From Methylophilus rhizosphaerae (GTDB lineage Bacteria; Pseudomonadota; Gammaproteobacteria; Burkholderiales; Methylophilaceae): a DNA stretch of 64,000 nucleotides. The stretch lies in assembly GCF_900100975.1 (NCBI RefSeq), contig NZ_FNFX01000002.1, positions 1 through 64,000 of the forward strand. Reading direction: 5' to 3'. The translations under genes and the position numbers were made by a program. Positions 1-64,000 of this stretch are shown one piece after another; positions within the stretch are counted from its first letter, which is position 1; each line of letters starts with the position of its first letter. Below the pieces are notes generated by a model, which saw nothing but the letters and a program-made list of their open reading frames with translations, was not told where the DNA came from and searched no databases.

Positions 1-2252
1 TGGTTCACCTGGTCAATTCCCGTGGTCTGCTCCGCAGAAGCCGCTGAAATCTCGCTGATAATGTCAGCCACACGCTGGACAGAGGAAACCACATCTTCCA
101 TGGTGCTACCGGCATTCTCAACCAGCCGTGTCCCTTCCGTAGTCTTGCTGACCGAATCGCTGATCAGTTCCTTGATCTCTTTGGCCGCACTGGCTGAACG
201 CTGGGCCAGGTTACGCACTTCCCCTGCCACCACCGCAAAACCTCGACCCTGCTCACCTGCACGCGCCGCTTCCACCGCCGCATTCAGGGCCAGGATATTG
301 GTCTGGAAGGCAATGCCGTCAATCACGGAGATAATGTCTTCGATCTTCTTGGCACTGTCGTTAATCGCACTCATGGTAGCCACGACTTCGTTCACCACCG
401 CGCCGCCTTTAACAGCTACATCGGAGGCGGTCAGTGCCAGCTGGTTCGCCTGTTTGGCGTTCTCAGCATTCTGTTTCACAGTAGAGGCCAGTTCTTCCAT
501 GCTGGCAGCGGTCTCTTCCAGGCTGGAAGCCTGCTGCTCGGTACGGGCAGACAGGTCTGCGTTACCGCTGGAGATTTCGTTGGCCGCTGTGGTGATAGTT
601 TCAACCGCTTCAGTCACGGCAATAATAGGTTCAACCACCATATCCAGGGTGTTGTTCACCCCTTCGATAATCGTACGGAAATCACCCTGGTGTTTGTCGG
701 CCTCTGCACGGACGGTAATACGGCCATCCTTGGCAGCTTCGGCCAGCAGGTCTGCATCGGCAACCAGCATATTGACGGCATCAATACAGGTGTTGAGGTT
801 ATTCTTGATTTCGTTGAAGTCACCATTGTAATGTTCGCTGATGTGTTCTGGGATATCGCCTTTGGAGATACGGTCCACATAGTTTGCTGCAACATTCAAC
901 GGATTAATCACGGAATCCAGGGTATTGTTGACGCCTTCTACAATCTTGCGGAAGTCGCCCTGATGCTTACTGGCATCTGCACGGGTGGACAATTGTCCAT
1001 CAACGGCGGCTTGTGACAGCATATTGGCATCTGCAATCAGTGCATTCACTGCATCAATACATTGGTTCAGATTATCCTTGATGGTGTTGAATTCACCGTT
1101 GTATTCATCCGTGATCTTGGCTGGAATATGGCCTTGTGAAATGTCTGCCACGTATTTGGCGGCAACATTCAACGGATTGATGACGGCATCGAGTGTGTTG
1201 TTGACACCCTGGACGATCTTGTTGAAGTCGCCCTGGTGCTTGCTGGCATCTGCACGCGTAGACAAATGGCCTTCTACGGCAGCCTGTACCAGTTCATCAG
1301 TATCACTGACCAGGCGCTTGATATTGCTGCGCACTTGTTCAATGGCTTCATTCACGAAGGCTTTCTTGCCCGGGAACTGTTTCAGGGGCGCATCCAGGTT
1401 ACCTTCACCGAAGGCTTTTACCACTTCGATGGCTTCCTTGTTCATGGCGATATGACCAGCCACCATCTTGTTGATACCGGCAGCCATTTCGGCGTAGCCG
1501 CCTTTGAAGCGGGATTCGTCGACAGTGCAATCAATATCCCCTTCATCGTGCTGCTGGCTGACATAACCCAGTGATTGCACCAGGCCATCCAGGGTACGCT
1601 GCAATACACGGATTGAATATGCAACACTGCTCTTGTCCTCGCTTGGGACGTTGATCTGCTGGTTCAGTTGTCCATTGGCAATGTTTTTTGCAACCTCGGC
1701 CAGCGCCTGGGCATCGTAACCCAGCAGGTTGGCATCCTGCCTGAGTGCATTGGCAAACAGGACCAGGATAGATGTTTCAGCCACTACGGCCAGGGCATGG
1801 ATGACCAGCATGTTGATATCAGGTCCTTGGCTAAAAACGATGTAACCCCTGGCGTATACTTGCGGTACATTGAAAATAACGTGATGGATTGCAATCACGG
1901 CAGCTGCAAATACCAGGGGGCGCCAATCTTTGTAGTAGAGCAATACAGCCAGGAAGATAAAAATAGAGAAATGCGTTTCTACCAGGCCGTGCGTTTGTTG
2001 AATATAAATGGCAGAAAAGCTCATTAAGGCGGCAGCCATCGCCATCCTGTTCACCAGTGCGCCTGGCTGCATATAGACCAGTACCAGTGGCACCAGCAAG
2101 GTGGGTAATCCCAGGGGCAATGCCGGGGCCAAACTCTGGTTCAACAAAGCGATAGCGATCGAAATCGCAAAAGCGACCATCAATATGACAGACAAGGTTT
2201 TGTCTGCCTTTACCATCTGGCCATCAATACCGGCTATTATTTTTGTACTCAT
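1..2252 (-). CDS. Methyl-accepting chemotaxis protein with membrane sensor and tandem HAMP-like repeats (partial)
   Basis: The reading frame is open from an ATG at 2252 to the window edge (about 750 residues), so the C-terminus is missing. Residues about 15-185 are hydrophobic with several membrane helices and two histidine-bearing patches (HGLVETHF and IAIHHVIF), a pattern I recall from membrane sensor domains of diguanylate cyclases and receptors. Residues about 190-330 are HAMP/linker-like. Three near-identical copies of a 91-residue unit with the core [17 protein letters not shown] follow. The rest is the MCP signalling hairpin, including the highly conserved tip with [20 protein letters not shown]. 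The role is to sense an unknown signal and control CheA through CheW. It is the last gene of the che cluster but is separated from the preceding receptor by about 520 bases and has its own sigma-28-like promoter. The ligand is unknown. Confidence 0.9.
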
Positions 2253-2607
2253 TTTTACTTACTCGCTCACTTTACGCTGATGCAAAGACTGGTTTGTAAC
2301 GTTAATGCCTGATGCTGATCAGCCTGTAACCAGAAAACCAGGGCTAACCAGCTGCACATCACCAGCCAGGACAGCATTTGCTTTTTATTCAGATGACATT
2401 TACTCATTCAGGGCACACATTTTTATAAACTCATGCGTAGTGCGCTATCCCTCTCATGGCTCGAAATTTACTGGACAGCGCCCTATTCTAGATATCGTAT
2501 TTTTAAAGGGAAACTTGAGCATATCCGGGCATAATTTTTTGATAATATGGAACAGGCTATTGCTTAGGAAACCTATCTGGGACAAGTGGGATGGAAACAG
2601 CTCAACA
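2253..2607. other. Intergenic region between two receptor genes
   Basis: About 355 bases between the possible small ORF and the membrane receptor gene. It holds the FliA-type promoter listed separately and one arm of the hairpin at 2602-2631. The remainder should be the leader of the receptor mRNA. I see no other gene, and the ribosome site before 2252 is weak (AGTAAGTAAAA). Confidence 0.5.
2492..2518 (-). promoter_or_regulatory. Sigma-28 (FliA)-type promoter for the membrane receptor gene
   Basis: On the minus strand the sequence reads TCAAGTTT, 11 bases, TACGATAT. The enterobacterial FliA consensus is TAAAGTTT-N11-GCCGATAA, giving 7 of 8 matches at -35, exact spacing and 5 of 8 at -10. It lies about 240 bases upstream of the receptor start at 2252, which is long for a leader. 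A fliA gene is in the window, so the cognate sigma factor exists. Pattern match only. Confidence 0.45.
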
Positions 2608-2631
2608 CTACTGCGGATGCAGTAGTGTTGA
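2602..2631. repeat. Perfect 13-bp inverted repeat (hairpin)
   Basis: The arms TCAACACTACTGC and GCAGTAGTGTTGA (2602-2614 and 2619-2631) flank a 4-base loop. Neither strand has a T-tract after it, so it is not a typical intrinsic terminator. On the minus strand it overlaps the stop codon of the small ORF 2608-2751. It may act as an mRNA 3' stabiliser or a Rho-linked end. Confidence 0.6.
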
Positions 2632-2751
2632 CTGGTTTGGCTGGTTGAATCCTGTCGTGTTTCGATAAATGGGATAACCGCTAATAGCGGATGCCCATAG
2701 CAAGAAACCATCGTGGAGTGCATTGAGAACCTGGCGAATATTGTTTGCCAT
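2608..2751 (-). CDS. Possible small protein of 47 residues downstream of the PAS receptor
   Basis: An ATG at 2751 opens a 47-codon frame ending in TAG at 2608. It sits 21 bases after the stop of the PAS receptor gene and is preceded by a very purine-rich site (GGGAGAGGGAG), one of the strongest ribosome-binding sequences in this cluster. The peptide starts MANNIRQVLNALHDGFLLWA and continues SAISGYPIYRN; it has a short hydrophobic stretch but no clear membrane helix. The stop lies inside the 13-bp hairpin at 2602-2631. I do not recognise a family. The case rests on the ribosome site and position; chance is possible in a frame this short. Confidence 0.4.
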   Translation of the reverse strand: MANNIRQVLNALHDGFLLWASAISGYPIYRNTTGFNQPNQSTLLHPQ

Positions 2752-2772
2752 CTCCCTCTCCCTGATCACTGG

Positions 2773-5370
2773 TTAAAACTCTTCCCAACCCTGATTGTCG
2801 GTGCCGGTTCTGGCCGTTTGTACTGAATGGGCAAGTTCGGCCTGGACATCGCGGGCAACCGGTTTCGATTTTTTGACTGAAGGTGGTTGGGCCGCACGGA
2901 TAGAACGTTGTGCACCACGCAATTTGAATTGATTGACCGTTTCCATCAGGCCGGACGCTTGCTCCACCAGGGATTCAGCCGCTGCTGCCGCTTCTTCCAC
3001 CAGGGCCGCATTTTGCTGGGTTACTTCATCCATATTGGTCACGGCCTGGTTGACTTGGTCAATACCTGAGCTTTGCTCGGTGGAGGCGGCCGTGATTTCG
3101 CCCATGATATCGGTCACACGCTGTACGGAAGTGACGATCTCCTGCATGGTTTCACCTGCACTTTGTACCAGTTTGGTGCCTTCTGCCGTTTTGCTGACAG
3201 AATCGGTAATCAGTTCCTTGATTTCTTTTGCAGCACTGGCCGAGCGCTGTGCCAGGCTGCGCACTTCACCCGCCACCACTGCAAAGCCCCTGCCCTGCTC
3301 ACCGGCGCGTGCCGCTTCCACCGCCGCATTCAGGGCCAGGATATTGGTCTGGAACGCAATGCCGTCAATCACGGTAATAATGTCTTCGATTTTGCGTGCG
3401 CTTTCGTTCATGGCATTCATGGTCGTGACCACATTGCCAACTACATTGCCGCCACGTATCGCGACTTGCGAAGCCGCACCGGCCATCTGGTTCGCCTGCT
3501 TCGCATTGTCCGCATTCTGTTTTACCGTCGAGGCCAGTTCTTCCATACTGGAGGCGGTTTCCTCCAGGCTGGAAGCCTGCTGCTCGGTGCGGCTGGACAA
3601 GTCGTTATTGCCACTTGCAATTTCCTGTGCGGCCACATTGATGGTTTCACCTGCTTCACGCACTTTCAGCAATACTTCAGTGATTTTATCCAGCAAATTG
3701 TTGACACCACTGCAAATTTCCACTGTGGTACCGGTTTTATCAGCAAGATCAATACGCTCGGCTAAATCACCGCTGGCGGCATTGGCAATAATGGTAGCAA
3801 TCTGCTCACTCACTTTGCGCTCCTGCGTAATATCCTGCCATTCCAGGGATGTGCCGGCGCGTTGGCCGTCTTTGCCGAAAATCGGCGTTGCTTTCAGGCG
3901 CAGAAACAGTTCGCCCACATGAATGTCCGTGGTGTAGTCGTTGGTCAGGCTAGCCAGCAAATTACGCTGATGTGCCGGGTTTTTATGGAAAATATCAAAA
4001 TTCTGGCCAATGATCTGTTCCGGGTTGAAATGTGGCAATTCCTGGCGCAGGTTGGATGCTGAGTTTTGCATCAGGTGATGCGCGGATTCATTCATATAGC
4101 GGATTATGCCGTCATTGTCGGCCATCATCATATTGGTGGAGGCGCTATCCAGCGTCGTCTGGATCATCAATGCATGCGCGGCTCTGGTTTCCCGCTCCTG
4201 GCGCGCCACAATTTCCGCCGTGATATCGGTGGCAAATTTCACCACTTTGTAGGCTTTGCCATCAATATCTGACACCGGGTAGTAATAGGCGCGCAGCCAG
4301 ATCTCCTTACCGCCTTTGCCAAAGCGCTGGAATACACCATCCTGGCCCTGGCCGGCGCGGAGCTGTTCCCAGAACAGTTTGTATTCCGGGCTGTTTTTGT
4401 ATTGTTCATCCAGGAAAATGCTGTGATGCTTGCCAATCACTTCCTCGGCACTGTAGCCCGTGGCTTTCTGGAAATTGCCATTGATGGAAGTGATGCTGCC
4501 GTATAAATCAAACTCAATCACGCCCTGCAATTTATGGAAGGCATTGATCTGAGATTCATAATTCGCGTTTTTGCTTTTTTCGTCGGTAATGCAGACGCAA
4601 TACTGCTTGATCTTTTCCACCTGCCCACTGGCACCCTTAATCGGGAAAAAACTGGCCAGGAACCATAGGGAGCGACCATCTTTTGATTTTCTGCGTACTT
4701 GGCGAGAGACGGATTGCCCCTGTTTCAGGGTATCCCAGTACTGATCATCGCTGTGGTTTGCCTTATCTTCTTCTGTCAGCAGGATGGTCGCTGGCTGCCC
4801 CAGTAATTCCTGCTCGTCAAAGCCCAGTGTTTTGTAAAAAGCCTCATTGATATCAATAATCTTTTTATCAAGATCGAACGTGGCAATGGCAAATACCGAA
4901 TTAATGCCAGCCACTTCAGAAGTCGTGCTGATGTAGGCATCCTTGGTGGCGGTAATGTCTGTCAAATAGGCGACCACCTTGCGCAGGTGGTTGTCGCTAC
5001 CTTCACAAACTGGCGCATAATAGCCTTGCAGCCAGACAGTATTTCCTGCTTTACCGAGCAACTTGAACTCACCGGCTTGCGAGTTGCCAGCATTTAATTC
5101 CTGCCAGAATTGCTTCATTGCCTGGCTATCCGCGTCAGCGGCTGGCACGAATCGGCTATGCTGCTTTCCCAGCAGCTCGGAGGCCTGATAACCTAATACC
5201 CGGCAAAGATTTTCGTTGGCGTGGGTAATGACACCATCGGCGTTCAGCTCCACAATACATCTGGCTTTATTGATTTCACGTTTTAACACGCGAAATTCGG
5301 CAACCTCCTGCTGAAGTTGCCGCTGTTTACTAGTACCGCCAATCAATTTACTCATCATTGTCGAAATCAT
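2773..5370 (-). CDS. Soluble methyl-accepting chemotaxis protein with four PAS domains
   Basis: An 865-residue receptor with no membrane helix, so it should be cytoplasmic. Four PAS domains are visible at about residues 30-145, 150-270, 285-400 and 405-525; each of the first three shows the NENL/NEAF/NGNF-type core and the trailing DIT segment that links PAS units. An MCP signalling domain follows, with the conserved tip [20 protein letters not shown] at about 670-705. The last five residues, GWEEF, fit the xWxxF pentapeptide that tethers the methyltransferase CheR. The layout resembles Aer- or BdlA-type energy or redox receptors. The gene follows cheW by 53 bases in the che cluster. The PAS cofactor (FAD, heme or none) cannot be told from sequence alone. 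Confidence 0.93.
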
Positions 5371-5423
5371 CCTGCTCTCCCATGGCGCATGAAGTGTATT
5401 CTGCGCGTAGATATCAAGAAAAA

Positions 5424-5936
5424 TTAATGGATAACTGCATCCATCAGTTCCATTTCACTGCTGCTCATCAGCTTCTCAATATCTACCAGGATCAGCATTT
5501 CCTGCTCTATCGTCGCTAACCCAACGATATATTTGGTATCAATGCGAGTGACGAGTGCCGGTACTTCACGCAAATGCTCTTCGCGCAATTCGCGCACATC
5601 AGACACACCATCCACCACAATACCGACAATGCGCCCATTCAGATTGAGGATAATCACCACGGTGAATTCGTTGTACTCGATCTTGCCCAGGTTGAACTTG
5701 ATGCGTAAGTCCACAATCGGCACGATTTTGCCGCGCAGATTAATCACGCCCTTGATAAACGCAGGCATATTGGCAATCTGGGTGACCGCGTCATAGCCAC
5801 GGATTTCCTGTACTTTCAGGATCTCGATGCCATATTGCTCATTGCCCAATACAAATGTCAGGTACTCGCCGGCGGCCATTTTCAGTGCGCTGACAGCGTT
5901 GTTGCCTTGATTGGCCATTTCTGAGGTAGTGCTCAT
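5424..5936 (-). CDS. cheW: Chemotaxis coupling protein CheW
   Basis: A 170-residue single-domain CheW protein. It bridges receptors and the kinase CheA at the cytoplasmic face of the receptor array. The CheW SH3-like fold is recognisable from [20 protein letters not shown] at about residues 29-48, the [14 protein letters not shown] core, and the [10 protein letters not shown] segment. It starts 12 bases after the cheA stop and is followed by the PAS receptor, so translation is probably coupled within the cluster. Confidence 0.96.
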
Positions 5937-5948
5937 TGCATGTACTCC

Positions 5949-8306
5949 TTATGCATTGATGTGATTTTTCAAGTTGGAATAATTCTGGTTGGCAAATGCC
6001 GAGCCGCCAGTGACGTAATTCGTGGTCTGTCCCATTTGCGTAATCGCTGGCACATCCAAAATCAATGCAACGGAACCATCGCCCATAATGGTGGCGCCTG
6101 ATACACCCGGAATACGCTTGAAGTTGGTTTCCAGGCTCTTGATGACCACTTGCTGCTGGCCTACCAGGCGATCGACAAACAGGGCAGATTTCTTGCCATC
6201 TGCTTCCAGAATCAGCAAAACGCCTTCGGTCGGATCTGTAATTTCAGTAGGATGGTTAAACAAGGCATGCAAGGCGATAATCGGCAGGTACTCGCCGCGC
6301 ACATGTACCATTAACCCTTCGCCAGTGACGGTTTTCAGGTCTTCGGCACGTGGCTGCAAGGTTTCGATAATCAGGTTCAGCGGCACTACGTAAATGCTCT
6401 TGTCCAGCGAGACGGACATCCCGTCCAGGATAGCCAGTGTCAGCGGCAGCGAGATGGAAATCGTCGTGCCATATCCCAGTGCCGAACGGATTTCAATATT
6501 GCCGCCCATCGCTGTGATATTACGCTTGACCACATCCATGCCCACGCCGCGGCCAGACACGTCTGTGACCACCTCGGCAGTAGAAAATCCCGGTGCAAAA
6601 ATCAAGCTGAATACCTCCGTATCGCTCATGCTTTCGCTGACAGGCAAACCATTAGAGGCTGCCTTGGCCAGAATCTTGTCACGGTTGAGGCCGCCCCCAT
6701 CGTCTGTCACCTCAATGACGATACTGCCGCCTTTATGTGCCGCAGATAATGTCAGGGTACCGATTTCCGATTTACCCAGCTCACGGCGTATTTCCGGTTT
6801 TTCAATGCCGTGGTCCACACTGTTACGCACCAGGTGGGTGAGTGGGTCCACGATACGTTCAATTAAACTTTTATCCAGTTCTGTTGATGCACCATTGGTG
6901 ACAAACTCCACTTTTTTACCCAGTTTGCCGGCCAGGTCACGCACCATGCGTGGAAAGCGCGAGAATACGAAGTCCATTGGCATCATGCGGATAGACATGA
7001 CCGACTCTTGCAAATCCCGTGTATTGCGGGTCAGCTGGCTGACACTGTTGATCAGTGCTTCGTTTTCCACTGGGTCCAGGGCATTGACACGTTGTTCAAT
7101 CATGGCTTGTGTAATCACCAGTTCGCCGACCAGGTTAATCAACTGGTCAACTTTTTCAATACCGACACGAATGGAGCTGCTCTCGGTATTTTGTGCTGAC
7201 GGTTTGTCAGATTCACGGCGCGCCTGTGCCCTGCGCTCCTCCCTGGGTGCAGCCGGTGCATCGGCCGGCACGGTAGCGGCTGTGTCGGCAGTGGCCTTGG
7301 ATAAGGCAGCCGCAGCATTTTCGTCCCCGATCATTTGTGCTTTGGGTGCATCAGGGTGTGGCTTGAAGGGAGCAAAGAAACCATACCCTTCTTCCTGCTG
7401 ATCCTGCCCGTCTGTAGCAAACAGGCCATAGCCCATTTCTTCGGCAACGGCTGGTTTGCCACTGCTATTCTCTTCAGGTTTGCCTGCCTGGCCATTGTCA
7501 AAGAAACCGTATCCCGGGTCTGCAGGTGCCGCCGCTGTTTCTTCGGGCGCAGCCGGGGCGACAGCTGCAACAGCTTCTGTTGCTGGTGCAGTGCCCGATA
7601 CCTGGATCACCAGTGCATCAGGATCAACGATAAATGAACAGATAGAGACAATATCATCAGCACTGGAATCTGTTTTCACCAGCAAGGCATGGCGGTTGTC
7701 GGCGCGCTGGTAATCAGCCACCTCGCCCAGCAATGCCAGCTCATCTTTCAGGTTGCTCAAGTCTTTTTCAGTGACCTCCGGCAACCCTACATCATAAAGC
7801 TGGATGCCCTTGGCCTGCTCGTCGGCAGAGACAGTCAAGGCGGATACCTGTGCCGCAGTGTCCTGGCTGGCTTGTGGAGCAGTTGCCGCTGGCGCAGCTT
7901 CGACTGGTACAGCGGCCTGGCCTTCAGACAAGGCTTTCAAGGTGGCAGAAATATCATTCACCTGCTCAGCATCTACGTCTGAACCATGGCGATGGCCATC
8001 CAGTTGCATTTTGATGACATCTTTTGCCGCCAGGAAGGCATCTACGTGTTCGTTGGTGAGCGCCATTTCCTGTTTGCGGATTTTATCCAGCAGGTTCTCC
8101 AGCACATGGGTAATTTCTGCCATGTCCATAAAACCAAATGTGGCGGCACCCCCTTTAATGGAGTGTGCCGCCCGGAAAATCGCATTTAACTGCTCGACAT
8201 CGGGAGCTGCCACATCAATCCCGAGCAACAGGCGTTCTGCTTCAGCCAGGAGTTCTTCAGCTTCGTCAAAGAACACCTCATAAAACTGGCTCATATCCAC
8301 TGTCAT
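5949..8306 (-). CDS. cheA: Chemotaxis histidine kinase CheA
   Basis: A 785-residue CheA that phosphorylates itself on a histidine and passes phosphate to CheY. The N-terminal Hpt domain (P1) has AAHSIKGGAATFG with phospho-acceptor His48. An Ala/Pro/Glu-rich region of roughly residues 120-370 holds the CheY-binding P2 domain; the stretch GYGFFDNG..GYGLFATDG..GYGFFAPF repeats a short motif three times. The dimerisation domain P3, the ATPase P4 (LVRNSVDHGIE, VTDDGGGL, GRGVGMDVVKRNI) and the CheW-like P5 follow. It lies 29 bases after cheY and 12 before cheW. No cheB or cheR is present in this cluster. Confidence 0.97.
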   Translation of the reverse strand: MTVDMSQFYEVFFDEAEELLAEAERLLLGIDVAAPDVEQLNAIFRAAHSIKGGAATFGFMDMAEITHVLENLLDKIRKQEMALTNEHVDAFLAAKDVIKMQLDGHRHGSDVDAEQVNDISATLKALSEGQAAVPVEAAPAATAPQASQDTAAQVSALTVSADEQAKGIQLYDVGLPEVTEKDLSNLKDELALLGEVADYQRADNRHALLVKTDSSADDIVSICSFIVDPDALVIQVSGTAPATEAVAAVAPAAPEETAAAPADPGYGFFDNGQAGKPEENSSGKPAVAEEMGYGLFATDGQDQQEEGYGFFAPFKPHPDAPKAQMIGDENAAAALSKATADTAATVPADAPAAPREERRAQARRESDKPSAQNTESSSIRVGIEKVDQLINLVGELVITQAMIEQRVNALDPVENEALINSVSQLTRNTRDLQESVMSIRMMPMDFVFSRFPRMVRDLAGKLGKKVEFVTNGASTELDKSLIERIVDPLTHLVRNSVDHGIEKPEIRRELGKSEIGTLTLSAAHKGGSIVIEVTDDGGGLNRDKILAKAASNGLPVSESMSDTEVFSLIFAPGFSTAEVVTDVSGRGVGMDVVKRNITAMGGNIEIRSALGYGTTISISLPLTLAILDGMSVSLDKSIYVVPLNLIIETLQPRAEDLKTVTGEGLMVHVRGEYLPIIALHALFNHPTEITDPTEGVLLILEADGKKSALFVDRLVGQQQVVIKSLETNFKRIPGVSGATIMGDGSVALILDVPAITQMGQTTNYVTGGSAFANQNYSNLKNHINA

Positions 8307-8335
8307 TATTTTCTCCAGTCCCTTAATCCGGGCGC

Positions 8336-8704
8336 TTATGCACCGATGACCTTTTGTACCACTTCAATCAGACGTTTCGGGTCAAATGGCTTGACCAGCC
8401 AGCCATTGGCACCGGCAGCCTTGCCTTTTGCCTTCATTTCATCCGAGGACTCAGTGGTCAGCATCAAAATAGGCACCCGCTGATAGGAGGCCAGGGTGCG
8501 AAGATTGCTAATCAGGGTCAGGCCATCCATCACAGGCATATTCTGGTCAGTCAATACCAGGTCAACAGTTTTCTCCTTGGCCTTGTTCAAGCCATCCTGC
8601 CCATCCACCGCTTGAACAACGTCATAACCGGCCGCTTTCAAACTGAAAGCCACCATCTGACGCAAAGAGCCTGAATCGTCCACTGTTAAAATTGTCTTTG
8701 CCAT
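8336..8704 (-). CDS. cheY: Chemotaxis response regulator CheY
   Basis: A 122-residue stand-alone receiver domain. The acidic pocket is Asp9 and Asp10, the phospho-acceptor is Asp53 in LVLTDQNMPVMDG, and the switch residues are Thr83 and Lys105 (WLVKPF). Phospho-CheY binds the flagellar switch protein FliM. The gene sits between a cheZ-like gene and cheA, as expected for the regulator paired with both. Confidence 0.95.
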   Translation of the reverse strand: MAKTILTVDDSGSLRQMVAFSLKAAGYDVVQAVDGQDGLNKAKEKTVDLVLTDQNMPVMDGLTLISNLRTLASYQRVPILMLTTESSDEMKAKGKAAGANGWLVKPFDPKRLIEVVQKVIGA

Positions 8705-8747
8705 GTTTATTCGCCTTTTTCACTCATCTTGTTAAACGCTGTTGCGG

Positions 8748-9290
8748 TTAAAATAAATCGATTTCACCGGTGGCCATATCCTGTTGACTGACGGATTTGC
8801 GCAAACTGCCGGTCAGGTGCTGGCTACCCTGATCGAAATTCTGGTTAAGTTGCCTGATAAATTGCCGGATTTCTTCTTTTTCATCATCCGCCGACATGGG
8901 GAACTGATGGCTGGACAATTCCTGCAAGAGCATTTTCAAGCCATGAACACGATTGATCGTGCGTTGCAATAGCTGGTTGGTCATATCCTGGAACTGCATG
9001 CCGGTCACGACTTTATTGACTTCCTGGCCGATATTGTCCTGGAATACCTGTAGCTGTGCGACTTCTTCCACCTGCAGTTTGCCGGCATCTGCCAGTAACT
9101 GGATAGCTGCCTGCTGCTCCATTAAATGGGCATAGACGGTCATAAAGCTATTACCCAGTTTTTCAATCGCCTCATCCAGCAAAAAGGCGGTTTGCTGCAA
9201 ATCGGTTTCGATTTCCAGCAAATGCCAGTCGCCATGGCTAGACACAGCAGCCAGCAACTCTCTTAATTCTTCTACGGGCAATGTTTTCAT
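8748..9290 (-). CDS. cheZ: CheZ-like CheY-phosphate phosphatase (short form)
   Basis: A 180-residue, mostly helical protein. The segment GMQFQDMTNQLLQRTINRV carries the CheZ catalytic pattern DxxxQ (Asp102, Gln106), and the extreme C-terminus (GEIDLF) resembles the CheY-binding tail of CheZ. It is shorter than the 214-residue enterobacterial protein. Location next to cheY supports a role in removing phosphate from CheY. The symbol rests on motif and position, since overall similarity to model CheZ looks low. Confidence 0.75.
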   Translation of the reverse strand: MKTLPVEELRELLAAVSSHGDWHLLEIETDLQQTAFLLDEAIEKLGNSFMTVYAHLMEQQAAIQLLADAGKLQVEEVAQLQVFQDNIGQEVNKVVTGMQFQDMTNQLLQRTINRVHGLKMLLQELSSHQFPMSADDEKEEIRQFIRQLNQNFDQGSQHLTGSLRKSVSQQDMATGEIDLF

Positions 9291-9370
9291 AGTGGCCCCT
9301 ATCTTGCCTGAATACCCATTCTTCCAATCAGGAAATAAGCATCATAAAAAACGCTTAATTCTTATGCTCC

Positions 9371-10315
9371 TTATTGCGCAGGATTTCCCTGCGGTTTCTG
9401 TAATGACTTCACTTGCGACTGGTCATGCTCGCTGACTGAAATCTGGTCATTGTCTTTTAACAATTCCTCTTCCGTTTCCTTATTCATGACAATCAGGCTG
9501 ATCCGGCGGTTAATCGGGTTAAACGGGTTTTCCTTATCAATCATAATGGCGGAACCCAGCCCTACCACGCGCATCAGCTTGGTCTCATCCATGCCACCCG
9601 CAATCAGCTCGCGGCGCGACGCATTCGCCCGGTCAGATGACAGCTCCCAGTTACTGTAGCCATGTTCACCATTGGCATAGGCGGTGGCATCGGTATGGCC
9701 GGACAAGCTGATTTTGTTATCCACACCATTCAGCGTTTTGCCGATCTCACGCAAAATCTGCCTGGCGTACGGCTGCAATTCCGCCTTGGCATTTTCAAAC
9801 ATGGGCCGGTTCTGCTCATCAATAATCTGTATGCGCAAACCTTCACTGGTAATATCCAGTTTTAACTGGGACTTGAATTGTTTTAAAGTCTCGTTATCTT
9901 CAATGGCCTGCTCGATTTTGGCTTTCAGTGCTTCCAGCTTGATTTTCTCTGCTTGTTTCAATGCCGCTTTGACATCTTCGATCCTGACCGATTTCAACTT
10001 GCCTGGGTCACCTTCTACCGGTTTTACCTGCCCCTGTTTCTTTGTAACGTCCCGGCCACCGGTATTCTTTAACGCAGAATCGCTCTGGCCGACAGAAGGC
10101 CCTGTCAATACCAAATGCAATGGGGTCTGGAAGTATTCGGCAATGCCCTCTTTCTGGGCTTTGGTAGTTGAGCCGAGCAACCACATGAGCAGGAAAAACG
10201 CCATCATGGCGGTGACAAAGTCGGCATAGGCAATTTTCCAGGCGCCGCCATGGTGGCCACCACCATTTTTTTTAATTTTTTTAACAATAATCGGGGCAAT
10301 ACGATCTTCTGCCAT
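9371..10315 (-). CDS. motB: Flagellar stator protein MotB
   Basis: A 314-residue stator subunit anchored to peptidoglycan. A single membrane helix near residues 28-50 carries the proton-relay Asp32 in YADFVTAMMAFF. An OmpA-like peptidoglycan-binding domain covers about residues 170-290 (LSGHTDATAYANGEHGYSNW..SSDRANASRREL). It lies 40 bases downstream of motA. The proton as coupling ion is the family norm and is not shown by the sequence. A second stator pair is encoded at 19968-21577. Confidence 0.95.
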   Translation of the reverse strand: MAEDRIAPIIVKKIKKNGGGHHGGAWKIAYADFVTAMMAFFLLMWLLGSTTKAQKEGIAEYFQTPLHLVLTGPSVGQSDSALKNTGGRDVTKKQGQVKPVEGDPGKLKSVRIEDVKAALKQAEKIKLEALKAKIEQAIEDNETLKQFKSQLKLDITSEGLRIQIIDEQNRPMFENAKAELQPYARQILREIGKTLNGVDNKISLSGHTDATAYANGEHGYSNWELSSDRANASRRELIAGGMDETKLMRVVGLGSAIMIDKENPFNPINRRISLIVMNKETEEELLKDNDQISVSEHDQSQVKSLQKPQGNPAQ

Positions 10316-10355
10316 GATGTTCTCTCGGAATAGGCTGACTCACTAACAGGATGGA

Positions 10356-11216
10356 TTATTTCGACTTGGTCTGCTTCACATGGTCTTCCAGTTCGGTAAA
10401 GCCTGGACGCTCGGTGGAGTACAGCACCTTGCGCCCGAACTCCACGGCGATGGGTGGTGCATAACCGTTGAGGCTGGCCAGCAGGACCACTTTGACGGTT
10501 TGCAGGCTTTTGCTGGTCTCTTCCAGTTTTTGCTCCAGCAAGCCAGCCAGCGGGCCAATAAAGCCATACGATAGCAAAATACCAAGGAATGTCCCCACCA
10601 GGGCATGGGCGATCAGAATACCCAGTTCGGCCGGTGGCAACGCCACGTTTTCCATGGTGTGTACCACGCCCATCACGGCTGCCACGATACCGAATGCCGG
10701 TAAGCCATCGCCCAGCCTGGCGATACAATGGACCGGTACATGCCCTTCCATATGATGGGTCTCCAGCTCGTTATCCATCAGGTTTTCCACCTGGAAGGCA
10801 TCCATGTTGCCGGACACCATCAGGCGCAGGTAGTCACACATAAATTCCACCAGGTGATGGTCGTGCAGGATATTGGGGTATTTGGCAAACAAGGCACTGG
10901 CTTCAGGATCCTCGATATCATTCTCAATCGACATCAGGCCATCCTTGCGGATTTTGGTCAGGATTTCAAACAGCAAGGCCAGCAGATCCATATACAGTTG
11001 TTTGGAGTATTTGGAGCCTTTGAACAAGGTAGGAAGCGCTTTCAGTGTGGCTTTGATGGCCTTGCTGTCGTTTCCGACCACAAATGCGCCAGCAGCACCA
11101 CCAAAAATCATCATGAGTTCCAGTGGCTGCCACAGCGCACCCAAATGGCCGCCTGCGATTGCATAGGCACCGAAAATCATGCCGCATACCATGATATACC
11201 CGATTACAACAAACAT
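10356..11216 (-). CDS. motA: Flagellar stator protein MotA
   Basis: A 286-residue MotA with four predicted membrane helices (near residues 1-25, 30-50, 170-190 and 200-225) and a large cytoplasmic loop that touches the rotor protein FliG. Length and the segment LGDGLPAFGIVAAVMGVVHTM match the family. It is the first gene of the minus-strand motility cluster; the 123-base gap upstream should hold its promoter, but I found no convincing sigma-28 site there. Confidence 0.95.
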   Translation of the reverse strand: MFVVIGYIMVCGMIFGAYAIAGGHLGALWQPLELMMIFGGAAGAFVVGNDSKAIKATLKALPTLFKGSKYSKQLYMDLLALLFEILTKIRKDGLMSIENDIEDPEASALFAKYPNILHDHHLVEFMCDYLRLMVSGNMDAFQVENLMDNELETHHMEGHVPVHCIARLGDGLPAFGIVAAVMGVVHTMENVALPPAELGILIAHALVGTFLGILLSYGFIGPLAGLLEQKLEETSKSLQTVKVVLLASLNGYAPPIAVEFGRKVLYSTERPGFTELEDHVKQTKSK

Positions 11217-11313
11217 GCTCTACCCCGCTTTTAGCATTGAACGCCTATAGCATAGCAATGACCTGCCTGATTCAATTTTTCAAATAAGAGGGATTTAGCT
11301 GCCTAATTAATAT

Positions 11314-11332
11314 CCCGCCACAGCGTGGCGGG
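11314..11332. repeat. 8-bp GC-rich hairpin downstream of the methyltransferase gene
   Basis: CCCGCCAC and GTGGCGGG flank a 3-base loop, 8 bases past the methyltransferase stop. On the minus strand an AT-rich stretch follows without a clean T-run. It may be a weak terminator separating the flhDC transcript from motA. Confidence 0.45.
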
Positions 11333-11339
11333 CAGCAGG

Positions 11340-12206
11340 CTACAGGAGATATACAAACAGGGCGGGCGCATTCGCAGCCGGATAAAGGATGCGTGCGGCA
11401 GTGATACCTGGCACGGGAAATTCGGAGCTGACGAACAGGCTGCCGGGGCGCATTTCACACTGTACCTTTTGCCATACATCGCCCATCACTGCCGGTGATA
11501 AATAGGCGAAGACTACATCCAGCCTGGCAAAGTTGTCCTGGCGATAATCTCCCCGCGTGAAATTGGCCCGGCTACCGGAAAAGGTCGCACGTATTACACT
11601 GACCAGCCAGGGCAAAGGCGCAATTTCCACGCCATCCACCTGATCTTGCGGGCGTTGCCGCGACAGGAACAGGGAGACATCGCCCAACCCGCTGCCGATA
11701 TCCAGCACGTGTAATGGCCGATCGCCCGCGTGTTGTACCAGGAGATACTCCATCGCACGCCAGGTGGCCGGGAAAGAGGGATAAAAAGGAACCCGGGTAT
11801 TATGTACCGACCAGTACAGCAACAGCGTGACCACAAAACCGGAAAAGTAAACAGTGGAAGGTAATGCCAGTTGTTGCATCATGATCACCGCAAGAGGGAA
11901 AACCCCATGAATCCAGCGCCACCAGGCAGGCATGCGCGCCACCCTGGCGAATATACTGACCAGGGTAATATGCAAAGCCAGCCAGCACCAGATGGTCTCC
12001 AGCCGTAATCCTGTGCTATTGCGCAATTCAAATGCAAATATGCTGTTGATTACACCAGGCGCAACGCCCGCAATCAACAGCATACTCAATCCCTGTATCA
12101 GCAAGGCCTGGCACCATAGTTTCCGGGGCCACAACTTTGAAGACAGGGGACGCCAGGCAACCGTGTGTTGCTGCAACGTCCCTGCCAGCAGTTTTACAGC
12201 GCTCAT
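11340..12206 (-). CDS. Membrane-anchored SAM-dependent methyltransferase-like protein
   Basis: A 288-residue protein with two parts. Residues about 30-140 hold three or four hydrophobic membrane segments. The C-terminal half is a class I methyltransferase fold with motif I as LHVLDIGSGLGDVSLFLSR and an acidic motif II around VDGVEIAP. The substrate is unknown. It lies 64 bases downstream of flhC on the same strand, so it may be co-transcribed with the flagellar master regulator, but nothing in it points to a flagellar substrate. Confidence 0.75.
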   Translation of the reverse strand: MSAVKLLAGTLQQHTVAWRPLSSKLWPRKLWCQALLIQGLSMLLIAGVAPGVINSIFAFELRNSTGLRLETIWCWLALHITLVSIFARVARMPAWWRWIHGVFPLAVIMMQQLALPSTVYFSGFVVTLLLYWSVHNTRVPFYPSFPATWRAMEYLLVQHAGDRPLHVLDIGSGLGDVSLFLSRQRPQDQVDGVEIAPLPWLVSVIRATFSGSRANFTRGDYRQDNFARLDVVFAYLSPAVMGDVWQKVQCEMRPGSLFVSSEFPVPGITAARILYPAANAPALFVYLL

Positions 12207-12270
12207 GCTGAGCCTTTCTTTAAATGCCAGGTCGCATCGAATCCAACCGGTGGATCATGACTACGATTGC

Positions 12271-12837
12271 TTAAGCAGTCATGGATACCAGTTTATAGCT
12301 GAGTTCTTTGGCTTTTTTGGTTTTACCGGCACGTGAAGGCACATGGCACAGGTTACATACATAATTCTGGTTCAGGTCATAGCTGTTGACGATATATTGG
12401 CCACCACAGCAATGACAGATTTTAGTCGTCAGCAATTTGCTTTCGATAAAGCGTACCAGGGTCCAGGCGCGTGTCAGTGACAGCACTGGCTCTTCATTTT
12501 GCGCTGCATCAGGGTTCTGCACCTGCTGCATGTACAAAGTGTAGGCTTTGATAATGGCTTGAATCCCATCTACACCGGCATAATCCACCATGAAGCGGTA
12601 GATATTATAGAAAATGGAAGAGTGGATATTAGGTTGCCATGTCAGGAACCAGTCAGTGGAGAATGGCAACATGCCTTTGGGAGGTGAGACCCCTTTCATC
12701 TCCTTGTACAGCTTGATCAAGCGCTCGCGGGACAATGTGGTTTGCGACTCCAGCAATTGCAAGCGTGCACCCAGTTGGATCATTTGCATGGCCAGTTGAA
12801 TTTGTTCTGCTTCGTTGACTACACTTTTCTTTTGCAT
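12271..12837 (-). CDS. flhC: Flagellar master transcriptional activator subunit FlhC
   Basis: A 188-residue FlhC. With FlhD it forms the FlhD4C2 complex that switches on class II flagellar promoters. The four-cysteine zinc site is visible as CHCCGGQY (about residues 141-148) and CNLC near 161. The preceding segment with ERLIKLYKEMKGVSPPKGMLPF is typical of the family. It starts 45 bases after flhD. Confidence 0.96.
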   Translation of the reverse strand: MQKKSVVNEAEQIQLAMQMIQLGARLQLLESQTTLSRERLIKLYKEMKGVSPPKGMLPFSTDWFLTWQPNIHSSIFYNIYRFMVDYAGVDGIQAIIKAYTLYMQQVQNPDAAQNEEPVLSLTRAWTLVRFIESKLLTTKICHCCGGQYIVNSYDLNQNYVCNLCHVPSRAGKTKKAKELSYKLVSMTA

Positions 12838-12882
12838 GATAAACCCTCTTTTCTATTCTTTATCGTGAGATGAATAATGCAG

Positions 12883-13206
12883 TTAAACAGTAGACTCAGC
12901 AGCCTGGGCAGACATCAATACTGCTGTGTGCAGGTGAGCCTGGGTAGCATCTTTGGTGTAGCTGGTCAGCATGCCCAGAATTTCGCTATCATCAAAACGG
13001 AAACGGGTCAGCAACATATTGGTGTTGCACAGTTTGAGCAATTGCAGGTTAGTCAGGTTTTCCAGCAGGTCAGCAATTTCCTTGTTAATGCCGAGGCGGA
13101 AAATGGCGGTGGCCTTGTCGGCGCGGATCAGTTGTTGTGCCAGCATCAGATAGTTCAAGTTGGCATCTTTGATTTCAGCGAGTAAATCGTTTTGCATGAC
13201 ATTCAT
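12883..13206 (-). CDS. flhD: Flagellar master transcriptional activator subunit FlhD
   Basis: A 107-residue helical FlhD with LLAEIKDANLNYLMLAQQLI near the N-terminus. The ATG at 13206 has GGAGA about 10 bases upstream; an in-frame ATG three codons later is an alternative. It is divergent from flhB across a 608-base regulatory region. A betaproteobacterium using FlhDC fits Burkholderiales-like and Methylophilales-like control. Confidence 0.95.
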   Translation of the reverse strand: MNVMQNDLLAEIKDANLNYLMLAQQLIRADKATAIFRLGINKEIADLLENLTNLQLLKLCNTNMLLTRFRFDDSEILGMLTSYTKDATQAHLHTAVLMSAQAAESTV

Positions 13207-13814
13207 GATTTCTTATCTCCATTTTATGGGTAATTTAAGCACGCCTCAGCGTTAGGCGTACTTTGCGCGCAATCATGAGTGCCAACAAGCAGGGTTTGTC
13301 GGTTTATTTTGTAGGACGGACGAAAGTAGCCATGTAGGTGTCTGTCTTACAAAGACCTACATGGCATTCCACATAACCATATTAAACAACAGGTTATGTT
13401 TGTATCTTAATGTGAAGTTATACTAAAACTGAGCTTATTCTCTCAATAGCTCTGACCTTTCAATTCAAAAAATAATTCAAGTTTTCCGGCTGTATTCCGT
13501 TAACGCTGTTTTTTCTGCTGCTTTCACTTTCCTGATTCATCATCGGGCGTTTTTTGTCTTAACTCGGTTAACGGCAACGCAGACTAAAACTTTAGGTTTT
13601 TTTCTAAAAAATATTAAAAAAATTCATAACTCATTGTTTATTAAAAATAATAATTTTTATATTTTGCATTTGTTAACAATCTTGGCAGCATAAGTGATAG
13701 AAAGCGGTCAATAAGTCTCTTTATTCCCGATATAAAACCCTCGGGGATTGCTCAATAATCGCAGCTGTAAACACAACGTATTTGTTGTTTCCTTGTAACC
13801 TGAAGAGTGAATAA
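13207..13814. promoter_or_regulatory. flhD-flhB divergent regulatory region
   Basis: A 608-base non-coding region between the flhDC and flhBA transcripts. It holds three inverted repeats on the flhD side: ACGCCT/AGGCGT (13241-13246 and 13254-13259), an 11-bp one (13329-13339 and 13355-13365) and ACATAACC/GGTTATGT (13371-13378 and 13392-13399). A strongly AT-rich block with A- and T-tracts runs from about 13590 to 13672. No open frame here looks like a gene. Promoters must lie here, but I could not fix -35/-10 pairs for either direction. Confidence 0.7.
13329..13365. repeat. 11-bp perfect inverted repeat upstream of flhD
   Basis: GCCATGTAGGT and ACCTACATGGC flank 15 bases, 123-159 bases upstream of the flhD start. 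Arm length and spacing fit either an operator for a dimeric regulator or a leader hairpin of the flhD mRNA. Confidence 0.6.
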
Positions 13815-14987
13815 ATGGCAGCTGAAGACAGCGACATGGAAAAAACCGAAGACGCGTCCCCCAAGCGATTGGAGAAGGCGCGCGAAGACGGTGATATTCC
13901 CCGCTCACGCGAATTAGCCGCGTGTGCCGTACTGTTTACCAGTGGCATGGCCATCATGATGCTGGGTCGCCCCATGGGTGAGGCGCTACAAAATGTCTTG
14001 CGGCAAGGGCTGAGATTTGACCAGGCGATGGCATTTGAGCCCGAACTGCTGATCGTCCATCTACTGAAAGTGCTGGAACAGATTGCATGGGCCTTCCTGC
14101 CACTGGCCGTGATTATGGTGGCCAGCGCCATCGCTGCCCCGGTATTGGTCGGCGGCTGGGTCATGACACAGAAATCTCTGGTGCCCAATTTTGGTAAATT
14201 GAACCCGATCAAAGGGTTCGGTAATCTGTTCTCCAAAAACTCACTGGTAGAACTGGTGAAGTCCGTGGCTAAAACCGTCCTGGTAGCCTCGGTCGGCTAC
14301 ACCATTGTGAGGAAAGACCTGCAGCCTATGCTGGGCTTGTCCAATATGCCGCTGGAATCCGGTATCCATGCCATTAATGATTACATGATGACCGGATTCC
14401 TGACCATTGCCTCTGCCCTGGTGCTGATTGCGGTGATTGATGTGCCCTATCAGCTCTACCAGTATGCGCAAAAGCACAAGATGACCAAGCAGGAACTGAA
14501 AGACGAAGCGAAAGAATCTGAAGGTAGCCCGGAAGTCAAAGGCCGTATCCGCCAGCAGCAACGTGAAATGGCGCGCAGAAGAATGATGAGTAACATCCCG
14601 ACTGCTGATGTGGTGATTACCAACCCTACTCACTATGCGGTGGCTGTGCGCTATAAAGAAGGTGAAAATGGCGCTCCTATCGTCGTGGCTAAAGGCGTCG
14701 ATACGATTGCTCAAAAAATTAAAGAGATTGCAGCTGAACATGAAGTCATGGTGCTGGAATCTCCGAAACTGGCGCGTGCTTTATATGCACACACGGAGCT
14801 GGAGCGTGAAATTCCGCAAACTTTATATGCAGCAGTGGCTGAAATCCTGGCTTATGTGTTCCAGCTACGCGTGTTCAGGCAGCATGGGGGCGTACGTCCG
14901 GCCATGCCAGACAATGTACCGGTTCCAGATGCATTGGATCCACATGCATTGGTTGCAACGCCACCCAGTGCAACAGATATTGAGTAA
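13815..14987 (+). CDS. flhB: Flagellar export apparatus switch protein FlhB
   Basis: A 390-residue FlhB, the export-gate subunit that changes substrate class from rod/hook to filament. Four membrane helices lie within about residues 30-210. The cytoplasmic domain has the self-cleaving NPTH motif at residues 270-273. Length is close to the family norm. It opens a plus-strand cluster flhB-flhA-flhF-flhG-fliA-motC-motD. Confidence 0.97.
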   Translation: MAAEDSDMEKTEDASPKRLEKAREDGDIPRSRELAACAVLFTSGMAIMMLGRPMGEALQNVLRQGLRFDQAMAFEPELLIVHLLKVLEQIAWAFLPLAVIMVASAIAAPVLVGGWVMTQKSLVPNFGKLNPIKGFGNLFSKNSLVELVKSVAKTVLVASVGYTIVRKDLQPMLGLSNMPLESGIHAINDYMMTGFLTIASALVLIAVIDVPYQLYQYAQKHKMTKQELKDEAKESEGSPEVKGRIRQQQREMARRRMMSNIPTADVVITNPTHYAVAVRYKEGENGAPIVVAKGVDTIAQKIKEIAAEHEVMVLESPKLARALYAHTELEREIPQTLYAAVAEILAYVFQLRVFRQHGGVRPAMPDNVPVPDALDPHALVATPPSATDIE

Positions 14988-15011
14988 TTAAAGCAGGCTT
15001 AAGGAGCTTAC

Positions 15012-17099
15012 ATGAACAACTGGCAACAATGGATGGGAAAAATGGACGGTCGTGCAATCGCCGCGCCACTCATTATTGTATTGCTGCTCGCCATGATGAT
15101 CCTGCCGTTGCCGGCCATCATGCTCGATGTATTCTTTACCTTTAATATTGCACTCTCCATTCTTGTCTTGATGATAGGCTTGCAAACGACCAAACCGCTT
15201 GATTTTATCGCCTTCCCTACTGTGCTGCTGATGACCACCATGCTACGCCTGGCATTGAACGTGGCATCGACCCGCGTGGTGCTGACGGAAGGCCATGCCG
15301 GCCCGGATGCGGCTGGTAAGGTGATTGAAGCTTTCGGCCACTTCCTGATCGGCGGTAATTACGCTGTCGGTATCGTGGTCTTTATCATCCTGACCATTAT
15401 CAACTTCACCGTGATCACCAAAGGTGCCGGCCGTATTGCTGAAGTGGGTGCACGGTTTACTCTGGATGCAATGCCCGGTAAACAGATGGCGATTGATGCC
15501 GACCTGAATGCCGGCCTGATTGGCGAAGATGAAGCCCGTCGTCGCCGCAAGGAAGTCAGCCAGGAATCCGAGTTCTACGGGGCCATGGATGGTGCCAGTA
15601 AATATGTACGTGGTGACGCGATTGCCGGCATCCTGGTCATTATCATCAACATCGTTGGCGGGCTGATTGTCGGTATGATGCAACACGGCCTGGGCTTTGA
15701 TGATGCGGTGAAAAACTACACCTTGCTGGCGATTGGTGATGGCCTGGTGGCACAGATTCCTTCCCTGGTGATTTCCATTGCTGCTGGTGTGGTAGTTTCG
15801 CGTGTGGCTAACAATGAAGATATCGGTGGGCAGCTGATTACCCAGCTGTTTGAAAACCCACGCGTGCTGGGCTTTACTGCCGGTATTATTGGCGGGATCG
15901 GCCTGATTCCTGGCATGCCGCACCTAGCTTTTCTGGCATTGGGCGGCATACTCGGCGGCCTGGCCTACTCCCTGAAACAGAAGCAGGCAAAAGCCCGGCA
16001 ACAGGCTGCGCTGGAAGTACAACCGGAAGATAAGCTGGCACCTGTCAGCGAAGCCGAGGAAGCCACCTGGAATGATGTATTGCCTGTGGACACGGTTGGC
16101 CTGGAAGTCGGCTACCGCCTGATCCCGCTGGTGGATAAGGGCCAGGGCGGCGAGCTACTGAAACGTATCAAAGGGATTCGCAAGAAATTTGCGCAGGAAA
16201 TCGGCTTCCTGGCCCCAACCGTGCATATCCGCGACAACCTGACCTTAAAGCCCAATGCTTACCGCATCACCATGAAAGGCGTGGAAATGGCCAGTGGCGA
16301 ATCCAATTTCAACCAGATGCTGGCCATTGACCCGGGTGCCGTGACGGCTGAACTGGATGGTGCCAAAACCACTGATCCGGCATTTGGGCTGCCAGCGGTA
16401 TGGATTGAACCGGAGCGTAAAGAATATGCGCAAAGCCTGGGCTACACCGTGGTGGATGCCGGTACGGTGATCGCTACCCACCTGAACCATATTATTTCAC
16501 TGAATGCCGGTGAGTTGCTGGGTCGCCAGGAGGTGCAGCAGTTGCTGGATCACCTGGGTAAAGAATCCAGCAAGCTGATTGAAGAAATCGTGCCTAAAAT
16601 GATTTCGCTTTCCACGTTGCAAAAAGTGTTGCAGAACCTGCTTAATGAAGGGGTGCATATCCGTGATATGCGCACCATTCTGGAAACCCTGGCCGACCAT
16701 GCCCAATATAGCCAGGATGCCAATGACCTGACCGCCATGGTCCGCGTCAAGCTTGGCCGCGCCATCGTGCAGGACTTGTTCCCCTACAGCAATGAAGTGA
16801 CTGCCATGACCCTGGATGGCCAGCTGGAACGACTGCTGCTGCAAGCCTTGCAAAATAACCAGTCTGCACAAAACGGGATTGAACCTGGCATTGCCGAAAG
16901 ACTGGCGCAACAAACAGAAATGGCAGCCAAACAGCAGGAACAAATGGGGCTGACACCGGTATTACTGGTCGCTGCCCCGCTACGCCAGGCTTTATCCAGA
17001 TTCTTGAGAAGAACCGTCCCGCATCTCAGAGTATTGTCACATGACGAGCTGCCAGACAACAAATCCATTCGAGTGACCAGTTTAATCGGAGCGCAATAA
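15012..17099 (+). CDS. flhA: Flagellar export gate protein FlhA
   Basis: A 695-residue FlhA with a polytopic N-terminal half (eight helices expected within about residues 15-310) and a large cytoplasmic domain that binds export chaperones. The conserved loop with GARFTLDAMPGKQMAIDADL at about 150 and the FAEVGARFTLD-like signature identify it. It starts 24 bases after flhB with an AGGAG-type ribosome site and ends one base before flhF begins. Confidence 0.97.
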   Translation: MNNWQQWMGKMDGRAIAAPLIIVLLLAMMILPLPAIMLDVFFTFNIALSILVLMIGLQTTKPLDFIAFPTVLLMTTMLRLALNVASTRVVLTEGHAGPDAAGKVIEAFGHFLIGGNYAVGIVVFIILTIINFTVITKGAGRIAEVGARFTLDAMPGKQMAIDADLNAGLIGEDEARRRRKEVSQESEFYGAMDGASKYVRGDAIAGILVIIINIVGGLIVGMMQHGLGFDDAVKNYTLLAIGDGLVAQIPSLVISIAAGVVVSRVANNEDIGGQLITQLFENPRVLGFTAGIIGGIGLIPGMPHLAFLALGGILGGLAYSLKQKQAKARQQAALEVQPEDKLAPVSEAEEATWNDVLPVDTVGLEVGYRLIPLVDKGQGGELLKRIKGIRKKFAQEIGFLAPTVHIRDNLTLKPNAYRITMKGVEMASGESNFNQMLAIDPGAVTAELDGAKTTDPAFGLPAVWIEPERKEYAQSLGYTVVDAGTVIATHLNHIISLNAGELLGRQEVQQLLDHLGKESSKLIEEIVPKMISLSTLQKVLQNLLNEGVHIRDMRTILETLADHAQYSQDANDLTAMVRVKLGRAIVQDLFPYSNEVTAMTLDGQLERLLLQALQNNQSAQNGIEPGIAERLAQQTEMAAKQQEQMGLTPVLLVAAPLRQALSRFLRRTVPHLRVLSHDELPDNKSIRVTSLIGAQ

Positions 17100-17100
17100 C

Positions 17101-18432
17101 ATGAACATCAGAAGATTTTTTGGCAAGAATGCACGCGATGCATTGGCACAGGTCAAGCAGGCATTGGGTGAAGATGCCATTATCGTCGCCAATCGCAGCG
17201 TCAATGGTGGCACCGAGATCATGGCCATGCTCGAATCCGATATTGAAACCACGGACAGCCAGCAGGCAGAGCCTCAACCTGACCATGGCCGTAGCCTGCT
17301 GGATTTTGTCACGGGCAAAGAACAGCCACGCCCGGCCTCACAACCGGCAACACGCGCACCGGTTGCCCCAGCTGCGATGGAAGAGGATCCTGCCAGTGAG
17401 CATGCCATCATGGATATGCTCAAACAGCACAGCGAACAGCAGGAACAGGCGTATCAACTGGCCACCCAGACCCTGGAAGACAAAATGCAGGGCATGATGC
17501 AGGAAATGCGTCATATGCGCAGTCATTTTGAAACCCAGATGAGTGCCATGACCTGGCAGCATCACCTGCAACATAGCCCGGCCAAGTCCAAAGTACTGAG
17601 CACTTTGCTGTCAGCCAGCTTCAGTGCTGCCCTCTCCCGCCAGATTGCAGAAAAAATACCGCAGCATATTGACGTCAACAAGGCACCGATGTGGGCAAAA
17701 GAAGTCATCAGCCGCAACCTGCATACCCTGGATGATGAAGATGCTCTGCTGGATCGTGGCGGCGTCTACGCACTGGTAGGCCCGACTGGCGTGGGTAAAA
17801 CGACGACTACAGCCAAACTGGCCGCCCGTTATGTCATGAAGCACGGCACCCAGAACCTGGGCCTGATCACGACAGACAGCTACCGTATCGGTGGTTACGA
17901 GCAATTACGCATCTACGGCAAAATTCTGGGCGTGATGGTACATGCGGTTAAAGATGAAGAAGACCTGAAAATCGCGCTGAATGAGCTGAAAGGCAAACAC
18001 ATGATCCTGATTGACACAGTCGGTGTCAGCCAGCGTGACCAGGCGGTAACAGAGCAATTATCCATGCTGAGCAGAGCGGAGTCACCGATCCAGAAACTGT
18101 TGTGCCTGAATGCCACGTCCACTGGTGAAACGCTGACGGATGTGATGCGCAGCTACAAGAAACACGAGATGGCCGGTTGTATCGTGACCAAACTGGATGA
18201 AGCAGCGGCGATTGGCAATGTGCTGGATGTGCTGATTCGTGAGCGCATGCGCTTGTTCTACACCACCAGCGGCCAGCGTGTACCGGAAGATATTGAAGTC
18301 GCCGACAAACAAGCCCTGGTTGAGCGTGTGTTAACTCCACATCAGGCCAGCCTGCCCTACCAGTACCTGGATGAAGAATTGCCACTGGTGATTTCCAGCA
18401 TGATGCAATCCCAGGGAGAGGCGCATGCTTAA
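17101..18432 (+). CDS. flhF: Flagellar SRP-type GTPase FlhF
   Basis: A 443-residue FlhF that sets the site and number of flagella, typically at a cell pole. The N-terminal B domain includes FFGKNARDALAQVKQALGEDA. A variable linker follows, then the SRP GTPase NG domain with the P-loop GPTGVGKTTTTAKL at about residues 229-242, DTVGVSQRD and TKLDEA. It overlaps the next gene by 8 bases, which suggests translational coupling with its partner. Confidence 0.96.
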   Translation: MNIRRFFGKNARDALAQVKQALGEDAIIVANRSVNGGTEIMAMLESDIETTDSQQAEPQPDHGRSLLDFVTGKEQPRPASQPATRAPVAPAAMEEDPASEHAIMDMLKQHSEQQEQAYQLATQTLEDKMQGMMQEMRHMRSHFETQMSAMTWQHHLQHSPAKSKVLSTLLSASFSAALSRQIAEKIPQHIDVNKAPMWAKEVISRNLHTLDDEDALLDRGGVYALVGPTGVGKTTTTAKLAARYVMKHGTQNLGLITTDSYRIGGYEQLRIYGKILGVMVHAVKDEEDLKIALNELKGKHMILIDTVGVSQRDQAVTEQLSMLSRAESPIQKLLCLNATSTGETLTDVMRSYKKHEMAGCIVTKLDEAAAIGNVLDVLIRERMRLFYTTSGQRVPEDIEVADKQALVERVLTPHQASLPYQYLDEELPLVISSMMQSQGEAHA

Positions 18433-19219
18433 TTACCAGGACCAGGCCGATGGTTTGCGCCGCCTTATGGCCAAGTCCTCAGCCCGTATCATCAGTGTCA
18501 TGACCGCCAGTGGCCAGCCAGCCAGCAGCTGGCTGAGCCAGCTGGCAGCCAGCATGACCAGCACCGGGCAGCGTACTTTGGTCATTCAGGCAACCCAGCA
18601 ACCAGCCACCGCCCATACTTTACATGCCGTGGCATTACGCAAAAGCCTTCTGAGCCGCGCCATCATCAGGCATCCGCAAGGCTATGACCTGGCCGCGTTG
18701 GCTGAAAATAACACATTAACCTCCACCTTATCAGGCGATGTAAAAACGGCGCTGGACGGTATAGTGAACCAGCTTGCGTATGGTTATGATACCGTCATGA
18801 TAGAAGCAATACTGGATGGCCGTGACCAGCACCTGGTGTTACCGGTCATGGCGCAACATGCAGTAGTGATCCAGATGGAACGCAGTGACGAGGCGATTAA
18901 ATCGGCTTATATTACGATTAAACGCCTGTGCCAACAGGATGCCCAACAACCGTTAAGCATCATGGTGACGGGCGCTACGCATGCACAGGGGCAGCAGTAC
19001 TTTATGCGCCTTAATCAGGTATGCGGACAATTTCTGGGCATCTCGCTGAATTTCCTGGGCGCGATTCCGCAGGCGGTAACCATACAGAAAGCCAATGGTG
19101 TAAGCCATCGCAATGGAGGCGATACCTCCCCTGCGGCTCAACTGGCACTGGCGTTTAAAACCATTGCTGGCAGCCTGGAGAAACAACGTTTAGCCACCCC
19201 TTCACTGGCGGCTGTCTAA
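18425..19219 (+). CDS. Degenerate FlhG (FleN)-like protein lacking the P-loop
   Basis: A 264-residue protein at the normal flhG position between flhF and fliA. The N-terminal DQADGLRRLM matches the FlhG motif that activates the FlhF GTPase. The next segment, where FlhG/MinD proteins have a KGGVGKT-type Walker A, reads SVMTASGQPASSWLSQLAAS and has no lysine or P-loop glycines. The MinD-like fold seems kept downstream (YDTVMIEAILDG, VVIQMERSDEAIKSAY). It should therefore be unable to bind or hydrolyse ATP in the usual way, yet may still act on FlhF. Position makes a FlhG origin likely; present function is inferred. Confidence 0.8.
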   Translation: MLNYQDQADGLRRLMAKSSARIISVMTASGQPASSWLSQLAASMTSTGQRTLVIQATQQPATAHTLHAVALRKSLLSRAIIRHPQGYDLAALAENNTLTSTLSGDVKTALDGIVNQLAYGYDTVMIEAILDGRDQHLVLPVMAQHAVVIQMERSDEAIKSAYITIKRLCQQDAQQPLSIMVTGATHAQGQQYFMRLNQVCGQFLGISLNFLGAIPQAVTIQKANGVSHRNGGDTSPAAQLALAFKTIAGSLEKQRLATPSLAAV

Positions 19220-19233
19220 AAAAGAGGGAAAAC

Positions 19234-19968
19234 ATGTATACCGCTAAAGGCACAACGAACAATACCGACCAGATGCTGAAACAGCATAGTGTCATGGTCA
19301 AGCGCATGGCCTACCAGCTGAAATCCAAGCTGCCTTCGTGTGTGGAGGTGGATGATCTGGTGCAGGCAGGCATGATAGGCCTGATGGACGCCATCCAGCG
19401 TTATGAAGATACGCATGGCGCACAGTTTGAAACCTACGCCTCACAACGTGTGCGCGGCGCCATGCTGGATGAGTTACGCGGTGCTGACTGGTTGCCACGC
19501 GGTATCCGTAAAAATATGCGTGACATTGAGGTCGCGGTGCAGCAGTTGGAGCAAAGATTTGGCCGTCCGCCGACCGAATCTGAAATTGCCAAACACATGA
19601 ATTTCAGCCTGGAAGACTACTACGATGTACTGAGTGACTGCCAGGGCCACCAGTTGATTTACTACGAAGACTTTCAGGATGATGACAGCAGCGAGCATTT
19701 TCTTGACCGCTATGTCGATGACGACAGCAGTGACCCGGTTAAATCCCTGCTGGAAAGCGATTTCCGTGAAGCACTGATTGATTCGATTGACCGCCTGCCG
19801 GAGCGCGAAAAGGTATTAATGGGCCTGTACTATGAACAGGAGCTTAACCTGAAAGAAATCGGCGCCATCATGAATGTGTCCGAATCACGTGTCTGCCAGT
19901 TGCATAGCCAGGCAGTTGCCCGTTTACGTGCTTCCATGCGCGATAAGGCCTGGACCGGAGCGGCATAA
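19234..19968 (+). CDS. fliA: Flagellar sigma factor FliA (sigma-28)
   Basis: A 244-residue sigma factor for late flagellar and chemotaxis genes. Region 2 (VEVDDLVQAGMIGLMDAIQR..FETYASQRVRGAMLDELR), region 3 and region 4 (LPEREKVLMGLYYEQELNLKEIGAIMNVSESRVCQL) are all present. It starts 14 bases after the flhG-like gene, with an AAGAGGGAAAAC ribosome site, and its stop overlaps the motC start (TAATG). Confidence 0.97.
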   Translation: MYTAKGTTNNTDQMLKQHSVMVKRMAYQLKSKLPSCVEVDDLVQAGMIGLMDAIQRYEDTHGAQFETYASQRVRGAMLDELRGADWLPRGIRKNMRDIEVAVQQLEQRFGRPPTESEIAKHMNFSLEDYYDVLSDCQGHQLIYYEDFQDDDSSEHFLDRYVDDDSSDPVKSLLESDFREALIDSIDRLPEREKVLMGLYYEQELNLKEIGAIMNVSESRVCQLHSQAVARLRASMRDKAWTGAA

Positions 19969-20720
19969 TGGATTGGGGTAGTCTGGCCGGCCTGGTCATT
20001 GCCCTCGCCGGCCTGGTATTGGGGCAAACCATTGAAGGCGGCCACCTGAAATCACTCATGCAGCCGGCGGCTTTTGCCGTGGTCGTGCTGGGAACCGTGG
20101 GCGCCGTTTTGCTGCAAACGGAACTCAAGCTATTCATCAAAGGCGTGCGCATGCTGCGCTGGGTGTTTGTACGCCCACAGGATGACCGCCAGAAACTGGC
20201 CATCAGAATTAACCAGTGGAGCCTGCAGGCACGCAAAGAAAGCGTGCTCTCCCTGGAAAACCTGATTCACCGCGAGCGAGATCCTTTTGTACGCAAAGGA
20301 CTACAGCTATTGGTGGATGGCACGCCTGCCGACCGTATCCGTGAAGTGTGCGCGATTGATATGTATTATTTTGAAGCGCAGGAACGGGATGCCATCAAGG
20401 TCTGGTCTGCTGCGGGAGGCTATGCGCCAACGGTCGGTATCCTGGGCGCGGTGCTGGGATTGATTCATGTGATGGAAAACCTGTCTGACCCGGCCAAAAT
20501 CGGCAGCGGGATTGCTGTGGCGTTTGTCGCGACGATTTATGGCGTCGCCCTGGCTAACCTGGTCTTCCTGCCGATTGCAAACAAATTAAAAAGCCATGTA
20601 CAACATGAAATGTCGCGCCGTGAAATGCTGCTGAATGCCTGGGTCTCCATCGCCAGGGGCGATAACCCAAAACTGGTCAGTGAGCGGCTGGAAGCCTACC
20701 TGCGCCTCAGGGAGTCGTAA
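19968..20720 (+). CDS. motC: Flagellar stator protein MotC (second MotA-type subunit)
   Basis: A 250-residue MotA/ExbB-family membrane protein with helices near residues 5-25, 30-50, 145-170 and 180-200. The segment AAGGYAPTVGILGAVLGLIHVMENL is typical of MotC/PomA stators. Start and stop codons overlap fliA and motD by the TAATG arrangement at both ends, so three proteins are probably made in a coupled way. It is distinct from the MotA at 10356-11216. Confidence 0.9.
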   Translation: MDWGSLAGLVIALAGLVLGQTIEGGHLKSLMQPAAFAVVVLGTVGAVLLQTELKLFIKGVRMLRWVFVRPQDDRQKLAIRINQWSLQARKESVLSLENLIHRERDPFVRKGLQLLVDGTPADRIREVCAIDMYYFEAQERDAIKVWSAAGGYAPTVGILGAVLGLIHVMENLSDPAKIGSGIAVAFVATIYGVALANLVFLPIANKLKSHVQHEMSRREMLLNAWVSIARGDNPKLVSERLEAYLRLRES

Positions 20721-21577
20721 TGTACCGGCGCAGAATGCATGAGGATGAAGAGGATAATCATGACCGCTGGCTGATTTCCTATGCGGATTTCATTACGCTG
20801 CTATTTGCGTTTTTTGTCGTGATGTACGCCACTTCCACCATTAACCTGAATAAGTACCAGGCATTATCCAATGCAGTGGTGACAGCCTTCCAGGGCAAGC
20901 CCGGGCAAACACCTTCCATGGATATCCAGAACCCGTCTTCATTGCAGAACCAGAGCGCTATCCTCAAACCATTGCCGCTGAACTACCTGTACCAGGAAAA
21001 GAAACAGCGTGACCAGGAAAAAATGTATGCCCTGGGACAGCAGCTGGCCAATATGCTGGCCCCCTGGATAGAGCAAAAGAAAATCATCGTCTCCCAGGGA
21101 GAATTTGGTATCGATATTGTGATGCTGAGTGGCTTCCTGTTTAAAGCGGATGGTATGACATTGTCGGATCAGGCGCCTTATGTGCTCAAACTGATAGGCG
21201 GGCAATTAAAAAAAGAACTGCGCAGCATCCAGGTGGAAGGCCATATGGATAGGCATATGTTTGCACATGAGGTCAGCCCGGACATCAGGCGATGGGAAAT
21301 GACGGCGGCACAGGCGGCGCGCGTTGCCGCCATCCTGAACACGCGGGGCATTCCGAACAAGCGGTTATCTGCCAGCGGCCTGGCCGATACCAGGCCGGTT
21401 TCCAGTAGTGAAAATGATCTGGCGCAAGCCATGAATAACCGGGTTGTCATCCGCGTGCTGACAGCAGAAAGTAATGCGCAGCAAGCAAGTAATAATATGA
21501 TGCAATTGCAAATTGATCCCGGCGATGGCGCGGCATTACAGCAACCGGCAGCAGAAATATCTGCTGCCAGGCCGTAG
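20720..21577 (+). CDS. motD: Flagellar stator protein MotD (second MotB-type subunit)
   Basis: A 285-residue MotB-family protein: cytoplasmic start, one membrane helix with Asp23 in ISYADFITLLFAFFVVMY, and a C-terminal OmpA-like domain (QVEGHMDRHMFAHEVSPDIRRWEM, LSASGLADTRPV). It pairs with MotC. An 8-bp inverted repeat (21547-21568) lies inside its last codons, next to a convergent gene 6 bases away. Confidence 0.9.
   Translation: MYRRRMHEDEEDNHDRWLISYADFITLLFAFFVVMYATSTINLNKYQALSNAVVTAFQGKPGQTPSMDIQNPSSLQNQSAILKPLPLNYLYQEKKQRDQEKMYALGQQLANMLAPWIEQKKIIVSQGEFGIDIVMLSGFLFKADGMTLSDQAPYVLKLIGGQLKKELRSIQVEGHMDRHMFAHEVSPDIRRWEMTAAQAARVAAILNTRGIPNKRLSASGLADTRPVSSSENDLAQAMNNRVVIRVLTAESNAQQASNNMMQLQIDPGDGAALQQPAAEISAARP
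21547..21568. repeat. 8-bp inverted repeat in the 3' end of motD
   Basis: GGCAGCAG and CTGCTGCC flank 6 bases (AAATAT). It sits inside the last codons of motD with a convergent gene starting its stop 6 bases beyond motD. With so little intergenic space this hairpin could serve as a shared transcript end, although no T-tract follows. Confidence 0.4.
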
Positions 21578-21583
21578 CCTGAA

Positions 21584-23851
21584 TTAAGCCAGCGCCTGCT
21601 CCAGCCAGGCATCAAATTCCTTTATAGCCATCGGCTTACCAAACAGATACCCCTGGTAGCGGCGACAGCCATTATTCAGTAACAGCTCCATCTGCTCCTG
21701 GGTTTCAACACCTTCCGCAATCACACTGAGGTACATGCTTTGCGCCATGGCGATAATCGTTCGTACAATGGTACGGTCATGGCTATCCGTCACAATGTCA
21801 TTCACAAATGAACGATCAATTTTCAGCTGGTACAAAGGCAGTTTTTTCAGGTATTGCAAGGAAGAGTAACCAGTACCGAAATCATCCAGTGAAAACTGGA
21901 TACCGAGCTGGCTGAGTTCATTCATGATGCTGACCGCATCATCCACATTCTCCAGCAGCAGGCTTTCTGTCAGCTCCAGGCGCAAGGCATTGGGGTTGAT
22001 CTGGTGATGTTGAACACAGGCCTTCACCATGGCTGTAAAGTTTGCCTGCCTGAACTGGCGGGCGCTGATATTCACCGACAGGCTCAGGTCACTGGTTTTA
22101 CGCACACGTTGCCATTGCGCAATCTGTGCGCAAGCCTGGTCCAGCACCCACTGCCCCATTTCTACAATCAGGCTACTGCACTCTGCCACCGGGATAAACT
22201 GCGCAGGCGGGATAAATCCGCGCTCTGGATGCTCCCAGCGCAGCAAGGCTTCTGCGCCAAATGGCCGGCCGGTATGGTCCACCTGTACCTGGTAGTGCAA
22301 ACGCAGTTGTGCCTGCTCAATCGCTTCGCGCAGTTCTGCTTCCAGCATCACCTGGGTCGCAATTTCGGTCTGCATGCCCGGCTCGTACAGGCAAGCGGTA
22401 TTGCGGCCTGCCTGCTTGGCCCGGTGCATGGCAATATCTACAGCCTTGACGCAATCGGTATCACGTATTTCCAGCTCATTAAAACAGCATAAGCCCATGC
22501 TAGCCGTAATCGACAGCTTCTGGCTCCCGACTTTGAATGGCCGCTCGAATATTTTTTGTATCTTGCGTTGCATGGACCACACTTGCTGCAATGCGGCGTC
22601 ACCCTGCCCATCCAGCTCTGACAGCAGTATCAGGAATTCATCACCGCCCATACATGCCAGAAAATGAGGGGTCGTGACTTTCTGCAGGCGCTCTGCCACT
22701 TGCTGTAACAGATGGTTACCCAGGGTATGGCCATGTGCCTCGTTAATCCATTTGAAATGGTCCAGGTCAATATAGATCATGCCCAGGGATTCCCCACTCA
22801 CAGCCTGCGTATGCAACTGTTGCAGCAGTTCGTACGTCCGCCTGCGGTTAGGCAATCCTGTCACCGGTTCAAGGTAAGCCAGTGTTTGTATCGTATCGCG
22901 GGAAAGGTGGCGGTCGACCACGATGCTGACCAGCTTGGCTGCCTGCGCAATCATGGACTGCTCATAAGTGTCGGGGGTTTGTGGCTGGCGATAGTAAATC
23001 GCCAATGCGCCCAGAATATCACCGGCTGCCGTCAGCATGGGTTCTACCCAGCCGGCCTGGATACCTGCGGCCTGTGCCGCATCACGGTGATTTACCCAGT
23101 AAGGATGGGTCATGACATTATCGACAATGACACGCTGTTTCCTGGTAATTGAGGTCGCCAGTGAGCCGTTGCCTGCTTCCAGTTGTAATTGGCAAAGTGT
23201 TTCCAGCAGAGGTTGAGGCAGGGTAGGCGCAATGACCGTTTGTACCAGTTTTCCCAGCTGCTGGGTAATCACAATGGCACAATACAAATCAGTGTGCATG
23301 GCCTCGATATCGCGTGCAATTTTTTCCAGCACACGTGTCGCATCGGGCTCCTGCAATACCAGTTCCAGCATTGAGAAATTAAATTGCTCGTAAGCGGTTG
23401 CCCGCACCTTATCCTGCTGCAAGGCCGGCACTGGCTGATACGCTGCCGTGGTTTCGCGTACAAGCAATAAAATCCGCGACTCCCCTGCTCCATTCGTAAA
23501 GTGGTGCGTTATACATTCCAGCCAGCGTTCCTGCACATCATGCAAAGCAATCCGCAACGTACGCTGGGCAACGCCTGGCAGTGACTGGAATAGTATGCCC
23601 CGTAACGGCCCATGTACGACGGGCGGCAAATAATCCCATACCATTTGAACAGCAAGGCCGGCAGGATCACCCACCGGCATTTCAGCCTGGTTAAATAACA
23701 ATAAAGCGTCGCACGCGCCGTGGCTATCTATGTCAGCAGCCAGGTAAAAGCCGGACGATTCGATAGCAGACTGCCACTGCTGGAATACTGTGGCTAATAC
23801 AGGATCGGCCAATACTGACGCAATTGGCCTAACATTTACTTTTGACATCAC
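21584..23851 (-). CDS. GAF-GGDEF-EAL cyclic-di-GMP turnover protein
   Basis: A 755-residue cytoplasmic protein. Residues about 1-175 are an unassigned sensor part, possibly PAS-like. A GAF-like domain spans about 185-320. The GGDEF domain (about 330-490) keeps the intact cyclase motif in CMGGDEFLILL. The EAL domain (about 505-745) keeps EALLRWEHPERG, DDFGTGYSSL and KIDRSFV, so both cyclase and phosphodiesterase activity are possible. It is convergent with motD. Its place beside the motility genes suggests a part in the swim-or-attach decision, an inference from position. Confidence 0.93.
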   Translation of the reverse strand: MMSKVNVRPIASVLADPVLATVFQQWQSAIESSGFYLAADIDSHGACDALLLFNQAEMPVGDPAGLAVQMVWDYLPPVVHGPLRGILFQSLPGVAQRTLRIALHDVQERWLECITHHFTNGAGESRILLLVRETTAAYQPVPALQQDKVRATAYEQFNFSMLELVLQEPDATRVLEKIARDIEAMHTDLYCAIVITQQLGKLVQTVIAPTLPQPLLETLCQLQLEAGNGSLATSITRKQRVIVDNVMTHPYWVNHRDAAQAAGIQAGWVEPMLTAAGDILGALAIYYRQPQTPDTYEQSMIAQAAKLVSIVVDRHLSRDTIQTLAYLEPVTGLPNRRRTYELLQQLHTQAVSGESLGMIYIDLDHFKWINEAHGHTLGNHLLQQVAERLQKVTTPHFLACMGGDEFLILLSELDGQGDAALQQVWSMQRKIQKIFERPFKVGSQKLSITASMGLCCFNELEIRDTDCVKAVDIAMHRAKQAGRNTACLYEPGMQTEIATQVMLEAELREAIEQAQLRLHYQVQVDHTGRPFGAEALLRWEHPERGFIPPAQFIPVAECSSLIVEMGQWVLDQACAQIAQWQRVRKTSDLSLSVNISARQFRQANFTAMVKACVQHHQINPNALRLELTESLLLENVDDAVSIMNELSQLGIQFSLDDFGTGYSSLQYLKKLPLYQLKIDRSFVNDIVTDSHDRTIVRTIIAMAQSMYLSVIAEGVETQEQMELLLNNGCRRYQGYLFGKPMAIKEFDAWLEQALA

Positions 23852-24296
23852 ACACCTTCACAACCCAGTGCAAAATCTAACTGCCGACAAAAGACGCTGG
23901 ACGCCTGCCGGTTGTTAAGATGTCACACCCCCGAGAATTATCAGTAAGCGTCAGTCGACCTGTCGCTGCGCTCTTTTATATTTATGATAATGTGTCGAAA
24001 AGCACCTGCAATGTCAAGCCATAATTAGGTTGCACATGATAAGAATGCCATAGTGACTTGATTTTTAAAGAGATATTTTCGCTGCCGCTGGGTATCGCAG
24101 CGTGAGCAATCATGCGCTTGCTCACTAGTCCTCCATACAACGCCTACGGCAAATGTTCTCTTCCAAAAGAGCGAGCGTAAACATTCGCTCAATACTGGGT
24201 ACTTTTGGCGTTTAACATGATTCAATCAGGGTTTCAGCCAGGGCAGGCACAATTGAATTCCTGAATCAAAATTTCAGGCGTATTGCAAGCAGTGAT
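23852..24296. other. Intergenic region with short inverted repeats
   Basis: A 445-base region between two minus-strand genes. I see no convincing gene; the longest frame (66 codons, minus strand, 24025-24225) has no ribosome site and no family resemblance. It holds an 8-bp inverted repeat GTGAGCAA/TTGCTCAC (24102-24109 and 24118-24125) and a 6-bp one GAGCGA/TCGCTC near 24170-24192. It probably includes the promoter of the GGDEF-EAL gene. Confidence 0.5.
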
Positions 24297-25175
24297 TTAT
24301 TTGGCCTTCGCCAGCATTTCGTCCAGCTCAGCATCCTGCAGTTTCAGGGCAATCGCCCCCGCTTCTTTCACTAGCTGCTCCGCACCTGCCATATCCCCTT
24401 GCTCCCGCTTGGTTTCAGCCCAGTAAAGTGCGGTTTTGGCTTCATAGAATGCGCCCCCGTTTTCCCGCGCATACGCCATCAGGCGCTGGTAAGTTTTCCC
24501 GGCACCCACATAGTCTTTTTTGCTGGTGAATAATTTACCCAGGGTCAGGCTGGCTTCTGCATATTGCTCTGGCGTACCGGATTTCTGCAGCATCATGACG
24601 CCTTTTAACTGGTATTCAATTGCTGAGTCCAGTTGCTGCAACTGCTGGTAGGCCATGGCTTCGTGGATATAGCTGTCTGCACGTTCATCGTCATTGGCGG
24701 CCAGTTTTTCCCCCGCCTGGAAGGCCTGCAGAGATTCAGCATGCTGGCCGTTTCCATATAGGGCTTCACCAATTAAATTATGTGCTACGCGCATATAACG
24801 GCGTAAATCCTGCTGCTCGCTGAATCTGAGGGCCTGCTGGTAGTTTTCCAATGCACCCGCAGTATTTTTGGCGGCTTCTTGTGCATTGCCTAACAGCATG
24901 TGGGCAGAAATCAGATCCACGCCTTGCGGCTTGAGGGCAATGGCTTGCCTGAAGCTTTCCTGCGCGGCAGCATTTTGCGCCAGGCCGGCTTGTGCACGCC
25001 CTTTACATAACCAGAACTCAGGCTGACCGGCATATTGCTCAGCGATATTCACTGCTTGTGCGTATTGATGGCCATGCACGGCAGCCTCACATGATTCCAG
25101 TGCTGCATCTTTGGCGAAAGATATATTTGAAACCAATAGATTAAACAATACTATTAAAGTTAATTTTGAATACAT
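24297..25175 (-). CDS. Exported tetratricopeptide-repeat protein
   Basis: A 292-residue protein with a signal peptide (MYSKLTLIVLFNLLVSNISF, cleavage probably after FAKDA or before it) and helical TPR-like repeats through most of its length, for example QAGLAQNAAAQESFRQAIAL and AKNTAGALENYQQALRFSE. It should be periplasmic or lipid-free outer-envelope associated. TPRs make protein contacts; no partner can be named. It starts 2 bases after the ligA stop, so it is probably co-transcribed with ligA. Confidence 0.75.
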   Translation of the reverse strand: MYSKLTLIVLFNLLVSNISFAKDAALESCEAAVHGHQYAQAVNIAEQYAGQPEFWLCKGRAQAGLAQNAAAQESFRQAIALKPQGVDLISAHMLLGNAQEAAKNTAGALENYQQALRFSEQQDLRRYMRVAHNLIGEALYGNGQHAESLQAFQAGEKLAANDDERADSYIHEAMAYQQLQQLDSAIEYQLKGVMMLQKSGTPEQYAEASLTLGKLFTSKKDYVGAGKTYQRLMAYARENGGAFYEAKTALYWAETKREQGDMAGAEQLVKEAGAIALKLQDAELDEMLAKAK

Positions 25176-25177
25176 GA

Positions 25178-28617
<3,440 letters not shown>

Positions 28618-28668
28618 GTAGGCTTACAATCCTTTAAAACTCCGCGATATGATACAACAAAACATGCC

Positions 28669-31600
28669 TTACGCCGCATGCATGCGTATCGCCTCATCAA
28701 TATCAACATCGACGATCCGGGATACCCCGGATTCCTGCATGGTCACGCCTATGAGTTGCTGTGACATTTCCATCGTAATTTTGTTGTGTGAGACAAACAA
28801 AAACTGGGTTTTTTCCGACATGACACGCACCAGCTGGCAGAATCGTTCAGTATTGCTGTCATCCAACGGCGCATCCACTTCATCCATCAGGCAGAATGGT
28901 GCCGGATTCAAGCGGAACAAGGCGAATACCAGCGCCATGGCCGTTAGTGCCTTCTCACCACCGGAGAGCAGTTGGATAGTGGTGTTTTTCTTGCCTGGTG
29001 GTTGCGCAAATACTTGCACGCCGGTATCCAGGATCTCGTCGCCCAGCAATTCCAGTTTGGCTTGCCCGCCGTTAAACAGGGTCTGAAACAACTCGCCAAA
29101 ATGACGGTTGGCCTCATCAAATGTCGCACGCAGTTTGCCGCGCGTTTCACGATCAATACGCTGTATGGCCTCTTCCAGGGTCTCACTGGCGGTGAGTAAA
29201 TCTTTCAGTTGGCTATCCAGATAGCCTTTACGCTCTTTTTCAGCAGCCAGTTCTTCAATGGCTGCCATATTCACGGGCCCCAATTGTTGTATCTGTTGTT
29301 GCAGTTTTTGCGTGGCCTCTGCCAGCGCCTGTACTTGAGTCTCCACACTTAGCCCCTGCCGGATCAGCGTTTCATCCAAGCCGGTGTCTGACAGGGCTTG
29401 CTGGCATTGTTCCACCTGGAGGCGGCATTCCTGCTGTTTAAGGCGGCGCTGCTCGACAGCATCCCGCAGCGGGTGCAATTGCTGCTCGGCCTGCATGCGC
29501 TGACGCTCTTGCACCTGCAAGGCATTTTCCTGCTCCGCCAGCCGGTTTCTTGATTGTGCCAATGCCTGCTCGCAATCATGCTGCTGTGTCAGGGCCTGCG
29601 CCAGGTTTGCTTTCAGCGTATCCATATTACTGATGGCCAGCGCCTGCTCGGTTTCCATCAGGCGATGTTGCAGGTGCTGGCTTTCCTGTGCATTTTGCGC
29701 GAGGCGCTGCTGCAAATCATTCACTGCATTTTTGAGCAAGGCCTGCTCAAACACCTGCGATTGATGTGCTTTTTCCGCTTGCTGTACGGTATCACGCAAG
29801 TGGTAATAGGTTTGCTCAATTTGCTGTTTTTGCGCCTGCGTTTCGCGTGCTGCCTGTTCCAAGCCAGCCAGTTGCGCCTGGTGGCCTGCAATGCTGGTTT
29901 GCGTCTGCGCGACTTCATCATTCAATTCGGCCTGGCGCGCTTCTGCCTGGGCAATTTCCTGCTGCAAGGCCGTTTGCCGGCGCAAGGCGTTGTCATGCGC
30001 CTGTTGCAGGCGTGACACCTGCATTTGTGCGTCATGCATGCCAGCAGTGAATTGCTTGATACGCTGATGGGACTGCTGCTGTTGCTGGCGTATAGCTTGT
30101 AAATTGTTTTCGAGCGACTGCACCTGGTGCTGGGCATCGGCCATGGCATCTTTCGCCTCGCCCAAGCCCGACTGCAGGCTATCCAGTTGCTGCTGACGCT
30201 CCAGTACACCCTGCACCTGATTATGGTGGCCATGGAAAACCACGCTGTAACGCTGATAAACATCGCCATTCCTGGTGAGGAGGCTCATATTCGCTGGCAG
30301 TTTATCCTGGTAAACCGAAAGTTGCCGCACATCCTCAAGGACATAGACATCCGCCAGCCAGTGCTGTAACGCGGCAGCCACCTGTGGCTGGCTGATGGTC
30401 AATAAACTGTACAGGCTGGGTAATCCTTGCCATTGTTCGGGCATGGCTTCTATCATTGATGCGGCTTTCACGACAGCCAGCGCAGCCTGTGGATGCGGCA
30501 ACTGCAACCAATCAGGCAGGCGTTCAGGTAGCAAGGCATTTAGCTTATGCCCCAGAAATGCCTCCAGTGCCCCTTGCCACTGGCTATCGATCTGTACTGC
30601 CTGCCATAAACGAGGCGCTGACTGCAGGCCTACTTTCTGTAGCCAGGGCTCCAGTTGCTGATCCCGCTTCATACTTTGCTGTAATTTTTGTAGCGACTGA
30701 ATCTCGGCTTCCAGTTGATGTAGAGCGCGTTGTGCCTGCTGCCAGGCCGTACTGGCCTGCTGCAATGCCTGTTGTTGCGTATGCTCCTCCTGCCGTAGGT
30801 GGCTCAGTTGCTGCTCTTCTTGCTGGGCAGCGGATTGCTGCCCAGCAAGCAGTGCCTGATACTCTTCCAGAGCCTGCATATCCGGCAATACCCATTGCCC
30901 CAGTTCCTGTTGTAACCGTTGCAAGCGCTGGGCAATTTCGGTCAGGTTGCGCTGGATAAAATTTACATTGTTTTGTTCCAGCTGCATTTGCTGCCGGCTT
31001 TGTTGTACAGCTTGCTGCGCCTGGTTGGCTGCCTGTTGTACGGCTTGCAAATGGGTTGATTGCTCCGGCAAATCCTGTTGCATCGCCTGCAGCGACGCCG
31101 CATGTTGCGCGACACTTTGCTCCACCGCAGCAAAAGCGGCCGTTTTCTCCGCCAGTTGTGCCTGCAATTGCTGTTGCTGCTGGGCGCCACGCTCCTGCTG
31201 CCCTTGCAATTGCTGCTGCTGTTGCAATAAGCGGTTTCGCGCGTCTTCGGATTGCTGGACTTGCAGGCCCAGATTGGAAACCTGGGCATTGGCTTCATAA
31301 AAAGCCGCTTGCACCGCATGTAATTGTGCAGACACTTCCTGATGTTGCTGGCGGGACTGCTCCAGTAACAGCTCGTTGCTGCGTAAAGAAGCCATTTGCG
31401 CTTCCAGGGCGTTCACCGCTTGTTCAACGGTTTGTGAGGCAGCCTCATGGGCCAGCACGGCATCCCGTTTACGTAACCACCACCATTGCGCTTCTGCCAG
31501 CTGGTGCGCTTGCTGCAAGGCATGGAATTTTTGCGTGACGGCAGCCTGCGCTTCCAGCTTGATGATCTGCTTGTTCATCTCACGCGAAATATCTTCTACC

Positions 31601-32178
31601 CGTGCCAGATTTTCACGGGTATCGCGCAACCGTAATTCGGTTTCGCGGCGGCGCTCCTTATATTTACTGATCCCAGCCGCTTCCTCAAGAAACACGCGCA
31701 ACTCTTCCGGTTTGGCCTCAACAATGCGGGAAATGGTATTCTGCCCAATAATGGCATAAGCACGGCCACCCAGGCCAGTACCCAGGAACAAATCTGCGAC
31801 ATCACGCCGGCGGACAGCGGTGTTATTAATATAGTAAGTAGACCCTTTGTCGCGCTCAATCACGCGCTTGACCGAGATTTCCGCATATTGATTCCATTCT
31901 CCGCTGGCACCGCCCAGGCTGTTATCAAACACCAGTTCGACACTGGCGCGGGAAATTGGCTTACGGTTACCGGAACCATTGAAAATAACGGCATCCATGG
32001 CGTCGGCACGCATCTCCCTGGCGGAAGATTCGCCCAGCACCCAGCGTACGGACTCCATGACATTGGATTTACCGCAGCCATTCGGCCCGACCACACCGAC
32101 ACGCTGACCATGCAAATGGATGGTTGTCGGATCGACAAAAGACTTGAACCCTGCCAGTTTTAGATGTGTCAGACGCAA
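28669..32178 (-). CDS. smc: Chromosome segregation ATPase SMC
   Basis: A 1169-residue SMC that loads on and organises the chromosome as a dimer. The N-terminal head has the Walker A GPNGCGKSN at about residues 32-40. Two very glutamine-rich coiled coils flank a hinge near residues 520-640. The C-terminal head has the ABC signature LSGGEKALTAMAL and Walker B CLMDEVDAPLDD. It starts 80 bases from the divergent queF and lies 51 bases upstream of zipA. Confidence 0.97.
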   Translation of the reverse strand: MRLTHLKLAGFKSFVDPTTIHLHGQRVGVVGPNGCGKSNVMESVRWVLGESSAREMRADAMDAVIFNGSGNRKPISRASVELVFDNSLGGASGEWNQYAEISVKRVIERDKGSTYYINNTAVRRRDVADLFLGTGLGGRAYAIIGQNTISRIVEAKPEELRVFLEEAAGISKYKERRRETELRLRDTRENLARVEDISREMNKQIIKLEAQAAVTQKFHALQQAHQLAEAQWWWLRKRDAVLAHEAASQTVEQAVNALEAQMASLRSNELLLEQSRQQHQEVSAQLHAVQAAFYEANAQVSNLGLQVQQSEDARNRLLQQQQQLQGQQERGAQQQQQLQAQLAEKTAAFAAVEQSVAQHAASLQAMQQDLPEQSTHLQAVQQAANQAQQAVQQSRQQMQLEQNNVNFIQRNLTEIAQRLQRLQQELGQWVLPDMQALEEYQALLAGQQSAAQQEEQQLSHLRQEEHTQQQALQQASTAWQQAQRALHQLEAEIQSLQKLQQSMKRDQQLEPWLQKVGLQSAPRLWQAVQIDSQWQGALEAFLGHKLNALLPERLPDWLQLPHPQAALAVVKAASMIEAMPEQWQGLPSLYSLLTISQPQVAAALQHWLADVYVLEDVRQLSVYQDKLPANMSLLTRNGDVYQRYSVVFHGHHNQVQGVLERQQQLDSLQSGLGEAKDAMADAQHQVQSLENNLQAIRQQQQQSHQRIKQFTAGMHDAQMQVSRLQQAHDNALRRQTALQQEIAQAEARQAELNDEVAQTQTSIAGHQAQLAGLEQAARETQAQKQQIEQTYYHLRDTVQQAEKAHQSQVFEQALLKNAVNDLQQRLAQNAQESQHLQHRLMETEQALAISNMDTLKANLAQALTQQHDCEQALAQSRNRLAEQENALQVQERQRMQAEQQLHPLRDAVEQRRLKQQECRLQVEQCQQALSDTGLDETLIRQGLSVETQVQALAEATQKLQQQIQQLGPVNMAAIEELAAEKERKGYLDSQLKDLLTASETLEEAIQRIDRETRGKLRATFDEANRHFGELFQTLFNGGQAKLELLGDEILDTGVQVFAQPPGKKNTTIQLLSGGEKALTAMALVFALFRLNPAPFCLMDEVDAPLDDSNTERFCQLVRVMSEKTQFLFVSHNKITMEMSQQLIGVTMQESGVSRIVDVDIDEAIRMHAA

Positions 32179-32222
32179 AGTAAGAAAACCAGTTATAAGA
32201 ATTTGAATTCAGGCTTAAGCGT

Positions 32223-32228
32223 TATAAT
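32223..32228 (+). promoter_or_regulatory. Consensus -10 box for queF
   Basis: TATAAT stands 31 bases upstream of the queF ATG. The sequence 16-18 bases before it has no good -35 match (TTGAAT is present, but only 14 bases away). It is the best promoter candidate in this 80-base divergent gap. Confidence 0.4.
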
Positions 32229-32258
32229 ACCCAATTTATCCTGAAACAATTAACAAAC

Positions 32259-32714
32259 ATGAGTGCAATGAACGAACATTTACTCGGTGGCAAGCCAACC
32301 GCTGAACCGACCAAGGCATTGGAGACGTTTGACAATCCCAATCCCGGCCGTGATTTTCATATTCATATGGAAATCCCCGAATTTACCTGTCTGTGCCCAA
32401 AAACTGGTCAGCCGGACTTTGCCGTGATTTACCTGGACTATATCCCCAACAAACTGTGTGTGGAATTAAAAAGTCTGAAACTTTATATGTGGTCATTCCG
32501 GGATGAGGGCTGTTTTCACGAAGCCGTGACCAACCAGATTCTGGATGACCTGGTTGTGGCCATTGATCCCAAGTTCATGCGCGTCACAGCCAAATTTTAT
32601 GTCCGTGGGGGTATTTTTACCAATGTCGTCGCCGAACATCGTGCGGCAGGCTGGCAACCACAACCATATGTAGAACTGTCGCAATTCAGTGCGCAAAGCA
32701 ATATTCGCGGTTAG
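32259..32714 (+). CDS. queF: NADPH-dependent 7-cyano-7-deazaguanine reductase QueF
   Basis: A 151-residue short-form QueF that reduces preQ0 to preQ1 in queuosine synthesis for tRNA. The catalytic pair is Cys46 and Asp53 in [12 protein letters not shown], and the substrate-binding ELKSLKLY follows at 69-76. An in-frame ATG at 32268 is a possible alternative start. No preQ1 riboswitch was recognised in the short leader. queD lies about 2 kb downstream on the same strand. Confidence 0.96.
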
Positions 32715-32873
32715 AAAATACTGGTCAGCAAGGGCTAAATACATAAATTGTCAGCAATTGCAGTTTTTTTAAAGAATCCTGCGAAAAAGCGTTGACAAGA
32801 GATGAGCCCGTCATTAATATGGCGCCTTCTTTGATTTGCAGCGCAAAATGAAGAAAATGCAGTACCAGGATTA
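32715..32873. other. queF to tRNA-Ala intergenic region
   Basis: Holds a small hairpin AATTG/CAATT followed after 4 bases by a T7 run (about 32747-32770), which could end the queF transcript, and the strong tRNA promoter listed separately. Confidence 0.4.
32792..32820 (+). promoter_or_regulatory. Near-consensus sigma-70 promoter of the tRNA-Ala/tRNA-Glu operon
   Basis: TTGACA, 17 bases, TAATAT: a perfect -35, ideal spacing and 5 of 6 at -10. A GC-rich discriminator (GGCGCC) follows at once, as in stringently controlled stable-RNA promoters. tRNA-Ala begins 54 bases downstream. Confidence 0.85.
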
Positions 32874-32949
<76 letters not shown>

Positions 32950-33036
32950 AGTGATTGAAAATATTGAGTTTTTTATAAAAAATATTTTCGAATACACTAA
33001 ATAATGGTATACTGCACAGGTTGTTAAATTTCTTAG

Positions 33037-33112
33037 GTCCCCATCGTCTAGAGGCCTAGGACACCTCCCTTTCACGGAGGCGACCGGGGTTCGAATCCCC
33101 GTGGGGACGCCA
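33037..33112 (+). tRNA. tRNA-Glu (anticodon TTC)
   Basis: 76 bases with encoded CCA. Acceptor GTCCCCA pairs with TGGGGAC; the anticodon loop CTTTCAC gives TTC between CCTCC and GGAGG; the T-arm is CCGGGG-like. It follows tRNA-Ala by 87 bases with no promoter between them and a terminator after it. Confidence 0.97.
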
Positions 33113-33157
33113 AACCACCAAGTGGTTGAATATTGAAAATACCAGCACACCATACAA

Positions 33158-33191
33158 ATAAAACCTCCAGTGTTACACTTGAGGTTTTTTT
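33158..33191 (+). terminator. Intrinsic terminator of the tRNA operon
   Basis: AAACCTC and GAGGTTT pair, with a further AGTG/CACT helix inside across one mismatch and a 3-base loop, followed by seven T. It ends the tRNA-Ala/tRNA-Glu transcript. Confidence 0.85.
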
Positions 33192-33277
33192 GCATTGTGC
33201 AACCGCCCCTATCCTCGATCCTTGCTCCATTCAATGACAGCGCAAGCAAGCAAGGAATCCATCAGACATTACCAACC

Positions 33278-33880
33278 ATGTACATCACCATGAAATCACG
33301 ACATTATTCAATTGCCGTTGTATTTGCTCTGTTACTGACTTCTATCGCCAGCCTGGCAGATGAGGTATTCAACAGTGAGGAAAGCTTCAAGAGCCCAGTC
33401 AGCGTACCTGCCCCTATTGTGGCTCACCTGACCAAAGCGCTTGGCTCCGAGAAGACCAGTACTTGTCAGGTCTCCAGACCTCATGACATGTTTGAGGCTC
33501 AGCTTATTGATTTGAACAAATCGACCAAGGCCTTCCTGGTGAAACCGGCGCGCATGTGCCTGTGCGAGGCGAATAACTGCCCGATGTGGGTATTCAAAGC
33601 CAAAGGAAGTCCCAGCAAGCCGCTCTGGAGCTCGCCGTCAACCAAGACATTCACTCTCCTGGATAAAACATTAAATGGCTACAAAAAACTCAGGGAAGTG
33701 AGTGCTGATGCCACAAATGATCGCGAATCCATCTGGTCATGGAATAAAGATAGCTATGTTGAAATCTATAAGCATGTATGGATCTGGGATACTGAGAAAC
33801 GCTGCCGTTCCGGGGAAGAGACTACTCAGTTGATGGATGGGCAAATGGTGGAGCGCACCAGGCAATGTACGCAGGAGTAA
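33278..33880 (+). CDS. Secreted protein of unknown function
   Basis: A 200-residue protein. From ATG 33278 (or 33290) it has a clean signal peptide, KSRHYSIAVVFALLLTSIAS with cleavage after SLA or nearby, so export to the periplasm is likely. The mature part has several cysteines (TCQVSRPHD, RMCLCEANNCPMW, KRCRSGEE), which may form disulfides. I do not recognise the family. A longer frame from 33170 would begin inside the tRNA terminator and is unlikely. No strong ribosome site precedes either ATG. Confidence 0.65.
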   Translation: MYITMKSRHYSIAVVFALLLTSIASLADEVFNSEESFKSPVSVPAPIVAHLTKALGSEKTSTCQVSRPHDMFEAQLIDLNKSTKAFLVKPARMCLCEANNCPMWVFKAKGSPSKPLWSSPSTKTFTLLDKTLNGYKKLREVSADATNDRESIWSWNKDSYVEIYKHVWIWDTEKRCRSGEETTQLMDGQMVERTRQCTQE

Positions 33881-33907
33881 ACACTCAGTCCTGCTACCCC
33901 TGCAATA

Positions 33908-34438
33908 CTATTTCAAATAAGGCTTGATTTTCCCCAGAATCTCCTCGCTTTCTGGGCGCGTCATACTGTTAAATGAATACACTTTTTGCCCGCCTGGCAG
34001 AATGACATATTTATAAAAATTCCATTGGGGTGACTGGCCGGTTTGCCTGATTAACTGCTGGTAAAGAGGGTTGGCATTCGCGCCTGTCACACTGGTTTTT
34101 TCAATCATGGGAAATTTGACGGCATAGGTCAGTTTGCAGAAATCGCCGATTTGCTTGTTGGTGCCAGGCTCTTGCTTGAAATCGTTGGAGGGAAAGCCAA
34201 TCACCACCAAACCTTTATCTTTATACTGCTGGTATAAAGACTCCAATGCTTCAAACTGGGGCGTAAATCCGCACTTGCTGGCGGTATTGACGACCAGAAC
34301 GGGCTTATCCTGGAATTGACAAAAATCGACAGTCTGCCCTTGCAGCGTTTTGAATTGATGCTGATACAGAGGTAAACACTCGGCATTCGCCATTGAAGAT
34401 ACTCCCACCATTAATAGTGCGATGATACAGCCACGCAT
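33908..34438 (-). CDS. Glutathione peroxidase family protein with signal peptide
   Basis: A 176-residue thiol peroxidase. The active-site Cys56 lies in NTASKCGFTPQFEALE, and the family blocks GFPSNDFKQEPG and WNFYKYVI are present. I chose ATG 34438 over the upstream GTG (34456) because AGGAGA sits 6 bases before it and the result is a compact signal peptide (MRGCIIALLMVGVSSMANA). Export would place it in the periplasm, where glutathione is scarce, so thioredoxin-like partners are possible. The usual FPCNQF block reads FPSNDF here, so one common second cysteine is absent. Confidence 0.88.
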   Translation of the reverse strand: MRGCIIALLMVGVSSMANAECLPLYQHQFKTLQGQTVDFCQFQDKPVLVVNTASKCGFTPQFEALESLYQQYKDKGLVVIGFPSNDFKQEPGTNKQIGDFCKLTYAVKFPMIEKTSVTGANANPLYQQLIRQTGQSPQWNFYKYVILPGGQKVYSFNSMTRPESEEILGKIKPYLK

Positions 34439-34624
34439 TCCATCTCTCCTGATCACAATACCATTATGTCTTTACAGACAATGAGTTAGCCTGATTGTTC
34501 TATGGTTGGTACTGACTATTGCCCGGAACTAAACCCGGCATTGGCACAGTCTATGCTAATGATACGGTTAAGAATGTCACGACTGACGTGTTTGAGCAAT
34601 ATCAACTAAGCTGAGGAGCAGATT

Positions 34625-34798
34625 ATGTTGCAAAAATCAGGACCAACCGACAAATTCAAGCGTATCGACCAGATGCTGGAGGATTTTGCCGGCGATGAAA
34701 TGGATGACTTTGATACAGGCTATAGCAGTTACGAAAAAAATCACAAGCATTACTCTGCCGAAGAGGACGCATTGATGGATATCGATGAACTCTATTAA
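34625..34798 (+). CDS. Small acidic protein of 57 residues
   Basis: A 57-codon frame with a good ribosome site (GAGGAG, 7 bases before ATG). The peptide starts MLQKSGPTDKFKRIDQMLED and ends EEDALMDIDELY; the C-terminal half is very acidic with Tyr and Asp, and there is no membrane helix. It precedes queD by 49 bases on the same strand. I know no family for it. Strong ribosome site and codon choice similar to neighbours support a real gene. Confidence 0.55.
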   Translation: MLQKSGPTDKFKRIDQMLEDFAGDEMDDFDTGYSSYEKNHKHYSAEEDALMDIDELY

Positions 34799-34832
34799 CT
34801 GTTGAAGCATGCAGGGCGTGCTGCATGGTTGC

Positions 34833-34850
34833 TGATATAATATCGCAATG
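34833..34850 (+). promoter_or_regulatory. Extended -10 promoter abutting the queD start codon
   Basis: TGATATAAT (extended -10 TGnTATAAT) ends 6 bases before the queD ATG at 34848, so transcription from it would start at or next to the ATG. No -35 is evident. No ribosome site lies between. Confidence 0.45.
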
Positions 34851-35294
34851 GAAATTACTACACGCTTGGAGTTCGATGCCGGACATCGCATTCCTGATCA
34901 CAAAAGTCAATGCCGCAATTTGCACGGCCACCGCTACGCCATTGAGATTACCTTATCCGGCGATATTATCCAGGCTGAACATGCTTCCGACAATGGCATG
35001 GTGATGGATTTTGCCGATGTAAAACGGATTGCGCGCGAAACCATTGTAGATCGCTGGGACCATGCCTTCCTGGTGTATCAGGGTGATACTGCAGTGCTGG
35101 ATTTCCTCAACAGTTTGCCCAATCACAAAACCGTGGTTTTCCCCACTATTCCCACGGCGGAAAATATGGCCGCAGAAGCATTTAAATTGCTGAAGGCCCG
35201 CTATCAGGGGACTTTTGATAACCATCTCAGACTGGTGAAAGTCAGGTTATACGAAACGCCCAATAGCTGGACAGATGCGTTTAATCACGCGTGA
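34848..35294 (+). CDS. queD: 6-carboxytetrahydropterin synthase QueD
   Basis: A 148-residue QueD/PTPS-family enzyme that converts dihydroneopterin triphosphate to 6-carboxytetrahydropterin in the queuosine pathway. The zinc ligands are His13, His26 and His28, with catalytic Cys22 in CRNLHGHRY. The start at 34848 matches the usual short N-terminus, yet there is no Shine-Dalgarno sequence; see the promoter note. queF is upstream on the same strand. Confidence 0.94.
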   Translation: MEITTRLEFDAGHRIPDHKSQCRNLHGHRYAIEITLSGDIIQAEHASDNGMVMDFADVKRIARETIVDRWDHAFLVYQGDTAVLDFLNSLPNHKTVVFPTIPTAENMAAEAFKLLKARYQGTFDNHLRLVKVRLYETPNSWTDAFNHA

Positions 35295-35340
35295 TTAACA
35301 TACTTTAAGTGCAATACAGGCTAGCCTGGCACGGTACAAG

Positions 35341-36021
35341 CTACCAGGGTGTAGCGCCAGATTTTGCTAGCCCTTCAATATATTGCACATGCTCGGCCAA
35401 CTCTGCCGGGGTAGCAGCCACCAGCGCCAGCGCATTCATATCTACGGCAACAGTCGTTGCGGATACTTGCTCAGTCACGGTGGATAATTCCATCAGCAGG
35501 CTTTCCTGGCCACGTGTCATCGCAATATAGACTTCTGCCAGCAACTCGGCATCCAGCAAGGCGCCATGCAGGGTCCGCTTAGAGTTATCGATGCCGAAGT
35601 GGCGGCATAAGGCATCCAGGTTATTACGCTGCCCGGGACGCATTTCCTTGGCCATTTTAAGCGTATCCACAATACCGCTGATACAGGTTTCCAGCTTGTC
35701 CATATTCAACCTGGACAACTCCATATTCAGGAAGCCCATATCAAATGGTGCGTTATGGATAATCAGTTCGGCTCCACGTACAAACTCGATAAACTCTGAC
35801 GCCACCTGTGCAAATAGCGGCTTATCCTGCAAAAACTCCAGCGAGATGCCATGCACTTCTTGTGCACCAGCATCAATTTCACGCTCAGGATTGACGTATA
35901 TATGGAAATGGCGCTGCGTAGGCCGGCGGTTAAAAATTTCCACCGCAGCGATTTCGATAATCCGGTGGCCCTGGTCAGGGTATAAACCGGTGGTTTCAGT
36001 ATCCAGGAATATTTGTCTCAT
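35341..36021 (-). CDS. dnaQ: DNA polymerase III epsilon subunit DnaQ
   Basis: A 226-residue proofreading 3'-5' exonuclease of the replicase. Exo I has Asp7 and Glu9 (FLDTETTG), Exo II is HNAPFDMGFL and Exo III-epsilon is HGALLDAELLAEVY. The C-terminal tail that binds the alpha subunit is present. It follows rnhA by 7 bases. In Escherichia coli these genes are adjacent but divergent; here they are on one strand. Confidence 0.97.
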   Translation of the reverse strand: MRQIFLDTETTGLYPDQGHRIIEIAAVEIFNRRPTQRHFHIYVNPEREIDAGAQEVHGISLEFLQDKPLFAQVASEFIEFVRGAELIIHNAPFDMGFLNMELSRLNMDKLETCISGIVDTLKMAKEMRPGQRNNLDALCRHFGIDNSKRTLHGALLDAELLAEVYIAMTRGQESLLMELSTVTEQVSATTVAVDMNALALVAATPAELAEHVQYIEGLAKSGATPW

Positions 36022-36028
36022 GTGTTGA

Positions 36029-36490
36029 TTACTTTATGGGGAATTGTTGCGTGACTGTCAGCACGCCCTGATTGGCGAGCGCATCTGCTTTTTCGTTACC
36101 GGCATTACCGGCGTGCCCTCTTACCCAGATCCACTCAATCACGTGCGGCATCACCAACTTGTCCAGAATCTGCCATAAATCAGCATTCTTGACCGGTTTT
36201 TTATCAGCGGTACGCCATTGTTTTTGCTTCCAGCCAGCTAGCCATTCTGTCATGCCTTTTTGCACATAGCTGGAATCGGTGTAAATTTTAATATGGGAAG
36301 GTTTTTTTAACGCCTGCAACCCTTGGATCACCGCCATCAGTTCCATGCGGTTATTGGTAGTCAGTGGCTCCCCCCCGCATAATGATTTTTCGTGCGGCCC
36401 GGCTTGAAGCCAGACGCCCCAGCCACCTACACCCGGGTTACCCTTACAGGCTCCATCCGCGTACATTTCAATCCAGCGTTCTATCGACAT
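36029..36490 (-). CDS. rnhA: Ribonuclease HI
   Basis: A 153-residue RNase HI that cuts RNA in RNA-DNA hybrids. The DEDD metal-binding residues are seen as Asp12 ([11 protein letters not shown]), Glu50 (NRMELM), Asp72 (YTDSSYV) and the late ADALAN aspartate. Its start overlaps the end of the upstream methyltransferase gene by 23 bases. Confidence 0.97.
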
Positions 36491-37280
36491 CCGCGCATTC
36501 TAACTGTTTTTGCACGCGATTTTGAACTCGCGGCCGACCTTTTTGTACTTGTAATGCCGGGTTTAATGGCGCTTTTTTCCAGTCTGGTTTAAGCAAGCGG
36601 ACATTCAGCACTCTTTTTTTGGCCATCAGGAAATAGACGCCCCCTGTCATGCCATAGGTACGAGCACCCCATTTTTCCAGCCACGACTGGCGCTCCAGCC
36701 AGCCGATATCATTAAGGGGAAAAGCATGCATGAGATAATGGCTTTGTACCACTTCAAATCCTAATACATTTAGCCAGTCCCGCATCCGGTGTGCAGTAAA
36801 CAGGCGTTGAAATTGCCCGGCCTGTTTGAACCAGCCCATACTGGCCCGTAACCCCAGGCAGCTCAGCGGGCTGATACCGGTCAGGATCAATGTGCCTTCT
36901 GGCACCAGTACCCGGAAAGCCTCGCGTAATGCCTGTTGCGGATCACTACATTGCTCCAGTATATGCGGCAGGCAAACCAGGTCCACCGAAGTTTCAGCCA
37001 AAGGCAAGAACTCGCTCTCGCAGAGCATGGACGTATGGGTGGTGAGTGTCGTATTCAGATAGTGCTTGTAAGGAATGCGGCATTGCGCGAGCAAGTCGTA
37101 TCCTGGCCAGCCCAACTGCAATGCATGGAAGCCGAACACATTGGCCACCGCCTGTTCATATACCGCGATTTCACACTGCGCGATGTAGTGCCCTAACGCA
37201 GTAGTATCAAAAGTGCTTGCTTGACTGGATTGCAACTTCAAACTCCGGCGAGATATCAAAAAACCAACAGGGTCAGCCAT
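36468..37280 (-). CDS. SAM-dependent methyltransferase-like protein (YafS-type position)
   Basis: A 270-residue protein with a methyltransferase type 11-like core: [28 protein letters not shown] is motif III/post-III. The early SAM motif is poor, so activity is uncertain. Position between gloB and rnhA matches E. coli yafS. The C-terminal tail is basic ([11 protein letters not shown]). It is divergent from gloB. Confidence 0.75.
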
Positions 37281-37353
37281 CGTTTACCACGCATGGCCTT
37301 GACAACAGTACGCATTTTTTCAATGATGAAGGATGCACGAAACTTCCGCAAGC

Positions 37354-38112
37354 ATGCAAATCACCCCTCTGCCCGCTTTCAGCGATAACTATTTGTGGTT
37401 AATCCACGCAGGTCAACATGCCCTGATTGTGGACCCGGGAGATGCTGAAGTGGTTGAAAAAGCACTCCATGCCAATGGTTACCAGCTGGACGGTATATTA
37501 CTGACGCATCATCATGCCGACCATACTGGCGGTGCTGCTGCTTTACAACAGCACTGGAATTGCCCGATATACGCACCGGCAAGTGCTCATCCGGCATACC
37601 GGGCATTAAACGCTACTCGCGTCAAAGATGACGACATTATTCACTTTGCCGGACTACCCTCGCTCTCATGCAAAGTAATGACGTTACCGGGGCATACCCT
37701 GGACCATATTGCGTTTTACATAAATGACCAGCATTTATTCAGTGGAGATGTCCTGTTCGGTGCCGGTTGCGGCCGCTTATTTGAAGGCTCGCCGTTACAA
37801 ATGTACACATCGCTGCAGGAAATTGCGGCATTGCCCGCAGGCACGCTGATTTACCCGGCACATGAGTATACCGCACACAATATCGCGTTTGCCCTGACCA
37901 TAGAACCGGACAATAAGGATTTGCAACAGCGGGCACAAGACACAGCAATACTTCGGCAACAGCAACAACCGACCTTGCCTACCACCCTTGCGCTGGAAAA
38001 AGCCACCAACCCTTTTTTGCGCTGCGACGCACTCGCCACGCAGCCAGGTTTTCATGATTGGCCACCCCTGGATATTTTTACTGAAGTGCGGGCACAACGA
38101 AATGTATTCTAG
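37354..38112 (+). CDS. gloB: Hydroxyacylglutathione hydrolase (glyoxalase II)
   Basis: A 252-residue metallo-beta-lactamase-fold enzyme that splits S-lactoylglutathione in methylglyoxal detoxification. The metal motif THHHADHTGG is intact, with DPGD upstream and LPGHTLDHIAFY and FSGDVLFGAGCGR downstream. I used ATG 37354 (MQITPLPAFSDNY) because it aligns with the family N-terminus; ATG 37333 is an alternative. The gloB-mltD order is shared with E. coli. Confidence 0.95.
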   Translation: MQITPLPAFSDNYLWLIHAGQHALIVDPGDAEVVEKALHANGYQLDGILLTHHHADHTGGAAALQQHWNCPIYAPASAHPAYRALNATRVKDDDIIHFAGLPSLSCKVMTLPGHTLDHIAFYINDQHLFSGDVLFGAGCGRLFEGSPLQMYTSLQEIAALPAGTLIYPAHEYTAHNIAFALTIEPDNKDLQQRAQDTAILRQQQQPTLPTTLALEKATNPFLRCDALATQPGFHDWPPLDIFTEVRAQRNVF

Positions 38113-38334
38113 GCCAGCCAGGCATGCATCAAGGCATGCGGCGGCGGAAAAAGGGTTGTCTCACTGCGAAATTAACGTAGAATGATGTCCTTCCTTAAGC
38201 GCCTGCTCCTGTTAAGCCATGCCATGTTGCTTGGTATAACTCACGGGCCAGCCAGGTTTTCAATGAATGCACATGCAACACAGCCGGGTAGCTGCGGGCC
38301 GTGTGCAATAGTCTCAGGATGTAGAAACACCGCC

Positions 38335-39861
38335 ATGCGTTTTAACAAATTGCTGCTATGGATGACACTTTCAACCTTTTCCCTCTGGGTAATGGCTGAG
38401 GAAGTAGAACCCACTACCTTGCCGGATGACAGCAGCAGTTATGACGACAGTTATGGCGAGCCTTCCACCGAAGGCTACAGCTCCAGTTACCAGTTTGAAG
38501 GTTCACTGACCCTGCAGGAAGACAGCCTGTGGGATCGTGTCCGTGATGGCTTTAGCATGCCGGACATCAACTCTGACTATACCAACAAGCATGAGCAATG
38601 GTATGCCTCGCGCCCGGATTATGTGGCACGCATGCTGGAGCGCAGTAAAAAATACCTCTACCACATTGTGGTCGAGGTGGAGAAACGGGGAATGCCGACT
38701 GAAATCGCGTTGTTGCCCATGATTGAAAGCGGCTTTAATCCCAAGGCATTGTCTACCAGCAAAGCTTCCGGTATCTGGCAATTTGTACCATCGACCGGCA
38801 AAGACTTCGGCCTGAAGCAAAACTACTGGAAAGACTCCCGCAAGGATGTGACTGCGGCGACCCAGGCCGCGCTGAACTACCTGCAAAAACTGTATACCAT
38901 GTTTGGCGCATGGGATCTGGCGCTAGCGGCCTATAATGCCGGTGAAGGCACAGTGGCACGTGCGATTGAGCGTAACCGCCAACTGGGCTTGCCTACCGAC
39001 TACCAGCATTTGTCCCTACCGGACGAAACACGGAATTACGTGCCCAAACTGCAGGCGATCAAGAATATTATTTTCCGCCCTGAAGAATACGGGCTGACCT
39101 TGAATGACATTCCCAACAAACCCTATTTCACCACGGTTGAAGCACCTAATAAGATTGACGCCAAACTGGCTGCAGAACTGGCCGGCATTTCCATGGAAGA
39201 GTTCACGGCCCTGAACCCCAGTTTCACCCGGCCAGTATTGGTAACCGAAAAAAGCTATCAAAAACTGCTATTGCCAACATGGGCAGCCAGCAATTTCACT
39301 AATAATTTAAATGGCTACACCCGTCCGCTTTCAAACTGGCACAGCTATCAGCCCAAGCGCGGCGAGCGTTTAGGTAATATCGCCAATCGCTTCAATATCA
39401 GCCTTTATGAGCTAAGCGCCACCAATAACCTCAAACCCAATAAGAATTTGATTGTGCGCAGGCCGCTGCTGGTTCCCGCAGGCGCGCACCCTACCTTGAC
39501 CAAACCGATTGATGCAGTCGCCATGGCGCAATTGCCGATTGAACCGGCTATTGAGAAGGTCGCCTCGGGAAAATCCACTTCTATCTCACACAAGGTTAAG
39601 CAGGGTGACACCTTGTCTAAACTGGCTAAGCGCTATGGAGTGAGCTCCAAGCAAATCATGCAGCAGAATCACCTCAAGTCCCAGAAACTGGCTGTCGGGC
39701 AAATACTGCAATTTGAAAAAGAAGAGACCATTACCGGCACCTCTGGCAAAAAAAACAGCCCTAAAAAATCGCCATCCGCCAGCAAGCGTCATAGTAACCC
39801 TTCGTCATCCACCAAGAAAAGCAGTTCGACATCGACAAAAAAAACCAGTCATAAACGTTAA
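38335..39861 (+). CDS. mltD: Membrane-bound lytic murein transglycosylase D
   Basis: A 508-residue exported enzyme that cleaves peptidoglycan glycan strands. From ATG 38335 the signal peptide reads MRFNKLLLWMTLSTFSLWVM. The SLT domain has catalytic Glu131 in MIESGFNPKA plus ASGIWQFVPSTG and AYNAGEGTVARA. Two LysM peptidoglycan-binding repeats follow (SYQPKRGERLGNIANRF and HKVKQGDTLSKLAKRYG), then a basic Ser/Lys-rich tail. Unlike E. coli MltD there is no lipobox cysteine. A longer frame from 38182 would add an unlikely 51 residues. Confidence 0.93.
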   Translation: MRFNKLLLWMTLSTFSLWVMAEEVEPTTLPDDSSSYDDSYGEPSTEGYSSSYQFEGSLTLQEDSLWDRVRDGFSMPDINSDYTNKHEQWYASRPDYVARMLERSKKYLYHIVVEVEKRGMPTEIALLPMIESGFNPKALSTSKASGIWQFVPSTGKDFGLKQNYWKDSRKDVTAATQAALNYLQKLYTMFGAWDLALAAYNAGEGTVARAIERNRQLGLPTDYQHLSLPDETRNYVPKLQAIKNIIFRPEEYGLTLNDIPNKPYFTTVEAPNKIDAKLAAELAGISMEEFTALNPSFTRPVLVTEKSYQKLLLPTWAASNFTNNLNGYTRPLSNWHSYQPKRGERLGNIANRFNISLYELSATNNLKPNKNLIVRRPLLVPAGAHPTLTKPIDAVAMAQLPIEPAIEKVASGKSTSISHKVKQGDTLSKLAKRYGVSSKQIMQQNHLKSQKLAVGQILQFEKEETITGTSGKKNSPKKSPSASKRHSNPSSSTKKSSSTSTKKTSHKR

Positions 39862-39870
39862 AATCGCTAT

Positions 39871-41568
39871 ATGATGAAGGACAGTGAGATTCTCCTTTTT
39901 GCAAAGAACAAGAAACTGCCCATGGTTCAGCGTCATTTCCTGATTCTCTTCCTGTCTAGCCTGCTTGGCGCTTGTGGCTCGGAGAACCCCGAGCAAAAAA
40001 CATCATTACTTAACGCACCTTATCCTACACAAACAGGTGGTACCTTGATGGGTGCCATGCCATCAGATCCCAGCAGCCTGATTTTTATGGTTGCAGGCGA
40101 GTCTGCATCCAGCGCTATCACCGCTAATTTATTCAACAGCCTGCTGACTTATGACCAGAATCTGGATTTAGCCGGTGAACTGGCGGAATCCTGGCAAGTA
40201 TCGCCGGATCAGAAAACACTGACCTTTCATTTAAAACCGGGCCTGGTATGGGCGGATGGCCATCCATTGACCAGCGAAGATGTGTTCTTTACCTGGCAGG
40301 CCATCATTGATGAAAAAACCCGCAGCCCTTATGCGTCGGATTATCAACTGGTCACCAAAGCCGAGACACCGGACAAACTTACCTTTGTGGTGCATTATGA
40401 TGAGGCTTTTTCACCCTCACTGGATAGCTGGGCTGGACTGCAGATATTGCCTAAACATAAACTGGCCGGACAGGATTTACACACCACTAGTTTTGCGCAA
40501 AAACCTTTGGGTAGTCATTACTATCAGTTAAAGGAATGGCGCCATGGGGAATATATCAAGCTGGAAAAAAATCCTAAATCGGTATTAGGACCAGCAAATA
40601 TTGATCATTTAGTTGAGCGTATCATACCCGACCCTGGCGCACAGTTCCTGGAACTGATGGCGGACAATATTGACAGCCTGAGTATGGACCCGATTACCTA
40701 CGCACGCATCATCCCCTCAAGGCCAGAGTTGCAAGCATGGCTGAATCAATATGAATCATTAGGCAACAGTTATACCTACCTGGGTTTTAACCTGAAACGC
40801 CAGCCATTCAAGGACATCCGCATCCGTAAAGCGATCAATCTGGCGATTGATAAGCAGGAAATCATAGATGGTGTCTACCTGGGTCTGGGTGAACAGATAG
40901 CCTCGCCTTACAAGCCTGGCACGCGCTGGAGCAATCCGGAATTAAAGCCCTATCCGTTTGACCCGCAGCAAGCGCGCAGCCTGCTTGCCGAAGCTGGCTA
41001 CAAGGATAGTGACGGCGACGGCATTTTGGAAAAAGATGGCAAAAAACTTTCTTTTGAAGTACTGACTAACCATGGCAACAAAGAGCGCGAAAAGACCGCC
41101 GTGATTATCCAGAGACGCCTGAAAGAAGTCGGTATTGAGATTCGTATCCGCACCATTGAATGGGCCAGCTTTATTACACGCTTTATTAAAACCGGTGACT
41201 TTGATGCCGTCGTGCTTGGCTGGCAGCTAGGACTCGAGCCGGACCAGTTCGGGATCTGGCATTCCAGCCAGCAAAAACCTGGGCAGTTCAACTTTATTGG
41301 CTACAATAATCCAAAAGTGGACCAGTTACTGGAACGAGGCCGCCGTGAATTTGACCCGGACAAGCGCATGCACATTTATCACCAGTTTGCCGAAGTATTA
41401 TATGAAGATAGCCCGATTGTTTACTTGTCAGCTGGCTACAACCTGACCGCCATCCACAAGCGTGTCAGAGGCATTATGGATCCGGTACCGCCTGCAGGTG
41501 TTGGTTACGACTCGCAAAAATGGTATCTGCCGATGCCGCTCAGGCGCACACAGATTCAGGCGGAATAA
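39871..41568 (+). CDS. Peptide-type ABC transporter substrate-binding lipoprotein
   Basis: A 565-residue family 5 extracellular solute-binding protein (DppA/OppA/SapA-like). A lipobox (SSLLGAC) shows lipid attachment to the membrane. The core includes LAESWQVSPDQKTLTFHLKP and WADGHPLTSEDVFFTWQA. ATG 39922 would give a shorter, more typical lipoprotein signal and is a good alternative start. Two permeases and fabI follow, a setting like E. coli sapABC..fabI. Confidence 0.9.
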   Translation: MMKDSEILLFAKNKKLPMVQRHFLILFLSSLLGACGSENPEQKTSLLNAPYPTQTGGTLMGAMPSDPSSLIFMVAGESASSAITANLFNSLLTYDQNLDLAGELAESWQVSPDQKTLTFHLKPGLVWADGHPLTSEDVFFTWQAIIDEKTRSPYASDYQLVTKAETPDKLTFVVHYDEAFSPSLDSWAGLQILPKHKLAGQDLHTTSFAQKPLGSHYYQLKEWRHGEYIKLEKNPKSVLGPANIDHLVERIIPDPGAQFLELMADNIDSLSMDPITYARIIPSRPELQAWLNQYESLGNSYTYLGFNLKRQPFKDIRIRKAINLAIDKQEIIDGVYLGLGEQIASPYKPGTRWSNPELKPYPFDPQQARSLLAEAGYKDSDGDGILEKDGKKLSFEVLTNHGNKEREKTAVIIQRRLKEVGIEIRIRTIEWASFITRFIKTGDFDAVVLGWQLGLEPDQFGIWHSSQQKPGQFNFIGYNNPKVDQLLERGRREFDPDKRMHIYHQFAEVLYEDSPIVYLSAGYNLTAIHKRVRGIMDPVPPAGVGYDSQKWYLPMPLRRTQIQAE

Positions 41569-41570
41569 GC

Positions 41571-42596
41571 ATGTTACGTTACCTGATCAAACGGCTATTC
41601 TGGATGGTCCCGATGCTGATCGGCATCAGCCTGATTTCATTCTTTATCATGCACCTGGCGCCTGGCGATATCACCAGTACTGAAGCCACTTTTGATCCCA
41701 AATCCTCTGAAGAATCCAGGCAGAAACTACGCGAACTTTACCATTTGGATAAGCCGGTCATTGTGCAATACGGTTTATGGGTAGAGCGTATGGTACACCT
41801 GGACTTTGGCCATTCATTTGCCAGCCACCAGAAACCGGTGTTCTGGGCCGAAAAAGATAAAGATGGCAATGTGACGCCGGGCATGATACAAGAAGCCTTG
41901 CCCATTACTTTAATGATGAATATCGCAGGTTTGGTGCTCACATTGACACTGGGAGTACCCTTAGGTGTATGGGCGGCTAAACGCTACGCCCAATGGCCGG
42001 ACCGCACCATTACGCTATTCAATTTTATCGGCTTCTCTATTCCTGGCTTCTGGTTATCGCTATTACTGATGTACTGGCTGGGTGTGATCCATCCCTGGTT
42101 CCCCATTTCCGGGTTGCATAGCCTGAATTACGAGCAGCTGAACGCCTGGCAAAAATGCCAGGACTTATTCATGCATTTGTTTCTACCGGTAGTGATCCCT
42201 TCCATTACCGGGCTGGCGGGCATCACTCTTTTTATCAAAAATGGAATGCTGGATGTATTGAGCCAGGACTACGTCACCACTGCACGAGCCAAAGGCTTGA
42301 GTGACCGTGCCGTCACATACCGGCATGCCTTGCGCAATGCCCTGCTACCACTGATTACCATAGTCGGTTTATCCTTACCCGGCCTGATTGGCGGCTCGGT
42401 CATTGCAGAAACCATTTTTGCCATTCCTGGCATGGGCAAGCTGTTTTACGAAGCAGTCATGATGCGTGACTTCCCTGTCGTGATGGGTATCTTGACCATA
42501 GGCTCTGCACTAACGCTGCTCGGCAACTTACTGGCAGATCTCGCTTATGCCTGGGCAGATCCGCGTTTACGTAAAGGCGTGATGCCTGACCGCTAA
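41571..42596 (+). CDS. Peptide-type ABC transporter permease (DppB/SapB-like)
   Basis: A 341-residue inner-membrane permease with six helices expected. The N-terminus MLRYLIKRLFWMVPMLIGIS is typical. The EAA loop that contacts an ATPase is ARAKGLSDRAVTYRHALRNA. ATG 41571 begins 2 bases after the substrate-binding gene stop; the longer frame from 41520 would overlap that gene. Confidence 0.92.
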   Translation: MLRYLIKRLFWMVPMLIGISLISFFIMHLAPGDITSTEATFDPKSSEESRQKLRELYHLDKPVIVQYGLWVERMVHLDFGHSFASHQKPVFWAEKDKDGNVTPGMIQEALPITLMMNIAGLVLTLTLGVPLGVWAAKRYAQWPDRTITLFNFIGFSIPGFWLSLLLMYWLGVIHPWFPISGLHSLNYEQLNAWQKCQDLFMHLFLPVVIPSITGLAGITLFIKNGMLDVLSQDYVTTARAKGLSDRAVTYRHALRNALLPLITIVGLSLPGLIGGSVIAETIFAIPGMGKLFYEAVMMRDFPVVMGILTIGSALTLLGNLLADLAYAWADPRLRKGVMPDR

Positions 42597-42609
42597 CTGG
42601 ATATTGACC

Positions 42610-43434
42610 ATGAAAAAGATACTGCAGAATCCATTGGCCTTGACCGGTTTGTGCCTGATCATTGTGATCCTGGCCCTGGCATTGCTCGCACCCTGGCTGG
42701 CACCGTATGACCCGGATGCCATCCATGTCAAGCAAATCCTGCTGGCGCCTTCCACCCAGCACTGGATGGGCACCGATGGTTTGGGCCGCGATGTATGGAG
42801 CCGCATGCTATATGGTGGCCGTGTGTCATTGCTGGTCGGCCTGGTGGCCGTGGGCATTTCCACCCTGACTGGTGTGGTTCTGGGAGCACTGGCGGGCTAT
42901 TATCGTGGCTGGGTAGATACCTTCATTATGCGCCTGGTAGACATTATGCTGTCCATTCCCAGCTTTTTCCTGATTCTGGCTGTCATTGCATTTTTAAGCC
43001 CCTCCATTACCAATGTCATGATCGTCATCGGACTGACTTCATGGATGGGCATCACTCGCCTGGTACGCGCAGAATTCCTGAGCATCACCCAGCGTGAATT
43101 TGTCATGGCTTCCACTGCGCTGGGCGCACAAGACTGGCGCGTGATTTTTAAACACTGCCTGCCCAACAGTCTGACGCCTGTCATTGTCAGCGTAGTACTG
43201 GGGATTGCCAGTGCCGTGTTACTGGAATCCGGCCTCAGCTTCCTCGGTCTGGGTGTACAGGCGCCACAAGCTTCCTGGGGCAATATCCTTACCGATGGCA
43301 AAGAGTATATCCAGTTCGCCTGGTGGCTCTCGCTCTACCCCGGACTTGCCATCTTAATCACCGTGTTAGGGTATAATCTGCTTGGCGAAGGTCTGCGTGA
43401 CGTGTTCGACCCGCGTTCCAACAACGCACGCTGA
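42610..43434 (+). CDS. Peptide-type ABC transporter permease (DppC/SapC-like)
   Basis: A 274-residue permease, partner of the preceding one. It contains LGRDVWSRMLYGGRVSLLVG, the conserved DppC block, and the EAA loop FVMASTALGAQDWRVIFKHCLPNS. ATG 42610 is preferred over the TTG two codons earlier. No ATPase gene accompanies these permeases here; fabI begins 37 bases later. Confidence 0.92.
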   Translation: MKKILQNPLALTGLCLIIVILALALLAPWLAPYDPDAIHVKQILLAPSTQHWMGTDGLGRDVWSRMLYGGRVSLLVGLVAVGISTLTGVVLGALAGYYRGWVDTFIMRLVDIMLSIPSFFLILAVIAFLSPSITNVMIVIGLTSWMGITRLVRAEFLSITQREFVMASTALGAQDWRVIFKHCLPNSLTPVIVSVVLGIASAVLLESGLSFLGLGVQAPQASWGNILTDGKEYIQFAWWLSLYPGLAILITVLGYNLLGEGLRDVFDPRSNNAR

Positions 43435-43471
43435 TTCAATCAAATGAACTAACAACCAAACAGGAACAAGC

Positions 43472-44257
43472 ATGGCATTTCTTGCTGGAAAAAAAATTCT
43501 GATTGCCGGTTTGCTCAGCAACCGTTCAATCGCTTATGGCATTGCAGCCGCAATGAAACGTGAAGGTGCCGAACTGGCTTTCACTTACCAAGTCGACAAA
43601 CACGAAAAGCGTGTACGTGACCTGGCGGCTGATTTTGACTCAACCATCGTGTTACCCTGTGACGTGGCCGAAGATGCGCAAATCGATAACCTGTTTGTGG
43701 AACTGGCCAACGTATGGGATGGCCTGGATGGCCTGGTACACTCTATCGCTTTCGTGCCTAAAGTCGCACTGGATGGCGACTACCTGGACAACATTGACCG
43801 CGAATACTTCCGTATCGCGCACGATATCAGTTCCTACAGTTTTTCTGCCATGGCCAAAGCGGCTTACCCCATGATGCAAGGCCGCAATGGCAGCCTGCTG
43901 ACCATCAGCTATCTGGGCGCAGAGCGCACCATGCCTAACTACAACGTCATGGGCGTGGCAAAAGCCAGCCTGGAAGCCAACGTACGCTACCTGGCACAAA
44001 GCCTGGGACCTCGTGGCATCCGTGTCAATGCAGTCTCTGCCGGCCCGATCAAGACGCTGGCAGCCTCCGGTATTGCCGATTTTGACAAAATGATCGGTTT
44101 CAACGAAAAACATGCGGCCCTGCGCCGCAACGTCACGATTGAAGAAGTCGGCAACGTGGCGGCCTTCCTAGCCAGCGACCTGGCCTCAGGCGTGACCGGT
44201 GAAATCACTTATGTCGATGGCGGCATGAACATCACCGCAGCTGGCCAAATCGACTAA
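43472..44257 (+). CDS. fabI: Enoyl-ACP reductase FabI (NADH)
   Basis: A 261-residue reductase for the last step of each fatty-acid elongation round. The nucleotide motif [14 protein letters not shown] and the catalytic Tyr-x6-Lys (Tyr157, Lys164) are present, with Tyr147 upstream. FabI is the triclosan/isoniazid-type target class. An intrinsic terminator follows at 44278. Confidence 0.97.
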
Positions 44258-44277
44258 ATCAACACAGCCAGCAACGC

Positions 44278-44313
44278 AAAAACGCCTGCACCTTCAAAGT
44301 CAGGCGTTTTTTA
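44278..44313 (+). terminator. Intrinsic terminator after fabI
   Basis: AAAAACGCCTG and CAGGCGTTTTT flank a 12-base loop and a T-run follows. It closes the ABC transporter-fabI transcript and marks the left border of the acyltransferase insertion. Confidence 0.9.
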
Positions 44314-44344
44314 TTACAACGGGTAGCCCTAACAAGAGAACTGC

Positions 44345-45358
44345 ATGAGAGACGACAGGATAGATATCCTCAGGTTTATCGGCCTGGCTATGATTATTCT
44401 TGCGCATGTAGATCCACCCGCCCTTCTCTTCCAACTTAGGAACTTTGATGTCCCGTTGATGATAGTGGTTTCGGCGATGTCATTTCGCGTGAGCTACCAG
44501 AAGCGCGAGTCATACCTCACTTACTTCTGGAAAAGATTCAAACGGCTGGTGTTGCCTGTATGGTTCTTTCTAACGGTTTACTTCCTTGCGCTATTCGCCA
44601 TAGATCCGGAAAACACAGACCTGAATGCGCATACCATACTGACCTCTTATACCTTACTCGAGGGGATAGGTTACGTCTGGATTATCAGGGTATTTTTACT
44701 GGTCGCCATTGTTTCTCCGTTACTCTTTCACTGGCATCAGAACATAGCGGATAACTGCAAATACTATGGCGTACTTACAGTCTCTTTTATCGCCTATGAG
44801 GGATTGCGTTATTTTGCATTACCCTATATTCAGGCTGGCAGCGGAGAGTTAATTGCATCCGCTCTACTCTATCTCATTCCATATAGCCTGATATTTGCGA
44901 TAGGTTTGCGCATGGCACAAGCAAAGGAAAAGCAATTACATGTCATGGCTTTAACCAGCGCAGGCATTTTCGTATTGGCCGGATTAATACTACTTCTCAG
45001 CCATGGCGGATGGCTTCCCACACAAGCACTTAAATATCCGCCTTCGATCTATTATCTTTCGTATGCCGTATTGATTTCAAGCCTGCTATGGATGAGCAGC
45101 GACTTCCTTAACCGGTTTCTTACAAGCACCAAAGTCAAGCCTCTGGTAATGTTTATTGCAGCCAATTCCATCTGGATTTACTTGTGGCATATTCCTGTGA
45201 TTAAGGCGGTGCACACGCACTTCCTGCTTAAATATCTCATCGCTTTTACGGTAGCCGTTTCTGTCACTTATGTTCAGGTCAGGGCTGTCAGCTATTTGCT
45301 TAAGCATATCCATCATGCTGAATTGAGAAAAAATATCAAAATGATTTTCACAGGCTAG
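44345..45358 (+). CDS. Membrane acyltransferase (acyltransferase 3 family)
   Basis: A 337-residue protein with about ten membrane helices. The N-terminus RDDRIDILRFIGLAMIILAH carries the family RxxxxD..R..A..H pattern, with His21 the likely acyl-transfer residue. Such proteins O-acetylate or succinylate surface polysaccharides. It is visibly richer in A and T than fabI, dpp-type and ppiD genes around it, has no sugar-gene neighbours, and interrupts the commonly adjacent fabI-ppiD pair. These signs suggest later acquisition. Confidence 0.85.
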   Translation: MRDDRIDILRFIGLAMIILAHVDPPALLFQLRNFDVPLMIVVSAMSFRVSYQKRESYLTYFWKRFKRLVLPVWFFLTVYFLALFAIDPENTDLNAHTILTSYTLLEGIGYVWIIRVFLLVAIVSPLLFHWHQNIADNCKYYGVLTVSFIAYEGLRYFALPYIQAGSGELIASALLYLIPYSLIFAIGLRMAQAKEKQLHVMALTSAGIFVLAGLILLLSHGGWLPTQALKYPPSIYYLSYAVLISSLLWMSSDFLNRFLTSTKVKPLVMFIAANSIWIYLWHIPVIKAVHTHFLLKYLIAFTVAVSVTYVQVRAVSYLLKHIHHAELRKNIKMIFTG

Positions 45359-45426
45359 TGCCTCTCTCCTGCGGCTTCCGCCGGTTGACAGCCGGTTTAT
45401 TTCCCCCACTTGGAATCAGTCCAACC

Positions 45427-45771
45427 ATGTTTTCCTTGCTGTTTACTGCTGTGTTTATTATTGCTCTGGCTATCTCAATACTGACTGGGAAATTACCACT
45501 GATAATTTTATGGCTATATCTGGTAACGGGTAGTCTCACCTTCATTATTTACGCGTCGGACAAATCAGCTGCCACGCGCAAGCAAAGACGCATCCCTGAA
45601 AAGATGCTACACCTATTGGCACTTATCGGTGGCTGGCCAGGAGCGGTAATGGCGTAAATGCTGTTTCGTCATAAATCAAAAAATCGCCCTTTTCAGATAG
45701 TCTTTTGGATAACCATTATGTTGAACTGCACTCTGCTTGGTTGGCTAATTTTCTTTGATAGTGTTTATTAA
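45427..45771 (+). pseudogene. DUF1294-like membrane protein gene interrupted by an in-frame TAA
   Basis: Two halves of one frame are separated by TAA at 45655-45657. The first half (MFSLLFTAVFIIALAISIL.., then YASDKSAATRKQRRIPEKM LHLLALIGGWPGAVMA) ends in the family core GGWPGA; the second half (MLFRHKSKNRPFQIVFW.., 37 codons) continues it with LFRHKSK. Family members I recall have AQ or similar before the FRHK block, so a CAA to TAA change fits. Both halves keep an open frame, so the change is recent or the stop is read through. The function of DUF1294 is unknown. ATG 45427 was chosen; a GTG at 45358 overlapping the acyltransferase stop is possible. Confidence 0.75.
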
Positions 45772-45783
45772 GGCGCAAAATGC

Positions 45784-45809
45784 AAAAAAGAGGGCAATGC
45801 CCTCCTTTT
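45784..45809. terminator. Bidirectional intrinsic terminator
   Basis: GAGGGC and GCCCTC around a 3-base loop, with six A on the left and CTTTTC on the right. It lies between the convergent DUF1294-like gene and ppiD and can serve both. Confidence 0.8.
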
Positions 45810-45829
45810 CTTACTTCAGCCAACGGGCT

Positions 45830-47728
45830 CTATTCGTTACCCTTGGATAACAGCACTTTCGCATTAAACTGAATATTCTTCTTGGCCTTGAGTGAAGCCA
45901 CATAGGCATGTGACATTTCAGCCCCAAGTGCAGCTTCATAGGCCTTGTAAGCCTTGTCTGCCACTTCTGGCGTATCTTTCAGCTTCTGGTTAACACTGAT
46001 TACTTTAATCACGGTATAACCTTTGTTCGCTTCATTAAAACCATAATACGCTGGCAAGGTATGGGTATTTACCTTGAAGACATTCCTCATCACGCCATCC
46101 GTTAAGCCCTGCGCATTTCTACGGTCAATCGTCACTGGTGGAATCCAGTCAGCATTCACCTGTTTGCCAGCTTTCAAGTCGGCCAGCATCGCTTCGCCTT
46201 TTTGCTGTGCCAGCTTGCCTGCAGCCTCCAGTTTCAGTAATGACTCAATGCCGCCTTTGACCTCGTCAAAATTGCGCGGTGCTTCTGGCGTATATTCAAC
46301 TACACGCGCAGCAACCAGGTTATTTGGTGATACTTCTACGGCTTCGGTGTTTCGTTTTTCTTTCAAGACCTCATCCGAAAACACCAGGGTTGCCAGACGG
46401 TCACTCTTGAAGAATTTGGCAATTTCATCTTTGCTCATCGCTGGGGAAGTTTGCAACTGCACATTAAACTTCTTGGCAACCGGCTCCAGGCTGCCTGACT
46501 GTTCATATACCGTATTGCCAAAATCGTCTGCCATTTCAGCATATTTGGCCTGGGCTTTCTGGAACAGCAACTCTGCCTTTATTTTGAGTTTCGCTGAATC
46601 AAAGTCTGAAGATTCGCCGGTAATACCGGTCAACTTGATAATGTGGTAACCGAATTCGGATTCCACCAGATCGCTGATATCGCCAACCTTCATGGAAAAT
46701 ACAGCGTCTTCAAAGGGTTTTACCATCGCACCGCGACCGAAGCTGCCAAGGTCACCACCTTTGCTGGCAGAGCCAGTATCTTGCGAATTCTCAATGGCGA
46801 ACTTCTCAAAGCTTTGCGGATGGGCTTTGACTTGCTTCAGGATAGCTTCTGCTTTTTCTTTGGCAGCTGCTTTTTCCTGGGCACTGGCATTACTGTTGAA
46901 ACCGATCAGGATATGGCTGGCCTGGCGTTGCTCATTCCCCTGATATTTTGCAGCATTCGCCTCGTACTCCTGCTTGACTTCCTCGTCACTTACGCTGACC
47001 TGGCCTACCAGGCCGGCAGCAGATAATAAAGCAAATTGTATTTTGGCTTTGGCAGGTGCGATAAATTTGGTTTTATGCTGGTTGTAATACGCTTGCACCT
47101 GCTCAGGTGTCACCGTCACTTGGCTTAAAAAGTCGTTCACTTTGACATCCGCTACGCTTACTTCACGCTGCTCGAATTCAGACATCAATGATTGTTCAGC
47201 AACGCTCTTGGGCATAAATACCAGGTTAGACAAGCCATCACGTACTTGCTGTACAGTTAAATCCTTACGTACCCCCTGCTCAAACTTGGCAGGGGTCAGC
47301 TTATTCTGGGATAACAACTGATTGTAAGTGTCTTCAGAAAACTTACCATTACTCTGGAATTCAGGCATGTCCACGATATGCTGGCTCAATTGCTCGTCAC
47401 TGATTCTGAAACGGTAATCCTGGATCGCTCCTTCCACCAGGCGACGGGTAATAATGCCATCCAGTATGGATTGCTTGAATGCCGGGCTTTCCAGCAGCGC
47501 CGTGTCTACTTTCTCGCCTTGAGACTGCATGTAGTTACGCGCATTTTCTACCGCATTGGAATATTCCTGCAGTGAGATTTTGTGGCCATCAATTTTGGCA
47601 ACGGCGACTTGCCCGCCCGCCTGGTTAAGATAAGAGTCAATACCAAACAAGGCAAACGGCACCACAATCAGTGCCAGAATGATTTTTGCCATCCATCCTT
47701 GTGTATGTTTTCTGAGTGCTTCCAACAT
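45830..47728 (-). CDS. ppiD: Periplasmic folding chaperone PpiD (SurA/parvulin family)
   Basis: A 632-residue inner-membrane-anchored chaperone. One N-terminal membrane helix (MAKIILALIVVPFALFGI) is followed by a SurA-like N domain, a parvulin PPIase domain at about residues 265-365 (ASHILIGF..GGDLGSFGRGAMVKPFEDAVFSM) and a C-terminal chaperone part. It helps envelope proteins fold as they leave the Sec translocon. ppiD near hupB, lon and clpX is the usual order. Confidence 0.94.
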   Translation of the reverse strand: MLEALRKHTQGWMAKIILALIVVPFALFGIDSYLNQAGGQVAVAKIDGHKISLQEYSNAVENARNYMQSQGEKVDTALLESPAFKQSILDGIITRRLVEGAIQDYRFRISDEQLSQHIVDMPEFQSNGKFSEDTYNQLLSQNKLTPAKFEQGVRKDLTVQQVRDGLSNLVFMPKSVAEQSLMSEFEQREVSVADVKVNDFLSQVTVTPEQVQAYYNQHKTKFIAPAKAKIQFALLSAAGLVGQVSVSDEEVKQEYEANAAKYQGNEQRQASHILIGFNSNASAQEKAAAKEKAEAILKQVKAHPQSFEKFAIENSQDTGSASKGGDLGSFGRGAMVKPFEDAVFSMKVGDISDLVESEFGYHIIKLTGITGESSDFDSAKLKIKAELLFQKAQAKYAEMADDFGNTVYEQSGSLEPVAKKFNVQLQTSPAMSKDEIAKFFKSDRLATLVFSDEVLKEKRNTEAVEVSPNNLVAARVVEYTPEAPRNFDEVKGGIESLLKLEAAGKLAQQKGEAMLADLKAGKQVNADWIPPVTIDRRNAQGLTDGVMRNVFKVNTHTLPAYYGFNEANKGYTVIKVISVNQKLKDTPEVADKAYKAYEAALGAEMSHAYVASLKAKKNIQFNAKVLLSKGNE

Positions 47729-47917
47729 TTTTTAATTTCCATTACCTGATTTTTTATAACAGCAAACTATACCATAAACCCGCCAGAATCGCCGGATTCC
47801 TGCTGCTCAACCCGGCTCAATTTGTATCGTAATCCGCATGCAATGCGTATCACTTGGACGGCTATATTTCCTAATCACGCCTGCGGGGAACGGTATAACT
47901 GACAGAGGCATGCATAT

Positions 47918-47949
47918 AAAAAATCCCTGCCACATGACAGGGATTTTTA
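47918..47949 (-). terminator. Intrinsic terminator after gdhA
   Basis: AAAAATCCCTG and CAGGGATTTTT pair around an 8-base loop; on the minus strand a T-run ends it. A further hairpin, GCGACAG/CTGTCGC with an inner GAAA/TTTC helix (47968-48000), stands between it and the gdhA stop. Confidence 0.85.
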
Positions 47950-48008
47950 CTTGCAACTGAATGACTGGCGACAGAGAAATCGGAACAGTTTCCCTGTCGC
48001 AATAAGGA

Positions 48009-49352
48009 TTAAACAACCCCTTGTGCCAGCATGGCGTCTGCCACCTTAACAAAACCCGCAATGTTGGCGCCATCCACATAATTGACTGTACCATCGGCAC
48101 GGGTACCGTAACGTGTACATGCCTCATGAATACTCTTCATGATAGAGAACAGGTGCACATCTACTTCTTCGCGTGACCACGACATGCGGATAGCATTCTG
48201 GCTCATTTCCAGGCCAGAAGTAGCTACACCACCTGCATTAGTCGCCTTGCCGGGTGCGTACAGCGTACGGTGCTGGTCAAACAATTTCATGGCTTCAGCA
48301 GTACAAGGCATATTGGCACCTTCTGCCACGCAGATAACACCGTTGGCGATCAATGTCGTGGCATCCTTGCCATCCAGTTCATTCTGGGTCGCACATGGCA
48401 GTGCGATATCCACGGGCACATTCCATGGCTTTTCACCAGCAACGAATCGTACACCGGTTTGTTCGGCATAGTCGCGAATGCGGCCATATTTTTTATTCTT
48501 GATATCCATCAGGATAGCCAGTTTTTCCGGCGTAAATCCCTCTTCATCAATCACGATGCCACTGGAGTCGGAAGCTGTCATGACTTTTGCCCCCAAGGCC
48601 ATGCATTTTTCAATCGCATATTGTGCAACATTGCCTGATCCGGACACAGCCACTCTCAATCCGGCAATGTTACGTCCGCTGTGGCGCAGCATCTCTTCGG
48701 CAAAGTAAACCGTTCCGTAACCGGTAGCCTCAGGACGGATCAGCGAACCGCCATAGCTCAACCCTTTGCCAGTAAATACGCAGTCGGCACGATTGGTGAG
48801 TTTTTTAAGCATACCCACCATATAGCCGATTTCCCTTGCACCCACACCAATATCTCCTGCCGGCACATCCGTATCCGAACCCACATGGCGGAATAGCTCA
48901 CTGACAAACGCCTGGCAGAAACGCATGATCTCGCCATTGCTCTTGCCTTTGGGATCAAAATCAGAGCCGCCTTTACCCCCGCCCATTGGTAATGTGGTCA
49001 ACGCATTTTTAAATGTCTGTTCAAACGCCAGGAACTTCAAAATAGACAGGTTCACCGAGGGATGAAAACGCAAACCGCCCTTGTAAGGACCAATAGCGCT
49101 GTTATGCTGGATACGATAACCACGGTTCACTTGCACTTCGCCCTTATCGTCCACCCAGGAAACACGGAAAATAATGGCGCGCTCCGGTTCTACCAGGCGG
49201 TCCAGTACGCCGTGCTCAGCATACCGTGGATTCTGGCTGATAAATGGCCACAGGCTTTCGACAACTTCAGTCACTGCCTGCAGGTATTCTGGCTGCCTTG
49301 GATTTTGTTCCGCCACCAATGCAAGGAAATCATGTACCGATTGATACTTCAT
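48009..49352 (-). CDS. gdhA: NADP-dependent glutamate dehydrogenase
   Basis: A 447-residue hexameric-type enzyme that makes glutamate from 2-oxoglutarate and ammonia. The family block LPMGGGKGGSDFDPKGKS holds substrate lysines, and the NADP-binding fold shows VAVSGSGNVAQYA. Length fits the bacterial NADP class. Its predicted promoter is overlapped by an NtrC-like dyad, which would tie expression to nitrogen status. Confidence 0.97.
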   Translation of the reverse strand: MKYQSVHDFLALVAEQNPRQPEYLQAVTEVVESLWPFISQNPRYAEHGVLDRLVEPERAIIFRVSWVDDKGEVQVNRGYRIQHNSAIGPYKGGLRFHPSVNLSILKFLAFEQTFKNALTTLPMGGGKGGSDFDPKGKSNGEIMRFCQAFVSELFRHVGSDTDVPAGDIGVGAREIGYMVGMLKKLTNRADCVFTGKGLSYGGSLIRPEATGYGTVYFAEEMLRHSGRNIAGLRVAVSGSGNVAQYAIEKCMALGAKVMTASDSSGIVIDEEGFTPEKLAILMDIKNKKYGRIRDYAEQTGVRFVAGEKPWNVPVDIALPCATQNELDGKDATTLIANGVICVAEGANMPCTAEAMKLFDQHRTLYAPGKATNAGGVATSGLEMSQNAIRMSWSREEVDVHLFSIMKSIHEACTRYGTRADGTVNYVDGANIAGFVKVADAMLAQGVV

Positions 49353-49581
49353 CTTTATCTACTCTCTAACAAAACGACCTAAAGTGGTGCATTTTCTCTC
49401 ATTAATTCTAAAATTGCACCAATATTGTGCAAATTATTGAAAATCCGCAAATGAATGGCCATTGCTCGCCAGGAACACTAAGAAACAACTCATGTAGTTG
49501 CTGATTGTGCCAATCAAGCACTACCCGTTGTTCATTCCACGCGTGTCACCTAAATGCCACAGCTGCCCGTAACAAGTCATA
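49353..49581. other. gdhA upstream region
   Basis: Holds the gdhA promoter and operator listed separately. The part from 49433 to 49581 shows no gene or clear signal. Confidence 0.5.
49405..49432 (-). promoter_or_regulatory. Predicted gdhA promoter overlapped by an NtrC-like dyad
   Basis: On the minus strand TTGCAC, 16 bases, TAGAAT gives a sigma-70 promoter about 46 bases upstream of the gdhA ATG. The dyad TGCACCA-ATA-TTGTGCA (49415-49431) lies across its -35 and spacer and differs from the enteric NtrC pattern TGCACCA-N3-TGGTGCA at one base of 14. A lone TGGTGCA half-site is at 49385-49391. Site placement suggests repression. Confidence 0.5.
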
Positions 49582-49746
49582 GTGAGTTACGAACAACAAG
49601 CGTTGCCACGGGCTATGGATGAAGCAGATTTGCATAGTTGTATCGAAAGCGCTGGAAAAATCATTCCAGGGATGCCAGGTAAGGGATCCAATTCTAACGT
49701 TTGGGATTTGATTGCTATTTACATAAGGTGGATTAAGGATACGTAA
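49582..49746 (+). pseudogene. Possible remnant of a c-type cytochrome gene
   Basis: A 54-codon frame from a GTG, preceded by in-frame stops. The product reads ..LHSCIESAGKIIPGMPGKGS then NSNVWDLIAIYIRWIKDT, which resembles the C-terminal heme-methionine loop (GMPG) and last helix (WDLIAYIR) of class I cytochromes c. No heme CxxCH motif is present. It may be a truncated relic, or chance; the similarity is from memory. Confidence 0.3.
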
Positions 49747-49751
49747 AAAGA

Positions 49752-49777
49752 AAAAGCCCTGAAAAATCAGGGCTTTT
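49752..49777 (-). terminator. Intrinsic terminator after tRNA-Asp
   Basis: AAAAGCCCTGA and TCAGGGCTTTT around a 4-base loop; on the minus strand a T-run follows. It lies 4 bases past the tRNA 3' end. Confidence 0.9.
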
Positions 49778-49780
49778 ATT

Positions 49781-49857
49781 TGGCGGAGCGGACGGGACTC
49801 GAACCCGCGACCCCCGGCGTGACAGGCCGGTATTCTAACCAACTGAACTACCGCTCC
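49781..49857 (-). tRNA. tRNA-Asp (anticodon GTC)
   Basis: 77 bases with encoded CCA. Acceptor GGAGCGG pairs with CCGCTCC; the anticodon loop CTGTCAC sits between CCGGC and GCCGG; the T-arm is GCGGG-TTCGAGT-CCCGT. Nearly the same as the E. coli tRNA. Confidence 0.97.
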
Positions 49858-49876
49858 CGGTAATCGTTAAGCTGAA

Positions 49877-49904
49877 ATTATAACATTGTTTTTTATAAAA
49901 TCAA
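49877..49904 (-). promoter_or_regulatory. Sigma-70 promoter of tRNA-Asp
   Basis: TTGATT, 16 bases, TATAAT on the minus strand, with an AT-rich upstream side. The tRNA begins about 20 bases downstream. It gives tRNA-Asp its own promoter after the tRNA-Val terminator. Confidence 0.75.
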
Positions 49905-49976
49905 CAACTATTTTTTCAAATAGTTTCTGCACTTAGTTACACTTATTAAAGTAATTTCTTAAGTACAGAGTCACTC

Positions 49977-50013
49977 AAAAAATTAAGAGCGCCAACTTCG
50001 CACTCTTAATTTA
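49977..50013 (-). terminator. Intrinsic terminator after tRNA-Val
   Basis: AATTAAGAG and CTCTTAATT form a 9-bp stem around 13 bases, with A/T runs on both sides. It separates tRNA-Val from tRNA-Asp. Confidence 0.7.
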
Positions 50014-50023
50014 TTAAACTTCT

Positions 50024-50099
50024 TGGTGGGTGCTAACGGGGTCGAACCGCTGACATTCGCCTTGTAAGGGCGACGCTCTACCAACTGAGCTAAGCACCC
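50024..50099 (-). tRNA. tRNA-Val (anticodon TAC)
   Basis: 76 bases with encoded CCA. Acceptor GGGTGCT pairs with AGCACCC; the anticodon loop CTTACAA lies between TCGCC and GGCGA. It is 64 bases downstream of hupB with no promoter in between, so it may be processed from the hupB transcript. Confidence 0.97.
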
Positions 50100-50127
50100 G
50101 TAACAGCCACTGGGTGGTGCTACTGCT

Positions 50128-50155
50128 GGTTGAGCAACTTAAAGGCTGCTCAACC
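50128..50155. repeat. 9-bp hairpin between hupB and tRNA-Val
   Basis: GGTTGAGCA and TGCTCAACC flank 10 bases, starting 8 bases after the hupB stop. No T-tract follows on the minus strand, so it may protect the hupB mRNA end or mark a processing point ahead of tRNA-Val. Confidence 0.55.
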
Positions 50156-50163
50156 AAAGAGCG

Positions 50164-50436
50164 CTAGTTTACAGCATCTTTCAGACCTTTACCAGCCCTA
50201 AATTTAGGAGATTTAGCAGCTTTGATATTAATCGTTGCACCGGTACGAGGGTTACGGCCGGAACGAGCAGAGCGTTCACCTACGTAGAATGTACCAAAAC
50301 CAATCAAGGTCACCATATCACCTTTTTTCAACGCACCAGAAATTGCTTCAGTTGTGGCATCCAGAGCACGAGCGGCAGCCGCTTTAGAAATACCGGCAGC
50401 ATTTGCAATATGATCTATCAATTCTGATTTATTCAC
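50164..50436 (-). CDS. hupB: DNA-binding protein HU-beta
   Basis: A 90-residue nucleoid protein that bends DNA. The arm [20 protein letters not shown] and dimerisation part [20 protein letters not shown] are standard. A strong promoter lies upstream. lon follows upstream on the same strand, the classical lon-hupB pair. Confidence 0.98.
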
Positions 50437-50485
50437 GAGTTTCCCCTAATATCTAGTTAAAAAGACAGGTACATCCTGTATTGCC

Positions 50486-50515
50486 TTTATATCAAGCCGC
50501 AAAACGAGCTGTCAA
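50486..50515 (-). promoter_or_regulatory. Strong sigma-70 promoter of hupB
   Basis: TTGACA, 18 bases, TATAAA on the minus strand, in the lon-hupB gap. The expected transcript start is about 40 bases before the hupB ATG. The -35 is perfect. Confidence 0.75.
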
Positions 50516-50556
50516 GCGCTAATCCGGCCTTTTGACAATAATTCGCATCAATTTTA

Positions 50557-52989
50557 CTAATGCGTCACAGCCTGCTCGGGATTTGCACCGCCGGCAGCCA
50601 CAATTTCGACTGCTTCCGCATTCACGGAAAGTGGTTGAGGTGCGCTTTCAAGGGCCAGATCCAGCACTTGATCAATCCATTTTACAGGGTGGATTTCCAG
50701 ATCTTTTTTGATATTCGCAGGAATTTCTACCAGATCTTTCTCATTCGCAGATGGAATCAATACCGTTTTGATGCCGCCACGGTGTGCTGCCAGTAACTTC
50801 TCTTTCAACCCGCCGATAGGAAGCACCTCCCCGCGTAAAGTGATTTCACCCGTCATGGCCACATCGGCGCGTGCCGGAATGCCTGTCAGCACTGAAACAA
50901 GCGCCGTCGTTAAGGCAATCCCTGCACTTGGGCCATCTTTAGGCGTCGCACCCTCTGGCAAGTGAATATGAATGTCTTTTTTCTCATAAAAGTCAGGACT
51001 GATGCCCAAGCCTTCGGCGCGGCTGCGTACCACACTCATCGCGGCTGCCACAGACTCCTGCATGACATCGCCCAGTTTACCGGTGGTAATGGTTTTCCCT
51101 TTACCCAGCAAAGTCACCGCTTCAATGGTCAGCAACTCACCGCCAACAGAGGTCCAGGCCAGGCCAGTCACCTGCCCTACCTGGTTTTCTTTGGCAGCAA
51201 CCCCGAAGTCATAACGTTTAACCCCCAGATATTGTTCAAGATTCTTGCTGGTCACGTTGATTTTCTTGATGACCTTGTTTTTGCCTTTGGCCAACAGCTG
51301 CTCTTTCACTGCTTTACGGCAGATTTTAGCGATTTCCTGTTCCAGTCGGCGTACGCCGGCTTCCCGCGTGTAATAACGCACGATATCGCGTAATACACTT
51401 TCTGCCACAGAGATTTCCGTCGACTTCAATGCGTGAGCCTTCAACTGCTTGGGTAACAGGTAACGCTGGGCGATGTTGATTTTTTCGTCTTCGGTATATC
51501 CGGACAAGCGAATAATCTCCATACGATCCAGCAATGGCTCTGGAATATTCATGCTGTTAGCCGTCGCCACAAACATGACATCACTCAGGTCGTAATCGAC
51601 TTCCACATAGTGATCGGCAAATGTATGGTTTTGCTCAGGGTCAAGCACTTCCAGCAATGCAGAGGAAGGATCACCACGCATGTCCTGCCCCATCTTGTCG
51701 ACTTCATCAAGCAGGAACAGAGGATTTTTTACACCCGCTTTGGTCATGCTTTGCAGTACTTTGCCTGGCATAGAGCCGATATAAGTGCGGCGGTGACCGC
51801 GAATTTCTGCTTCATCCCGCACACCTCCCAGGGCCATGCGGACAAATTTACGGTTGACGGCTTTGGCAATACTCTGCCCCAGCGAAGTTTTACCCACTCC
51901 TGGAGGTCCTACCAGGCACAAAATAGGTGCTTTGAGCTTGCCTACGCGCTGCTGTACAGCCAGGTATTCGACAATCCGCTCTTTCACCTTATCCAGGCCA
52001 TAATGATCTGCATCCAGCACCGCTTCGGCCACTTTCAGATCTTTGCTGATCTTGGTTTTTTTCTTCCAGGGCAAGTTAAGCAGGGTATCGATGTAATTAC
52101 GCACCACAGAGGCTTCAGCGGACATCGGTGACATCAATTTGAGTTTCTTGAACTCCGCAGTCACTTTAGCCAAGGCCTCTTTTGGCATGGCCGCATTTTT
52201 AATGCGTTGCTCCAACTCGTCCATCTCGGCATTTTCATCCTGCTCGCCGAGCTCTTTCTGAATGGCTTTTACTTGTTCGTTCAGATAGTACTCACGCTGG
52301 CTTTTCTCCATCTGGCGTTTGACGCGGCCACGGATACGTTTTTCGACCTGCAGAATATCGATTTCTGACTCCATCAGGTAAAGCAGATGCTCCAGGCGTT
52401 CAATCACGCTGAGCATCTCCAGCACTTTTTGCTTTTCTTCCAGCTTGAGTGTCAGATGGGCAGAGATAGTGTCTGCCAGGCGGCCAGGTTCATTAATGGT
52501 CGCGAGGGAGGTCAGGATTTCCGGCGGGATTTTCTTATTCAGTTTGACGTACTGGTCAAACTGCGTCATGACTGTACGCATCAGGGCTTCCGCCTCTTTG
52601 TCGTCCTGATCCATTTGCTCGACTTCTTCACCCAATGCCATGAAGCACTCATCCGTTTCGGTGAAATCAGTCACACGAACACGATGCAAGCCTTCCACCA
52701 GCACTTTTACAGTGCCATCCGGCAGCTTGAGCATTTGCAATACGGTCGCCAGAGTCCCGATTTCATACAGGTCTTCGGCAGCAGGATCATCTTTATTGGC
52801 AGACTTCTGGGCAACCAGCAAAATCTTCTTATCGCCCTCTGAAGCGCGCTCCAGTGCCTTTACTGATTTGGTGCGCCCGACAAACAGCGGAATGACCAAA
52901 TGAGGATAAACCACAACGTCACGCAATGGTAACAAAGGAATTAAAGCGGTTTCCGGTGTCTCGGCTTCAAACAAAGTGTGTTCAGTCAT
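50557..52989 (-). CDS. lon: ATP-dependent protease Lon
   Basis: An 810-residue Lon. The N-terminal substrate domain is followed by an AAA+ module with Walker A GPPGVGKTSLGQ and Walker B FLLDEVDKM, and a Ser-Lys protease domain with the active serine in PKDGPSAGIAL. It degrades misfolded and regulatory proteins in the cytoplasm. ATG 52989 with GAAAGAAG before it is preferred to the TTG at 53001. It forms a quality-control block with clpX, clpP and tig. Confidence 0.97.
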   Translation of the reverse strand: MTEHTLFEAETPETALIPLLPLRDVVVYPHLVIPLFVGRTKSVKALERASEGDKKILLVAQKSANKDDPAAEDLYEIGTLATVLQMLKLPDGTVKVLVEGLHRVRVTDFTETDECFMALGEEVEQMDQDDKEAEALMRTVMTQFDQYVKLNKKIPPEILTSLATINEPGRLADTISAHLTLKLEEKQKVLEMLSVIERLEHLLYLMESEIDILQVEKRIRGRVKRQMEKSQREYYLNEQVKAIQKELGEQDENAEMDELEQRIKNAAMPKEALAKVTAEFKKLKLMSPMSAEASVVRNYIDTLLNLPWKKKTKISKDLKVAEAVLDADHYGLDKVKERIVEYLAVQQRVGKLKAPILCLVGPPGVGKTSLGQSIAKAVNRKFVRMALGGVRDEAEIRGHRRTYIGSMPGKVLQSMTKAGVKNPLFLLDEVDKMGQDMRGDPSSALLEVLDPEQNHTFADHYVEVDYDLSDVMFVATANSMNIPEPLLDRMEIIRLSGYTEDEKINIAQRYLLPKQLKAHALKSTEISVAESVLRDIVRYYTREAGVRRLEQEIAKICRKAVKEQLLAKGKNKVIKKINVTSKNLEQYLGVKRYDFGVAAKENQVGQVTGLAWTSVGGELLTIEAVTLLGKGKTITTGKLGDVMQESVAAAMSVVRSRAEGLGISPDFYEKKDIHIHLPEGATPKDGPSAGIALTTALVSVLTGIPARADVAMTGEITLRGEVLPIGGLKEKLLAAHRGGIKTVLIPSANEKDLVEIPANIKKDLEIHPVKWIDQVLDLALESAPQPLSVNAEAVEIVAAGGANPEQAVTH

Positions 52990-53059
52990 AGCTTCTTTCA
53001 AAAAGTGTCAAAGGCAGATGCCTTTGCATTTAGATGGGAACTTACTTTGAAAATTCAAG

Positions 53060-53087
53060 AGAAAAACCATCTACTAGCATAGATGGT
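53060..53087 (-). terminator. Intrinsic terminator between clpX and lon
   Basis: ACCATCT and AGATGGT around 8 bases, followed on the minus strand by TTTTTC. It would end the tig-clpP-clpX transcript and leave lon to its own promoter. Confidence 0.75.
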
Positions 53088-53089
53088 AT

Positions 53090-53117
53090 CTTGCAATAGC
53101 CGTGCGGCTATTGCAAG
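53090..53117. repeat. 13-bp perfect palindromic hairpin after clpX
   Basis: CTTGCAATAGCCG and CGGCTATTGCAAG are separated by 2 bases, 6 bases past the clpX stop and just before the terminator. It is a very stable stem and could guard the mRNA 3' end or bind a dimeric regulator of lon. Confidence 0.6.
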
Positions 53118-53122
53118 CAGGA

Positions 53123-54412
53123 TTAGCTGGCGTTTTCAACGCGTTTTTGTGCATCCTGATAAATCAGGATAGGTTCGGAGGTATGTTCGATCACACCTGC
53201 ATCGACAATCACTTTGGATAGGTCTTTCAATGATGGCAACTCATACATGAGATCCAGCAATGAGTGCTCCATAATGGAACGCAAGCCACGAGCACCTGTT
53301 TTACGCTCAAGTGCCTTTTTGGCAATCAAACGTAATGCAGATTCTTCAAATTCCAGCTCTACGCCTTCCATCTTGAACAGTTTCATGTATTGCTTGGTCA
53401 ACGCATTTTTTGGCTCAACCAGGATTGTCATCAGGGCTGCCTCGTCGAGAGACTCCAGTGTGGCAACGACTGGCAAACGGCCAATAAACTCAGGAATCAG
53501 GCCAAACTTGATCAGGTCTTCAGGCTCGACTTCACGCAGTACTTCACCGACAGCGCGTACATCTTCCTTGCTTTTCACCTGGGCGCCAAAACCAATGCCG
53601 CCTTTTTCGGAGCGATGGCGAATGACTTTTTCCAGGCCATCGAACGCACCACCGCATATAAACAGGATGTTAGTTGTATCCAGTTGCACAAACTCCTGGT
53701 TAGGATGTTTGCGCCCGCCTTGTGGTGGCACGGAAGCAATCGTCCCTTCAATCAGTTTCAGCAAGGCCTGCTGCACGCCCTCACCGGAAACATCACGGGT
53801 GATGGAAGGGTTGTCGGATTTTCGGGAAATCTTGTCGACTTCGTCGATATAGACAATGCCGCGCTGGGCCTTTTCCACGTCGTAATCACACTTTTGCAGC
53901 AATTTCTGCATGATGTTTTCCACGTCTTCACCGACATACCCTGCCTCGGTCAATGTGGTAGCATCCGCCATCACAAAAGGTACATCAAGCAAGCGCGCCA
54001 ATGTTTGCGCCAGCAAGGTTTTGCCGGAGCCGGTTGGTCCAATCAGCAGAATATTGCTTTTCTGAACCTCAACATCGTCTTTCGCCGCCTGGCCACCCTC
54101 GGAAAGTGGATTGTAACCCAACCGTTTGTAATGGTTGTACACCGCGACTGACAGGTTTTTTTTCGCCTGTATCTGGCCAATGACGTACTGATCCAGAATA
54201 GAGCAGATTTCCTGCGGCGTTGGCAGCTTTTTATCTGCGGACTTGATTTCGTTCAGGCTCTGGATTTCTTCACGAATAATGTCGTTACACAAGTCGACAC
54301 ACTCATCGCAAATAAATACGGAAGGGCCTGCAATCAGTTTTTTCACTTCATGCTGGCTTTTGCCGCAAAATGAGCAATATAAAAGTTTTTCGCTATCAGA
54401 TTTATTTGCCAT
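53123..54412 (-). CDS. clpX: ClpXP unfoldase subunit ClpX
   Basis: A 429-residue AAA+ unfoldase that feeds substrates to ClpP. The N-terminal four-cysteine zinc domain ([16 protein letters not shown]), Walker [13 protein letters not shown], the pore loop YVGEDVE and the ClpP-contact loop IGFGA are all seen. It follows clpP by 28 bases. Confidence 0.98.
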
Positions 54413-54440
54413 GCTTTTCCCCCTGCTGGTGATTCACTGA

Positions 54441-55088
54441 TTAGACAGCAGTCCGTGCGGCAATGACCTGGTCTACCAAGCCGTAGGCTTTAGCAGCGTC
54501 AGCGCTCATAAAATTATCACGATCTGTATCGTTGGCAATGGTTTCGATATCTTGACCAGTATGGTGAGCCATAATGCCATTCAGTTTGTCTTTTAAGTAC
54601 AGAATTTCCTTGGCGTGAATCTCGATATCAGAAGCCTGGCCCTGGAAGCCACCCAGTGGCTGATGGATCATGACACGGGAGTTAGGCAGGCAGAAACGCT
54701 TGCCTTTGGCACCTGCGGTGAGCAGGAATGCGCCCATGCTGGCGGCCTGGCCAATACATAAAGTACTGACATCCGGCTTGATGAATTGCATGGTATCGTA
54801 AATCGACATGCCTGCAGTCACCGAGCCACCTGGTGAGTTGATGTACAAGGAGATATCCTTATCCGGATTCTCGGCTTCCAGGAACAGAAGCTGCGCCACG
54901 ACGAGGTTGGCTGTCATATCATTAACCGGGCCAACCAGGAAAATGACGCGCTCTTTCAATAAGCGCGAATAGATGTCATATGAACGCTCGCCGCGGCCAC
55001 TTTGCTCAATGACCATGGGGATATACCCCAGTCCTTGCGGCTCCATTCGTTGTTGCATCATGCCTTCGCTTGCGTTCATATAATTCAT
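54441..55088 (-). CDS. clpP: ClpXP protease subunit ClpP
   Basis: A 215-residue serine peptidase. The catalytic Ser117 is in GQAASMGAF and His142 in [11 protein letters not shown] short N-terminal propeptide is likely removed. It lies 3 bases after tig and just before clpX. Confidence 0.98.
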
Positions 55089-55091
55089 GGT

Positions 55092-56402
55092 TTAAGCACC
55101 TGCCATCATCAATTCATCAAATTTAATTTTTTTGTTGCTTACTTTGGCTTTACCTAGCACCCAGTTCACAACATTTTCCTCTGTCGCCAGCGCAACTGGT
55201 TCATCCAGGCGTTTGACATCTGCATAATACCAGTTCACCAGCTCTTCAGGCTTCTCAAAGCTCTGGGCAAACGTGTCTACCATGGCACGCACCTGATCAG
55301 CATTGGCTTGCAAATCATTACTGTTCACCAGTTCAGTCAGAATCAGGCGCAGCTTTGCATTACGTTGTGCTTGCGCTTCGAATACAGATGGTTCCATAGG
55401 CACCGTTTGCGGGTCCACACCGCGTTCACGCAGGTTTTGCGCAGCCACTTGCATCAGGCGGTTGGTTTCCGCTGCGACAATAGCTTTCGGCAATTCAAAA
55501 CTGCTTTCGCTGACCAACGCCTGGAAAACCGCTTCCTTCACTCTGGCTTTGATACGTTTTTCCACTTCCTGTTCCAGGCTTTGCTTGATTTCGGCTTTCA
55601 TGGTGTCAAGATTACCGTCTTCCACCCCAAGATTTTTAGCAAACTCTGCGTCAATTTCCGGATAAACAGGTTGTGACACGGAAATAAACTTCACCGCATA
55701 AGTCACTGTTTTACCTGCCAGCTGGGCAGGATTATGATCTTCGGGGTAAGTGATATCAAAGGTTTTTTCTGTTCCGGCTTTACCGCCTACCAGTGCCTCA
55801 TCAAACTCTTTAACACGACCAGGTTCACCGATCACCAGGTCAATGCCGCGATCACCTGTACTTTCCACTGGCTGGCCATCAATAGAGGCAGTCAATGTAA
55901 TATTGATACGGTCAGCCTTTTTAGACATACGTTTCACCGGCTCGTAACTCACACGCTGCTTGACCAATACATCCAGGGTTTTTTCTACATCTGCCTCAGA
56001 CACTTCCAGGGTTGGGCGTTCGATTTTGGTTTTGCTCAAATCACCGATCGCCACTTCCGGGAAAATCTCGAAAGTAGCGATGTACTCGAAGTCTTCAGCC
56101 GCATCTTTGAATGGAATGTGCTCAATATTCGGAAAGCCCGCCACGCGCAGTTTGTTTTGCTCAACCGCTTCACCAAAGCTGGTTTCAACGGCTTTCGAAT
56201 ACACTTCGTCGCGTACCTGGTCGCCATAATGCTGGTTCACCAGACCCACAGGCGCTTTACCCGGACGGAAACCAGCAAATTTGGCGGTACGTGAAATTTG
56301 CTGTAAACGTTGTCTGATTTGCCCTTCGAGCGGTGCCAAAGGGACTTTGATTGTCATGCGACGTTCCAAGTTGCTGACTGTTTCAACAGATACTGCTGCC
56401 AT
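55092..56402 (-). CDS. tig: Trigger factor
   Basis: A 436-residue ribosome-bound chaperone and prolyl isomerase. The ribosome-docking signature is GFRPGKAP; a PPIase domain covers about residues 150-250 and a helical C domain follows. I chose ATG 56402 because AGGAAG lies 6 bases before it; the longer frame from 56462 has no ribosome site. Confidence 0.97.
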   Translation of the reverse strand: MAAVSVETVSNLERRMTIKVPLAPLEGQIRQRLQQISRTAKFAGFRPGKAPVGLVNQHYGDQVRDEVYSKAVETSFGEAVEQNKLRVAGFPNIEHIPFKDAAEDFEYIATFEIFPEVAIGDLSKTKIERPTLEVSEADVEKTLDVLVKQRVSYEPVKRMSKKADRINITLTASIDGQPVESTGDRGIDLVIGEPGRVKEFDEALVGGKAGTEKTFDITYPEDHNPAQLAGKTVTYAVKFISVSQPVYPEIDAEFAKNLGVEDGNLDTMKAEIKQSLEQEVEKRIKARVKEAVFQALVSESSFELPKAIVAAETNRLMQVAAQNLRERGVDPQTVPMEPSVFEAQAQRNAKLRLILTELVNSNDLQANADQVRAMVDTFAQSFEKPEELVNWYYADVKRLDEPVALATEENVVNWVLGKAKVSNKKIKFDELMMAGA

Positions 56403-56655
56403 GCTGAACTTCCTGTAAAAATCGTTGATAAACGATGGGTTATATGAGTAGACGAACTTCAAACGTCTTATTTATAGTGTTTACATGACCTGATCATATC
56501 AATGGTGGACATTTAACAATCAAATCATGAAAAAAGAGCGTAAAAATATAACACAACTCTTTATTGAAATAAACTTCAACACGCGCTGGGCCAACTCATC
56601 CTGTATGCAGGCTTGCAAACTGCCAAAGCGTACGCCTGGTATCGGGCGCCTGAAT

Positions 56656-57030
56656 TTAACCCAAAGCGACAATTGCCTCGATTTCAACCAGCACATCACG
56701 TGGCAGTTTTGCGACTTGTACTGTCGAGCGCGCCGGGGTATGTGTGCCAAATACCTCACCGTATACCTGGTTCATGGCCGTAAAGTCATCAAGGTTTTTC
56801 AAAAACACCGTAGTTTTGATCACTTGCTGCATGCGGCCGCCCGCCGCTTCAATAATGGCTTGCAGGTTAGCCAGCACCTGCCTGGTCTGCTCTACCACAT
56901 CACCATCATTCAGGCTGCCATCCGGGCGCAATGCAATCTGGCCTGAGGTATATAACATATTGCTGACGATAACGCCTTGGGCATAAGGGCCAATCGCTGC
57001 AGGCGCATGAGGGGTTTGTACAATATTCAT
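56656..57030 (-). CDS. ridA: RidA family reactive enamine/imine deaminase
   Basis: A 124-residue Rid protein that hydrolyses reactive enamines made by PLP enzymes. The N-terminal APAAIGPYAQGV and the VEIEAIVAL tail with the EIEA block are typical. ATG 57030 has AAGGA 6 bases upstream and is preferred to the GTG before it. Confidence 0.93.
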   Translation of the reverse strand: MNIVQTPHAPAAIGPYAQGVIVSNMLYTSGQIALRPDGSLNDGDVVEQTRQVLANLQAIIEAAGGRMQQVIKTTVFLKNLDDFTAMNQVYGEVFGTHTPARSTVQVAKLPRDVLVEIEAIVALG

Positions 57031-57082
57031 CACTTATCCTTAACTATATAACCAGAACCACCCTTTAAATATTAAGAGCGCC

Positions 57083-57114
57083 TAAAACAACAAAGGCCTC
57101 CTGGAAAGGAAGCC
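57083..57114 (-). terminator. Intrinsic terminator after tRNA-Leu
   Basis: GGCTTCC and GGAGGCC pair (one G-T) around a short loop on the minus strand, followed by TTTGTTGTTTT. It lies 28 bases past the tRNA 3' end. Confidence 0.7.
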
Positions 57115-57141
57115 CGATTGATTGTAATGCATTTGATTATC

Positions 57142-57226
57142 TGGTGCGAAAGGAGAGACTCGAACTCTCACGCCTCGCGGCGCTGGAACCTAAATCCAGT
57201 GCGTCTACCAATTTCGCCACTTTCGC
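57142..57226 (-). tRNA. tRNA-Leu (anticodon TAG)
   Basis: 85 bases with encoded CCA and a long variable arm (class II). Acceptor GCGAAAG pairs with CTTTCGC; anticodon loop TTTAGGT lies between CTGGA and TCCAG. It reads CUA/CUN codons. Confidence 0.96.
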
Positions 57227-57257
57227 ATCGCCACCAGTTCAATGCTGGCAATTTGCC

Positions 57258-57287
57258 ATTATAACAGTATTCAAGTACGAGCCACAA
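57258..57287 (-). promoter_or_regulatory. Sigma-70 promoter of tRNA-Leu
   Basis: TTGTGG, 18 bases, TATAAT on the minus strand, with the -10 a perfect match. The tRNA begins about 32 bases downstream. Confidence 0.6.
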
Positions 57288-57378
57288 ACTATATGTCATT
57301 ACATTGACAAGCCGGACATTCAACTGCAAGATGCAGAATTGATTACCATAAAAAAGTCAGTACATTAGGAACAGGGAT

Positions 57379-57615
57379 ATGCATTCAGCCGAAGAAAACA
57401 TGCTTAGAGCGGAGCTTGAGCTTTTGATGAGAGAGCGCGAAATTCTGCTAAAGATTACGGGCGTGGCTGCCGGTTTAATCGCAGAGTTAAACACCACAGA
57501 CCTGCCGATTCGCACGGTAGAAGCTGCTGACCTGTTGGCGACCTCCATCAATCAGTTGCCTGAAGACGTGTTGCAAGACGCACTGGATGCCGTCAACGCG
57601 ACAATCGTCGAATAA
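57379..57615 (+). CDS. Small helical protein of unknown function at the head of the RND operon
   Basis: A 78-residue, largely helical acidic protein starting MHSAEENMLRAELELLMRER, with a leucine-rich first half that could form a coiled coil, no signal peptide and no cysteine. An AGGAACAGGG ribosome site precedes ATG 57379. It ends 44 bases before the efflux lipoprotein gene on the same strand. I do not recognise the family; a regulatory or assembly role is only a guess from position. Confidence 0.7.
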   Translation: MHSAEENMLRAELELLMREREILLKITGVAAGLIAELNTTDLPIRTVEAADLLATSINQLPEDVLQDALDAVNATIVE

Positions 57616-57658
57616 TTTCAATTATAAGGTTGCCCTAGTCGGCTACCACGCAAGCCTG

Positions 57659-59077
57659 ATGCGATACCTTACCTGTATTTGCCCGCTATTGCTTTCCGCC
57701 TGTGGTGTGATGTACCAGCCACAACCTATTCAGCAGCAGCAGAATATTGATGCGATTCAGCAAGCTGCGCCCGGCCAGGATGGCTTCAGGCAATTCGTAC
57801 AAGCTCAGTATCCGCAAATCCCCTGGCCTATTCAATCGTGGGATATTGATAGCCTGACGCTGTCAGCGCTGTACTTCCATCCGGCACTCAAGGTAGCCAA
57901 ATCGGATTATGCCGTGGCATTGGCGGGTATCACCGCAGCCGGATTACGCCCCATGGTCGGACTAAACGGACAACTGGCACATAGCAACCGGGCCAATGGG
58001 GATATTAATCCCTGGTCGTATGGGCTACAAGTTGATATCCCTGTCATTACCGCCAACAAGCGCCAAATCAATATAGACATTGCACAGTACCAAGCCGACA
58101 TTGCCAAAATACAGATATCGGAAACTGCGTGGGCGCTGAGACAGCAATTAAGCCTGGACCTGATCCAGTTAGCCGAACAGCAGGCATTGCAGTCCAATCT
58201 TGCGAAGCTGCAGAAATCCCAGGCAGATTTATTGAATGCCTATCAAAAAAGGCTGGATCTGGGTGTGGCCGGCCAATCAGATGTACTGCCTATCCGCCTG
58301 CAGCATGACCAGTCTGCCTGGCAGCTACAGCAACTCACCTTGCAAATCAGGCAAACAGAACAAAAAATCATGCATGATGCTGGCTTAACCGGGCAAAATA
58401 ACCAGACATTGCCCGTTGCGCCAATGAATGTCTCGCAGTTACTGAAAGCCAGGTTTGATCAGCCACAAGCATACCAGGATGCTCAAACCATCCAGCATCA
58501 GGCGCTCACCAATCGCATGGATATCCAGCGTGGGTTGGCGCAATATGCCAAAGCCGAGTCCCAGTTAAGACTGGATATGGCCAAGCGTTATCCCGACCTT
58601 TCCCTGAATCCGGGGATATTGTATGAGTATGGCGACAAAATATGGTCCCTCGGCATTGGCAGCATGTTAAACCTGCTCAATAAATCTTCTGATTTGTGGG
58701 CGCATGCTGAACAAGTGCGGCAAAATGAAGCGGCACGTTTTTACGCCCTGCAACACCAGGTCATTCAATTATCAGAGCAGGCTTATCTGAAATACCATAA
58801 TGCAGCCAACCTGCTGGTCACCATGACAGGGGAATACGAACAGCAGTCGCGGCGTAAGCAGCAACTTGAAAACCAGTGGCGCAACGGCCTTATCGACAAA
58901 ACAGAATACTTGCAAACAGAAATACAGTTTTATGCTGCCCAACAGCGCCTGGTGACACAACAGGCCACGGTACTGCGTGCGTTGCAAGATATTGAGAATG
59001 TCATGCAAAAACCCTTATTGTTGTCACAACAGACCATACCGTTTGCCATTCAAACACAAGAGGCGCCAGCAAAATGA
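57659..59077 (+). CDS. TolC-family outer-membrane efflux lipoprotein
   Basis: A 472-residue outer-membrane channel protein. From ATG 57659 it has a lipoprotein signal with lipobox LLLSAC. The long helical repeats rich in Gln (for example LAEQQALQSNLAKLQKSQAD and YEQQSRRKQQLENQ) match TolC-type barrels, which act as trimers with RND pumps. The stop overlaps the adaptor start by 4 bases (ATGA). The longer frame from 57587 overlaps the small gene upstream and hides the signal. Confidence 0.88.
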   Translation: MRYLTCICPLLLSACGVMYQPQPIQQQQNIDAIQQAAPGQDGFRQFVQAQYPQIPWPIQSWDIDSLTLSALYFHPALKVAKSDYAVALAGITAAGLRPMVGLNGQLAHSNRANGDINPWSYGLQVDIPVITANKRQINIDIAQYQADIAKIQISETAWALRQQLSLDLIQLAEQQALQSNLAKLQKSQADLLNAYQKRLDLGVAGQSDVLPIRLQHDQSAWQLQQLTLQIRQTEQKIMHDAGLTGQNNQTLPVAPMNVSQLLKARFDQPQAYQDAQTIQHQALTNRMDIQRGLAQYAKAESQLRLDMAKRYPDLSLNPGILYEYGDKIWSLGIGSMLNLLNKSSDLWAHAEQVRQNEAARFYALQHQVIQLSEQAYLKYHNAANLLVTMTGEYEQQSRRKQQLENQWRNGLIDKTEYLQTEIQFYAAQQRLVTQQATVLRALQDIENVMQKPLLLSQQTIPFAIQTQEAPAK

Positions 59078-60138
59078 ATAAAAAAGCACTCTGGATCATC
59101 GGGGCTCAACTCGTCATTATCGTAGGCTTGATTTGGGCCATCGTGCTGCTTGGCCAGGATGAGTACGAATCGGCACAAGGTGACAATGATGATGAAGTAG
59201 AAGGTCCGGTACGCGTGATTGAGCAAAATGGTTTACAACTGGTGCAACTGAACCTGGCTACCCAGCAAAACAGTGGTATCCACGTACAGCCACTGAAAGC
59301 TTATGACTATCAGGGCAATATCAAAGTGCTTGGTACGGTTATTTCTATCCAGACCCTGGTAGATTACAACAGTCAGTACCAGCAACTTAAAGCCCAATTA
59401 GCGGTGGCTGAAAGCCTGTTACCCAACCATCAACTGCAATACCAGCGTTACAAGCAGCTGAATGCGGACGACAAAAATGTGTCTGACAAAGCAGTACAGG
59501 AAGCACAAGCACTGGTTATTAATGACCAGACGCAAATCAAATCCACCGAGGCCCAATTAAAAGCGCTGACCGACACCATAGTGGCACAATGGGGCCAGCC
59601 ACTGGCCACCCTGGTGACACAACACCCCCCCTCCGGGCCCTTGCATGATTTACTGATGCAAAAGAAAGTGCTGGTGCAAGCCAGTTTCCCGCTCAACTTT
59701 AAAGCGCCTGAAGCCAACTCCAGTATTCTTGTTTCCCCTATCCAGAGTGAAATCAAACCCATTCGGGCAGAGTACATTTCCCAATCTATTCAAACAGATA
59801 TCAGCAATATCGGGAAAACCTATTTTTATATCGCCCCGGCGGATTACCTGCGGGTAGGCATGCGCGTCAATGTTGTACCGGCACAATCCTCCTCATCCAT
59901 GGTCAGGGGTGTCTTCGTTCCCAACCAGGCGATTGTCTGGCATGGTGGGATGGCCTGGGTGTACACCAAAGCGAAGCCAGATATGTTTTTGCGTAAACCG
60001 GTTGCTTCAGAAATTGAACTGGATAATGGCTGGTTTGACAATACCTTGCGCCCAGGCACTGAAGTCGTCACGCAAGGTGCACAGCTGCTGCTCTCGGAAG
60101 AGTTTAAATTCCAGATCAAGAATGAAAACGACGATTAA
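59074..60138 (+). CDS. Atypical RND periplasmic adaptor protein
   Basis: A 354-residue protein with one N-terminal membrane anchor (ALWIIGAQLVIIVGLIWAIVLLG) and an acidic segment after it (DNDDEVEG). A helical hairpin spans about residues 105-165, and the C-terminal part (VFVPNQAIVWHGGMAWVYTK) matches the membrane-proximal domain of HlyD/CusB-type adaptors. The lipoyl-like halves that flank the hairpin in normal adaptors are very short here. It sits between the outer-membrane and pump genes, which supports the role. Confidence 0.85.
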   Translation: MNKKALWIIGAQLVIIVGLIWAIVLLGQDEYESAQGDNDDEVEGPVRVIEQNGLQLVQLNLATQQNSGIHVQPLKAYDYQGNIKVLGTVISIQTLVDYNSQYQQLKAQLAVAESLLPNHQLQYQRYKQLNADDKNVSDKAVQEAQALVINDQTQIKSTEAQLKALTDTIVAQWGQPLATLVTQHPPSGPLHDLLMQKKVLVQASFPLNFKAPEANSSILVSPIQSEIKPIRAEYISQSIQTDISNIGKTYFYIAPADYLRVGMRVNVVPAQSSSSMVRGVFVPNQAIVWHGGMAWVYTKAKPDMFLRKPVASEIELDNGWFDNTLRPGTEVVTQGAQLLLSEEFKFQIKNENDD

Positions 60139-60174
60139 GTTGCGACCAACAATAGATTAGAAAGAGCAATCAAC

Positions 60175-63100
60175 ATGATGTCGGCACTGGTCAGATTTGC
60201 GATTCGTTTTTATGGCGTCATTATCGGGCTCGCAGTCCTTGTGCTGGTCTATGGCTCTTATAGCCTGACCCAGAGCGATCTCAATGTTTTCCCGGAATTC
60301 GCGCCAACCCAAATCGTCATTCAAACCGAATCTCCCGGCCTGTCAGCCAGCCTGGTGGAGAAGCTGGTCACCCAACCCATCGAAAATATTATTTCTGGCG
60401 CCATCGGGGTCAAAAGCCTGCGCTCACAATCCATTCCCGGCCTGTCCATCATCACGGTCATTTTCCAGGACAAATCCGACATTTACCGTAACCGGCAAAT
60501 CGTCGCCGAGCACCTGAACATGCTGGGCAATCAGTTACCGCCGGGAATCGTGCCCAATATTACACCATTAACCTCTTCCGCCAGTACCGTGCTGGGGTTG
60601 GGCGTCACGTCAAAAAAACTGAACTTGATGCAGTTGCGCACACTGGTTGACTGGCACTTGACGCCCCATTTGATGGCCGTGCCCGGTGTCGCGGATATCA
60701 ATGTCTTCGGTGGTGAAGTACGCCAGTTCCAGATCAAGATAGACCCGCAAAAACTGATGCTGTACCAGTTGAATGTACAGGATGTCGTGAATGCTGCCAG
60801 CCGTGCCACCGGGGTACGTGGGGCCGGTTATATCCAAAACGATAATCAGCGCATTATCCTGAATAGCCAGGGCCAGACCACCACCCCGCAACAACTGGCC
60901 AATATCACCCTGGTTCGCAAGCTGGGCCGCACCATCCGTATCAGCGATGTTGCCGAGGTGATTGAAGGCTCAGCGCCCTCCATCAGTGCCGCTGCCATTA
61001 ATGGCGTACCCGCCGTCTATTTATCGGTTCAGGGCCAGCTGGGTGCTAACACCTATGCACTGACCAAACTGCTGGAGCAACGGCTGAAAGAAATCAAACC
61101 GAGTTTAACCAGCCAGCAAGTCAACTTGCATGAAGGCCTGTTCCGGCCCGCCAACTTTATTGAAACGGCGATCCAGAGTTTACGGACCGACATCCTGATT
61201 GGCTCAATCCTGGTGATCGCGGTTCTGTTCGTTTTTCTGTTCAATGCGCGTACGGCGGTCATTTCGGCTACTGCCATCCCGCTTTCCCTGCTCTCTGCCA
61301 TTGTTGTTCTGTACCAGTATGGCGTTGGCCTCAACATCATGGTGTTGGGCGGGCTGGCAATTGCGCTGGGGGAAGTGGTAGACGATGCCATTATTGATAC
61401 GGAAAATATTTTCCGCCGCTTGCGTGAAAACAGACAGCTTGCCCAACCACTGCCCATCTCCCAGGTCGTGTTCCAGGCCTCCATGGAGGTACGGAGCTCC
61501 GTCGTCTATGCCACCATTATCGTGGCACTGGTATTTTTACCGTTAGTTACCCTGTCTGGCGTGGCCGGTAAATTATTTGCGCCGCTGGCATATGCCTACA
61601 TTACCGCCATCCTTGCCTCCCTCGTGGTGGCGCTGACATTGACGCCAGCCTTATGTTACGCCTTGCTCGGCAAAGCGCGCCTGGATAACCGGGAGTCTCC
61701 GCTCTTGCATTGGCTCAAGCAAAAGTATGTCAAGGTATTGCAGCAGATTGAGCGGCGCTACCAGTTAACACTGATCACCAGCTTCGTCTGTATTGCACTG
61801 GGGCTGGCCCTGCTACCCTTGTTCAGGAGCCAGTTTATCCCTGCCCTGCATGAAGGGCATTTTATCCTGCACATGACCACACTTCCCGGCACTTCCGAAA
61901 TACAATCGCTGAAGCTAGGCAACCAGGTCACCAAGGTATTATTGCAAATCCCCGGTGTGAAATCTGTGGCGCAATGGGTAGGTCGCGCACCGAATGCCGC
62001 GGATACGTTCGGGACACACTACAGCGAGTTTGAAGTTGAAATCGGTACTGTTTCCGGTGCAGAGCAAGACCGTATCCTGCATGACATCCGGGAAGAACTT
62101 GCCGGTGAACTGGAAGATGACGATGACGATGGCAAAGTAGAACTAGGGTTTATCGGTGCCACTTTCGCCATTAATACCTTTTTAACCGAGCGCATTGAAG
62201 AAACCATCTCCGGCTATGCTGCCAGCCTGGTCGTCAATATCTACGGCCAGGACCTGGATGCACTGGATAAAGACGCGCAAAAAGTCGCCAATATGCTGGG
62301 TGGTATCCGTGGCGTACGTGACGTGATGGTGCAATCTCCGCCGGAAACGCCTGAAATTGCAATCAGGCTCAAACAGGAAAAACTCTCGCTGTGGGGATTA
62401 CACCCATTGGATGTGCTGGATACCGTGAAAGCCAGTTATGAAGGCGTACCGGTCAATCATGTGTACATGGGCAACCGTTCCATCGGTGTCAGCGTACTGC
62501 TGAATGACGATAACCGTGATGATATTGCGGATATGCGCAATATCCCGATTTTCAACCCGGAAGGCCAGATGCTCAAACTGTCCGACGTCGCCTATATCGC
62601 GCAGGAAGGTGGCCGATCGAAAATTCTGCACCTCGGTGCCAAGCGTATCCAGACCATCACGGCCAATATTGCCGGGCGCGACCAGGAAGCTGTCTTACGT
62701 GAAATACAAAAAACACTGCGGCAAAAGCTGGCCTTGCATCCCGGCAACTATATGGAGTTTTCCGGTGAAGCCGAAGCCAATGCACAATCACGCCAGGACT
62801 TGATTGTGCATTCGCTGGTAGCCGGTGTGGCGATTTTCCTGATGCTATATATTGCTTTTGGCAGCCTGAGAAACCTGTTGCTCACTTTCGCCAACCTGCC
62901 CTTTGCATTGATTGGCGGCGTCATCGCGACATTTTTTGCCGGCAGTTGGATTTCGGTAGGGACATTGGTCGGCTTCGTCACCCTGTTCGGCATTACCTTG
63001 CGCAACTCGATTATGATGGTGTCCCACTTTCAGCACCTGGTGGATAAGGAAGACTGTGAGTGGAACCTGGAAACCTGTATCCGCGGCGCATCCGAGCGCC

Positions 63101-63330
63101 TGCCCTCCGTGCTCATGACCGCGCTGGTCACGGCGCTGGGCCTGCTGCCTTTGGCCATCGGCAGTGGCGAGCCCGGGCGTGAAATTGAAGGTCCGATGGC
63201 GACCATTATCGTCGGCGGCCTGATTTCCTCCACCATCCTCAATTTGTTGATTTTGCCGACCATCATGCTGCATTTCGGCAAATTTGAGAAAACTGCTGTC
63301 TTTGAGGCTACCCGATCAAGCCAGCAGTAA
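60175..63330 (+). CDS. RND efflux pump of the heavy-metal efflux type
   Basis: A 1051-residue inner-membrane pump (CusA/CzcA-like) with twelve helices and two large periplasmic loops. Helix 4 reads GEVVDDAIIDTENIFRR at about residues 399-415, with Glu400, Asp403, Asp404 and Asp408 as candidate proton-relay acids; this differs from CzcA (DFGxIVDGAV) and CusA. An acidic run EDDDDDG occurs at residues 647-653 in a periplasmic loop. The CusA copper methionines are not evident. The substrate is unknown. The gene ends 23 bases inside the convergent kinase gene. Confidence 0.9.
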   Translation: MMSALVRFAIRFYGVIIGLAVLVLVYGSYSLTQSDLNVFPEFAPTQIVIQTESPGLSASLVEKLVTQPIENIISGAIGVKSLRSQSIPGLSIITVIFQDKSDIYRNRQIVAEHLNMLGNQLPPGIVPNITPLTSSASTVLGLGVTSKKLNLMQLRTLVDWHLTPHLMAVPGVADINVFGGEVRQFQIKIDPQKLMLYQLNVQDVVNAASRATGVRGAGYIQNDNQRIILNSQGQTTTPQQLANITLVRKLGRTIRISDVAEVIEGSAPSISAAAINGVPAVYLSVQGQLGANTYALTKLLEQRLKEIKPSLTSQQVNLHEGLFRPANFIETAIQSLRTDILIGSILVIAVLFVFLFNARTAVISATAIPLSLLSAIVVLYQYGVGLNIMVLGGLAIALGEVVDDAIIDTENIFRRLRENRQLAQPLPISQVVFQASMEVRSSVVYATIIVALVFLPLVTLSGVAGKLFAPLAYAYITAILASLVVALTLTPALCYALLGKARLDNRESPLLHWLKQKYVKVLQQIERRYQLTLITSFVCIALGLALLPLFRSQFIPALHEGHFILHMTTLPGTSEIQSLKLGNQVTKVLLQIPGVKSVAQWVGRAPNAADTFGTHYSEFEVEIGTVSGAEQDRILHDIREELAGELEDDDDDGKVELGFIGATFAINTFLTERIEETISGYAASLVVNIYGQDLDALDKDAQKVANMLGGIRGVRDVMVQSPPETPEIAIRLKQEKLSLWGLHPLDVLDTVKASYEGVPVNHVYMGNRSIGVSVLLNDDNRDDIADMRNIPIFNPEGQMLKLSDVAYIAQEGGRSKILHLGAKRIQTITANIAGRDQEAVLREIQKTLRQKLALHPGNYMEFSGEAEANAQSRQDLIVHSLVAGVAIFLMLYIAFGSLRNLLLTFANLPFALIGGVIATFFAGSWISVGTLVGFVTLFGITLRNSIMMVSHFQHLVDKEDCEWNLETCIRGASERLPSVLMTALVTALGLLPLAIGSGEPGREIEGPMATIIVGGLISSTILNLLILPTIMLHFGKFEKTAVFEATRSSQQ

Positions 63331-63958
63331 GAGTCTGCTCGTCCAGGCCATCTTGAAACCGCGTGTATCGGCGCTCATGCACGACCCACGACTTAAAACC
63401 GGGTTGCGGCAGGATTTTCGATAAACCGGCATCGACAATATTCATGGCCTGCAATTCGGCTAAGCGATACGCTGGCTGCTCTTCCAGCAGCCGGTCATCC
63501 GATTTCACCAGCAATAACTGGCTGGCCTCCAGCTGGCTGGCCAGCCAGGCTGCCAGGCTGTCAGAAGTCGTTTCCCAGCTTTCGGGGAGCGTTGTCTCTC
63601 CCCATAATACAGGGTTGAGCGTCATTTCACTCGGTAGCCAGACCAACCCTCGGTGTTGCCAGCCACGCTCTGCAATTTCGAGGGGATTGCGTACCAACGT
63701 CAATGCTGGCTCCATGGCGACAAAGCTCCGTGCCATCTGGTCCATGGCATAAATCGCCAGGGCATGCGCTTGCGTATCACTGAGATGACCATCCGGCAAA
63801 TGGGCTCGAATTTTCTGGAACTCGCGCACGGCATCGGCATACACACCACCGCCTGGCACGATAATCACCTTGCCATCTCCCCAGCGGGCAACCAGTTGCA
63901 ACCACTTCAACAGGCTGTCATGGCGTGTCACGCTTCCGCCCAGCTTGATCACCCACAT
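63308..63958 (-). CDS. Amino-acid-kinase-family protein linked to C1 cofactor synthesis (MfnE-like)
   Basis: A 216-residue kinase-fold protein. The nucleotide-binding start WVIKLGGSVTRHD, the loop VIIVPGGGVYADAVREFQ and ETTSDSLAAWLASQLEA match the family found with tetrahydromethanopterin genes in methylotrophs. The archaeal relative MfnE phosphorylates a furan intermediate of methanofuran, so a step in methylofuran synthesis is likely. It is the best clue to a methylotrophic host. Remaining bases to 64000 show only its leader. Confidence 0.85.
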   Translation of the reverse strand: MWVIKLGGSVTRHDSLLKWLQLVARWGDGKVIIVPGGGVYADAVREFQKIRAHLPDGHLSDTQAHALAIYAMDQMARSFVAMEPALTLVRNPLEIAERGWQHRGLVWLPSEMTLNPVLWGETTLPESWETTSDSLAAWLASQLEASQLLLVKSDDRLLEEQPAYRLAELQAMNIVDAGLSKILPQPGFKSWVVHERRYTRFQDGLDEQTLTAGLIG

Positions 63959-64000
63959 GTCATTTTCCCGAGAGTTAAATTAGGTTTTGCATTGTGCAAC

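Follow-up and report, generated by a model that had tools for sequence, protein, structure and literature searches.

A P-loop-less FlhG with an intact FlhF-activating helix in Methylophilus and its relatives

In the sections of reviews and papers on which we draw here, FlhG is described as a MinD-type ATPase. The FleN/FlhG proteins of Pseudomonas, Vibrio, and Shewanella possess the deviant Walker A motif KGGxGKT, the DxD motif, switch II, and a membrane helix, and they have FleQ/FlrA as a partner; none of these is present in the case described below. In fold, operon position after flhF, and YxxxK helix, the proteins resemble each other, and DQAxxLR in Shewanella FlhG is a further common feature (PMC11236974). 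The FlhG/YlxH proteins of Bacillus and Geobacillus (structures 4rz2 and 4rz3) share with our protein both DQAxxLR and the K/R/F residues for C-ring docking, in which the ATP site and the membrane helix are lost. The ATPase domain of Campylobacter jejuni FlhG is reportedly dispensable for flagellar number, the protein acting through the FlhF GTPase. A deviant Walker A motif, absent from our protein, is outlined for C. jejuni FlhG in a figure legend (PMC3228812).

Several activities of FlhG have been described. The glutamine of the N-terminal enhancer helix is co-catalytic for FlhF (PMC12826062), stimulation of FlhF has been attributed to the N-terminal region of FlhG, a 23-residue FlhG peptide has been crystallised on FlhF (PMC7226244), and the Q8A exchange in Bacillus subtilis FlhG resembles an flhG deletion (PMC12327844). 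FliM binds FlhG independently of nucleotide, whereas FlrA binds the ATP dimer only (PMC11236974), and a C-terminal sequence is reported to bind the membrane in this dimer (PMC12826062). According to a 2025 study, the function of the ATP-dependent homodimer had "remained enigmatic"; its authors propose GpsB as a partner for it in B. subtilis (PMC12327844). Within the parts of the open-licence literature that were searched, we found no description of a P-loop-less FlhG.

The window analyzed here is a stretch of 64,000 nucleotides from Methylophilus rhizosphaerae (contig NZ_FNFX01000002.1, positions 1 to 64,000), and the features relevant to this study are as follows:

12271..12837, minus strand: flhC, subunit of the master regulator FlhDC (PF05280, 2.7e-88)
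12883..13206, minus strand: probable flhD (ORF upstream of flhC, named by position and reading)
17101..18432, plus strand: flhF, intact SRP-type GTPase with G1 GPTGVGKTTTTAKLA (TIGR03499, 274.9 bits, over the cut-off)
18425..18432, plus strand: flhF/flhG overlap of 8 nt (from ORF coordinates; shared by 12 of the 14 loci compared within the genus)
18425..19219, plus strand: flhG, P-loop-less, 264 aa (ORF call; FlhG/FleN by profile and fold)
18434..18472, plus strand: FlhF-activating (enhancer) helix, residues 4-16 (predicted as a helix, with a local pLDDT of about 70)
18503..18529, plus strand: place of the deviant Walker A motif, residues 27-35 (TASGQPASS), signature Lys and Walker Lys absent
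18587..18595, plus strand: place of Walker A' DxD, residues 55-57 (QAT), by alignment
18803..18817, plus strand: place of switch II DTAAG, residues 127-131 (EAILD), by alignment
18908..18922, plus strand: YITIK, residues 162-166, with Y162 and K166 constant in 84/84 family sequences
19007..19009, plus strand: R195, equivalent of Arg207 by inferred mapping (alignment)
19031..19033, plus strand: F203, equivalent of Phe215 by inferred mapping (alignment)
19234..19968, plus strand: probable fliA (sigma-28; ORF named by reading and known gene order)

The ORF at 18425-19219 encodes an FlhG of the MinD fold in which the DQAxxLR helix is intact and the Walker A motif missing. It starts with ATG, and the protein opens with MLNYQDQADGLRRLM. 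A preliminary description of this DNA had reported the FlhF-activating motif as intact, the P-loop as erased, and the gene as coupled to flhF. All three statements hold: DQADGLR occupies residues 6-12; the beta1-loop-alpha1 region reads IISVM-TASGQPASS-WLSQLA, having neither a Gly-rich loop nor a lysine, so that signature Lys and Walker Lys align with S29 and A33; and the 8-nt overlap supports the coupling. However, the change is wider in scope than the P-loop, to which that description had confined it. The Walker A' aspartates and the D and G of switch II, each found in 69 of 69 sampled FlhGs of other orders, are replaced by Q55 and T57 and by E127 and D131, respectively, and the C-terminal amphipathic membrane helix (WPxP...LEFFVERL) falls into gap columns, as judged by a test on the sequence. 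Thus, the protein lies directly downstream of flhF and has the DQAxxLR helix, MinD-like fold, and homology of an FlhG, while it lacks the hallmarks of MinD/ParA-type ATPases with a deviant Walker A motif, namely KGGxGK[ST] including the signature Lys, DxD, switch II DTxxG, and the membrane helix.

The assignment to FlhG is supported by several comparisons. The protein alone matched PDB FleN in phmmer (E 1.2e-6), and a profile of 42 family members matched both FleN (8e-44, starting at profile position 19 and so leaving out the DQA helix) and Geobacillus FlhG (3e-27, in an alignment where the two DQA motifs coincide), while hhalign against 17 intact FlhGs of other orders gave an E-value of 6.2e-46 and a probability of 100. 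With the 42-sequence alignment as input, the structure was predicted as a MinD fold (pLDDT 86.7), for which Foldseek returned FlhG (4rz3/4rz2) and then FleN (5j1j) as top matches. Searches of the window protein gave nothing over the cut-off in Pfam and nothing at E<=1 in NCBIfam. Routine annotation would therefore probably miss such proteins, and the discarded ATP site explains their escape.

The order referred to below is Burkholderiales (betaproteobacteria), with Gammaproteobacteria as the class in GTDB. A search of the family Methylophilaceae returned 93 matches from 82 of 187 genomes, 89 of which were fetched, the remaining four being partial. DQAxxLR was present and Walker A absent in all 86 FlhGs with a readable N-terminus; the other three fetched matches are two truncated pieces (L028 and L087) and L097. 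The state noted for this one gene is thus family-wide, as the recommended alignment with orthologs revealed. Among unique sequences, the P-loop is erased and the DQA glutamine present in 84 of 84, and the only invariant columns of the family alignment (A1) are D6, Q7, A8, G10, L11, R12, Y162, and K166. Of the 90 family loci that extend far enough upstream for a loose motif test (six of which duplicate genes already fetched), 89 have an ORF with an FlhF-type GTPase motif that terminates at flhG, the single miss being L097, another protein. The FlhF G1 motif is intact at all 14 genus loci and takes its usual form in each of the 29 family loci where enough of flhF was in view, while 56 family loci showed too little or none of it. 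The repetition of the P-loop-less state in many genomes rules out a sequencing artifact.

L097 itself, found within the family, is another kind of protein, MinD/FleN-like, which lacks DQA and whose P-loop is intact; no flhF was seen next to it.

Across the order, 313 of 399 genomes gave some match, the weak ones including other MinD/ParA proteins. We compiled 162 unique FlhGs, selected independently of the DQA pattern, in which D, Q, A, L, and R of the enhancer helix are constant. For the 78 sequences from outside the family, the ATP site is in graded states: GK[ST] in 21, a Gly-loop without Lys in 33, and erasure in 24. These sequences were hand-picked among the matches listed, one to several per family code, and the profile was built from P-loop-less proteins; therefore, 21/78 is not a population estimate. 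Counted by family code outside Methylophilaceae, intact sequences were absent from 17 of 28 codes, the sole state in 9, and present beside non-intact ones in 2. The signature Lys was seen in 5/78 of these sequences and in 0/84 family sequences. Twelve order FlhGs added later, some from family codes sampled before, include one with GKT (1/12), while their DQA motifs (12/12) follow from their selection; one FlhG, L388, carries both DQA and GKT. The FlhF G1 motif was usual in all 95 tested DQA-type loci of the order.

The picture differs in other orders of the class, for which FlhGs from 70 of 101 matched genomes were chosen among the matches listed. There, each of the 69 unique FlhGs carries both lysines (signature and Walker) along with DxD and switch II, and the membrane columns are filled; since the profile used contains P-loops, a P-loop-less FlhG could have escaped. 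DQAxxL[RK] occurs in 50 of these 70 FlhGs, compared to 167/167 in an initial family and order sample drawn from matches reaching the N-terminus of the profile (Fisher 2.9e-12, ignoring relatedness and sampling); the corrected count for family and order is 179/182.

The converse loss is also seen: the remaining 20 of the 70 FlhGs of other orders (L275-L344) lack an exact DQAxxL[RK] and have an intact Walker A. An altered FlhF G1 motif accompanies 2 of 18 DQA-less FlhGs in these orders versus 0 of 49 (Fisher p 0.07, short of significance).

A maximum-likelihood tree was computed for 103 rows with the motif columns left out; it was obtained by a quick method and contains several long rows, and 33 of its 100 inner branches are open. 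The DQA-type FlhGs of the order form one side of a branch (100*), and the window FlhG falls into a 28-row group (99*) comprising the main family group, codes f7 and f33, and one f28 row, in none of which GK[ST] is present. The fewest changes on this tree are 7 for Lys and 4 each for erasure, membrane helix, and signature Lys. Outside the family, the membrane-helix column is filled in 21/21 intact, 32/33 Lys-less, and 1/24 erased sequences, compared to 10/84 sequences within it. Nine of these ten rows are one set (L090-L096, L098, and L099; six on the tree, apart from the main family group), and the tenth, L084, stands out by the length of its tail. The idea that erasure of the P-loop and loss of the membrane helix were linked repeatedly had to be rejected, as only 1 independent pair occurs on starred branches (4 on all); the link therefore rests mostly on one clade.

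Within the genus, dN/dS was estimated from 14 of 22 genomes as the median over the 47 of 91 pairs with pS 0.05-0.6. Purifying selection acts on flhG and is most pronounced in the helix: the median is 0.16 for flhG overall, about 0 for the helix (the lowest of the gene), 0.12 for the core (residues 104-215), and 0.39 for the tail, compared to 0.02 for the last 270 codons of flhF, all values being rough because synonymous sites are near saturation. Pseudogene decay is ruled out by this selection together with the open reading frames. The old P-loop stretch (residues 27-36) has a dN/dS of 0.14 and, being constrained in the genus, may do something else. Such constraint could be expected if a nucleotide pocket were built from other residues, and the predicted MinD-like fold (pLDDT 86.7) and the Gly-loop without Lys of the 33/78 order relatives are compatible with this as well; however, with the Gly-loop, both lysines, DxD, and switch II gone and these columns varying in the family, we regard such a pocket as very improbable.

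The preliminary description had further proposed that this FlhG can only stimulate FlhF, which appears too narrow. In Geobacillus FlhG, Lys177, an Arg (printed as 277; the mutant is R207E), and Phe215 are needed for binding FliY, a nucleotide-independent interaction (PMC12327844). In the chain numbering of 4rz2/4rz3, K, R, and F are found at 185, 215, and 223, so that a constant offset of 8 can be inferred from a three-point match; by this mapping, Lys177 aligns with K166, and K166, R195, and F203 match nucleotide-free C-ring-binding residues. Lys is found at position 166 in 84/84 family and 77/78 other order sequences, and F or Y at position 203 in 75/84 family sequences. R195 is constant in the genus (13 of 13 unique sequences from 14 loci) but occurs in only 17/84 of the family, where 59/84 have Asn; the docking triad is therefore complete mainly in the genus.

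These data also bear on whether the body of the protein matters at all. FlhG might be a passive carrier of its N-terminal helix, with the MinD-like body a relaxed scaffold that neither docks on the C-ring nor has a role in counting. The faster evolution of body and tail compared to the helix (0.39 for the tail), the predominance of Asn at position 195 outside the genus, and the N-terminal region reported as responsible for FlhF stimulation (PMC7226244) all speak for this, but the constancy of Y162 and K166 in 84/84 family sequences, the core dN/dS of 0.12, and the retained predicted fold make it unlikely.

A separate MinD/FleN-like protein could also supply the ATPase in trans, and proteins of this kind exist in the order. 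Eight order matches starting past profile position 16 (L377-L384) were fetched, and all of them carry KGGxGK[ST] and lack DQA. Three, L377-L379, lie downstream of an flhF-like gene with the unusual G1 GPSG, and for L379, the only one of the three tested with profiles, Pfam identified FHIPEP (FlhA), SRP54 (FlhF), and sigma-70 neighbors. Therefore, a second flagellar FlhG type exists in the order, and these are the three exceptions to DQA in the family and order count. The other five (L380-L384) lie away from flhF, none being seen next to them. The pattern is thus reciprocal, not universal: within the order, loss of the ATP site affects FlhGs of the DQA type, while the DQA-less ones seen retain it.

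L383 adjoins GGDEF and hydrogenase genes.

Provision in trans would fit these proteins and L097 within the family, but no candidate was found in the genome of M. rhizosphaerae, and of all the alternatives we consider this the least probable. Profile A2 gave a single match at E<=1e-30, and no second flhG was found in this 99.99% complete genome with searches extended to E up to 10. No canonical MinD scored over the cut-off either, the best TIGR01968 match, a ParA, reaching 73 bits against a cut-off of 213; thus, no MinD-type membrane-cycling ATPase was found there. The nine CbiA-type matches over the cut-off are ParA-like, ApbC-like, or, by reading only, of CobQ, CobB, BioD, and SRP types.

A search for the FleQ/FlrA partner in the same genome (PF06490) gave nothing over the cut-off (best E 0.009), and its FliM retains the N-terminal SQDEIDALL stretch. 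Strong FleQ matches (E<1e-11) were found in 0 of 57 family and order genomes versus 15 of 23 outside, or 6/57 versus 17/23 when weak matches over the Pfam cut-off are included, with the outside genomes as the sole positive control, since 14 named control genomes were all unmatched. As the 6 outside genomes without any FleQ match all retain Walker A, the absence of FleQ is a correlate that fits only at the order level.

With no strong FleQ match and with FliM binding reported as nucleotide-independent, we read the ATP-dependent output of FlhG (FleQ/FlrA and membrane) as dropped and FlhF stimulation and C-ring docking as kept. The reading that we favor, with a probability of about 60%, is that of a nucleotide-free, non-membrane FlhG that would dock on the C-ring and stimulate the FlhF GTPase, its independence of ATP being deduced from the sequence. 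The MinD-like fold would be unable to form the ATP sandwich dimer and, as the membrane helix is gone as well, FlhG should stay a soluble monomer. With its K166/R195/F203 surface it would dock on the C-ring during growth, at the FliM/FliN side, and its N-terminal helix would insert the co-catalytic Q7 into the FlhF GTP dimer, triggering GTP hydrolysis and releasing FlhF. Restraint on new flagella, and hence flagellar number, would be set by the assembly state of the C-ring and protein dose rather than by an ATP/membrane cycle or FleQ repression. The different counting mechanism suggested in the preliminary description can thus reasonably be inferred.

Two sets of published results count against a nucleotide-free FlhG. 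Walker A mutants of Vibrio alginolyticus FlhG lose ATPase activity, polar localization, and negative regulation, and Vibrio Walker A mutants are hyperflagellated with a deregulated master regulator (PMC7226244); other FlhGs therefore do need ATP. Furthermore, C-ring assembly by FlhG in vitro used lipids and ATP (PMC12327844).

Transcriptional partners of FlhG beyond FlrA/FleQ are called an open question in a review (PMC12826062), and flhC and the probable flhD lie about 6 kb from flhG, so the body might have been repurposed to bind another regulator such as FlhDC. However, 34 of 57 family and order genomes have a DQA-type FlhG yet no strong FlhC (two have a weak one), and we consider this improbable, if slightly less so than a pocket from other residues. 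A swap to FlhDC as sole cause of ATP-site loss was rejected: in a hand tabulation of family and order genomes, GK[ST] is kept in 7/23 with a strong FlhC versus 11/34 without, which gives the presence of FlhDC no predictive value for the loss.

For the order as a whole, we tentatively propose, at slightly less than even odds, that FlhG of the DQA type has been losing its ATPase character: in the absence of FleQ/FlrA, the partner that reads the ATP dimer, the signature Lys, the Walker Lys, and the P-loop would have eroded, followed last by the membrane helix. The endpoint, in Methylophilaceae and allied lineages, would be a nucleotide-free adaptor coupling C-ring growth to FlhF shut-off, while the second type, in few genomes of the order, would have kept the ATPase and lost DQA. 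Together with the intermediate states in relatives, a lineage that keeps FlhF, the activating helix, and the C-ring-docking Lys and discards the ATP site amounts to a natural knock-out, in which it is directly testable which FlhG functions need ATP. The prediction is that FleQ/FlrA and membrane cycling depend on the ATP state of FlhG and that control of FlhF does not, and flagellum control of this kind may not need an ATP clock.

Our search returned no papers on Methylophilus flagellation, and two papers on Burkholderia flagella, in the portions seen, name FlhG only in the introduction or references (PMC3885665, PMC4905959). Besides the genes described above, the window contains two stator-like gene pairs, of MotA/MotB type by reading, at 9371-11216 (minus strand) and 19968-21577 (plus strand), which suggests dual stators.
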